This document shows positions 1-44,624 of a DNA stretch of 44,624 bases, in pieces. Source of the DNA: Lysobacteraceae bacterium (GTDB taxonomy: Bacteria > Pseudomonadota > Gammaproteobacteria > Xanthomonadales > Xanthomonadaceae). The notes under the pieces are model-generated. The model had not been told where the DNA came from and searched no databases. It worked only from the letters and a program-made list of their open reading frames with translations. Position 1 is the stretch's first letter. Each line of letters opens with the position of its first letter. The DNA lies in NCBI GenBank assembly GCA_003241895.1, contig QBLY01000012.1, positions 38,868 through 83,491 on the forward strand, in the 5' to 3' direction. A program made the position numbers and the translations under genes.

Positions 1-537
1 AGCCACGGCAACCCCGCCGTGCGCGCCCGCCCTCGTGCCGACTGCGCCGGCGTGCGCATCGCGTACGCCGAGCCGTCGCGGCTGGGCGTTGACCGATTCC
101 TGGCGCTGCTGGCCGCCCACGCGCGCGGCGACGGCCCGTGGCTGCTGGTGTCGGCCGGCAGCGCGCTGACCGTAGACCTGATCGACGCCGGCGGCCGTCA
201 CCGCGGTGGCCTGATCGCCCCCAGCCCGGAACACATGCGCTCGGCGCTGGCGGCGCGATTCCCGGCGCTGGCCTTCGCCGGTGGTGAAGCCGCTGATTTC
301 GCCGGCGACACCGCCGATGCCCTGGCCAGCGGCAGCATCGGCGCCGCGGCGGGATTGGTGGAGCGCAGCCATCGCAAGGCCACGCGGCTGCTCGGGATGG
401 CGCCACGGGTGCTGCTGAGCGGCGGCGGCAGCCAGCGCCTGGCCAGCGCGCTTGAATTGGACGTGGAGCTGGCGCCGGCCCTGGTGCTGGAAGGACTGGC
501 CGTTTACGCCGCGCATGCCGCCGGGAGTGATTCGTGA
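1..537 (+). CDS. coaX: Type III pantothenate kinase, 3' part
   Basis: Probable CoaX, which phosphorylates pantothenate in the first step of coenzyme A synthesis in the cytoplasm. The reading frame is open from base 1, so the true start lies upstream; the GTG at 19 is an internal codon. Visible family features are the GVDR segment at bases 85-96, the sugar-kinase-fold phosphate motif SAGSALTVDLID with a following GGLIAPS, and the C-terminal AGDTADALASGSIGAAAGLVE stretch typical of type III kinases. The acidic residue usually found before AGTA is Ser here, which may be a lineage difference. The stop overlaps the next start (GTGA), so the two genes are probably cotranscribed. In related bacteria birA often lies just upstream, but it cannot be seen here. 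Confidence 0.88.
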   Translation, partial: SHGNPAVRARPRADCAGVRIAYAEPSRLGVDRFLALLAAHARGDGPWLLVSAGSALTVDLIDAGGRHRGGLIAPSPEHMRSALAARFPALAFAGGEAADFAGDTADALASGSIGAAAGLVERSHRKATRLLGMAPRVLLSGGGSQRLASALELDVELAPALVLEGLAVYAAHAAGSDS

Positions 538-1190
538 TCCTGCGTGGGCTGGTGGTGCTGCTGGTGTGCCTGAACCTGGGCGTGGGCGCTTGGTGGCTGG
601 CCCAGCCCGTGCCGGTGCCCGATCCGCTGCCGCCGATCGATGTTGGCGTGGGCAGCCTGGTGCTGCTGGGCGAAGCCGAAGCGCCGCCCACCGCCGATGA
701 AATGGAGCTGGGCGCCGTACCGGTGCCGATGCCCGCAACGCCGGGCTGCCTGACCATCGGCCCGTTCGCGACGCCGGCCGAGCTGCGCGCGGCGATGGCC
801 GCACTGACGCCCAGCGTGGCGCGCATCCAGTTCCGCGAAGTCGCTGCGACCCAGCTGCGCGGCTATCGCGTCTACCTGCCGGCGGCGGCCAGCCGTGAAG
901 CCGCGCTGGCGGCGGCGCGCCAACTGGCTGCCCGCGGCGTGCGCGACTACTACGTGGTGACCGCCGGCGACCAGGAGAACACCGTGTCGCTGGGGCTGTT
1001 CCGGGACCTGGCCAACGCCGAGAAGCGGCGCGGGGAAATTTCCGCGCAGGGCTTTGCCGCCGTGCTCGAGCCGCGCACCGACGCCGGCGCACAATGGTGG
1101 ATTGATCTCGCCGCCGAGCCCGACTTCGATTGGAAGTCGTTGTTGCCTGCGGCCAAGGACGTGCAGGCACGTCCGGTGGCCTGCGAGTGA
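534..1190 (+). CDS. SPOR domain membrane protein
   Basis: A 218-residue protein with one N-terminal membrane segment (about residues 3-23, ending WWLAQP) followed by a Pro-rich periplasmic linker. A SPOR-type domain covers about residues 75-150: it begins CLTIGPFAT, contains YRVYLP and ends in a GLFRDLANAEKRRGEI segment. SPOR domains bind glycan strands lacking stem peptides at division septa, so a cell-envelope or division role is inferred. The GTG start overlaps the coaX stop by four bases, with GGGAG just upstream, suggesting translational coupling. The C-terminus ends in an acidic and Cys-containing tail. The specific partner is unknown. Confidence 0.8.
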   Translation: MILRGLVVLLVCLNLGVGAWWLAQPVPVPDPLPPIDVGVGSLVLLGEAEAPPTADEMELGAVPVPMPATPGCLTIGPFATPAELRAAMAALTPSVARIQFREVAATQLRGYRVYLPAAASREAALAAARQLAARGVRDYYVVTAGDQENTVSLGLFRDLANAEKRRGEISAQGFAAVLEPRTDAGAQWWIDLAAEPDFDWKSLLPAAKDVQARPVACE

Positions 1191-1220
1191 GCGTCGCCGC
1201 GGGTTAGAATCCTCGACCAT

Positions 1221-1296
1221 GCCGGCATAGCTCAGTTGGTAGAGCAACCGCCTTGTAAGCGGTAGGTCCCCAGTTCGAATCCGGGTGCCGGCACCA
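1221..1296 (+). tRNA. tRNA-Thr (anticodon TGT)
   Basis: A complete 76-base cloverleaf with encoded CCA. The acceptor stem is GCCGGCA (1221-1227) paired with TGCCGGC (1286-1292), followed by A and CCA. The anticodon stem is ACCGC/GCGGT around the loop CTTGTAA, giving anticodon TGT (1254-1256), which reads ACA threonine codons. The T arm contains the GTTCGAAT box. A TAGAAT sequence at 1205-1210 lies about 10 bases before the 5' end and is a plausible -10 box. The gene stands alone between the SPOR gene and the large kinase. Confidence 0.97.
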
Positions 1297-1401
1297 TGGC
1301 TGCAGCAAGACCACAATCCGGGCGTAGCATTTGCCTGGGAATTGCGTTCCTATAAGCCCAAGGCAGCCCGACCCTCCCGGTCGGTGGAGTCCGCTTCGCG
1401 C

Positions 1402-7488
<6,087 letters not shown>

Positions 7489-7545
7489 GCGACGCGAATT
7501 GGGTTAGATTGGTGCGGAGCCGCTCACGTCATTGAGGATCCACTA

Positions 7546-7992
7546 TTGATCACCATCCTGATGGCCGATGACGATGCGGATGACCGGCTGATGACCCGTG
7601 AGGCCTTCCAGGAGTGCCGGCTGGGAAATCAGCTGCAGTTCGTGGCCGACGGCGAGGAGCTGATGGATTACCTGAACCGTCGCGGCAAGTACGCCGACCA
7701 GGTCCTCTACCCGATGCCCGGCCTGATCCTGCTGGACCTGAACATGCCCCGCAAGGACGGTCGCGAGGCGCTGCGGGAAATCAAGTCCGACCCCGCGCTG
7801 CGGGAAATCCCCGTCGTTGTGCTGACGACGTCCAAAGCCGAGGAAGACGTGGCCGCTTCCTACTGCGATGGCGCCAACTCGTTCATCACCAAACCGGTCA
7901 CCTTCGCGGCCCTGATCGAGGTGGTGCGGACCGTGGGCAAGTACTGGCTGCAGATCGTCGATCTTCCGGCTCCGGGGCAGCCGCCCCGATGA
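7546..7992 (+). CDS. Single-domain response regulator, Rcp1-like
   Basis: A 148-residue stand-alone receiver domain with no output domain. The acidic pocket is MADDDADD near the N-terminus, the phospho-acceptor is D64 in LLDLNMPRKDG, the switch Thr lies in VVLTTSKAEED and the conserved Lys in SFITKPVTF. The long insert after the acidic pocket (GEELMDYLNRRGKYAD) is typical of Rcp1-type regulators that partner phytochrome-like kinases, matching the HisKA type of the upstream gene. The TTG start has GAGG at 7534-7537; ATG 7561 is a possible later start but would cut into the first beta strand. The stop overlaps the next ATG (ATGA). It probably relays phosphate from the large kinase. Confidence 0.92.
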   Translation: MITILMADDDADDRLMTREAFQECRLGNQLQFVADGEELMDYLNRRGKYADQVLYPMPGLILLDLNMPRKDGREALREIKSDPALREIPVVVLTTSKAEEDVAASYCDGANSFITKPVTFAALIEVVRTVGKYWLQIVDLPAPGQPPR

Positions 7993-10421
7993 TGCAGCCG
8001 ATGCATTTGCGCGTGCTGGTGGTGGACGACGACCAGGAGGATTTCCTGATCCTGCGCGACCTTCTGGCGGATTTTCCCGCCGGCCAGTTCACCATGGAAT
8101 GGGTGCCGACGCTTGCGCAGGGTATCGAGGCGCTGCGTGCGGCCAGTCACGACGTCTATCTGGTGGACTACCTGCTGGGTCCCGACAACGGCCTGGACCT
8201 GGTGCGCCTGGCCGTGGCCGAGGGCAGCTCGCACCGGCCGGTGATCATGCTGACCGGGCAAGGCAACGCCGAGGTGGACCGCGAGGCCCTGGACGCCGGT
8301 GCGGCCGACTACCTGGTCAAGGGCAGCATCGACGGTGAGAAGCTGGCACGATCGCTGCGCTATGCGGCCGAACGTGCCCGCCACATCGGCGAGCTGGCGG
8401 AATCGCGCCAGCGCTACGAACTGCTGTTCAATCGCAATCCCTTCGCGACGTGGGCGTACGACGTCGAGACCCTTCGGTTCGTGACGGTGAATGACGCCAT
8501 GGTGGCCGCCTACGGCTACAGCCGCGATGAGTTGGCGGCCATGACCATCCTGGATATCCGCACTCCGGCCGAGGCCGCGCGCGTAAGGGCCAGGCTGGCA
8601 AAGGGCGAGGGGCGGGACGGCTTCGCGGGCGTCTGGCCACACCTGACCAAGGACGGCCGCATCATCTGGGCCGAAGTCACCAGCCACGGCCTGATCCTGG
8701 ACGGGCGCGCCTGCCGGCAAGTCATCTCCAACGACATCAGCGCCCGGCGCTCGGCCGAGGAGCGGCTGCAGCTGCTGCAGCGCGCGGTGGAATCAAGCGT
8801 GAACGGCATCGTCATCACCGACCCCCGCCAGCCCGACAACCCGATCATCTACATCAACCCGGCCTTTGAAGATATGACCGGGTACAGCGTGGCCGAGTCG
8901 CTGGGCCGCAACTGCCGCTTCCTTCAGGATGAAACCACCAGCCAGTCCGAGCTGGCCATCCTGCGTATCGCCCTGCGCGATGAAACCGACTGCAACGTCC
9001 TCCTGTCCAATCGGCGCAAGGACGGCGGCCATTTCCTGAACCACCTGTTCCTGTCGCCGGTGCTCGATGACGAGGGCACCCTGGTCAACTACGTCGGCGT
9101 CCAGAACGACATGACCGAGCGCCATCGCGTCGAGGTCGAGCTTGCCTACACGTCCAGCCACGACCCGGTCACCGGCCTGCAGCGCTTCCCAGTGCTCGAA
9201 GCCACGCTGGCCGACCTGCTGGCCACCGAAGGCGCCGTGGTGTCGGTGCTGTTCATCGACATCGACCGGTTCCACGCCGTCAACGAGTCCCTGGGCCATC
9301 TGATCGGTGACGACGCGCTGCATATCCTGGCGGATCGGCTGGGACCCGCGGTGGGCGGGCGCGGCTATCTGTCACGGTTTGCCGGCGACGAGTTCGTCGC
9401 GGTCGCGCCGGGCCTTGGCAGCGCGGAGGCCCTGGCCCTGGCCGAAAAACTGCGAAGCGCGGTGGCCCAGCCGATCGAAGGCGACGGCTACAATCTTTTC
9501 CTCACCGCCAGCATCGGCATCAGCCGCTCGCCCGGGCACGGCGACAGCGCAATGGATCTGCTGCGCCGCGCCGAAGCCGCCATGACCCGCGCCAAGCGCC
9601 AGGGCCGCGACATCGCGTGCGAGTTCTCGGCCACGCAGATGCAGGAACTCGAAGACCGCCTGCTGCTGGGCGCACGCCTGCGCAACGCCATCGCCCGCAA
9701 CGAGCTGAGCCTGCACTACCAGCCCCAGCTGGCCGCCACAGACCACCGCGTCACGGGCTTCGAGGCCCTGTTGCGCTGGAACAGCGCCGAGTTGGGCCCG
9801 GTGGCGCCGGGCCGCTTCATCCCCATCGCCGAGTCCCTGGGCCTGATGCCCGAGGTTGGGCTGTGGGTGCTCAACGAGGCCTGCCGGCAGGTCCGCGCCT
9901 GGTGTGACCAGGGCCGCACGGACTTCATCATGGCGGTGAACTTCTCGGCGCAGCAGCTGCAGCGGCCCGACATCGTCGGCCAGGTGCGCGAGGCGCTGCA
10001 TCGCCACGGCGTATCGCCCCGCATGCTGGAGATCGAGCTTACCGAGAGTTCGCTGATGGAAAACGTCGAGCGCGTGCAGGGCCGCCTGGCCGAGCTCAAG
10101 GCGCTGGGCGTGTCGCTGTCGCTGGACGACTTCGGCACCGGCTATTCAAGCCTGTCCTACCTGCGCCAGTTCTCGCTCGACAAGCTCAAGATAGACCGCA
10201 GCTTCGTGATGGACCTGCCCGACAACGCCGATGACGCCGTGATCGCCCGCACCATCGTCGCCATGGCGCACCAGCTGCGCATGCGCGTTGCCGCCGAGGG
10301 CGTGGAGACCACGCAGCAGGCCGAGTTCCTGCGCACCATCGGCTGCGACGAGCTGCAGGGCTACCATTTCGGCCGGCCGATGCCGCCCGACGAAATCGAC
10401 CTCAAGTTCCCCAAGACCTAG
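7989..10421 (+). CDS. REC-PAS-LOV-GGDEF-EAL cyclic-di-GMP protein
   Basis: An 810-residue cytoplasmic protein. Residues ~5-125 are a receiver domain (acidic VVDDDQED, phospho-acceptor D60 in LVDYLLGPDNG, Lys in DYLVKGS). A PAS domain covers ~140-255. A second PAS at ~260-380 has LOV signatures: NPAFEDMTGY, GRNCRFLQ with flavin-adduct Cys309, and NRRKDGGHFLNHL. The GGDEF domain (~390-560) has AGDEF (465-469) in place of GGDEF, and no RxxD inhibitory site is visible. The EAL domain (~575-805) keeps EALLRW (E592), NFSAQQL, ELTES, DDFGTGYSS (D713, D714), KIDRSF and EGVET, so phosphodiesterase activity is likely. The start at 7989 overlaps the previous stop. A GC hairpin without a T tract (10422-10440) follows. 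Blue-light and phosphorylation control of c-di-GMP is inferred. Confidence 0.93.
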   Translation: MMQPMHLRVLVVDDDQEDFLILRDLLADFPAGQFTMEWVPTLAQGIEALRAASHDVYLVDYLLGPDNGLDLVRLAVAEGSSHRPVIMLTGQGNAEVDREALDAGAADYLVKGSIDGEKLARSLRYAAERARHIGELAESRQRYELLFNRNPFATWAYDVETLRFVTVNDAMVAAYGYSRDELAAMTILDIRTPAEAARVRARLAKGEGRDGFAGVWPHLTKDGRIIWAEVTSHGLILDGRACRQVISNDISARRSAEERLQLLQRAVESSVNGIVITDPRQPDNPIIYINPAFEDMTGYSVAESLGRNCRFLQDETTSQSELAILRIALRDETDCNVLLSNRRKDGGHFLNHLFLSPVLDDEGTLVNYVGVQNDMTERHRVEVELAYTSSHDPVTGLQRFPVLEATLADLLATEGAVVSVLFIDIDRFHAVNESLGHLIGDDALHILADRLGPAVGGRGYLSRFAGDEFVAVAPGLGSAEALALAEKLRSAVAQPIEGDGYNLFLTASIGISRSPGHGDSAMDLLRRAEAAMTRAKRQGRDIACEFSATQMQELEDRLLLGARLRNAIARNELSLHYQPQLAATDHRVTGFEALLRWNSAELGPVAPGRFIPIAESLGLMPEVGLWVLNEACRQVRAWCDQGRTDFIMAVNFSAQQLQRPDIVGQVREALHRHGVSPRMLEIELTESSLMENVERVQGRLAELKALGVSLSLDDFGTGYSSLSYLRQFSLDKLKIDRSFVMDLPDNADDAVIARTIVAMAHQLRMRVAAEGVETTQQAEFLRTIGCDELQGYHFGRPMPPDEIDLKFPKT

Positions 10422-10499
10422 CCCGCGGCCGCAGCGCGGGTGGCGCCAGGCGGGCCGCGCGCCTATCCTGAGCAGCCCACTACGCGAGGACTCGGCACA

Positions 10500-11420
10500 A
10501 TGAGCCTGCATCCCCCGATTGCGCTGGTCGGCGCACCCACCGACATCGGCGCCGGCCATCGCGGCGCCTCGATGGGCCCCGAAGCACTGCGCGTGGCCGG
10601 CCTGGCCGAAGCGTTGCGAGATCGAGGGTTGGAGGTCGTGGACACCGGCAACCTTGCCGGCCCGGTCAATCCCTGGCTTCCTCCCACCGACGGCTATCGC
10701 CATCTCGAGCAGGTGGTGGCCTGGAACCGCCTGGTGATGGACGCGATGTATGAACAGCTCGCGCAGGGCCGGCTGCCGATCCTGCTGGGCGGCGACCACT
10801 GCCTGGGCGTGGGCAGCATCACCGCCGTGGCGCGCTGGTGCCGCGAGCAGGGCAAGACGCTGCGCGTGCTCTGGCTTGACGCGCACGCCGACTTCAACAC
10901 CAGTGACGTCACGCCCACGGGCAACACCCACGGCATGCCCGTGGCCTGCCTGTGCGGGGTCGGCCCCCAGCCGCTGACGCACCTGGGCGGCGCGTCTCCG
11001 GCACTGCTGCCGTCGCAGATCCGCCAGGTCGGCATCCGTTCGGTGGACCAGGGCGAGAAACGCCTGATCCAGGAATACGGCCTGGACGTCTACGACATGC
11101 GCTACATCGACGAGATCGGCATGAAGCGCGCGATGGAAGAGGCCCTCGAAGGCATTGACGCCAACACCCACGTGCACGTGAGCTTCGACGTGGATTTCCT
11201 CGACCCGGCCATCGCCCCCGGCGTCGGCACCACCGTGCCCGGCGGCCCCAACTACCGCGAGGCGCAGCTGGTGATGGAAATGATCGCCGACACCGGCCGC
11301 GTGGGCTCGATCGACATCGTCGAACTCAACCCCGCCTTCGACGACCACAACCGCACCGGCCTGCTGGCGGTGGACCTGGTGGAAAGCCTGTTCGGCAAGT
11401 CCACCCTGATGCGCACCTGA
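10500..11420 (+). CDS. rocF: Arginase
   Basis: A 306-residue ureohydrolase that should hydrolyse arginine to ornithine and urea with a binuclear manganese centre. Metal ligands are visible as GGDH (H100), DAHAD (D127, H129, D131) and FDVDFLDP (D230, D232). The segment after DAHADFNT, with TGNTHGMP, and the closing ELNPAFDDHNRTGLLAV favour arginase over agmatinase. The length is normal. ATG 10500 was chosen for the GAGGA at 10486-10490 and because the protein then begins at the first beta strand (PIALVGAPTDIGAGHRG). It appears to be a single-gene unit. Agmatinase or formimidoylglutamase activity is less likely but not excluded by reading alone. Confidence 0.92.
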   Translation: MSLHPPIALVGAPTDIGAGHRGASMGPEALRVAGLAEALRDRGLEVVDTGNLAGPVNPWLPPTDGYRHLEQVVAWNRLVMDAMYEQLAQGRLPILLGGDHCLGVGSITAVARWCREQGKTLRVLWLDAHADFNTSDVTPTGNTHGMPVACLCGVGPQPLTHLGGASPALLPSQIRQVGIRSVDQGEKRLIQEYGLDVYDMRYIDEIGMKRAMEEALEGIDANTHVHVSFDVDFLDPAIAPGVGTTVPGGPNYREAQLVMEMIADTGRVGSIDIVELNPAFDDHNRTGLLAVDLVESLFGKSTLMRT

Positions 11421-11435
11421 GCCGCCCGGCCCGGC

Positions 11436-11463
11436 TTGACAGCCCCGGCCGCCGGCATAGACT
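11436..11463 (+). promoter_or_regulatory. Sigma-70-like promoter for the entericidin-like gene
   Basis: A perfect -35 box TTGACA (11436-11441) is followed after 16 bases by TAGACT (11458-11463) as a partial -10 box. The small lipoprotein gene starts 26 bases further on. The assignment rests on sequence match only. Confidence 0.55.
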
Positions 11464-11489
11464 CGAACATCAAACCCGAGGAGACGCGT

Positions 11490-11642
11490 ATGAACCGCAA
11501 CAAGATCATCCTGCTGGCCCTGGTTGCCGCGTTCGCCCTGTCGGGCTGCAACACCATTTCCGGCATGGGCCAGGACGTGAAGAAGGCCGGCGAAGTCGTC
11601 GAAGAAACCGCCGAAGACTGCAAGGGCGGCTGCAACGACTGA
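11490..11642 (+). CDS. Entericidin-family small lipoprotein
   Basis: A 50-residue lipoprotein resembling EcnA/EcnB. It has a charged MNRNK start, a hydrophobic stretch, a lipobox LSGC (Cys20), then NTISGMGQDVKKAGEVVEETAED, the usual entericidin core, and a Cys-containing tail DCKGGC. Mature length would be about 31 residues. A strong ribosome site GAGGAGA (11478-11484) and a TTGACA promoter precede it and a strong terminator follows, so it is its own transcription unit. Entericidins are envelope lipoproteins linked to stress and programmed lysis; the role here is inferred only from the family. Confidence 0.88.
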   Translation: MNRNKIILLALVAAFALSGCNTISGMGQDVKKAGEVVEETAEDCKGGCND

Positions 11643-11669
11643 TCCGCCCGGTACCTTGGCGGGCTACGC

Positions 11670-11702
11670 AGGCCGGGCGCAGACGCCCGGCCTGTTTGTT
11701 TC
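11670..11702 (+). terminator. Rho-independent terminator after the entericidin-like gene
   Basis: A perfect ten-base-pair stem AGGCCGGGCG/CGCCCGGCCT around the loop CAGA, followed by GTTTGTTT. It ends the entericidin-like unit. It also lies just past the 3' end of the convergent lipoprotein gene. Confidence 0.85.
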
Positions 11703-11712
11703 CGGGAAAGGC

Positions 11713-12504
11713 TCAGGGATCGGGTGCGAAGCCGATCGGGAAGGCCTCCGGGGCGCCATGTGGGCCATGCCAGCGTCGCGGCAGGATGCCGCGCGCCACC
11801 AGCGCCTGCGTGGAGTCGTACCAGACCGACAGCACCTGGTTGGGCGACGCGCTGGCGCGTTCGAACTGCGTGGTGGTGGCGCCGTCCCAGCGCCTCTGGC
11901 CATGGCCGGTGCCCAGCTGCTGGCGCGAGGCCAGGCCCGGCTCGCGGCGCGACCGGTTTTCATACGGCGCCGACGCAGCGTCGGCGCTGGCCTTGCCTTC
12001 GGCGCGGGCCATCGGTGCCGAAGGGGCCATGTCGTCGTAGGGGTACAGGCGTGGGCGCTCGCGCTCGCGGAAAGCCGCCACGCCGATCACGCCGACGTTG
12101 TCCGGGCGGCCCGTGCGCGCGGCATAGCTGTCGCCCAGCGACGTGAACTGGAACTCGGCCACTTCCGAGAGGTTCTTGCGCCAGCCGCGCACCTCCATGC
12201 GCTGCCACGGGGCCAGCACGTAGCCCGCCTGCTGGCTGCCGGCGGATTCACCGCTGATGGCGTTCACGCCGTCCACCGACACCACGGCCAGCATCCGCTC
12301 GCCGGTGAGGTTCTGCAGCACCACGGCATAGCGGTGGCCGGGCTCGCCCTGGATGTAGTCGCGGCCGCGATGGGGGTGGCGGGGCAGGGTTTGCTGGCTG
12401 TCGAGGTCGAGCACCTGCAGGTCCACCAGCGCCTGGGCGCCGGCGCAGCCGGGCAGGGCGCTCAGGAAGAGCAGGGCGAGCAGTGTGGCGGCGTGGCGAT
12501 GCAT
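11713..12504 (-). CDS. Uncharacterised lipoprotein
   Basis: A 263-residue exported protein of unknown function. A signal sequence of about 19 residues ends in a lipobox-like LPGC (Cys20). The mature part has a conserved-looking beta-rich half (residues ~25-150: GHRYAVVLQNLTGERMLAVVSVDG, then APWQRMEVRGWRKN and AEFQFTS), then a low-complexity linker rich in Ala, Ser and Arg, and a C-terminal segment with QVLSVWYDS and GILPRRW. No catalytic motif was recognised. The start at 12504 has AAGGAG upstream and places the signal peptide at the N-terminus. It is divergent from trpS and convergent with the entericidin-like gene. Confidence 0.75.
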   Translation of the reverse strand: MHRHAATLLALLFLSALPGCAGAQALVDLQVLDLDSQQTLPRHPHRGRDYIQGEPGHRYAVVLQNLTGERMLAVVSVDGVNAISGESAGSQQAGYVLAPWQRMEVRGWRKNLSEVAEFQFTSLGDSYAARTGRPDNVGVIGVAAFRERERPRLYPYDDMAPSAPMARAEGKASADAASAPYENRSRREPGLASRQQLGTGHGQRRWDGATTTQFERASASPNQVLSVWYDSTQALVARGILPRRWHGPHGAPEAFPIGFAPDP

Positions 12505-12610
12505 GGCGAGGCTCCTTGGGTTGGCAAGGTTTCCAACGGCCGGGCGGCGCACACGGGGTTAATCGGCCGCGAATGGCTAGAATGAGCACGTTCCCCCACC
12601 AGACCCCGCC

Positions 12611-13936
12611 ATGCCCGTCACCCGCGTCCTTACCGGCATCACCACCTCCGGCACCCCGCACCTGGGCAACTACGCCGGTGCCATCCGCCCGGCCGTGGCC
12701 GCCAGCCGCCGCGCCGGGGTGGAAAGCTTCTACTTCCTGGCCGACTACCACGCCCTGATCAAGACCTTCGACCCGGCGCGCGTGCAGCGCTCCACGCTGG
12801 AGATCGCGGCCAGCTGGCTGGCCTGCGGGCTTGAGCCGGACAAGGTGTGGTTCTACCGCCAGTCCGACATCCCGGAGGTGACCGAGCTGACCTGGCTGCT
12901 GACCTGCGTGGCCGGCAAGGGCCTGCTCAACCGCGCCCACGCCTACAAGGCCGCGGTGGACCGCAACCGCGCCGCGGGCGAGGACGAGGATGCCGGCGTC
13001 AGCGCGGGCTTGTTCATGTACCCCGTGCTGATGGCCGCCGACATCCTGCTGTTCAAGGCGCACTCGGTGCCCGTGGGCCGCGACCAGGTGCAGCACATCG
13101 AGATGGCGCGCGATTTCGGCGCGCGCTTCAACCATCTGTACGGCGAGTATTTCGTGCTGCCCGAGGCGGCCATCGAGGCCTCGGTGGCCACGCTGCCGGG
13201 CCTGGACGGCCGCAAGATGAGCAAGAGCTACGACAACACCATTCCCCTGTTCGCGCCGCCGGCCGAGCTCAAGAAGCTGATCTTCTCGATCGTCACCGAC
13301 TCGCGCGCGCCCGGCGAGGCCAAGGACACCGAGGGCTCGGCGCTGTTCCAGCTGTACCAGGCGTTTGCCACGCCCGCGCAAACCGACGCCTTCGCGCGTG
13401 CGTTCGCAGACGGCATCGGCTGGGGCGACGCCAAGCAGGCGCTGTTGGAGCGCATCGATGCCGAAGTGGCGCCGATGCGCGCGCGCTACGACGAACTGAT
13501 CGCCAAGCCCGTCGAGATCGAGGCCATCCTGCGCGAGGGCGCACTCAAGGCCCGCAAGGTCGCCACGCCGCTGCTCGAGGCGCTGCGCCATGCGGTGGGC
13601 CTGCGCGACCTGCGTGCTCAGGCGGTTGCGGCAACGGCCGCCAAGGCCAAGTCGGCGATGCCGCAGTTCAAGCAGTACCGCGACGACGACGGCCAGTTCT
13701 ACTTCAAGCTTCTTTCCGCGGACGGCGCCGAGTTGATCCAGAGCGTGGCGCACGCCTCGCCGCGCGATGCCGGTGAGCGCATCGCCGCGCTCAAGCGCGA
13801 CGGTGCCGCCGCGCTGCGTCACGTGAGCGGCGCAGGGCTGCACCTGGGCGAGCACCTGGTTGGCGCACTCGCGGCCACTGCCACCCTGGACGCCGTGGCC
13901 GGCGCGCTGGCCGCCTTCGCCGGGGAGGGCACCTGA
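12611..13936 (+). CDS. trpS: Tryptophanyl-tRNA synthetase with C-terminal extension
   Basis: A 441-residue class I synthetase that charges tRNA-Trp. The Rossmann signature is the N-terminal TGITTSGTPHLGNYAGAI, where the HIGH motif takes the form PHLG, and the second signature is KMSKS at 202-206. The catalytic and anticodon parts finish by about residue 345. The remaining ~90 residues form an added domain with DGQFYFKLLSADGAELIQS and SPRDAGERIAALK, which resembles the DUF1508/YegP fold; classical bacterial TrpS is about 330-350 residues. A TAGAAT sequence at 12578-12583 may be the -10 box. The stop overlaps the start of a 31-codon ORF (TGATG). Confidence 0.95.
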   Translation: MPVTRVLTGITTSGTPHLGNYAGAIRPAVAASRRAGVESFYFLADYHALIKTFDPARVQRSTLEIAASWLACGLEPDKVWFYRQSDIPEVTELTWLLTCVAGKGLLNRAHAYKAAVDRNRAAGEDEDAGVSAGLFMYPVLMAADILLFKAHSVPVGRDQVQHIEMARDFGARFNHLYGEYFVLPEAAIEASVATLPGLDGRKMSKSYDNTIPLFAPPAELKKLIFSIVTDSRAPGEAKDTEGSALFQLYQAFATPAQTDAFARAFADGIGWGDAKQALLERIDAEVAPMRARYDELIAKPVEIEAILREGALKARKVATPLLEALRHAVGLRDLRAQAVAATAAKAKSAMPQFKQYRDDDGQFYFKLLSADGAELIQSVAHASPRDAGERIAALKRDGAAALRHVSGAGLHLGEHLVGALAATATLDAVAGALAAFAGEGT

Positions 13937-14031
13937 TGGCCACTTTCTCCGACCTGGCCCTGCTGCTGTTCCTGCCCTGGTTCGCCATCGCGTGGGCGTG
14001 GCGCGGCATGAATTTCCGCCGCGTCAGCTAG
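13936..14031 (+). CDS. Possible 31-residue membrane peptide downstream of trpS
   Basis: An ATG overlaps the trpS stop (TGATG) and opens a 31-codon frame. A hydrophobic stretch, LALLLFLPWFAIAWAW, fits one short membrane helix and is followed by a basic end (RGMNFRRVS). GGGGAG lies just upstream inside the trpS end, so translation by coupling is possible. The last eight bases overlap the end of the convergent E2 gene. The family was not recognised. The main support is the start-stop overlap and the clean helix-plus-basic-tail pattern. Confidence 0.45.
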   Translation: MATFSDLALLLFLPWFAIAWAWRGMNFRRVS

Positions 14032-15391
14032 GCCGCTGCAGGTCGTCGAGCAGCGCGCGCAGGAAGCGCGCCGCTTCGCCGCCGGTGGCCGCGCGATGGT
14101 CGAAGGTGAGCGAGATCGGCATCTGGCGATGGGTTTCCAGGCCGCCCAGCACCGGCACCACCGCGTGGTACAGGCGGCCGGCGCCGACGATGCACACGCA
14201 CGGCGGCACCACCACGGGCGTGGCGTACTTGCCGGCGAACACGCCGAAGTTCGACAGCATCAGGGTGTAGTCGCGCAGGTCCTCGGGCGGCAGGCTGCGG
14301 GCCTTGACGCCGTCGCGGATGCGATTGAGTTCGCCGCGGATCTGCCAGGCGTCGAGGGCCTCGGCACCCCGCAGGTTGGCAACGAACAGTCCGTCGGCGG
14401 AATCGATGGCGATGCCCACGTCCACCCGCGAATGCCGGCGCAGCGTGCCTTCCTTGGCGTTGAACCACGAGTTCAGGGCCGGCACCGCCTGCGCGGCCAC
14501 GGCCAGGGCGCGGATCAGCCGCGCCATGATGTCTTCGCCCGGTGACCAGGCGTGGATGTCGGCGTCGTCCATCAGCGAAGTGGGCACCACTTCGGCATGG
14601 GCCTGGGACATGGTGCGGATCATGTTGCGGCGCACGCCCCGGATGGGGTCGTCCAGGTCGAGCTTGCGGTCGGCGTCGCGCATTGCCGGCGCGACCGGCC
14701 GCGATGCCACCGGCGCCGCCTTGCGCGCCGCGGCGGGCGGCGGGGCAGGCGCGCGGGCGGGGCCTGATTCGGCCGCGCGCTTCACGTCCGCCAGCGTGAC
14801 GTCGCCGTTGCCGCCGCTGGGCGCCACCCGGGCCAAGTCCACCTTGAGCTTTCGGGCCAGGGCGCGCACGGCGGGCATGGCCTTGACGCCGCCGATGGCC
14901 ACGGCCTGTTCAACGCGCACGGCGTTCGAGCTCTGCATCGCCCCGACCACCGTGCCGGCGTCGCCGTCCTGTTCCGGTGCTCCGGCATCGTCCTCGAGCA
15001 GTTCGCCGCCGGTATCGGAGGCCTGCACGGTGATGGCGTCGCCGTCGTCGCGCGCCGGTTCGTCGGGCACGGGCTGGCCTGCGCCCTTGCCGCCGTGACC
15101 GTGCGAGTGGCCCGTGTCCTGCGCGTCGGCGCGCTGGGGCAGGCTGGGGTCGAGCTCGACCTCGGCCAGCCAGTGGCCGGTTTCAATCACGTCGCCCGCG
15201 GCGCCCGCCAGTCGCGTCACCTTGCCCGAGAACGGCGAAGGCACCTCGACCACGGCCTTGGCGGTTTCCATCGACACCAGCGGCTCGTCGAGCCGCACCA
15301 CGTCGCCGACCTTCACCAGCCATTCGACGATCTCGGCGTCCGGCAGGCCTTCGCCCAGGTCGGGCAGCAGGAACAGTTTTTTCTCGCTCAT
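14024..15391 (-). CDS. bkdB: Keto-acid dehydrogenase E2 (dihydrolipoamide acyltransferase)
   Basis: A 455-residue E2 core subunit that moves acyl groups from E1 to CoA. One lipoyl domain (~1-80) has Lys45 in METAKAVVEV. A long acidic, His- and Gly-rich linker follows. The peripheral-subunit-binding domain (~170-205) contains PAVRALARKLKVDLARV and GDVTLADV. The catalytic domain runs from ~235 to the end. The active-site motif reads DHRAATGGEAARF, with His432 present but Thr436 where most E2 enzymes have Asp in HxxxDG. The operon order and the iso-fatty-acid lifestyle of this bacterial family favour branched-chain keto acids over pyruvate, but substrate cannot be read from sequence. No E3 (lpd) gene is in the window. 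Confidence 0.9.
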   Translation of the reverse strand: MSEKKLFLLPDLGEGLPDAEIVEWLVKVGDVVRLDEPLVSMETAKAVVEVPSPFSGKVTRLAGAAGDVIETGHWLAEVELDPSLPQRADAQDTGHSHGHGGKGAGQPVPDEPARDDGDAITVQASDTGGELLEDDAGAPEQDGDAGTVVGAMQSSNAVRVEQAVAIGGVKAMPAVRALARKLKVDLARVAPSGGNGDVTLADVKRAAESGPARAPAPPPAAARKAAPVASRPVAPAMRDADRKLDLDDPIRGVRRNMIRTMSQAHAEVVPTSLMDDADIHAWSPGEDIMARLIRALAVAAQAVPALNSWFNAKEGTLRRHSRVDVGIAIDSADGLFVANLRGAEALDAWQIRGELNRIRDGVKARSLPPEDLRDYTLMLSNFGVFAGKYATPVVVPPCVCIVGAGRLYHAVVPVLGGLETHRQMPISLTFDHRAATGGEAARFLRALLDDLQRPS

Positions 15392-15395
15392 GGGG

Positions 15396-15731
15396 TCACT
15401 TCATTCCTGATTCGATGGCGAGTGCGCGCTCTGGCAGCCAGCCGCGTTCGCCGATTTCATTCTCGGCCCACCACCAGCCGCCCAGCAGTTCAACCAGGCG
15501 CACGCTGTCGCCGGCGTTGGCGTCGAGCTCGCGCGCATCGTAATCGCGCAGGGCCACGTCGCCCTGAAGGCAGGATTGATGCACCCAGCCACTGCGGCCG
15601 CGCGGATCGGTGGCCCAGATGAACTCGGGCCAGTCCACGTCCCGGATGCCCAGGATCACGGACTCCCCGGTGACCATGGCGATAGGATTGCGGTGCCTGG
15701 CGCGGTAATTTGCTTTCAGCGTGGCGTGCAT
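15396..15731 (-). CDS. Small SH3-like protein inside the dehydrogenase operon
   Basis: A 111-residue protein without signal peptide, built from two SH3-like units. The first contains WATDPRGRSGWVHQSCL, the second GDSVRLVELLGGWWWAENEIGERGWLPERAL. The start at 15731 lies four bases after the E1 beta stop and has AGGAGG nine bases upstream, so it is well translated. The stop lies four bases before the E2 start. This tight packing argues for a real gene working with the complex, perhaps as an assembly or docking factor, but the function is unknown. Confidence 0.82.
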   Translation of the reverse strand: MHATLKANYRARHRNPIAMVTGESVILGIRDVDWPEFIWATDPRGRSGWVHQSCLQGDVALRDYDARELDANAGDSVRLVELLGGWWWAENEIGERGWLPERALAIESGMK

Positions 15732-15735
15732 CGAC

Positions 15736-16719
15736 TCAGCCTCCTGCAGCAGCGGCGCGGCGACAGGCCGCGACAATCTTCTCCACGCTCGGCAGGTACT
15801 TCATCTCCAGCCGGAACAGCGGGATGTGGGTGTCGTAACCGGTGACGCGTTCCACCGGCGCCACCAGGTCGTACATGGATTCCTCGGCCAGGCGCGCCGC
15901 GATCTCGGCGCCGAAACCGGCCGTTTTGGCGGCTTCGTGCACGATCACGCAGCGGCCGGTCTTGGCCACCGATTCGCGGATGGTGTCGAAGTCCAGGGGC
16001 TTGAGCGTGGCCACGTCGATCACCTCGGCGCTGATGCCCTCGGCGGCCAGGGCCTCGGCGGCTTCCAGGGTTTCCTTCACCTGCGCGCCCCAGGTGACCA
16101 GGGTGACGTCGCTGCCGTCGCGCAGCACGAAGCACACGTCCAGCGGCAGCGCCTCGCCGTCGTCGGGCACTTCTTCCTTGTACTGGCGGTAGATGCGCTT
16201 GGGCTCGAAGAAGATCACCGGGTCCGGGTCGCGGATGGCGGCCAGCAGCAGGCCGTAGGCGCGCTGGGGGGAGCTGGGCATCACCACGCGCAGGCCGGGC
16301 ACGTTGGTGAAAATGGATTCGTTGGCCTCGCTGTGGTGTTCGGGCGCGCGGATGCCGCCGCCCCATGGCACGCGCAGCACCATCGGGCAGGTGAGCCGGC
16401 CGCGCGTGCGGTAGCGGAAGCGCGCGGCGTGGCAAATGATGTGATCGATCATCGGGTACATGAAGCCGTCGAACTGCGCTTCGGCCACCGGCCGCATGCC
16501 CTGGGTGGCCAGGCCGACGGTGAGGCCGGCGATGGTGGTTTCGTCCAGCGGCGTGTCCAGCACGCGCTGGTCGCCGAACTGCTGCTGCAGGCCGGCGGTG
16601 GCGCGGAACACGCCGCCGTTCACGCCCACGTCCTCGCCCAGCACCAGCACGGTTTCATCGTGCTTGAGTTCCCAGGCCAGCGCCTGGGTGATGGCTTCAA
16701 TCAGGGTGATGGCGGCCAT
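15736..16719 (-). CDS. bkdA2: Keto-acid dehydrogenase E1 beta subunit
   Basis: A 327-residue beta subunit that forms the E1 decarboxylase with the alpha subunit. Transketolase-type landmarks are visible: VLVLGEDVGVNGGVFRAT near the N-terminus, the LDETTIAGLTVGLA segment, MVLRVPWGGGIRAPEHHSE, and the C-terminal part with DVTLVTWGAQVKETLEAAE, DVATLKPLD and VIVHEAAKTAGFGAEIAA. The length is normal. Its ATG directly follows the alpha stop (TGAATG), so the subunits are probably made in equal amounts by coupled translation. Confidence 0.93.
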   Translation of the reverse strand: MAAITLIEAITQALAWELKHDETVLVLGEDVGVNGGVFRATAGLQQQFGDQRVLDTPLDETTIAGLTVGLATQGMRPVAEAQFDGFMYPMIDHIICHAARFRYRTRGRLTCPMVLRVPWGGGIRAPEHHSEANESIFTNVPGLRVVMPSSPQRAYGLLLAAIRDPDPVIFFEPKRIYRQYKEEVPDDGEALPLDVCFVLRDGSDVTLVTWGAQVKETLEAAEALAAEGISAEVIDVATLKPLDFDTIRESVAKTGRCVIVHEAAKTAGFGAEIAARLAEESMYDLVAPVERVTGYDTHIPLFRLEMKYLPSVEKIVAACRRAAAAGG

Positions 16720-17793
16720 TCAGCGGCCCTCCCACTTGAGCAGGTCCGCGCGCTGCGCCTGCAGGTCGGCGGGCAGTTCGGCGTAAAGGTAGTCGAACAT
16801 CACCTCCACCGGCTGCACCTTGGTTTCCAGGTAGGCGTTCACTTCCACGTCCACCAATTTGCCGCACTCCTCCTTCCAGGCCGCTTCCTCGGCTTCGCTC
16901 CAGACGCCCTCGGAAACCAGGAAGGTGCGCAGGCGCGACATCGGCTCGCGTTCCCACGCTTCCTTCACCTCGGCGTCGTCGCGGTAGCGGCGGGCGTCGT
17001 CGGCGGTGGTGTGGTCGGCCAGGCGGTAGGTGACCAGTTCAAGCACAGTGCCGCCGTGGCCGTCGCGGGCGCGCTTGAGCGCCTGGTCCATGGCGGCGCG
17101 CACGGCGATGATGTCGTTGCCGTCCACCTGCAGGCAGTCCAGGCCACCGGCGATGCCCTTCTGGGCCAGGGTCTTGGCGCCGGTCTGCGCCTTGCGCGGC
17201 ACCGAGATCGCCCACTGGTTGTTGATGATGCACAGCACGAACGGCAGCGTGTAGGCGCCGGCCGAATTGATGGCCGCGTAGGTGTCGGTCTTGGAGCTGC
17301 CGCCGTCGCCGACGCAGCTCACCGCCACCCGCGGCTCGCCGCGCAGCTTGAACGCCAGCGCCGCGCCGGCCGCGTGCAGGCACTGGGTGCCGATCGGCAC
17401 GCACCACGAGTAGTCGTGCGGCGGGCCGGAGAAATCGTTGCCGCGCTCGTCGCCGCCCCAGTACATCAGGATTTCGCGCAGCTTCACGCCGCGGACGATC
17501 TGCGCACCGTACTCGCGGTAGGACGGCGCAAATACGTCGTCGTGCTGCATCGCGCTGCCGATGCCGATGTGCGTGGCCTCGTGGCCCAGGCAGCTGGCAT
17601 AGGTGCCCAGCTTGCCGGTGCGCTGCAGCGCCACCGACTTGGTGTCGAAGGTGCGCACGTAAAGCATCTGCTTGAACAGTTCGACCAGGTTGCGCCGGTC
17701 GAGCGCGAAATCGGGCAGGTCGTCGCGGACCAGGCGACCGTCGGGGCCGAGGTATTGCAGGTATTGAATCTCGAAGCTGGCAACCACTGACAT
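16720..17793 (-). CDS. bkdA1: Keto-acid dehydrogenase E1 alpha subunit
   Basis: A 357-residue thiamine-diphosphate-dependent alpha subunit. The cofactor motif begins GDGGSS (162-167) and ends in NNQWAIS (191-197), the expected GDG-N-NN spacing. Other landmarks are SCLGHEATHIGIGSAM, the SYREYGAQI segment and the phosphorylation-loop-like YRLADHTTADDARRYR. It is the first gene of an alpha-beta-SH3-E2 operon. The start at 17793 follows GGGAGGGG and gives the normal N-terminus; the frame stays open further upstream but runs into the terminator and neighbouring gene. Branched-chain keto acids are the likely substrates, with pyruvate an alternative. Confidence 0.93.
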   Translation of the reverse strand: MSVVASFEIQYLQYLGPDGRLVRDDLPDFALDRRNLVELFKQMLYVRTFDTKSVALQRTGKLGTYASCLGHEATHIGIGSAMQHDDVFAPSYREYGAQIVRGVKLREILMYWGGDERGNDFSGPPHDYSWCVPIGTQCLHAAGAALAFKLRGEPRVAVSCVGDGGSSKTDTYAAINSAGAYTLPFVLCIINNQWAISVPRKAQTGAKTLAQKGIAGGLDCLQVDGNDIIAVRAAMDQALKRARDGHGGTVLELVTYRLADHTTADDARRYRDDAEVKEAWEREPMSRLRTFLVSEGVWSEAEEAAWKEECGKLVDVEVNAYLETKVQPVEVMFDYLYAELPADLQAQRADLLKWEGR

Positions 17794-17859
17794 CGAGTCC
17801 CCTCCCAGGGATGCGAGGCCCTGATCATAGCCGACCCCGGGCAACGCAAACGCGCAACG

Positions 17860-17887
17860 AAAAAGGGCGCGGCCGAAGCCGCGCCCT
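17860..17887 (-). terminator. Rho-independent terminator of the exported nuclease gene
   Basis: A perfect ten-base-pair stem AGGGCGCGGC/GCCGCGCCCT around the loop CGAA. Read on the minus strand it is followed by a run of T from the AAAAA at 17860-17864. It separates the nuclease gene from the dehydrogenase operon. Confidence 0.88.
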
Positions 17888-17912
17888 CCTGCCAACCTAC
17901 GCTGGCGTATCT

Positions 17913-20900
17913 TCAGTTGCCCAGGCCCACCGTGAAGCGCATCGCAGCCTGGTTGTTGAAGCTGGCCGGGTCGGCGGTTGGGCTGGCCACGTTGGCCGAG
18001 ACGTTCACGACGGTGGACTTCAGCGCCCTCACGTTGAACCGCAGGATGTTGCTGCGATCGTCCGCGTACGCACCGGTGAACGAGCACAGGAAGATCGTGC
18101 GCGCCGAAGTGACCGAGCTGATCGGGCAACTCCAGCCCGCCGCAGGCTGGGCCGTGAGCACCGAGGTGCCGGCCGAAATCACCACCGCCAGCTGCGGCGA
18201 CTGCGACGCGTCCGGGCCGCGGTTGCGGACCTGGAAGCCCAGCGTGGCTTCACGCCCGAACACCTGCGTGGCGGGCCTTTCGACCAGCGACAGCAGAAGG
18301 TCGGCGATGGGCGGCGTCAGCGTTACCGTGGCGGCGCCGATGTTGTTGCCCGGGTTGAGGTCGGTGCTGAGCGACTCCACGGTGGCCGTGAGCGTCAACG
18401 CACCGGTCTGGAACGGGGACGTCACCGCCACTATGCCGAAGGCGACGTTGCCAGCCGCCATGTCCGTGGCGGCGCACTCGACCACCGTCTGGCCGCCGCC
18501 GATCACCGGGGCACCGCAGACGAAGCCGGCCGCGGGGGTTACCGACAGCGACGCCAGTTCGGCATCGACGGTCAAACGGACCAGCACGCTGCTGGCCGCA
18601 TCGGGACCGCTGTTGAGCAGCGAAGCCTGGAACGAGGTGGGCGTGCCCGCGACCGCCGAAGGCGCTGCGGCGGTGACGCCGATCGCCAGGTCGGAGGTCA
18701 GGAAGCTTTCGTCGCCCAGGTACAGCAGCACCGGGTCGTGGTCGGACACGCGCAGCGGCACGGCGTCGTCACCGAAGTTGTCGGTGCCGAAGTCGGCGTT
18801 GATGCGGGCGTGTTCGATGCGCACGCCGGCGAAGGCGTCCAGCAGGGCCTGGTTCACCACGATGTGGTCGAGCGACTGCGCGCTGCCTTCGAACGAGAAC
18901 GAATAGCGGTCCTCTGGCGCCGACGTGCCGGTCATGTTGGTCAGCGGCGTGGTGATGGCGCTGTCGAAATAGGCGAGCACGGCGTTGGCGGCGGCTTCGC
19001 GGCCGGTGAGGATGCCCATCAGGTCGACGTAGCCGTCGCTGAACTCGAAGGCGTTGAAGTCGCCCAGCAGCACGATGCGTTCGGACGGGTTGGCCTGCTG
19101 GTACTGCTCGATCAGCGCGGCGGTGTCCTGGGCCTGCAGGCCGCGCTTGGCCCGGCGGCGGTCACCCGTGGTGGCGTAGCCGTTGGTGCCCGCGGCCACC
19201 GAGTTGATGTCGATCAGCGACAGCAGGTGGTTGCCGACCACCGTCACCGGCACGCTGGCGCCGTTGCTGGCGTTCACCACCGCGCGCAGCACCAGCGGCG
19301 GCCGGTCATACAGCGTGGAGGTACTGCCGTTGGGGTTGTTGATCAGCAGGGTCTTGCCGTGCTGGATCACGTTCACCACGTTCACCCGAGGCACGCCGGC
19401 GGACACTTCGGCGGTGCTGACCAGGTAACCGATGTTGATCTTGCCGACGTCGTTGCCTTCCTGCAGGTAGGCCACGTACTGCGGATTGCGCGCGCAGCTG
19501 CCCGGGACATTGGTGTTGATGGCGTCGGCCAGGCGCTGCAGTGCGTTGAGGTTCTCGACCTCCACCGCGCCCAGGATGTCGGGCAGCTTGACGTACTGGC
19601 AGATGGCGTTGGCCGTCTTGCGCAGGCGACGCTCGAACGCCAGCGTGGTCAGCGCCACGTCACCGCCGGCGTTGTCGACGTCGTCGTAGAAGCGCAGCAG
19701 GTTGAAGCCGGCGATGGTGATCTCCGAGCTGGTCGCGTCGGCTACCGCTTCGGGCAAGGCGCCGCCGGTCACGACCACCGGGGCGGTCGGGTCAGGCAGC
19801 AGGTTGTAGGTGCCGAAGCCGTAGTCGAGCACGCCGACCAGGCCGGTGACCGTGGCACGGGCGTCCACCGAGATCACCGGCGCGCCAACCTGTCCGGTGC
19901 TCTGGACGCGGATGCGCTCGGGATTGGTGTCGAAGCGCGGCGTGTTGACCGGCAGGCCGGGCGTGATGTCGCGCACGCCCACGCCGGTTTCGCGGAACGG
20001 ACGGGCCACGCCCTCAACGACTGCCCAGAACACGCCGTTGGACGTGGACAGGGCGTCGTTCTCGTCAATGAAGCCTTCACCCGGGCCGGTGGTGATTGCG
20101 CTCGCAATGCTGACGCGCATGGCCTCCAGGCGCTCCAGCGCGTCCACCGGACCGGCCGGGTTGGCCAGCGCAGCGGTGATTTCCACCGCGGCGGGCAGGG
20201 CGTTGCCGCTGCTGAGCAGGCTCACCGACGGCGAGGTGATTTCGGTCACGAAGCCCTGGTGTGGATTGCTGGACGAACGGAATTCGATGACGGTGCCGCT
20301 GACGCGCACCCGGTTGCCGACGGCCGCGGCGGCCGGCGGCGCGCCGCCGGTGAACACCAGGATGCCCTGCGACGTGGCCGGGTTGGCGTCTTCTTCGCCC
20401 GGTGCGGTCTGCAGGTTGAAGCCATTGGTGCGCACGGCGGTGACGATGCCTTCGGTCTGCACCAGCGCGCCGGCAACCGGCGACAGCTCGCCGGCGCCCT
20501 GCAGGTCGTGGATGGCGAGCGTCGGCACTTCGACCAGGGTGGTTTCGGTGTCGGCGTTGTTGCCCGGGACGTTGTCGACCACGTCCGAGGACAGCGTGGC
20601 GGTGGTGCTCAGGTTGCCCACGAAGGCGCCGCCCGCCTGGACCGTCAGGACCACGTTGCCCGACGCGCCGGCAGCCACCAGGGAATTGCCACGGCACTCG
20701 AGCACGCCGGCGGCCACGGTGCAGGCGTCGAACAGGGCCGGGTTGAAGCTGGAGCTGACGAAGGTGGTGTTGGCCGGCACCGGCAGGCTCAGGCGCAGGC
20801 CCAGCGCAATGCCGGGTCCGAGGTTGCTGATCGCCGCGGTGTAGTTGACGGTACCGCCCGGCGCGGCCGGGTCGACGCTGTCGGACAGGGCGAGGGACAG

Positions 20901-22010
20901 GTCGGCTTCCTGGCCGACCAGGGTCAGCACCAGGCGGTCGCTGTTGTCGTCGAGCTCACCGTCCTCGGCGGGCCCCGTGGTGCTGCCCGTGATGACCAGC
21001 GGACCGACCGCACCGGCGGCGACGGTGTAGTCGGCGCGGAAGGTGTTGGTGGAGTTCGCGAAGGACCCAGAACTGGTGCAGGTCACGCCGGCGCCCGCGC
21101 CGGAAGGCGCGGCGCAGGAGGAAACCGCGATCCCGACGCCACCCTCGAAGCCGGCATTGATAGTATAGGTCAGCGCCGTAGGATGCTGCTGCGCATAGGT
21201 CCAGGCGCCGCTGGCCGCCGGGCTGTTGTTGGCGAACGTCGTGCGCAGCGTGACCATGCCGCCGGCCGCGACCGGGTTGGGCGTGGCGGATATCGCCACG
21301 CTGATGTCCGGGCTGGGCGGGGCGAAGGTCGGTGTGAGCGAGAAGGCGTCCACGGCCAGGCCGTCGTCGGCGCCCGAGGCGTCCGAGTCGGTCCAGCGGA
21401 TGCAGAAGTCGGCGCCATTGGCGACCGACAGGCCGCTGATCTGGCTGGCCAGGGCGGTACGGTTGGCGGCGTCGTTGCCGACCTTGGCGCCGACGGTGAC
21501 GGTGTTGGGGGTGGTGAAGTCGAGCGCGTTCACGTCCACCCAGGCGCCGGTGACCAGGCTGGTGGCGTCGAGGCTGTACTGGAAGTCGATGCGGTCGGTG
21601 CGTGCCGCCGTGCCCAGGCGCCACTGCTCTCCGGTATAGCCGATGTCGAGCGCGGTGATTTCGCCGCCGGTGTCGTTCGAGAAGCATGCACCGAAGCTCG
21701 GGTTCAACGTGCCGCTGCGCAGGCCGCCCAAGGCCCGGTCGGACGCGCCAGTCGCACCGTAGCTGTAGGTATCGCCGGAGTTGCTGCCGCCGGTGTCTAC
21801 GGCGTACTGCTCGTTGTCGCGGGCGCCACCGCCCGATTCGGTCATCAGCCAGCCGGGGATCACCAGGCTGTTGGTGGTCGAGCCGGCGGTGTTGGACAAG
21901 CTGTCGAAGTTCTGGGTATAGGCCGGTCCCGTGAGGGACACCTGGGCCGAAGCCGCGCCCGCGGCAAGCAAGACAAACAGCAACGATGACGCCCGAAGCG
22001 CGGTACGCAT
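17913..22010 (-). CDS. Large exported nuclease with DUF11-type repeats
   Basis: A 1365-residue secreted protein. A signal peptide of about 22 residues ends AASA-QV. Residues ~23-230 form an N-terminal Asp/Gly/Ser-rich region with few recognised motifs. DUF11/CARDB-like Ig repeats cover ~233-500. An OB-fold-like segment (~500-640: [24 protein letters not shown]) is typical of ExeM-type nucleases. The endonuclease/exonuclease/phosphatase domain (~740-1100) has the E-containing [23 protein letters not shown] (D984, N986), SLDHIVVN and SDHDPV (1089-1094). Two more Ig-like repeats close the protein, with no visible C-terminal membrane anchor. AGGGGAA precedes the start. It is a likely substrate of the type II secretion system encoded further along. 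Extracellular DNA or RNA degradation is inferred. Confidence 0.88.
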
Positions 22011-22166
22011 GGTGTATTCCCCTGGACCCGGGCGGCAAGAGTGCGCCCGAAGCGCGCGATTCTAGCCCGACTCGGTTGCCGTGGCGTGACATGCGGCCGG
22101 GGGTTGGGGGATGGGGTAGGCTTGCCCCTCGCCCCTTTGCCTCGCGCCTCTTCACAACCGCTCACG

Positions 22167-23027
22167 ATGACCCAGCCCCCCAACAAGCGCGCCCTGGAAC
22201 AGGGCATCACCACCGATCTGCGTGACCGCCTGACCTACGGCGGCTACCTGCAGCTCGACACCCTGCTGTCGGCCCAGAAGCCACTGTCCAGCCCGCCCCA
22301 CCACGACGAGATGCTGTTCATCGTCCAGCACCACGTGGCCGAGCTGTGGATGAAGCTGGTGATCCACGAGCTGCGGGCCGCCATAACTTGCCTGCAGCGC
22401 GACCAGCTCGACCCGATGCAGAAGATCCTGGCCCGGGTGAAGCAGGTGCTGCGCCAGCTGACCGAGCAGTGGTCGGTGCTCGAGACGCTGACGCCGGCCG
22501 ATTACCTGCAGTTTCGGCACATCCTGGGGCCGGCCTCGGGCTTCCAGTCGCTGCAGTACCGGCTGATGGAATTCCTGCTGGGCAACAAGAACGCAGAAAT
22601 GGTGAAGGTGTTCGGGCACGACCCGGCGGCCCAGGCGGAGCTTGAGGCGGTGCTGCGGGCGCCGAGCCTGTATGACGAGTTCCTGCGCTACCTGCACCGC
22701 AAGGGCCACGCCATCCCGGCCGGCTGCGTGGAGCGCGACTGGTCCCAGCCGCACGCCCACGAGCCGGGCCTGATCCCGGTGTTCAAGGCCATCTACGAAG
22801 ACACCGACACCCACTGGGAGGCCTATGCCTGCTGCGAGCAGCTGGTGGACCTGGAGGTGGGCTTGCAGCTTTGGCGCTTCCGGCACCTGAAAACCGTGGA
22901 ACGGATCATCGGCTTCCGGCGCGGCACCGGCGGCAGCTCGGGCGTGGGTTTCCTGAAGCAGGCGCTGGAGCTGACCTTCTTCCCGGAGCTGTTCGAGGTG
23001 CGCACGGTGCTGGGCCAGCCGGGCTGA
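22167..23027 (+). CDS. kynA: Tryptophan 2,3-dioxygenase
   Basis: A 286-residue haem dioxygenase that opens the indole ring of tryptophan to give N-formylkynurenine. Known functional residues are all present at the positions numbered for the X. campestris enzyme: His55 in FIVQHH, Arg117 in YLQFRHIL, haem ligand His240 in [14 protein letters not shown] and Thr254 in [16 protein letters not shown] 22167 was chosen because this numbering then fits exactly and because the upstream frame has no family similarity. kynB and kynU are not in the window, so the rest of the pathway must lie elsewhere. It is divergent from the nuclease gene. Confidence 0.96.
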
Positions 23028-23084
23028 ACAAGGGCGGCGGGGCTGATAGCATCTGCCCACCAACCCGACACGCCTGGAGCCCGC

Positions 23085-24671
23085 ATGCCCCCCACCACCC
23101 CGGAAATCGCCGCGAAGCGCGGCTGGATCGCCCGTTCCCTCGACGTGGTCGAGCGGGTCGGCAACAAGTTGCCCGACCCGGCGGTGTTGTTCCTGCTGCT
23201 GATGTTCGCGGTGTGGGTGGTGTCCTGGGCGATGTCGGGCATGGCCTTCGAGGCGCTCGACCCGCGCACCGGCAATCCGATCGAAATCAAGAACCTGCTC
23301 ACCGGCGTCGCGCTGACGGAGTTCACCTCGACGATGGTCAACACCTTCGTCACCTTCGCGCCGCTGGGCGTGGTGCTGGTGGCGATGCTGGGCCTGGGCG
23401 TGGCCGAGCACACGGGATTCATCTCGGCGGCCCTGCGCGCAGCCCTGGCGGTGACGCCGCGCATGCTGCTCACTCCGGCCCTGATCGCCGTGGGCATCCT
23501 CAGCCACGTGGCGGTGGACGCGGGCTATGTGCTGGTGATCCCGCTGGGTGCGGTGATCTTCTACGCGGCCGGGCGCCACCCGCTGGCGGGCATCGCGGCG
23601 GCATTCGCCGGCGTCTCGGGCGGCTTCTCGGCCACGTTCTTCGTGCCCAGCAGCCTCGACCCGCTGCTGTCGGGCCTCTCTCAGGTGGCCGCCAACCTCA
23701 CCGATCCGACCGTGGTGGTCAACCCGCTCAACAACTACTACTTCACCACCGCGTCCAGCTTCCTGATCATCGCGGTGGGCTGGTTCCTGACCGACAAGGT
23801 GATCGAGCCGCGCCTCAAGGCCACGCCCGTGGACGGCGATCCGGCCGACATGCCCAAGCTCGAAGCGCTCACGGCGCATGAAAAGCGCGGCCTGCGCCTG
23901 GCCCTGGTGGCGATGGCGGCGGTGGCCGGCCTGTTCGTGTTGAGCATGCTGCCGGGAGGGTCGCCATGGCGGGCGCCTGAAGGTACGCCGCTGCTCGACG
24001 GCCAGAGCAACCTGCTGGTGTCTGCCGCGCCGCTGATGCGTTCGATCGTGCCGCTGATCTTCATCTTCTTCCTGGTGCCGGGCGTGGTGTACGGCGTCGT
24101 GTCGGGCAGCGTGAAGACCCACCGTGACGTCATCCAGGGCATGGCCAAGGCCATGAGCGGCATGGGCTACTACATCGTGATGGCGTTCTTCTGCGCCCAG
24201 TTCATCTACGCCTTCGCGCAGTCCAACCTGGGCGCGCTGCTGGCGATCGAAGGCGCGGCCGGCCTGCGCGCATTGGGACTGCCGCTGGGCTTCACCCTGG
24301 TGGGCATCGTGTTCCTGTCGGGATTCGTCAACCTGCTGGTGGGTTCGGCCTCGGCCAAGTGGGCCCTGATCGGCGCGGTGATGGTGCCGATGCTGATGGA
24401 GCTGGGCGTGTCGCCCGACCTCACCCAGGCCGCCTACCGCGTCGGCGACTCGTCCACCAACATCATCACGCCGCTGCTGCCGTACTTCCCGCTGATCGTG
24501 GTGTTCTGCCGCAAGTACGTCAAAGCCAGCGGCATCGGCACCCTGGTGGCGCTGATGCTGCCGTACTCGGCCACCCTGCTGGTGCTGTGGACGGCCTTCC
24601 TGCTGGGCTTCTGGGCGCTGGGCATCCCCTTGGGCGTGGGCGCGAGCTACGAGTACGTGCCGGCCGGTTGA
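23085..24671 (+). CDS. AbgT-family transporter
   Basis: A 528-residue inner-membrane protein with about twelve hydrophobic segments. Its start, WIARSLDVVERVGNKLPDPAVLFLLL, is a clear AbgT-family signature, as are the paired hairpin segments with VAVDAGYVLVIPL, AGVSGGFSATFF and the late GDSSTNIITPLLPYFPL. The family moves p-aminobenzoyl-glutamate inward, and some members export sulphonamide-like drugs using the proton gradient. It starts 57 bases after kynA in the same direction and may be cotranscribed. Substrate is not readable from sequence. The hairpin at 24701-24727 probably ends the unit. Confidence 0.92.
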   Translation: MPPTTPEIAAKRGWIARSLDVVERVGNKLPDPAVLFLLLMFAVWVVSWAMSGMAFEALDPRTGNPIEIKNLLTGVALTEFTSTMVNTFVTFAPLGVVLVAMLGLGVAEHTGFISAALRAALAVTPRMLLTPALIAVGILSHVAVDAGYVLVIPLGAVIFYAAGRHPLAGIAAAFAGVSGGFSATFFVPSSLDPLLSGLSQVAANLTDPTVVVNPLNNYYFTTASSFLIIAVGWFLTDKVIEPRLKATPVDGDPADMPKLEALTAHEKRGLRLALVAMAAVAGLFVLSMLPGGSPWRAPEGTPLLDGQSNLLVSAAPLMRSIVPLIFIFFLVPGVVYGVVSGSVKTHRDVIQGMAKAMSGMGYYIVMAFFCAQFIYAFAQSNLGALLAIEGAAGLRALGLPLGFTLVGIVFLSGFVNLLVGSASAKWALIGAVMVPMLMELGVSPDLTQAAYRVGDSSTNIITPLLPYFPLIVVFCRKYVKASGIGTLVALMLPYSATLLVLWTAFLLGFWALGIPLGVGASYEYVPAG

Positions 24672-24700
24672 GGCGCTGGCGCGCCCCGGCACGCTTGCTG

Positions 24701-24728
24701 AACGGCCCCGGCAAACCCGGGGCCGTTT
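24701..24728 (+). terminator. Probable terminator hairpin after the AbgT gene
   Basis: A perfect eleven-base-pair stem AACGGCCCCGG/CCGGGGCCGTT around the loop CAAAC, followed by only a short T run (TTT including the stem end). Termination is probable but may be partial, and the peptide transporter gene lies downstream. Confidence 0.6.
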
Positions 24729-24842
24729 GACGCGTGAAGAGCAAACCGGTAAACCTTCACGGCCCTCGGGCCCGGCGAAGACCGAGGCCCGGGCCCGGCT
24801 TGCCGGAACCATAACCACAAGAACCACCAGGGGAGAGACCGC

Positions 24843-26360
24843 ATGAGCGGCGCCGTCAGCAACAAGCCCGATGACTTCAATCCGCCGCCGGCCGGCGAGT
24901 TCATGGGCCATCCCAATGCCCTGTGGAACCTGTTCGCCACCGAGTTCTGGGAACGTTTCATGTACTACGGCATGCGCGCCATGCTGGCGGTACATATCGC
25001 AGCGGCCTTCTTCGCGCACCTGGGCGACGGAGCGCGCGCGCAGGCCAGCCTGACCTACGGCGGCTTCACCTCGCTGGTGTACATGACGGGTATCGCCGGC
25101 GGCTTCGTCGCCGACCGCATCCTGGGCTACCAGCGCTCAATCATGCTCGGTGGCGCCCTGATGGCTGTGGGCAGCTTCATGCTGATGGCGCCCGACCTGA
25201 CCACGTTCCTGATCGGCCTGGCCGTGATCGTCGTCGGCAACGGGCTTTTCAAGCCCAACATCTCCACGATGGTCGGCAAGCTTTACGCGCCGGGCGACGT
25301 GCGCCGCGATTCGGGCTTCACCATCTTCTACATGGGCATCAATGCCGGCGCGCTGCTGGCTCCGCTGATCTGCGCGTCCTGGATTGGCCAGACCTACGGT
25401 TACCGCTGGGGTTTCTTCTCGGCCGGCATCGGCATGATCCTGGGCCTGATGGTGTTCCAGCTGCTCAAGGCCTGGCTGGGCCACGTCGGCACCGCGCCCG
25501 AGGGCAAGAAGGGCTGGGCGCCGGTGATCCAGGTGCTGCTGGCCGCCGCGGTGATGGTTGTGCCGGTGTTCTTCCTGCTCAGCAAGAGTGACGTGCTGGG
25601 CGTGCTGCTGATCATCATGATGCTGGCCCTGGCGGCCTACTTCATCTACAGCGGCGTGCGCAGCGGCGAGAAGGTTCAGCTGCACCGCTACATCGCGATG
25701 CTGATCCTGTTTGCGGCCAATATCCTGTTCTGGGCGCTGTTCGAGCAGGCCGGTTCGTCGCTGAACTTCCTGGCGCAGGATTTCGTCAAGATGCCGGACG
25801 TGTCCATCTTCGGCTGGACCCCGACCTTCGAGGTGTTCCAGTCGGTGAACCCGGTGTTCATCATCCTGCTCGCGCCGATCTTCGCCACGCTGTGGATCAA
25901 GCTCGACAAGGCCGACTGGAACCCGTCCATCCCGCGCAAGTTCGCCTACGGCATGGCCGGCGCGGCGCTGGGCTTCTACGTGCTGGTGTTCGCCATCCAG
26001 AACTTCGTGGACGCCGGCGGCAAGATCAGCTGGTTCTGGCTGGCCCTGACCTACCTGATCCACACGATGGGCGAGCTGTGCCTGTCGCCGATCGGCCTGG
26101 CCATGGTGACCAAGCTGGCCCTGCCCAAGGAAACGGGCCTGGCCATGGGCGGCTGGTTCCTGTCGATCGCGATGGCCAACTTCGTCGCCGGCCGCATCGC
26201 CGCCATCGCTTCGGGCGGCAGTGCCGAGGGTGAAGGCGCCAGCTCGCTGCTGCAGTACGCCAGCACCTTCAACCAGCTGTTCCTGCTGGGCATCGTGATC
26301 GCCATCTTGTTCTTCCTGGCGGCCCCGCTGATCAACAAGCTGATGCACGGCGTGAAGTAA
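24843..26360 (+). CDS. POT-family proton-coupled peptide transporter
   Basis: A 505-residue membrane protein with twelve to fourteen helices that should import di- and tripeptides with protons. The family motif ExxERFxYY is present as EFWERFMYYGMRAML near the N-terminus, and the second PTR2 signature reads FTIFYMGINAGALLAPL. The late GELCLSPIGLAMVTKLAP-like segment is also typical. It has its own 5' untranslated region of about 115 bases after the AbgT terminator; this contains the pairing GTGAAG/CTTCAC (24734-24760), a possible leader hairpin. A strong terminator follows. The ribosome site GGGGAGAG lies before the ATG. Confidence 0.94.
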   Translation: MSGAVSNKPDDFNPPPAGEFMGHPNALWNLFATEFWERFMYYGMRAMLAVHIAAAFFAHLGDGARAQASLTYGGFTSLVYMTGIAGGFVADRILGYQRSIMLGGALMAVGSFMLMAPDLTTFLIGLAVIVVGNGLFKPNISTMVGKLYAPGDVRRDSGFTIFYMGINAGALLAPLICASWIGQTYGYRWGFFSAGIGMILGLMVFQLLKAWLGHVGTAPEGKKGWAPVIQVLLAAAVMVVPVFFLLSKSDVLGVLLIIMMLALAAYFIYSGVRSGEKVQLHRYIAMLILFAANILFWALFEQAGSSLNFLAQDFVKMPDVSIFGWTPTFEVFQSVNPVFIILLAPIFATLWIKLDKADWNPSIPRKFAYGMAGAALGFYVLVFAIQNFVDAGGKISWFWLALTYLIHTMGELCLSPIGLAMVTKLALPKETGLAMGGWFLSIAMANFVAGRIAAIASGGSAEGEGASSLLQYASTFNQLFLLGIVIAILFFLAAPLINKLMHGVK

Positions 26361-26385
26361 GCGCGCCGCGACGCTGCAAAACCGA

Positions 26386-26415
26386 AGCGGCCCGGGATTC
26401 CGGGCCGCTTTTTTT
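26386..26415 (+). terminator. Rho-independent terminator after the peptide transporter
   Basis: A perfect ten-base-pair stem AGCGGCCCGG/CCGGGCCGCT around the loop GATT, followed by seven T. On the minus strand the stem is followed by TTCGGTTTT, so it may also stop the convergent unit. Confidence 0.92.
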
Positions 26416-26438
26416 GGTTCGCCGCGGTTTCGCCGCGC

Positions 26439-27038
26439 TTACAGCAGATGCCGCACGTCGGGCAGGTACTTCTCCAGCGAGCCGGTGTTCACCGCCACCA
26501 CCCGCTCGCCCCGGTGCAGCAGTCCGCGATCGAGCAGCTGGGGCAGGGCGGCCAGGCAGGCCGCGCCTTCGGGGGATATCCATTCGCGGCGATCGCGCCA
26601 GATTCGCGCCAACTCCGTCGCCGTATCGGCTTCCGATACCGCCACCGCCGCGCCGCCGCTGGCGCGGATGATCTGCAGCACGCGGAAGTGACCCACGCCG
26701 GCGGGCACGTTGAGGCCGGTCGATAGCGTGGGCCCGGTCTGCGGCAGCGCGTGGGTGTCGGGTGCGCCCTCTTCGAAGGCGCGCACCAGCGGCGTGGTGA
26801 CTTCGAAGCTGCCGGTGGGGTTGGCGCCGTAGCCTGGCCAGGCTTGGCCCTCGTCCTTGAGCTGCAGCTGCAGGCCAGCGGCTTTCGCCACCGGGTCTTG
26901 CGCGTAGTCCAGCAGCGGCGTGTGGCCTTCGCCCAGCGCGACGATGTGCGCGGCGTCGGCGGGGTCGAGGTTCATCGGAACGTCGGCCGGGTACTCGATG
27001 CCCGAACCGATGCCCTTGAGGCAGCGCAGATAGCCCAT
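26439..27038 (-). pseudogene. Threonine-synthase-like gene lacking its catalytic core
   Basis: A 199-residue frame related to fold type II PLP enzymes of the threonine synthase group, which are normally about 380-450 residues. The N-terminus (RCLKG...YPADVPMNL) matches the family's zinc-ribbon-like start. It is followed at once by DAAHIVALGEGHTPLLDY and then KDEGQAWPGYGANPTGSF. That last segment should continue into the PLP-lysine motif (SFKDRG). Instead the frame jumps after GSF to EVTTPLVRAFEEG and a complete C-terminal third (TGLNVPAGVGHFRVL...PEGAACLAALPQLL, NTGSLEKYLP). The PLP lysine and the glycine-rich phosphate loop are therefore absent, yet the frame remains open. It lies 14 bases after the marR stop and is probably cotranscribed with it. 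It may be a remnant or an adapted non-enzyme. Confidence 0.7.
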
Positions 27039-27052
27039 GGGGCGGCGTTCCT

Positions 27053-27502
27053 TCAGTTGGTTTTTTCTTCGGCGGCGCTGAGCTGCTCAAGCAGCCTGGA
27101 CAGCGCCAGCTGGTCGTCGGCACTCAGGCAGGCCAGCAGCCGGCGCTCATAGGCTATTGCGGCCGGTGCGACCTCGGCGTAGACGCGGTAGCCCTCTTCG
27201 GACAGCTCCAGCACCGAGCGGCGGCGGTCGTCGCCGTGGGTCTCCCGGGTCACGCGTCCGGCGGCCACCAGGCTGGCCACGGCGCGGCTGACGGCCACCT
27301 TGTCCATGGCGGTGCGCTCGGCCAGCTGGCCGGCCGACAGGCCCGGGTAGCGGCCCAGCACGGCCAGCACGCGCCATTGCGTGATGCCCAGCTCGAAGCG
27401 GTCGACGTAAAGGCGCGCGATGTCCTGGCTGATGCGGTTCGACAGCACCGACAGCCGGTAGGGCAGGAAGTGTTCCAGGTCCAGGATGTCCCGCTGGGGC
27501 AT
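27053..27502 (-). CDS. MarR-family regulator of tyrosine catabolism
   Basis: A 149-residue winged-helix repressor-type protein. The core is GITQWRVLAVLGRYPGLSAGQLAERTAMDKVAVSRAVASL (helix-turn-helix ~47-90) followed by the wing DDRRRSVLELSEEG. MarR proteins act as dimers and are released by small aromatic ligands. It is transcribed away from hppD, and the shared region contains a near-perfect palindrome between the hppD promoter boxes, so autoregulation and control of the tyrosine pathway are likely. The start at 27502 (MPQRDILDLEHFLPYRLS) matches the usual family N-terminus, but no strong ribosome site is seen. A tyrosine-pathway intermediate is the likely ligand. Confidence 0.9.
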   Translation of the reverse strand: MPQRDILDLEHFLPYRLSVLSNRISQDIARLYVDRFELGITQWRVLAVLGRYPGLSAGQLAERTAMDKVAVSRAVASLVAAGRVTRETHGDDRRRSVLELSEEGYRVYAEVAPAAIAYERRLLACLSADDQLALSRLLEQLSAAEEKTN

Positions 27503-27515
27503 GTGGCGCCGCGCC

Positions 27516-27544
27516 TTGCAAATGGTTTCAGATGAAACTATAAC
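27516..27544 (+). promoter_or_regulatory. hppD promoter overlapping a MarR-type operator
   Basis: The -35 box TTGCAA (27516-27521) and the -10 box TATAAC (27539-27544) have a 17-base spacer. The palindrome GTTTCA-GA-TGAAAC (27525-27538) fills the spacer and extends with one mismatch to 20 bases (27522-27541). A dimer bound here would block RNA polymerase at hppD. The same site lies upstream of the divergent marR gene. Confidence 0.72.
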
Positions 27545-27590
27545 GTCGGGACCCCCGGCGCAAGCCGCCGACCCCTTCCCGGAGGACGCC

Positions 27591-28691
27591 ATGAGCGCTC
27601 AGCCCCAGACCCACGCCCCGAACCTGGGCATGCAGCCCACCACTTTCGACAACCCGATGGGCATCAACGGCTTCGAGTTCGTTGAATTCGCCGCGCCCGC
27701 CGGACAGGGCCCGATGCTGCACGGGTATCTGCGCCAGCTGGGCTTCACGGCGGTGCTCAAGCACAAGACCCGCGAGATCACGCTCTACCGCCAGGGCGGC
27801 GTCAATTACCTGGTGAACGAAGAGCCCGACGGCTTCGCCGCCGACTTCGCCATTGCCCACGGCCCCTGCGCCAGCGGCTTCGCAATCCGCTTCGACATGC
27901 CGGTGGCCGAGGTGTTCGACACCGTGATCGGCAACGGCGGCGAAGCCATCAGCCACAAGGCCGACAGCCGGGCCATCGCCACGCCGGTGGTGAAGGGCAT
28001 CGGCGACTGCATGCTCTACCTCGTGCCCTCTGGCCAGGACGTTTACGCCGACGACTACGCGCCGATCCCGGGCGCCGACGCCAACCCGGTCGGGTTTGGC
28101 CTGACCTTCATCGACCACCTCACGCACAACCTCTACTTCGGCAACATGCAGAAGTGGTCGGACTACTACGAGCGCCTGTTCAACTTCCGCGAGATCCGCT
28201 ACTTCGACATCAAGGGCGCCAAGACCGGCCTGGTGAGCAAGGCCATGACCGCGCCCGACGGCGTGGTGCGCATCCCGCTCAACGAGTCCAACGACCCGAA
28301 GTCGCAGATCAACGAATACCTTGACGCCTACCACGGCGAAGGCATCCAGCACATCGCCTGTTTCACCGACGACATCTACGCCACCGTGGAAGCCATGCGC
28401 GAACAGGGCGTGCAGTTCCTGGACACGCCTGACACCTACTTCGACGTCATTGACGTGCGCGTGCCCAACCACGGCGAAGACGTGGCCCGCCTGCGCGCCA
28501 ACAAGATCCTGATCGACGCCGACCTGGAGACCAAGCAGCGCAAGCTGCTGCAGATCTTCACCCAGAACGCGATCGGCCCGATCTTCTTCGAGATCATCCA
28601 GCGCAAGGGCAACGAGGGCTTCGGCGAGGGTAACTTCCAGGCGCTGTTCGAATCGATCGAGCGCGACCAGATGCGCCGCGGCGTGCTTTAA
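27591..28691 (+). CDS. hppD: 4-Hydroxyphenylpyruvate dioxygenase
   Basis: A 366-residue non-haem iron dioxygenase converting 4-hydroxyphenylpyruvate to homogentisate. The iron ligands are visible as His176 in FIDHLTHN, His254 in GIQHIACF and Glu334 in FFEIIQRKG, followed by the characteristic C-terminal gate helix with [17 protein letters not shown] 27591 has GGAGG upstream (27581-27585). It is the first gene of a four-gene homogentisate pathway cluster and has its own promoter with an operator in the spacer. The length and motifs are entirely normal. Confidence 0.97.
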
Positions 28692-28746
28692 CCCCGTTTT
28701 TGGCCACGGATTTACGCGGCAAAGAAGCCTTCTTGGAAACTACGAC

Positions 28747-30042
28747 ATGACGCTCAGCTACCAGTCCGGTTTTGGCAATGAGTTCGCCACCGAAGCGCTG
28801 CCCGGCGCGCTGCCGGTGGGGCGCAATTCGCCGCAGCGCGCGCCGTACGGGCTGTATGCCGAGCAGGTGTCGGGCACGGCGTTCACCGCGCCGCGTGCGG
28901 TGAACCGGCGCAGCTGGCTGTACCGCATCCGGCCGGCGGCGCTGCACGGCAAATTCGAGGCGCTGGCGCACGGCCGCTTCCACAACGATTTCGGCCACGG
29001 TCCGGTGACGCCCGAGCAGCTGCGCTGGAGCCCGCTGCCGATGCCGTCGGCGCCCACCGATTTCCTGGACGGCCTGTTCACCATGGCCGGCAACGGCGGC
29101 CCGGAGGCGGGCACCGGCGTGGGCATCCACCTGTACGCCGCCAACAAGGACATGCACGGCCGCTACTTCTACGATGCCGACGGTGAACTGCTGGTCGTGC
29201 CGCAGCAGGGCCGCCTGCGCATCGCCACCGAGATGGGCGTGCTGGAGATCGAGCCGCAGGAAATCGCGGTGATCCCGCGCGGCCTGCGCTTCAGCGTGTC
29301 GCTGCCCGATGGCCAGGCGCGTGGCTACGTATGCGAGAACTTCGGCGCCATGCTCCAACTGCCCGACCTGGGCCCGATCGGCAGCAACGGCCTGGCCAAC
29401 CCGCGCGATTTCCTGGCGCCGGTGGCGGCCCATGAAGACCTTACCGGCGAGTTCGAGCTGGTGGCCAAGTTCCAGGGCGGCCTGTGGCGCGCCGACATCG
29501 GCCATTCGCCGCTGGACGTGGTGGCCTGGCACGGCAACTACACGCCCAGCAAGTACGACCTGCGGCGCTTCAACACCATCGGCTCGATCAGCCACGACCA
29601 CCCGGACCCGTCCATCTTCCTGGTGCTGCATTCGCCCAGCGACAGCCAGGGCGTGAGCAACCTGGACTTCGTGATCTTCCCGCCCCGCTGGCTGGTGGCG
29701 CAGGACACGTTCCGTCCGCCGTGGTTCCACCGCAACATCGCCAGCGAGTTCATGGGCCTGGTGCACGGCGCCTACGACGCCAAGGCCGAGGGCTTCGTGC
29801 CGGGCGGCGCCTCGCTGCATAATTCGATGAGCGGTCATGGTCCGGACGCGGCCACTTTCGAGAAAGCCTCGAAGGCCGACCTGTCCAGGCCCGACATCAT
29901 CACCGACACCATGGCCTTCATGTTCGAAACGCGCGCCGTGCTGCGCCCAACCGCGCAGGCGCTGGACGCCGGCCACCGCCAGCCCGACTATCAGCAGTGC
30001 TGGCAGGGCCTGGCCAGCCACTTCACCCCGGAGCAGCGCTGA
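28747..30042 (+). CDS. hmgA: Homogentisate 1,2-dioxygenase
   Basis: A 431-residue cupin-fold enzyme that cleaves homogentisate to maleylacetoacetate. Iron ligands match the human enzyme in spacing: His328 and Glu334 in FHRNIASEF, and His364 in MSGHGPD. The N-terminus ([19 protein letters not shown]) is the classical start of the family. It lies 55 bases after hppD and is probably in the same transcript, although the ribosome site is weak. Loss of this gene causes brown pyomelanin in other bacteria, so intact coding suggests full breakdown of tyrosine here. Confidence 0.97.
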
Positions 30043-30094
30043 TGCATCGCTTTGCCGCGCGCCGGGAAAATGGCGACACCTCAGGAGTAATGGA

Positions 30095-31090
30095 ATGAAG
30101 CTGGGTTCACTCAAGGAAGGCGGCCGCGACGGCACGCTGATCGTCGTGTCCAAGGACCTCACGCGCGCCGTGCGGGTGCCGGGCATCGCGCCGACGCTGC
30201 AGCGCGCGCTGGAAGACTGGTCCAACGCCGCGCCGCGGCTGAACGGGGTGTACGAGGCGCTGGAGCTCGGCCCGGCCGAGACGATCAACGGTGAAGCGGT
30301 GTTCGCGGTGGACTTCGCGGCGTTCGCTTCGCCGCTGCCGCGCGCCTACGAGTTCGTGGACGGCAGCGCCTACCTGCCGCACGTGGCGCGGGTGCGCAAG
30401 GCGCGCGGTGCCGAGGTGCCCGAAAGCTTCTACACCGACCCGCTGATGTACCAGGGCGTAAGCGCCGGCTTCTACGGCCCGCGCGACCCCGTGCTGGTGG
30501 CGGACGAGGCCTGGGGTATCGACCTGGAAGCCGAAGTACTGGTGGTGACCGACGACGTGCCGCAGGGCGCCACGCCGGCGCAGGCGGCCGGGCACATCCA
30601 GTTGGTGGGCCTGATCAACGATGTCTCGCTGCGCAACCTGATTCCCGGGGAGTTGGCCAAGGGCTTCGGGTTCCTGCAGTCCAAACCGCGCTCGGCGCTG
30701 AGCCCGGTATTGGTGACGCCCGACGAGTTGGGCGATGCCTGGCAGGACAGCAAGCTGCACCTGCCCCTGCTTACGCACGTCAACGGCCGGTGGTTCGGTG
30801 CGCCCGAGGCGGGCGTGGACATGCAGTTCAACTTTGCCCAGCTGGTGGCGCACGCCGCGAGGACGCGGCCGCTGTCGGCCGGCACCCTGGTCGGCTCGGG
30901 CACGGTGGCCAACGAAGACACGTCACTGGGGGCGTCGTGCTTCGCCGAACTGCGCACGGTCGAGACCCTGCGCGACGGCAAGCCCAGCACGCCGTTCATG
31001 GCCTACGGGGACACGGTGCGGATCGAAATGCTCGACCGCAGCGGCGCCAGCCTCTTCGGCGCCATCGAACAGCGCATCGCCCGCGGCTGA
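30095..31090 (+). CDS. Fumarylacetoacetase-family hydrolase
   Basis: A 331-residue FAH-superfamily enzyme that should split fumarylacetoacetate into fumarate and acetoacetate. Metal-site candidates are Glu residues in GIDLEAEVLVVTDD and Asp in LINDVSLRNL; KGFGFLQSKPRSALSP and GSGTVANEDTS are also typical. It is shorter than the ~420-residue eukaryotic-type FAH but fits the bacterial form found with hmgA. AGGAG at 30083-30087 precedes ATG 30095. Placement between hmgA and maiA supports the pathway role over other FAH-family reactions such as decarboxylation. Confidence 0.92.
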   Translation: MKLGSLKEGGRDGTLIVVSKDLTRAVRVPGIAPTLQRALEDWSNAAPRLNGVYEALELGPAETINGEAVFAVDFAAFASPLPRAYEFVDGSAYLPHVARVRKARGAEVPESFYTDPLMYQGVSAGFYGPRDPVLVADEAWGIDLEAEVLVVTDDVPQGATPAQAAGHIQLVGLINDVSLRNLIPGELAKGFGFLQSKPRSALSPVLVTPDELGDAWQDSKLHLPLLTHVNGRWFGAPEAGVDMQFNFAQLVAHAARTRPLSAGTLVGSGTVANEDTSLGASCFAELRTVETLRDGKPSTPFMAYGDTVRIEMLDRSGASLFGAIEQRIARG

Positions 31091-31197
31091 TCCGCTCCGG
31101 GCGGGGTTCCCGCGCCGGCGGGGTGCGGCGTATGCTGGCAAATGAGACCCGGCGCCGCAGCCGGGCCGTTGCGGCACGAGGGAAGGGAGCAGCGCGC

Positions 31198-31866
31198 ATG
31201 GCTACGCCGTCTATCCGGCTTTATTCGTACTGGCGATCGAGTGCCGCCTACCGGGTGCGCATCGCGCTCAACCTCAAGGGCATGCCCTACGAGACCATGC
31301 CCGTGCACCTGCTGCGCGACGGCGGGCAACAGCATGCGCCGCCCCTGAGCGACCTCAACCCCCAGGAGCTGGTGCCCGTGCTGATGCATGGCAACCGCAT
31401 CCTGCGCCAGTCCATGGCCATCATCGAATACCTGGACGAAACCTGGCCCACCCCGCCGCTGATGCCCGCCACCGCGCGCGACCGGCAGCGGGTGCGCTCG
31501 ATTTCCCAGATGATCGCCTGCGACGTGCACCCGCTCACCAACCTGCGGGTGCAGCAGCTGTTCGAGAAAACCTGGAACGTGCCGCAGGCCGATCGCGACC
31601 AGTGGACGCGGCACTGGATCGGGCTGGGCATGGATGCGCTGGAAGACACCCTGTGCGACAACCCGTCCACCGGTGCTTTCTGCGACGGCGAACAGCCGAC
31701 CATGGCCGACTGCTGCCTGTTGCCGCAGGTCTACAACGCCGAGCGTTTCGGGGTGGACATGGCGCCGTACCACACGGTGCGACGCATCGTGCAGACCTGC
31801 CTGGCCATGGATGCCTTCCAGGACGCCCGGCCGGAGAACCAGCCGGACGCACCCGCCGCGGACTGA
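31198..31866 (+). CDS. maiA: Maleylacetoacetate isomerase (zeta-class GST)
   Basis: A 222-residue glutathione-dependent isomerase converting maleylacetoacetate to fumarylacetoacetate. The N-terminal thioredoxin fold begins IRLYSYWRSSAAYRVRIALNLKGMPYE, with the zeta-class Ser motif, then NPQELVPVL and QSMAIIEYLDE. The helical domain includes IACDVHPLTNLRVQQ and CDGEQPTMADCCLLPQ. ATG 31198 follows GGGAAGGGAGC. It is the last gene of the homogentisate cluster. Its stop lies three bases from the end of the convergent pilU gene, and no separate terminator is visible. Confidence 0.95.
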   Translation: MATPSIRLYSYWRSSAAYRVRIALNLKGMPYETMPVHLLRDGGQQHAPPLSDLNPQELVPVLMHGNRILRQSMAIIEYLDETWPTPPLMPATARDRQRVRSISQMIACDVHPLTNLRVQQLFEKTWNVPQADRDQWTRHWIGLGMDALEDTLCDNPSTGAFCDGEQPTMADCCLLPQVYNAERFGVDMAPYHTVRRIVQTCLAMDAFQDARPENQPDAPAAD

Positions 31867-31869
31867 GCC

Positions 31870-33012
31870 TCAGTAGCCCGGGGTGGTGGTTTCGCTGCCC
31901 GGGCCGCTGCCGCCGTACATCTCGGCGTAGGGGTCGTGCTCGCCGGTGTCGGAGCCTTCCGACAGGCGGATTTTCAGGGCCAGGCCGTCGCGCGAATCGG
32001 CCTTGCGCAGCACCTCCTCCAGCTCGACCTTGCCTTCCTTGTACATCCGGAACAGCGACTGGTCGAAGGTCTGCATGCCTTCCTGCAGCGACTTGTCCAT
32101 CGCTTCCTTGATTTCATGCACTTCGCCGCGCCGGATAAGGTCGCGGATCATCGGCGTGTTGATCAGGATCTCGGCCGCGGGCAGGCGCTTGCCGTCCTTG
32201 CCCACCACCAGGCGCTGGCTGATGACCGCCTTGAGGTTGAGCGAGAGGTTCATCAGCACGTTCTTGTGCGCCGTTTCCGGGAAGAAGTTCAGGATGCGGT
32301 CCAGCGTCTGGTCGGCGTTGTTGGAGTGCAGCGTGGCCAGGCACAGGTGGCCGGTTTCGGCGAAGGCGATGGCCGATTCCATGGTGACCGCGTCGAGGAT
32401 TTCGCCGATCAGGATGACGTCGGGCGCCTCGCGCATGGCGTTCTTGAGCGCGTTGTGGAAGGCGTGGGTGTCCAGGCCGACTTCGCGCTGGTTGACGATG
32501 GACTTCTTGTGCTTGTGCAGGAATTCGATCGGGTCCTCGATGGTGAGGATGTGGCCGGTGTTGCTGGTGTTGCGGTGGTCGATCATGGCCGCCAGGGTGG
32601 TGGACTTGCCCGAGCCGGTGGAGCCGACCACCAGCACCAGGCCGCGCTGCTCCATCACGATGTCCTTGAGCACCGCCGGCAGCTTGAGCTGGTCCAGGCT
32701 GGGGATCTCGGACTTGATGGCGCGGATGACCATGCCCACTTCGCCGCGCTGCTTGAACACGTTGACGCGGAAGCGCCCGGTGTCCTTCACGGCGATGGCC
32801 ATGTTGTATTCCAGGTCGCGCTCGAACGCGGGCACCTGGCCCTCGTCCATCAGCGAATAGGCGATCTTCTTGACCATGCCGGCCGGCAGGCCGGTGTTGC
32901 CGAGCGGGTAGAGCTTGCCTTCGACCTTGATGTAGACGGGAGCGCCGGTGGTCAGGAACATGTCCGACGCGTTCTTCTCCGTCATCAGCTTCAGGAAATA
33001 GCCGATGTCCAT
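31870..33012 (-). CDS. pilU: Type IV pilus retraction ATPase PilU
   Basis: A 380-residue hexameric PilT-like ATPase that assists pilus retraction at the inner membrane. Visible motifs are the N-terminal SDMFLTTGAPVYIKVEGKL, Walker A GSTGSGKST (130-138), the Asp-box TIEDPIEF, the Walker B region with GEILD (203-207) and the His-box GHLCLATLHSNNADQ. The Arg usual in GEIRD of this family is Leu206 here. The C-terminal tail after LALKIRLSEG is acidic and Gly/Thr-rich. The start at 33012 has AAGGAT upstream; the frame stays open further upstream but without family similarity. pilT is not in the window. Confidence 0.93.
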   Translation of the reverse strand: MDIGYFLKLMTEKNASDMFLTTGAPVYIKVEGKLYPLGNTGLPAGMVKKIAYSLMDEGQVPAFERDLEYNMAIAVKDTGRFRVNVFKQRGEVGMVIRAIKSEIPSLDQLKLPAVLKDIVMEQRGLVLVVGSTGSGKSTTLAAMIDHRNTSNTGHILTIEDPIEFLHKHKKSIVNQREVGLDTHAFHNALKNAMREAPDVILIGEILDAVTMESAIAFAETGHLCLATLHSNNADQTLDRILNFFPETAHKNVLMNLSLNLKAVISQRLVVGKDGKRLPAAEILINTPMIRDLIRRGEVHEIKEAMDKSLQEGMQTFDQSLFRMYKEGKVELEEVLRKADSRDGLALKIRLSEGSDTGEHDPYAEMYGGSGPGSETTTPGY

Positions 33013-33106
33013 GTGAGTATCCTTCGGTTCCCCGTTTACGTCCCTTTGGATGGGCCGGCGCGGTCTACAATGACCCGCGTCCACCGCCCACCTGCGAGCT
33101 CGCCTT

Positions 33107-33484
33107 ATGACATTTTCCTCGCTAAAAATCCATCTTGCCCTGGTTCTTGCGCTCGCCGGCGCACCGGCCGGGGCGGCAACGACCACGCCTGCGGCCGGGA
33201 TTTCCGCCGCGCAGCAGGCCATCGCCGCCGCCGAGCGGGCGCAGCCCCGGGGCGACGCCGGCGCCACGTTGGCCCAGGCCAAGACCCAGCTTGAGGCGTC
33301 CCGGGCGATGCTCGCCAAGCGCAAGCAGCGCGACGCGATCTGGCAGGCCGAGCTGGCTGCGGCCACCGCCGACCTGGCCCGCAGCCAGGCGCAGAGGGAT
33401 ACGGCCCGCGCCGAGGTTGAAAGCAAGTCGGCGCGCAACGCCGACCTGCGCCGTCGCCTGCTGGTGAACCGGGGGAACGGCTGA
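33107..33484 (+). CDS. DUF4398-type exported coiled-coil protein
   Basis: A 125-residue protein with a signal peptide (about 23 residues, ending GAPAGA). The mature part is almost all helical: AAQQAIAAAERAQP, then AQAKTQLEASRAMLAKRKQRDAIWQAE, matching DUF4398, in which heptad-like repeats predict a coiled coil. A TACAAT box at 33066-33071 is a possible -10 element, though no good -35 was found. Its stop overlaps the next start (TGATG), so it is translationally coupled to the OmpA-family protein. An envelope role is likely; the exact function is unknown. Confidence 0.82.
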   Translation: MTFSSLKIHLALVLALAGAPAGAATTTPAAGISAAQQAIAAAERAQPRGDAGATLAQAKTQLEASRAMLAKRKQRDAIWQAELAAATADLARSQAQRDTARAEVESKSARNADLRRRLLVNRGNG

Positions 33485-34437
33485 TGCGCCTGATCGCCGC
33501 CTTCGGTCTCGCCGCCGCGCTCGCCCTGCTGCCGGTGGCACCCGCCCGGGCGCAGTCGGCCACCCAACTGCACGAACAGGCGGTTGCCGGGCTGGAGGCG
33601 CAGCTGCGTGCGCTTGACGCGGACCCGTCGCTGGCCGACCTGGGCGGCCTGGAGCGCCTGCTGGCGCGGCAGGCGATCGGCGATGCGCTGGTGGCCAAGC
33701 GCCGCGACCGCGAGCACGGCGTTGCCATCGCCAAGCTGCGCCTGCAGGCCGCCCGCATTGCCGCCGAGGCCGAACTGCTTGACCAACAGTCCCGCCAGCT
33801 CGACAGCGAGCGCGACCAGATCATGGTGGAGGCCAGCCGGCGCGAGGCCGAACAGGCCCGCCGGGAGTCCGAGCGTCTTCGCTTGCGCGGCATGGCCCGC
33901 GAGGAAGCCGCCGAGCGCGCCGAGGCCGCGCAGGTCGTCGCGCTCGAGGCCGCTGACGCCGAAACCGCCCAGGCCCGCAAACTGGCCCAGGCGCGCGCCC
34001 GCGAGACCGACCTGGCGCGCAGGGAAGCCGAACTCGCCGCCGCCGTGGCGGCCGATGAAATTCCCGATGCCTCGCCGCCGCCGATGCGCAGCCAGGGCGG
34101 CAAACAGGTCTACACGCTGGCCGGCAACGCCTTCGGCAGCGGCAGTGCCAACCTCACCGCTTCCGCCCAGGCCAGCCTGCGTGCGCTGGCTTCGCAGCTG
34201 CGCGGCGGCAGCGGCGGCGTGGCGGTGGAAGGCCACACCGACAGCCAGGGCGCCGATGCGGCCAACCTGGCCCTGTCGCGCCAGCGCGCCGAAGCGGTAC
34301 GCCGCGTGCTTGAGGACGCGGGCCTGCCCGGTGCGCGGATCCAGGCCATCGGCAAGGGCGAAACAGCGCCGGTCGCCGGCAACGACAGCGCCGACGGCCG
34401 CGCACGCAACCGGCGCGTGGAGATCATCGTCAATTGA
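33484..34437 (+). CDS. OmpA-family peptidoglycan-binding protein
   Basis: A 317-residue exported protein: signal peptide (~23 residues, ARA-QS), a long Glu/Arg/Ala-rich helical region (~25-195) predicted as coiled coil, then an OmpA C-terminal domain (~205-317). The latter has AFGSGSANLT, VEGHTDSQGADAANLALSRQRAEAV and GKGETAPVAGNDSADGRARNRRVEI, including the Asp and Arg that bind diaminopimelate in peptidoglycan. It pairs with the upstream coiled-coil protein and may span the periplasm as a tether. It is followed by an AT-richer intergenic region and a terminator. Confidence 0.9.
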   Translation: MRLIAAFGLAAALALLPVAPARAQSATQLHEQAVAGLEAQLRALDADPSLADLGGLERLLARQAIGDALVAKRRDREHGVAIAKLRLQAARIAAEAELLDQQSRQLDSERDQIMVEASRREAEQARRESERLRLRGMAREEAAERAEAAQVVALEAADAETAQARKLAQARARETDLARREAELAAAVAADEIPDASPPPMRSQGGKQVYTLAGNAFGSGSANLTASAQASLRALASQLRGGSGGVAVEGHTDSQGADAANLALSRQRAEAVRRVLEDAGLPGARIQAIGKGETAPVAGNDSADGRARNRRVEIIVN

Positions 34438-34522
34438 TAATTGAATCAGTGGGATAGAGCATTCATCGAATTCTTCACATTCACTAAGTGATTGAATCCA
34501 AAGGCCAGCCGGCCGCGCCCCG

Positions 34523-34547
34523 AAGCCCCCGCCCAGCGGGGACTTTT
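34523..34547 (+). terminator. Terminator after the OmpA-family gene
   Basis: The stem AAGCCCCCGC/GCGGGGACTT has one mismatch and the loop CCA, and is followed by TTTT. It lies about 90 bases after the OmpA-family stop. Confidence 0.7.
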
Positions 34548-34608
34548 CCATTCAATTCAATGGCTTGACGAAAGGCTTGCGACCCCAAAAACGGGGGAGT
34601 AGGTTCAA

Positions 34609-34637
34609 AGTCCCGAAGGCCTGATGCCTCCGGGACT
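34609..34637 (+). other. Strong imperfect hairpin in the YdcH leader region
   Basis: The arms AGTCCCGAAGGC and GCCTCCGGGACT pair at eleven of twelve positions around the loop CTGAT. There is no T tract, so a simple terminator is unlikely. A regulatory RNA element or small RNA part is possible. It did not match a riboswitch class that I could recognise. Confidence 0.45.
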
Positions 34638-34814
34638 ACCGAGCCAGGCCGATGAACGCAGACCTCGCCGCCGCGCAACGCACCACCGCCGACCTTGGGC
34701 CGGGTGTGATCCGTGGGGGCGCCGCCAGCAAAAGCGACCTGACCTTTGTCTCAATCCGCCACGCCTCGTCCTTCACCGGCCGGGGCGTTCGCGTTTCTGG
34801 AGGAGGTCAATCCG

Positions 34815-35078
34815 ATGTTTGAAGGGCAACCGCAAAGCGAACTCGAAGCGATGATGAAGAGCGACCCGGAGTTCCGGCAGCTCTACCACCGCCATCGCGA
34901 ATTGGACAAGAAGGTGCTGGACGCCGAACTGGGCGTGCTGCCCCTGGACGACACCGCCCTGGGGCGGATGAAAAAGGAAAAGCTCAACGCGAAGGATCGC
35001 CTGACCCGGATGTTCGACCGCCGCACACCTCGCCGGCCCGCAACGGGCGCGGCGCAGCCCGCCGGACGGGGCTGCTAG
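34815..35078 (+). CDS. YdcH-like (DUF465) small protein
   Basis: An 87-residue cytoplasmic protein. The helical hairpin core has SDPEFRQLYHRHRELDKKVLDAE and then ALGRMKKEKLNAKDRLTRM, the hallmark of the YdcH/DUF465 family. A basic, Pro-containing tail follows. The start at ATG 34815 has GGAGG at 34802-34806, and an upstream in-frame extension lacks similarity. The function of the family is not known. It is followed 37 bases later by cystathionine beta-synthase on the same strand. The stretched upstream leader with hairpins suggests post-transcriptional control. Confidence 0.88.
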   Translation: MFEGQPQSELEAMMKSDPEFRQLYHRHRELDKKVLDAELGVLPLDDTALGRMKKEKLNAKDRLTRMFDRRTPRRPATGAAQPAGRGC

Positions 35079-35115
35079 AATCAAGGCCCCGTGTAAACGA
35101 AATCCCCGGCCTTCC

Positions 35116-36486
35116 ATGACGGTCCATAGCAACGTCCTTGAGCTCATCGGCGAGACGCCCATCGTCCGCGCCCAACACCTTGATACCGGCCTGTGCGAGC
35201 TGTACCTCAAGCTCGAGTGCATGAACCCCGGCGGCTCGATCAAGGACCGCATCGGCCTGAAGATGATCGAGGCCGCCGAAGCCCGCGGCGAACTCCAGCC
35301 CGGCGCCACCCTGGTGGAAGGCACCGCCGGCAACACCGGCATCGGCCTGGCCCTGGTGGCCCAGCAGAAGGGCTACCGGCTGTTGCTGGTGGTCCCGGAC
35401 AAGATGAGCCGGGAGAAGATCTTCAACCTGCGCGCGATGGGCGCCGAAGTGCTGCTTACCCGCTCGGACGTGGCCAAGGGCCATCCCGAGTACTACCAGG
35501 ACATGGCGGCGCGCATCGCCGCACAAACGCCGGGCGCCTACTTCGTCAACCAGTTCGGCAACCCCGACAACCCCGCCGCGCACGAACACGGCACCGGGCC
35601 GGAGATCTGGCGGCAGATGGACCAGGACATGGACGCCATCGTCTTCGGCTGCGGCAGCTCGGGCACCATGACCGGGCTGTCGCGCTTCTTCGCCAAGGCC
35701 GCGCCGCACGTGGAGCTGGTGCTGGCCGACCCGGTGGGCTCCATCCTCACCCAGTACATCAACGAGGGCGTGCTGAGCACCAAGTCCGGCAGTTGGCTGG
35801 TGGAGGGCATCGGCGAGGATTTCCTGCCCGACATCTCCGACTTCACGCGCGTGACCAAGGCCTATGCCGTGTCCGACAAGGACAGCTTCCTGGCCGGCCG
35901 CGAGCTGCTGATGAAGGAGGGCGTGCTGGGCGGCTCGTCGTCGGGCACGCTGCTGACCGCCGCGCTGCGCTACTGCCGCGAACAGACCACGGCCAAGAAG
36001 GTGGTGGTGTTCGTCTGCGACACCGGCAACAAGTACCTGTCCAAGATGTACAACGACTACTGGATGCTCGACAACGGCTTCCTTGAACGGCCCGTGCACG
36101 GCGACCTGCGCGACCTGATCCTGCGGCCCTACGCCCAGCGCGACACCGTGGTGGTGGCGCCCACCGACAGCCTGCAGATGGCCTACCAGCGCATGAAGAT
36201 GTACGACGTGTCGCAGCTGCCGGTGATGGTGGGCGACGAGATCGTCGGCATCGTCGACGAGAGCGACGTACTGATGCACGTGTTCGGCCAGGACAAGCGC
36301 TTCCAGGAGCCGGTGTCCACCGGCATGGTCAGCAAGCTCGACAAGCTGGAGGTGACTTCGCCGATGGCCGCGCTGCTGCCGGTGTTCGACCGCGGCCACG
36401 TGGCGATCGTGATGGACGGTGCCAAGTTCCTCGGCCTGATCACCCGCATCGACCTGCTCAACTACCTGCGCCGCCGGGCCCAGTGA
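35116..36486 (+). CDS. Cystathionine beta-synthase
   Basis: A 456-residue PLP enzyme condensing serine and homocysteine in reverse trans-sulphuration. Catalytic Lys43 is in NPGGSIKDRIG; the substrate loop EGTAGNTGIGLAL and the phosphate loop GCGSSGTMTG follow, with GGSSSGTLL near residue 280. A pair of CBS domains (~335-456: VVVAPTDSLQMAYQRMKMYDVSQLPVM and TSPMAALLPVFDRGHVAIV) forms a regulatory Bateman module. The haem-binding N-terminal extension of the human enzyme is absent, as usual in bacteria. The CBS pair separates it from simple cysteine synthases. A cystathionine lyase gene is not in the window. Confidence 0.93.
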   Translation: MTVHSNVLELIGETPIVRAQHLDTGLCELYLKLECMNPGGSIKDRIGLKMIEAAEARGELQPGATLVEGTAGNTGIGLALVAQQKGYRLLLVVPDKMSREKIFNLRAMGAEVLLTRSDVAKGHPEYYQDMAARIAAQTPGAYFVNQFGNPDNPAAHEHGTGPEIWRQMDQDMDAIVFGCGSSGTMTGLSRFFAKAAPHVELVLADPVGSILTQYINEGVLSTKSGSWLVEGIGEDFLPDISDFTRVTKAYAVSDKDSFLAGRELLMKEGVLGGSSSGTLLTAALRYCREQTTAKKVVVFVCDTGNKYLSKMYNDYWMLDNGFLERPVHGDLRDLILRPYAQRDTVVVAPTDSLQMAYQRMKMYDVSQLPVMVGDEIVGIVDESDVLMHVFGQDKRFQEPVSTGMVSKLDKLEVTSPMAALLPVFDRGHVAIVMDGAKFLGLITRIDLLNYLRRRAQ

Positions 36487-36595
36487 CCGGCCTGAACCGC
36501 AGGCCGACGGGGCAGCGCGCGCGTCGCATGGACGCCCGGGGCGAACTGCTATGCTCCAGCCGCCCATCCGTCGCCACGGTGCCTTGTTTCGCGCG

Positions 36596-38311
36596 ATGAA
36601 CGCCCAGACCCTTCCCCTGCCGCCGGCCAGCCAACGACGCATCGGCGAACTGCTGGTCGAGCGCCAGCTCGCCACGCGCGCCGACATCTCCAAGGCCCTG
36701 GCCTTCCAGCATCAGTTCGGCGGGCGCCTGGGCAGCATTTTGGTGCGCCTGGGCGCGCTGTCGGAGGAGTCGCTGCTGCCGGTGCTGGCGGTCCAGCTCG
36801 ACATGCCCCTGCTCGAAAGCGCCGAATGGCCGCAGGACGCGGCCGCCATCCGCCGGGTCGCCGAGGCCAGCGGGCTGGTGGTCGACTGGTGGGTGGACAA
36901 CGGCGTGGTGGCCTGGGAAGTGGAGGGTGCCGGCATCGTGTTGGTCGCCCGCGACCCGCTGGACCCCTCGATCAACGAAATCCTGGAACAGCGGCTCGAG
37001 CCCGGCCGCTGGTCGTGGCGGCTGGTGCGCAGCCAGGACATCGACCGCTTCATCGACATGGCCGCGCGCGCCGAACGCAGCGAGGAAGATTTCGGTGACG
37101 ACGACGTCAGCCACCTGCGCGAACTGGCCGAGGAAGCGCCGGTCATCGAACTGGTGAACAACCTGCTGGCCCAGGCCATGGACCAGCGCGCGTCCGACAT
37201 CCACATCGAGCCCGAGGAACAGTGCTTCCACGTGCGCCTGCGCATCGACGGCATCCTGCACAACAAGCTCACGCTGCCCGCCAGCCGCTACCCCGCGGTG
37301 GCGTCGCGCGTGAAGCTGATCTCGGGCATGGACATCGCCGAGCGCCGGCTGCCGCAGGACGGCCGCCTGAGCACGCGCGTCAGTGGCCAGGACGTCGACA
37401 TCCGCGCCTCGGCGGTGCCGGCGGTGCACGGCGAATCGCTGGTGCTGCGCCTGCTGCCCAAGGAGCGCAAGGACCTCAGCCTGGAGCGGCTTGGCTTCAC
37501 GCCGCGCGACCTGGCGCTGTTCCGCACCTGGGCGCGCGAACCGCACGGCATCGTGCTGGTCACCGGCCCGACCGGCTCGGGCAAGTCCACCACCCTGTAC
37601 GGCACGCTGGAGGAAATGAACCAGCGCGACCGCAAGATCATCACCGTCGAAGACCCGGTGGAATACCAGGTCAGCGGCGTCACCCAGATCCAGGCCGTGG
37701 CCGACATCGGCTACACCTTCGCCCGGGCGCTGCGCGCGATCCTGCGCCAGGACCCGGACGTGATCATGATCGGCGAAATCCGCGACCTGGAAACCGCCGA
37801 GATCGCGGTGCAGTCCGCGCTCACCGGGCACCTGGTGCTGTCCACCCTGCACACCAACGACGCGGTCAGCGCCTTCACCCGCTTGATCGACATGGGCGTT
37901 GAGCCCTTCCTGGTGGCCACCAGCGTGCGCGCCGTGCAGGCGCAGCGGCTGGTGCGCTGCGTCTGCCCCGACTGCAGCGAGCCGGCCGAGGTGCTGCCCG
38001 CGGTGGCGCGCCTGGTGGCGCCGCTGCTCGACGCGGCCTCGGCGCCCGCCAACTGGCGGCGCGCGGTGGGCTGCCCGCGCTGCCAGGGCACCGGCTACCG
38101 GGGCCGTCTGGGCATCTACGAGCTGGTGGACGTTACGCCCGAGCTGCAGGAGCTGGTGCTTGAGCGCGCCACGGCCGAGCGCATGCGCGCGCTGGCCGCG
38201 TCGCAGGGCAGCCGCACGCTGCGCGAGGACGGCTTGATGAAGGCGCGCGACGGCCTCACCACGGTGGACGAGGTCGTGCGGGTCACCGGTGGTCTGGCGG
38301 CCGAAGCCTGA
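36596..38311 (+). CDS. gspE: Type II secretion ATPase GspE
   Basis: A 571-residue cytoplasmic ATPase powering pseudopilus assembly. The N-terminal domain (IGELLVERQLATRADISKAL) binds GspL. The core has SDIHIEP, the Walker A GPTGSGKST (Lys ~330), the Asp-box TVEDPVEY, Walker B MIGEIRD and the His-box GHLVLSTLHTNDA. A zinc-type four-Cys pair (CVCPDC and CPRC, with GTGYRGRLGIYEL) is present. ATG 36551 in frame is an alternative start (15 residues longer), but a TATGCT possible -10 box overlaps it. It is the first gene of a gspE-to-N operon with gene order as in Xanthomonas xps. Confidence 0.94.
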   Translation: MNAQTLPLPPASQRRIGELLVERQLATRADISKALAFQHQFGGRLGSILVRLGALSEESLLPVLAVQLDMPLLESAEWPQDAAAIRRVAEASGLVVDWWVDNGVVAWEVEGAGIVLVARDPLDPSINEILEQRLEPGRWSWRLVRSQDIDRFIDMAARAERSEEDFGDDDVSHLRELAEEAPVIELVNNLLAQAMDQRASDIHIEPEEQCFHVRLRIDGILHNKLTLPASRYPAVASRVKLISGMDIAERRLPQDGRLSTRVSGQDVDIRASAVPAVHGESLVLRLLPKERKDLSLERLGFTPRDLALFRTWAREPHGIVLVTGPTGSGKSTTLYGTLEEMNQRDRKIITVEDPVEYQVSGVTQIQAVADIGYTFARALRAILRQDPDVIMIGEIRDLETAEIAVQSALTGHLVLSTLHTNDAVSAFTRLIDMGVEPFLVATSVRAVQAQRLVRCVCPDCSEPAEVLPAVARLVAPLLDAASAPANWRRAVGCPRCQGTGYRGRLGIYELVDVTPELQELVLERATAERMRALAASQGSRTLREDGLMKARDGLTTVDEVVRVTGGLAAEA

Positions 38312-38315
38312 GCCC

Positions 38316-39512
38316 ATGCAGTTCCGCTACCAGGCGATCGACCAGAGTGGCCACGCGGTGTCGGGTTTGGCCGATGGCCGCACCGAGCGCGAGGTCGCGC
38401 GCCAGCTGACGCAGCAAAACCTCACGCTTCTTTCGCTGGCGCAAGCCGGCGAAACCAAGGCGCGCCAGCGCCGGGGCAAGGCGTCGCTGCGCGAGCTGCA
38501 GCTGGTGCTGCAGGAGTTCACCACCCTGCTCGAGGCCGGCGTGTCGCTGGTCACCTCGCTGTCGTCGCTGGCCAAGTCCAGCCACCATCCGCAGATCACC
38601 GGCGTGTTCGCCGAGCTGGAGAAAGCGGTGCGCCGCGGCGACAGCTTCAGCGCGGCGCTGCGCGTGTCGGGCCTGCCGGTGCCGGAGTATTTCCACCAGC
38701 TGGTGGAGGCGGGCGAGGCCACCGGCCGCCTGGCAGAGTCGCTGCGCGGCGGCGTCGAACAGTTCGAATACGACCAGCGGGTGACGTCCGAAATCCGCTC
38801 GGCCCTGGTCTATCCGGCGGTGCTGGTGTTCTCGGGCATCACCTCGGTGTCGATCATTTTCCTGTGGGTCGTTCCGCGCTTCGGCAGCCTGCTGACCCAG
38901 CACGGCGACACCATGCCGGCGCTTTCGCGCTGGACCATCGGTGCCGGCGTCTGGTTCAGCGACCATGTTTGGTGGGTAGCGGCTGCGTTGGCCTTGGCGT
39001 TGCTGGGCCTGCGCTCGGTGCTGAACCGCCCGGGCATCCGCGACCGCCTGGCCGAGTTCGCCGCCGGCCTGCCGGTGATCGGTGAATGGCTGGTGGAAGC
39101 CGAGGTCGGTCGCTGGGCCAGCACCCTGGCCGCCCTGCTGACCGGCAAGGTGGAGTTGATCCGCGCGCTGGGACTGTCGGCGGGCTCGGTGCGGCTTGCC
39201 TTCCTGCGCAGCCGGCTGACCCAGGTGGCCAAGTCGGTGAAGGCGGGCGCGACGCTGTCGGCCGCGCTGCGCGAACACCGCGCACTCAACCCCACCGGTT
39301 ACGACCTGGTGGCCGTGGGCGAGACCAGCGGCGAGCTGCCCAAGCTGCTGTCGGCGCTCGCGCGCCTGTACGAAACCACCGGTCGCGACCGAATTAAGCG
39401 CGCGTTGCAATTGATCGAGCCGCTGGCGATTATCATCATCGGCAGCGTTATCGGCGTCATCGTCACGGCCATCATCCTGGCGATCACCAGCGTCAACGAT
39501 GTTCCGCTCTGA
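38316..39512 (+). CDS. gspF: Type II secretion inner-membrane protein GspF
   Basis: A 398-residue platform protein with three membrane segments. Two similar halves of the T2SF domain are visible: the first around LQEFTTLLEAGVSLVTSLSSLA and GLPVPEYFHQLVEAGEATGRLAESL, the second around ASTLAALLTGKVELIRALGLS and YDLVAVGETSGELPKLL. Membrane helices lie near 165-190, 210-230 and at the C-terminus (LAIIIIGSVIGVIVTAIILAI). It is four bases after gspE and has a normal length. Confidence 0.94.
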   Translation: MQFRYQAIDQSGHAVSGLADGRTEREVARQLTQQNLTLLSLAQAGETKARQRRGKASLRELQLVLQEFTTLLEAGVSLVTSLSSLAKSSHHPQITGVFAELEKAVRRGDSFSAALRVSGLPVPEYFHQLVEAGEATGRLAESLRGGVEQFEYDQRVTSEIRSALVYPAVLVFSGITSVSIIFLWVVPRFGSLLTQHGDTMPALSRWTIGAGVWFSDHVWWVAAALALALLGLRSVLNRPGIRDRLAEFAAGLPVIGEWLVEAEVGRWASTLAALLTGKVELIRALGLSAGSVRLAFLRSRLTQVAKSVKAGATLSAALREHRALNPTGYDLVAVGETSGELPKLLSALARLYETTGRDRIKRALQLIEPLAIIIIGSVIGVIVTAIILAITSVNDVPL

Positions 39513-39534
39513 CGCGGCCCTCACGGAGTCCCCC

Positions 39535-39972
39535 ATGCTTGCCCCCAGGAAGTCCGCCGGTTTCTCCCTGCTCGAGATGCTGGTCGTGTTGGTCATCATC
39601 GGGCTGATCGCCAGCCTGGTGGGTCCGCGCCTTTTCAGCCGCGTCGACACGTCCAAGGTGCAGGTCGCCGACACCCAGGTGCGCATGCTGCGCGGCGCCA
39701 TCGAGACCTACCGGCTGGAAGTGGGGCGCCTGCCCGCCGCGAACGAAGGCCTGGGCGTTTTGTACTCCCCGCCTGCCGACGAGCGGCTCAAGGCCCGCTG
39801 GCGCGGCCCCTATCTGGATGAACAGGTGCCGCTCGATCCCTGGGACAATCCTTACGTCTACAGCATCCCCGGCGCCAACGGCATGCCCTTCGCCCTGTAC
39901 TCGCTCGGCGCCGACGGCGTGCGGGGCGGGGAGGGCAACGACGCCGACATCGGGTTCCTGCCGACCCAATGA
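39535..39972 (+). CDS. gspG: Major pseudopilin GspG
   Basis: A 145-residue major pseudopilin. The prepilin site is KSAG|FSLLEMLVVLVIIGLIASLVGP, with Glu at +5, cut and methylated by the prepilin peptidase. The C-terminal calcium-site region has DPWDNPYVYSIPG and ADGVRGGEGNDADIG, as in known GspG proteins. ATG 39535 follows GGAG and gives a short leader. The stop overlaps the next start (ATGA). Confidence 0.95.
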   Translation: MLAPRKSAGFSLLEMLVVLVIIGLIASLVGPRLFSRVDTSKVQVADTQVRMLRGAIETYRLEVGRLPAANEGLGVLYSPPADERLKARWRGPYLDEQVPLDPWDNPYVYSIPGANGMPFALYSLGADGVRGGEGNDADIGFLPTQ

Positions 39973-40379
39973 AGCGCGGCGGCGCCAGCCAGGCCGGTCG
40001 CGGTGGCTTCAGCCTGCTTGAACTGCTGGTGGTGCTGGCCTTGATCGGCATGCTCACCGCGGTGGTGGCGCCACGGCTCCAGCGGACGTACGACGCCATT
40101 GCCGGCAGCGGCGAGCGCGACGAAGTGGGGCGCCAGCTGCAACGGCTGCCGCTGCTCGCGCGCCACGCCGGCAAGGCCATCTCGATAGCGCGCGGCGACG
40201 CGGCGGCGCTGGCCGGCCGCATCACGCTGCCCGAGGGCTGGTCGGTGAGCCCCCTGGAGGAACTGCGGATTGAAGCGAGCGGCGTTTGCCATCCGGCCCG
40301 CCTGCGCGTGTCGGGGCGCGGCGTGGTCGAAGTGCAGCAGCTCACCGCACCGGCCTGTGAGGTTCAGGATGAGGAGTAA
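39969..40379 (+). CDS. gspH: Minor pseudopilin GspH
   Basis: A 136-residue minor pseudopilin with leader MKRGGASQAGRGG| then FSLLELLVVLALIGMLTAVVAP and Glu at +5. The C-terminal domain is small (about 100 residues) and contains the Cys residues CHPARLR and APACEV, possibly a disulphide. It overlaps gspG by four bases and gspI by eleven. Confidence 0.88.
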   Translation: MKRGGASQAGRGGFSLLELLVVLALIGMLTAVVAPRLQRTYDAIAGSGERDEVGRQLQRLPLLARHAGKAISIARGDAAALAGRITLPEGWSVSPLEELRIEASGVCHPARLRVSGRGVVEVQQLTAPACEVQDEE

Positions 40380-40791
40380 GGTCCGCGCGCGCGGATTCTC
40401 GCTGCTCGAAGCGGTGGTGGCCCTGGCCATCCTTGCGGCCGCGGGCATGGCGCTGTTCGCCGCGATGACGCAGTCGGTGCAGATGGTGGGTCGCGCCGAA
40501 CGCGCCCGCGACGCCGACCTGGCGCTGCGCAATTCGCTGGCCTGGGTTGAACTGGTCAATCCCATGGAGGAGCCCACGGGCGAGCGCGACGTCGGCGCCT
40601 ACTTGCTGCGCTGGCGGGCCGAGCCGCTGGAAGCGCCGCGCGACGGCACCACCGGTTACCTGCAGCCGGGCCTGTACCAGATAGGCCTGTATCGAATGAA
40701 GCTCGAACTCTGGCGTGACGGCACGCTCGAGCGCGAGGTCGAACTCAACCGCGCCGGCTACCGCCAGGTGCGCAAGCCGCAGGTGCTCTGA
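40369..40791 (+). CDS. gspI: Minor pseudopilin GspI
   Basis: A 140-residue minor pseudopilin: leader MRSKVRARG| then FSLLEAVVALAILAAAGMALFA with Glu at +5. The domain LALRNSLAWVELVNP is typical of GspI. The start at 40369 lies inside gspH and follows GGTTCAGG, which is translationally coupled. Tip-complex assembly with GspJ and GspK is the family role. Confidence 0.88.
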   Translation: MRSKVRARGFSLLEAVVALAILAAAGMALFAAMTQSVQMVGRAERARDADLALRNSLAWVELVNPMEEPTGERDVGAYLLRWRAEPLEAPRDGTTGYLQPGLYQIGLYRMKLELWRDGTLEREVELNRAGYRQVRKPQVL

Positions 40792-40794
40792 GCC

Positions 40795-41403
40795 ATGGCG
40801 CGCGCCCGCGTTCCCCTCCGCAGCCGTGGTTTCTCGCTGCTCGAGGCCATCGTCACCCTGGTCATCGTGGCGTTGATCGTCACGCTGTTGATGCAGGCGC
40901 TGGCCCAGTCGCTGGACCTTCGCGGACGGCTGTTGCGCCACCAGCAGCTGGCCACGGTAGCCAGCCTGCAGGAGCAGTGGTTCCGGGAAACCGTGTCCAG
41001 CTCGATGGCCGACCTTGGCGACGGCCTGGGCCGCATGGCCGGCGACGCCGAAACCCTTGAGTTGGTTACGTCCGGTCCCTTGGGCGACGGAGGCCTGCAG
41101 CGGGTGCGGTGGTCGCTGCAGCCGGTGCGGGGTGGCCTGGCGCTGCACTACGCCGACAGCACCTGGGATGACCTGGTGGTGGTGGCCGGTCCGCTGCGCG
41201 ACGCCAGCTTCGCCTACCTCGACGGGGCCCTGGAATGGAGCGCGCGCTGGGAGCCGGAAGCCGAGGCGAAGGACGTTTTACCGCGCATGGTTCGCCTCCA
41301 GGCAACTACGGCCACCGGCGAAATGCAGTGGCTTGTGCCCATTGCCGCCAATCCGCGGGTGCCGGGCTACCTGCGCCCGCAGGATGCCGCCAGTGGTCTC
41401 TAG
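40795..41403 (+). CDS. gspJ: Minor pseudopilin GspJ
   Basis: A 202-residue minor pseudopilin: leader ending RSRG| then FSLLEAIVTLVIVALIVTLLMQAL with Glu at +5. The globular part contains VRWSLQPVRGGLALHYADS, a beta-rich domain typical of this subunit. It starts four bases after gspI and overlaps gspK by 20 bases. It forms the pseudopilus tip with GspI and GspK. Confidence 0.88.
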   Translation: MARARVPLRSRGFSLLEAIVTLVIVALIVTLLMQALAQSLDLRGRLLRHQQLATVASLQEQWFRETVSSSMADLGDGLGRMAGDAETLELVTSGPLGDGGLQRVRWSLQPVRGGLALHYADSTWDDLVVVAGPLRDASFAYLDGALEWSARWEPEAEAKDVLPRMVRLQATTATGEMQWLVPIAANPRVPGYLRPQDAASGL

Positions 41404-42466
41404 CCGCCGCCGGGCGCCGCAGCGGCAAGCCGCCGGCTTCGTGCTGGCGGTGACGCTGTGGCTGTTGGCCGGCATCGCCATCGTGGTCGGCCTCATCACG
41501 CTGTGGAGCCTGGAGGAGGTCCGCGATGCGGCCCGCGACCGCGAGCGCGTCGAGGCGCAGCTGGAGCTGCTGGGCACCCGCGACACCTTGCTATATCTGG
41601 CGTCCACCCGCGACATCACCACCGCCGGCCTGCCCGTCGAAGCCCTGTCCGAGGATGAGCGCGCCACGCGGACGCTGGAGGAGTTCGGCGCCTTCGACCG
41701 CAGCCCGCGCGGCGGCGAGCTGCAGCTCGACGGTGTTCCCTACCTGGGCCTGGGCGGCAGCAGCTTCCTGATGCAGGACGAGTCGGGGCTTTACTCGCTG
41801 GTCTGGCCCAATGACGCCGGACTGGATCGGTTCCTGGCCACGCGCGGCATCGACAGCAAGAAGATCCCCGGGCTGCGCGATCCGCTGCTGGACTACATCG
41901 ACCTGGACGACCTCAATCACCTGCACGGCGCCGAAAAGCGTGAGTACGAGCGCGAGGACCTGCCGCCGCCGCCCAACCGCCGGCTGCTGCTGCCGCAGGA
42001 AGTGGGCCGGGTGATGGGCTGGCGCGACCTGCCCGGGTCGCAGCGCGACCAGATTGTCGAGCTGACGACCACCTACTACGCCGGCGCGATCAACCTCAAC
42101 ACCATGCCGGCCGAGCTGCTGCCGGGTTGGCTGCAGGGCTGCCCTGAAACCTGCGACACCTTCCAGGCCCAGCGGGCGCTGCGGCCCTACCGCAGCAGCG
42201 TCGAGGTCGAGACGCTGTTGGGCATCCGGTTGCCCGGCGATGGCGCCGTGGAATACCGTTATGCGCCGTCCGATGTGCTGCGCGTGACGCTGTGGGGCCG
42301 TACAGGCGCGGCCTTGCGCATCCATGTACAGTTGACGCCCTTGGCCGACCAGACCGGTCCCTGGTCCATCCTCGCTGCTTATCCCGTGCCGCGCCCAGCC
42401 CTGAATGCGACTCCGAAACCAACTAGCAGCGCTTTTTTCGCCGACCCGCCGACTGATCGGCCCTGA
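41384..42466 (+). CDS. gspK: Minor pseudopilin GspK
   Basis: A 360-residue large minor pseudopilin. The leader ends QAAG| and is followed by FVLAVTLWLLAGIAIVVGLITLW; the Glu at +5 found in other pseudopilins is missing, as usual for GspK. Domain signatures include GVPYLGLGGSSFLMQDESGLYSL, PLLDYIDLDDLNHLHGAE and INLNTMPAELLPG. The frame begins inside gspJ. GTG 41393 is an alternative start. The C-terminus overlaps gspL by 62 bases. Confidence 0.88.
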   Translation: MPPVVSSRRRAPQRQAAGFVLAVTLWLLAGIAIVVGLITLWSLEEVRDAARDRERVEAQLELLGTRDTLLYLASTRDITTAGLPVEALSEDERATRTLEEFGAFDRSPRGGELQLDGVPYLGLGGSSFLMQDESGLYSLVWPNDAGLDRFLATRGIDSKKIPGLRDPLLDYIDLDDLNHLHGAEKREYEREDLPPPPNRRLLLPQEVGRVMGWRDLPGSQRDQIVELTTTYYAGAINLNTMPAELLPGWLQGCPETCDTFQAQRALRPYRSSVEVETLLGIRLPGDGAVEYRYAPSDVLRVTLWGRTGAALRIHVQLTPLADQTGPWSILAAYPVPRPALNATPKPTSSAFFADPPTDRP

Positions 42467-43466
42467 GGCAACCATCCTGCACTTGGGCGGCGCCCTCGGG
42501 CCCCGGGAGTGGGTGGTTGCGCGCGCGGACTGTCAGTACCACCCCTTCGATTTTTCCGAACTGCCGCCGCGCCAGCGCATGCCCGCGGCCCTGATGGCGG
42601 TGCGCCGGCACGAGCCTGCGCCGGGCGCACGCCACCACCTTGCCTGGGAAGGCGGCATCGCCCATGCCTGGGTCTGGTCGCGACCGGACGAACAGGCGGG
42701 CGAGAGCGACGCGGGCTGGATTCCTGAAACCCTGCTGCGGGCGCCGCCAGTTTCGGATGGTCCACGGCTGCTGGCGCAGATGCGCGGTTTCGAGGGCCAG
42801 CTTTGGGACGAGGGTCGGCTTCGAGCCAGCCGCTGGTGGCCCGAGGTACCCCAGGCTGACGCGTGGCGTCGCTTCCTGCGCTCCGGCGGCCTGGGGCCTG
42901 AGATCGCCGATCAACCGCCACTGCCCGAGGTGCTGGCTTGGTCGCCGCAGCCTTGGGGCGACAAGTCCCGGCGCATGCCCGGCTCGCCGGCGGCGCTCGA
43001 GCGCCTGGCCTGGACGGTGGGCATGGGCCTGCTGGCGCTGGGCCTGGGCTGGCAGTTGGCGGCGCAGGCAAACTGGTCGTTCGCGCTGGCCCGGGTGGAG
43101 TCGCGGGTTGAGGCGCTGCGTGCGCAGGCCACGCCCTTGCTGGAGGCGCGCGAACGCGCCGATTCGGCGCTTGAAGTGCTGCAGCAGTACCGGACGCTGC
43201 AGGGCGGCTCCAGCGATTTCGCAATGATGTCCCAGGTGATGCAGCCGCTTCCCGCCGACGCCCGCTTGATCAGCTGGCAGCGCGAGGGCGTGCGCCTGCA
43301 GGCGGGCGTGCTGTCGGGCGAACTCGACCCACGCAAGTATGTTTCCGTCTTCGAAGGCCATCCCACGCTTGCCGCCGTAGTCGCCAGCCCTGCGGCGGAC
43401 AGCCAGGGCATGCTGCTCGAGTTCAGCCTGGCCGCCCCGGCCAGCGCGGTGGAGCCGACGCCATGA
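42405..43466 (+). CDS. gspL: Type II secretion protein GspL
   Basis: A 353-residue inner-membrane protein that anchors GspE. The N-terminal cytoplasmic part (~1-200) is a divergent actin-like domain. One membrane helix (~205-227, LAWTVGMGLLALGLGWQLAAQA) is followed by a periplasmic ferredoxin-like part with a coiled-coil start (VESRVEALRAQATPLLEARERADSALEVL). Overall identity to characterised GspL cannot be judged by eye, and position in the operon is the main support. It overlaps gspM by four bases. Confidence 0.85.
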   Translation: MRLRNQLAALFSPTRRLIGPEATILHLGGALGPREWVVARADCQYHPFDFSELPPRQRMPAALMAVRRHEPAPGARHHLAWEGGIAHAWVWSRPDEQAGESDAGWIPETLLRAPPVSDGPRLLAQMRGFEGQLWDEGRLRASRWWPEVPQADAWRRFLRSGGLGPEIADQPPLPEVLAWSPQPWGDKSRRMPGSPAALERLAWTVGMGLLALGLGWQLAAQANWSFALARVESRVEALRAQATPLLEARERADSALEVLQQYRTLQGGSSDFAMMSQVMQPLPADARLISWQREGVRLQAGVLSGELDPRKYVSVFEGHPTLAAVVASPAADSQGMLLEFSLAAPASAVEPTP

Positions 43467-44092
43467 TGGCCGTGCGCTGGGAGCAGGTTCGCCAGGAATG
43501 GAAGCAGAACCGGCGATTCCGGCTCGGCCTGCTGGTCGTGCTGATGGTGCTGGGGCTGCAGGCGGTGCTGATGCTGTCCGACCGGCAGAAGGTGCTGGCT
43601 GAAAGCTACGGCCGGGAGGCCGCGCTGCTCCAGCGCCTGGCCGAAGCCAGCCGCGAGTCGGCCTGGCCCGAGCGCGCCGACCAGGCGGAGGCGGCGCTGG
43701 CCGCCGCCCGCAGCACGGTGCCCCAGGTCAGCAGTGCCGGCCTCGCCCAGGCCGAGCTGCAGGCCTGGCTCAGTGGCCAGGCCGCCAGTGCCGGCCTGCA
43801 GGAGCCGCGCGTGCGGGCCGAGGCCACCCTGGACGTGCCGGGGCAGGCCGACCTTTGGCAGGTGATCGCCCGGCTTGACGCCGTGGTGCCGCCGGGCCGC
43901 CTGGAAGGTGTGCTGCTTGCGCTGTCCACCGGGCTGCCCTGGATCCAGGCTGAGCGCGTGGAAGTGACCGAAGGGCGCGAGACCCGGCTTGGCGTGATCG
44001 TCCGGGCTTATTACCGCAAGCCCGCGGCGCCCGACGCGGCCGAACCAGCGCCGGCTGAGGCCGTGCCCGCCGCTGCCGGAGTCTCCCAGTGA
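43463..44092 (+). CDS. gspM: Type II secretion protein GspM
   Basis: A 209-residue single-pass inner-membrane protein. Basic N-terminus (WKQNRRFR), membrane helix (~21-40, GLLVVLMVLGLQAVLML), then a helical and ferredoxin-like periplasmic domain. The C-terminus is Ala/Pro/Glu-rich. It begins with an ATGATG pair; either start is possible. GspM binds GspL in the inner-membrane platform. Its stop overlaps the next ATG or GTG context (GTGAG), so translation is coupled. Confidence 0.83.
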   Translation: MMAVRWEQVRQEWKQNRRFRLGLLVVLMVLGLQAVLMLSDRQKVLAESYGREAALLQRLAEASRESAWPERADQAEAALAAARSTVPQVSSAGLAQAELQAWLSGQAASAGLQEPRVRAEATLDVPGQADLWQVIARLDAVVPPGRLEGVLLALSTGLPWIQAERVEVTEGRETRLGVIVRAYYRKPAAPDAAEPAPAEAVPAAAGVSQ

Positions 44093-44604
44093 GCCCGGCC
44101 GTGCGTCGCGCCTTGCCCTTCGCAGGGCCGTTCCTGGCAGGCGTGCTGGGCTACCTGCTGCTGGGCGCCGGGCCTCACTCAGGCGCGACCCGTGATACCG
44201 TTCCGATCGATTGGGCGCTGCCGGTGGACGCCGCGCCGGACATGGCCGCGGCAGCCGAGCTCTGGCGCAGCCGATCCCCCTGGGGCGCCGTTGCCGCCGG
44301 CTCCGATGGCGCTGCTGCCGAGAACGACAGCGCCGTTGTCCCGGTGGGTGTGTTCGCCGAGCGCGGTGGGCTGGTTGCCCTGTTCGCGATCCCCGATGCG
44401 CCCCTGTTCCGGGTCCGCCAGGGCGAGCGCCTTCCCAACGGCGGACAGGTGACCAGCATTTCCCCGACCGGGGTGGGCTGGACCAATGCCAAGGGCGAAA
44501 CCCGGCAGAGACAGCTTTTCATCGATCCTGATCCGCGCGCGGCGGCGCCGGGTGATTCCCCGCCGCCCCGTCGACGCGCCTCCACTTCTTCGCAAGGCCA
44601 GTGA
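44089..44604 (+). CDS. gspN: GspN/GspC-like type II secretion protein (XpsN position)
   Basis: A 171-residue single-pass protein: membrane helix (~9-27, LPFAGPFLAGVLGYLLLGAG), a periplasmic linker, and a beta domain (~80-150) with VVPVGVFAER, FRVRQGERLPNGGQVTSISPTGVGWTN. This domain resembles the homology region of GspC. In the Xanthomonas xps cluster the equivalent gene, xpsN, links XpsL/M to the secretin XpsD. The C-terminus is Pro/Arg/Ser-rich. The start is GTG 44089 overlapping the gspM stop. Confidence 0.75.
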   Translation: MSPAVRRALPFAGPFLAGVLGYLLLGAGPHSGATRDTVPIDWALPVDAAPDMAAAAELWRSRSPWGAVAAGSDGAAAENDSAVVPVGVFAERGGLVALFAIPDAPLFRVRQGERLPNGGQVTSISPTGVGWTNAKGETRQRQLFIDPDPRAAAPGDSPPPRRRASTSSQGQ

Positions 44605-44606
44605 AC

Positions 44607-44624
44607 ATGATCCAAACCCAACCC
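44607..44624 (+). CDS. Probable start of the GspD secretin gene, cut by the window end
   Basis: ATG 44607 comes two bases after the gspN stop and encodes MIQTQP before the window ends. In the xps cluster the secretin gene (xpsD) follows xpsN, so this is the expected place. The assignment is by gene order only. Confidence 0.5.

Follow-up and report, generated by a model that had tools for sequence, protein, structure and literature searches.

A REC-PAS-LOV-GGDEF-EAL protein of the Arenimonas group, a putative two-input c-di-GMP phosphodiesterase encoded in a kinase-receiver gene unit

According to the available text of a review, SL2 of Synechococcus elongatus is a LOV-GGDEF-EAL protein whose phosphodiesterase activity is raised by blue light (PMC8846402). 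Furthermore, the available text of a study on LOV-activated diguanylate cyclases notes that synthesis was not regulated by light in LOV-GGDEF parts of LOV-GGDEF-EAL proteins, where the EAL domain may be the target of light (PMC10396304). Phosphorylation and light are both inputs of PPHK (PDB 6oap), which the accessible part of its description presents as the phosphorylation-responsive photosensitive histidine kinase of Leptolyngbya (PMC11480761). Concerning the LOV pocket itself, the available text of Dietler et al. 2022 gives Leu as one of the most frequent natural substitutes for the active-site Gln and asks why this Gln prevails if it can be dispensed with in signalling (PMC9098866).

Here, we describe a locus from a genome of the Arenimonas group that encodes a protein with the domain order REC-PAS-LOV-GGDEF-EAL. 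Our search of the literature, mostly of open-access main texts, found neither a protein of this order nor this operon. We propose, with a probability of roughly 0.68, that it is a c-di-GMP phosphodiesterase with two inputs, light and phosphorylation, and that it serves as the output of a dedicated two-component unit. The unit and the domains of its last product are located as follows in the window, i.e. the whole stretch of 44,624 nucleotides that was analysed:

1285-7488, + strand: first gene, multi-PAS, GAF-containing histidine kinase (ORF of up to 2067 aa; Pfam HisKA 1830-1895 and HATPase_c 1936-2051)
7546-7992, + strand: second gene, stand-alone receiver (148 aa read from TTG 7546; Pfam Response_reg, E 5.4e-18)
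7989-10421, + strand: third and last gene, REC-PAS-LOV-GGDEF-EAL protein (810 aa; stop-free translation, Pfam domains, residues)
8013-8342, + strand: REC domain, residues 9-118, phospho-acceptor D60 (Pfam Response_reg)
8481-8687, + strand: PAS domain without LOV residues, residues about 165-233 (best stretch of Pfam PAS_3; sequence)
8772-9119, + strand: LOV domain, residues 262-377 (C309, N308, R310, Q313, R326, N341, N351, Q372)
9156-9611, + strand: degenerate GGDEF domain, residues 390-541 (Pfam; AGDEF at 465-469, H429, no RxxD)
9675-10379, + strand: predicted EAL phosphodiesterase domain, residues 563-797 (Pfam; catalytic signature complete)

A sequence-only reading had already placed this ORF at the right coordinates and strand, and the domain order that it gave, with a further PAS between receiver and LOV, is borne out by the Pfam scan: Response_reg at 9-118 (whole-protein E 1.6e-13), PAS_3, PAS_9 at 272-377 (3e-26), GGDEF at 390-541 (8e-30) and EAL at 563-797 (2.7e-74). 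The frame stays open further upstream, with a GTG at 7614. The ATG at 7989 is favoured as the start since it overlaps the stop of the stand-alone receiver gene by 4 nt (ATGA), and since alignments to full-length orthologues from the genus start within residues 1-7. The receiver claimed around D60 has all the residues of a phospho-receiver, i.e. the acid pocket D13-D15, the phospho-acceptor D60, T89 and K111. Among PDB sequences, this domain matches 6oap best ('Dual sensor histidine kinase'; residues 5-120 of the chain, E 1.3e-11). The AlphaFold model of the full-length protein (pLDDT 65.3, pTM 0.29) is too weak for a fold search and, for the same reason, gives no signal-relay geometry.

Joint control of one enzyme by light and phosphorylation is a sound proposal, and the neighbouring kinase and receiver genes add weight to it. 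The kinase has an H-box (SHDLQEP) and ATP-binding motifs and is probably in the membrane, judging by eye from its long hydrophobic N-terminal part. The stand-alone receiver has an acidic pocket and the motifs LLDLNMP, LTTSK and TKP. A phytochrome or other photosensor in the kinase was considered, but none was recognised: its sequence has no LOV Cys (NCR) motif and its Pfam list (E 0.01) no phytochrome family. The order of kinase, receiver and REC-PAS-LOV-GGDEF-EAL gene is kept in all nine Arenimonas-group loci from the genome scan (L021-L029, some of whose kinases are split or cut by contig ends) as well as in L079, L085 and L086 from three more genomes of the genus (L087 is the contig of L026, counted once), hence in 13 of 13 carriers with the window. 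Moreover, the 13 of 27 genus genomes that have the third gene or its LOV-less form are also the ones with an orthologue of the stand-alone receiver. The flanking genes lie side by side in four of the five non-carriers read, suggesting that the unit comes and goes whole. BLUF blue-light genes were found in 10 of the 13 carriers and in 2 of the 14 other genus genomes.

The LOV domain contains the nine core residues (G306, N308, C309, R310, F311, L312, Q313, N341 and N351) and also R326 and Q372. The residue filter is that of Dietler et al. 2022 as given in its available text, i.e. G59, N61, C62, R63, F64, L65, Q66, N94 and N104 of BsYtvA together with the active-site Gln Q123, to which Q372 is equivalent (PMC9098866); the equivalence was drawn from family motifs, BsYtvA itself being outside the alignment. 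The stretch scores 132.8 bits against NCBIfam YtvA_fam and 129.8 against BluLightHisKinLov, below the whole-protein cut-offs of both since the effectors differ, and phmmer matches it to the solved LOV domain 9vf7 (E 8e-30). Its predicted structure as a LOV-only model (pLDDT 91.1) was compared with the PDB by Foldseek, and all 50 matches listed are LOV structures, with a query TM of up to 0.91. Residues, profile and sequence matches, and fold thus agree with the flavin pocket that the sequence-only reading had seen around Cys309, and the alignment it had called for found no flavin-contact Asn or Gln absent. Cys309 is the expected site of the flavin adduct.

A non-LOV PAS domain or a chance resemblance was rejected. 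Indeed, in the aligned paralogues of the same genome the Cys column is occupied by Pro, Ser or Phe (L002, L003 and L008), or the LOV motif is lacking (L004), whereas the window domain has every residue of the filter. Furthermore, the flavin Cys is invariant, and none of the 12 LOV-bearing genus orthologues, whose LOV identity goes down to 58%, deviates at any of the nine core positions, which places the pattern beyond chance.

Position 372 holds Gln in eight of these 12 orthologues and Leu in four, A. terrae among them, and the two residues sit on different codons and branches. The LOV domain is still under purifying selection (dN/dS of 0.07-0.38 in nine orthologue pairs). One species (G005) is devoid of exactly the LOV domain and retains the kinase, the receiver, REC, PAS, GGDEF and EAL. 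The light sensor was apparently lost once, in this lineage, and light is therefore not essential to the unit. Direct repeats, from which the G005 form might have originated, were not found at the two PAS linkers, each linker being examined separately and not against the other. A pseudogene was considered in A. daejeonensis (L029, the G003 locus), where the gene is split in GGDEF, and was rejected: the kinase, the tyrosyl-tRNA synthetase and ORF11656 are split too, so a sequencing error is likelier than decay. Only the first piece of this gene, unmended, was used in the tree.

The survival of the unit without LOV, together with the loss of Gln in 4 of the 12 LOV-bearing genus orthologues and in all three of another genus of the family (g23), could mean that the domain is a redox or flavin sensor, or a structural spacer, and that light is incidental; LOV domains can respond to redox as well. 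We find this quite improbable, since every LOV-bearing genus orthologue retains the nine core residues, among them the Cys that matters for the photochemistry, and since BLUF genes accompany the unit. Moreover, the available text of PMC9098866 reports that LOV proteins without Gln still signal light; as it also reports light responses in Cys-less LOV proteins, the Cys alone is no proof either way. Within the two-input reading that we favour, light would be a tunable and removable layer: slower dark recovery is expected where Gln is swapped for Leu, and the LOV-less lineage would retain the phosphorylation arm. We tentatively suggest, while holding it somewhat doubtful, that the light input works as an evolutionary dial. 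The LOV photocycle would have been retuned by repeated, selected replacement of Gln by Leu without relaxed constraint, and LOV would have been cleanly removed in one lineage, leaving a phosphorylation-only enzyme.

On the output side, the intact EAL residues announced by the sequence-only reading are all there (E592, N651, E683, D713/D714, K734, E770 and Q790), as are the motifs FEALLRW, ELTE, DDFGTGYSS (loop 6), KID, EGVE and LQGYHFGRP. We take these signature residues to have metal, catalytic and loop 6 roles. The GGDEF domain departs from the GG[DE]EF and FKxxND patterns, with AGDEF and FHxxNE (DIDRFH..NE; H429 for Lys). The RxxD inhibitory site, which is dispensable for GGDEF activity, was sought in this domain and not found, GGRGY being present at that position. 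Since the EAL site is complete and the GGDEF domain degenerate, the output is likely c-di-GMP hydrolysis, and the 'c-di-GMP enzyme' proposed earlier is likely to be better described as a phosphodiesterase. GGDEF is probably a nucleotide-binding, regulatory or dimerising part, and no working cyclase.

The protein might nevertheless be bifunctional, its AGDEF domain also making c-di-GMP and light or phosphate flipping the balance between synthesis and hydrolysis. D424, N432, D441, D467 and E468, presumably with metal and guanine roles, are kept, and the more distant family members L101, L102, L103 and L104 have SGDEF or GGDEF. By analogy with VCA0965, an AGDEF enzyme that makes c-di-GMP, the window domain may be active; however, VCA0965 has an RxxD site according to the available text of PMC3974145, unlike the window protein. 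Such bifunctionality is unlikely in view of the orthologues: all 13 genus genes have His for Lys and Glu for the Asp that follows Asn (AGDEF in 12, TGDEF in one), and none has RxxD at the position; the g23 orthologues have TSDEF in place of the motif; and EAL is conserved above GGDEF in each of the 14 orthologues for which both domains were compared. In several orthologues, REC or LOV is conserved above EAL.

Some GGDEF-EAL tandems are c-di-GMP receptors, e.g. LapD, and LapD is among the weak NCBIfam matches of the protein, far under its cut-off. It is highly improbable, however, that the EAL domain signals by binding as degenerate EAL proteins do, all its catalytic residues and the DDFGTGYSS loop being complete.

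In the two-input phosphodiesterase that we favour, the multi-sensor kinase would phosphorylate the stand-alone receiver, D60 in the phosphodiesterase's own REC domain, or both. Independently, the LOV domain would respond to blue light by forming an adduct between Cys309 and the flavin. Both signals would run along the helical chain REC-PAS-LOV-linker, presumably as a relay within a dimer, and reposition the GGDEF-EAL pair, which would change the activity of the EAL domain. The net effect would most likely be a drop of c-di-GMP in blue light.

The three g23 loci (L080-L082; 48-50% LOV identity) have the same gene order, and so do three loci from two other families of the class (f185, L101 and L102; f161, L103). 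In a fourth (L104, f172), a kinase-like ORF lies upstream, with no receiver match. All seven share the REC-PAS-LOV-GGDEF-EAL core order of the window protein; they differ from it by a longer PAS-containing stretch ahead of LOV in L103 and L104, and by a second, C-terminal REC in L080, L101, L103 and L104, the four that were Pfam-scanned. The g23 LOV domains keep Cys, Asn and Arg, with Met for Leu312 in three of three and His for Gln313 in one; the active-site Gln is absent in all three. Two REC-PAS matches from a further genus (g29; L083 and L084) were not counted, since by eye they consist of REC-PAS, PAS-like repeats and GGDEF with no LOV Cys motif, and their match ends at or before the GGDEF start of the window protein. 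The order looks uncommon, as had been supposed: REC-PAS-LOV could be aligned almost end to end in at least 2 of the 398 genomes sampled across the phylum (own genome excluded), and at least 2 more have a longer PAS-containing stretch before LOV, these counts being lower bounds since the family, class and phylum searches scored the best 2-8 candidates per genome.

Compared with SL2 as described in the available text of the review, the window protein likewise has LOV before the GGDEF-EAL pair, the canonical Cys and an expected EAL output; it differs by REC and PAS ahead of LOV, the kinase and second receiver genes alongside and its degenerate GGDEF. It has LOV-linker-GGDEF in common with LadC, whose dark-state structure 8c05 ranks seventh among the listed structural matches of the window LOV, whereas LadC is LOV-GGDEF only with a working GGDEF, according to the available texts of PMC10396304 and PMC12805367. 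The LOV-GGDEF-EAL order is also that of a Mesorhizobium loti protein among the Gln-less LOV receptors. This set comprises about 350 natural proteins and engineered mutants in the available text of PMC9098866, whereas the alternation between Gln and Leu seen here is among orthologues that share one syntenic locus in a single genus. Genes that otherwise match but carry Gln, Leu or no LOV domain hence offer native material for the LOV Gln question. If the dial exists, they would be a natural allelic series for the role of Gln and for the way light and phosphate combine (AND, OR or override).

As in PPHK, the best PDB match of its REC domain, the window protein has a receiver and a photosensor in tandem, and such a protein allows one to test how two unrelated signals add up inside a single enzyme. 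To our knowledge, PPHK is the main solved case of this combination. Its photosensor reportedly binds phycocyanobilin and its output is a kinase, whereas the window protein has LOV and a predicted c-di-GMP phosphodiesterase. If our reading is true, the locus encodes a second-messenger enzyme with its own kinase adjoining, in contrast to PPHK, which is itself the kinase.

The second PAS domain of the 810-aa protein LOV-PDE is a LOV (flavin blue-light) domain. Its gene comes third, after those of a kinase and a receiver:

1285-7488: histidine kinase ORF (at most 2067 aa; multiple PAS and GAF domains, plus HisKA and HATPase_c), upstream of LOV-PDE
7546-7992: receiver, 148 aa, upstream of LOV-PDE, its stop overlapping the LOV-PDE start
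7989-10421, + strand: LOV-PDE, 810-aa translation
LOV-PDE residues 9-118: receiver domain (REC; Pfam)
LOV-PDE residues ~165-233: first PAS (Pfam)
LOV-PDE residues 272-377: second PAS (PAS_9), the LOV domain (Pfam)
LOV-PDE residues 390-541: GGDEF (Pfam)
LOV-PDE residues 563-797: EAL (Pfam)
10500-11420: arginase, downstream of LOV-PDE

The fusion of LOV to REC and GGDEF-EAL, proposed by the sequence-only reading, is confirmed by this Pfam order and by NCBIfam models, phmmer, residues and fold matching. The NCBIfam models YtvA_fam (132.8 bits, residues 262-387) and BluLightHisKinLov (129.8 bits, residues 253-382) score under their whole-protein cut-offs, as expected since the effector differs. 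The top PDB matches are LOV proteins (phmmer, best E 8e-30; best 60 of 137 sequences at 1e-5). Furthermore, the core residues G306, N308, C309, R310, F311, L312, Q313, N341 and N351 and the active-site Gln372 are all found, and no flavin-contact residue checked is absent; the domain carries the whole residue set given by Dietler et al. 2022 for picking out LOV domains (PMC9098866). Structural comparison rests on residues 253-392 (LOV-only model, mean pLDDT 91.1), the full-length model being too poor for use; the best 50 of 520 Foldseek matches in the PDB (0.001 or better) are all LOV structures, with query TM up to 0.91.

The EAL domain was correctly read as intact: all signature residues checked are found (FEALLRW, N651, ELTE, DDFGTGYSS, KID, EGVE and LQGYHFGRP). 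The GGDEF domain departs from consensus, with FHxxNE for FKxxND and AGDEF for GGDEF, and its sequence holds no RxxD site. FH and NE are common to all 13 genus genes, 12 of which have AGDEF and one TGDEF. Cyclase activity is likely, but not certainly, lost, since Vibrio cholerae has an active enzyme that combines AGDEF with an RxxD site (PMC3974145). The degeneration looks derived in the AGDEF/TGDEF lineages, since the more distant members L101-L104, from other families, have SGDEF or GGDEF.

In the genome scan, all nine Arenimonas-group loci (L021-L029) keep the order kinase, receiver, LOV-PDE, the kinase being split or ended by a contig edge at some of them; so do three more genomes (L079, L085 and L086; L087 is on the same contig as L026 and is no separate locus). 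The same 13 of 27 genus genomes (carriers) hold both the LOV-PDE REC-PAS part and a receiver orthologue matching at E 1.9e-66 or better; three others have weaker receiver matches, 40-47% identical. Arginase is found in 26 of the 27, and it adjoins the SPOR-domain gene, the other flank, in four of five non-carriers examined (L088-L091); in the fifth (L092) the two lie far apart. One of those four is G023, the non-carrier with the nearest arginase (93% identical; genome 89% complete). From this co-occurrence and these adjoining flanks, kinase, receiver and LOV-PDE behave like a single unit, gained or lost whole. At L029, on the A. daejeonensis chromosome, the kinase, LOV-PDE, ORF11656 and tyrosyl-tRNA synthetase are broken into two or three frames; such splitting of several adjoining genes suggests frame errors in the assembly. 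L028 (JAIBEO010000203.1), titled Rhizobium sp., has a unit 69% identical to the window's in Arenimonas-type gene order; it appears to be a locus of the same-genus genome G014, and the title looks like a mislabel.

Beyond the genus, the best 2-8 candidates per genome were scored, so all counts are lower bounds. With the REC-PAS query, at least 16 of 297 family genomes match at 1e-35 or better: 11 from the window's genus, three from genus g23 and two from genus g29. Alignment of the g23 proteins is full-length, and they have the LOV Cys, with kinase and receiver genes upstream; those of g29 were ruled out as the same architecture, being without LOV. With REC-PAS-LOV, at least eight of 398 phylum genomes, own genome counted, match at 1e-40 or better. 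Two (G828, G793) align over LOV-PDE residues 7-382; two (G1022, G1033) align over REC and PAS, LOV following a longer PAS-containing stretch. Three of these four have kinase and receiver genes directly upstream; in G1033 (L104) the ORF upstream is kinase-like, sharing 31% identity across the ATPase part, and no receiver match was found. The remaining three phylum matches begin at residue 114 or later, with no REC motif ahead of LOV. Pfam also finds a second, C-terminal REC in L101, L103, L104 and the one g23 protein run (L080); with a receiver at each end, these differ from LOV-PDE, which has no C-terminal one. The whole protein matches at least 18 of 369 class genomes at 1e-130, own genome counted; at the 18 other class loci, two of which belong to one genome, every alignment starts at residue 121 or later and thus leaves out the LOV-PDE REC, and five of these loci carry the LOV Cys motif.

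Within the genus, LOV is present in 12 of 13 orthologues, always with its Cys. The active-site codon is Gln (CAG) in eight of the 12 and Leu in four: CTC in G026 (A. terrae, L024) and G004, CTG in G014 and G012. Elsewhere this position is Ser, Ser and Ala in g23, Gln in G828, G793 and G1022, and Leu in G1033. On a 15-row tree, outgroup included, made without LOV columns, at least six changes are needed; G026 pairs with a Gln row (support 89/93), G004 with two (98/96), and G014 and G012 group with another (100/100; order among the three rows 80/78). Different codons on different branches argue for repeated Gln/Leu switching, probably three or four times in the genus. LOV-domain dN/dS (Nei-Gojobori) gives no sign of decay: 0.07, 0.12, 0.21, 0.35 and 0.38 in five Gln-Leu pairs, of which the two with G004 are highest, and 0.09-0.26 in four same-state pairs; the pairs share members. 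According to Dietler et al., Gln is dispensable for LOV signalling and its replacement generally slows dark recovery (PMC9098866). A different LOV-GGDEF-EAL-like protein from another genome of the genus (L117, G011:C19:58183-58539) also has Leu for Gln (GVLND), with no REC motif ahead of its LOV.

In the thirteenth orthologue (G005, 99% complete), a single open frame joins REC-PAS directly to GGDEF-EAL, and the kinase and the receiver are encoded upstream. One LOV-presence change suffices on the tree, where the G005 branch is long and its placement weak; since the outgroup has LOV, loss is probable rather than ancestral absence. No LOV match at 1e-15 and no BLUF (another blue-light domain) was found anywhere in this genome. 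All carriers except G003, G005 and G026 have BLUF (10 of 13), versus two of 14 other genus genomes (Fisher p 0.0018, ignoring kinship and incomplete non-carrier genomes). The window's own genome (G000) holds two further light-domain genes:

G000:C11:234504-234797, + strand: BLUF domain gene
L119:1489-2424 (G000:C44, about 174716), + strand: LOV-GGDEF protein, 311 aa

In the latter, the LOV Cys (DCRYLQ) and Gln (GIQKD) are present and the GGEEF is intact, and the protein looks like a LadC-type blue-light cyclase; the genome would thus hold both a predicted LOV cyclase and a predicted LOV phosphodiesterase.

These sequence data support the earlier interpretation that light and phosphorylation may act on one c-di-GMP enzyme. 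Phosphate from the adjoining kinase is predicted to be one input to the phosphodiesterase, and blue light a second, separate one. The best PDB sequence match of the REC is PPHK, a 'dual-sensor histidine kinase' (6oap). For output, the closest known system is SL2, the LOV-GGDEF-EAL enzyme of Synechococcus elongatus, described as hydrolysing c-di-GMP in blue light (PMC8846402), with activity enhanced in light (PMC5812497). Since about 18% of bacterial LOV proteins are reported to carry GGDEF or GGDEF+EAL (PMC4844311), this kind of protein is known; what sets LOV-PDE apart as a variant is its receiver front end, the adjoining genes for a kinase and a receiver, and orthologues that come in Gln, Leu and LOV-less forms.
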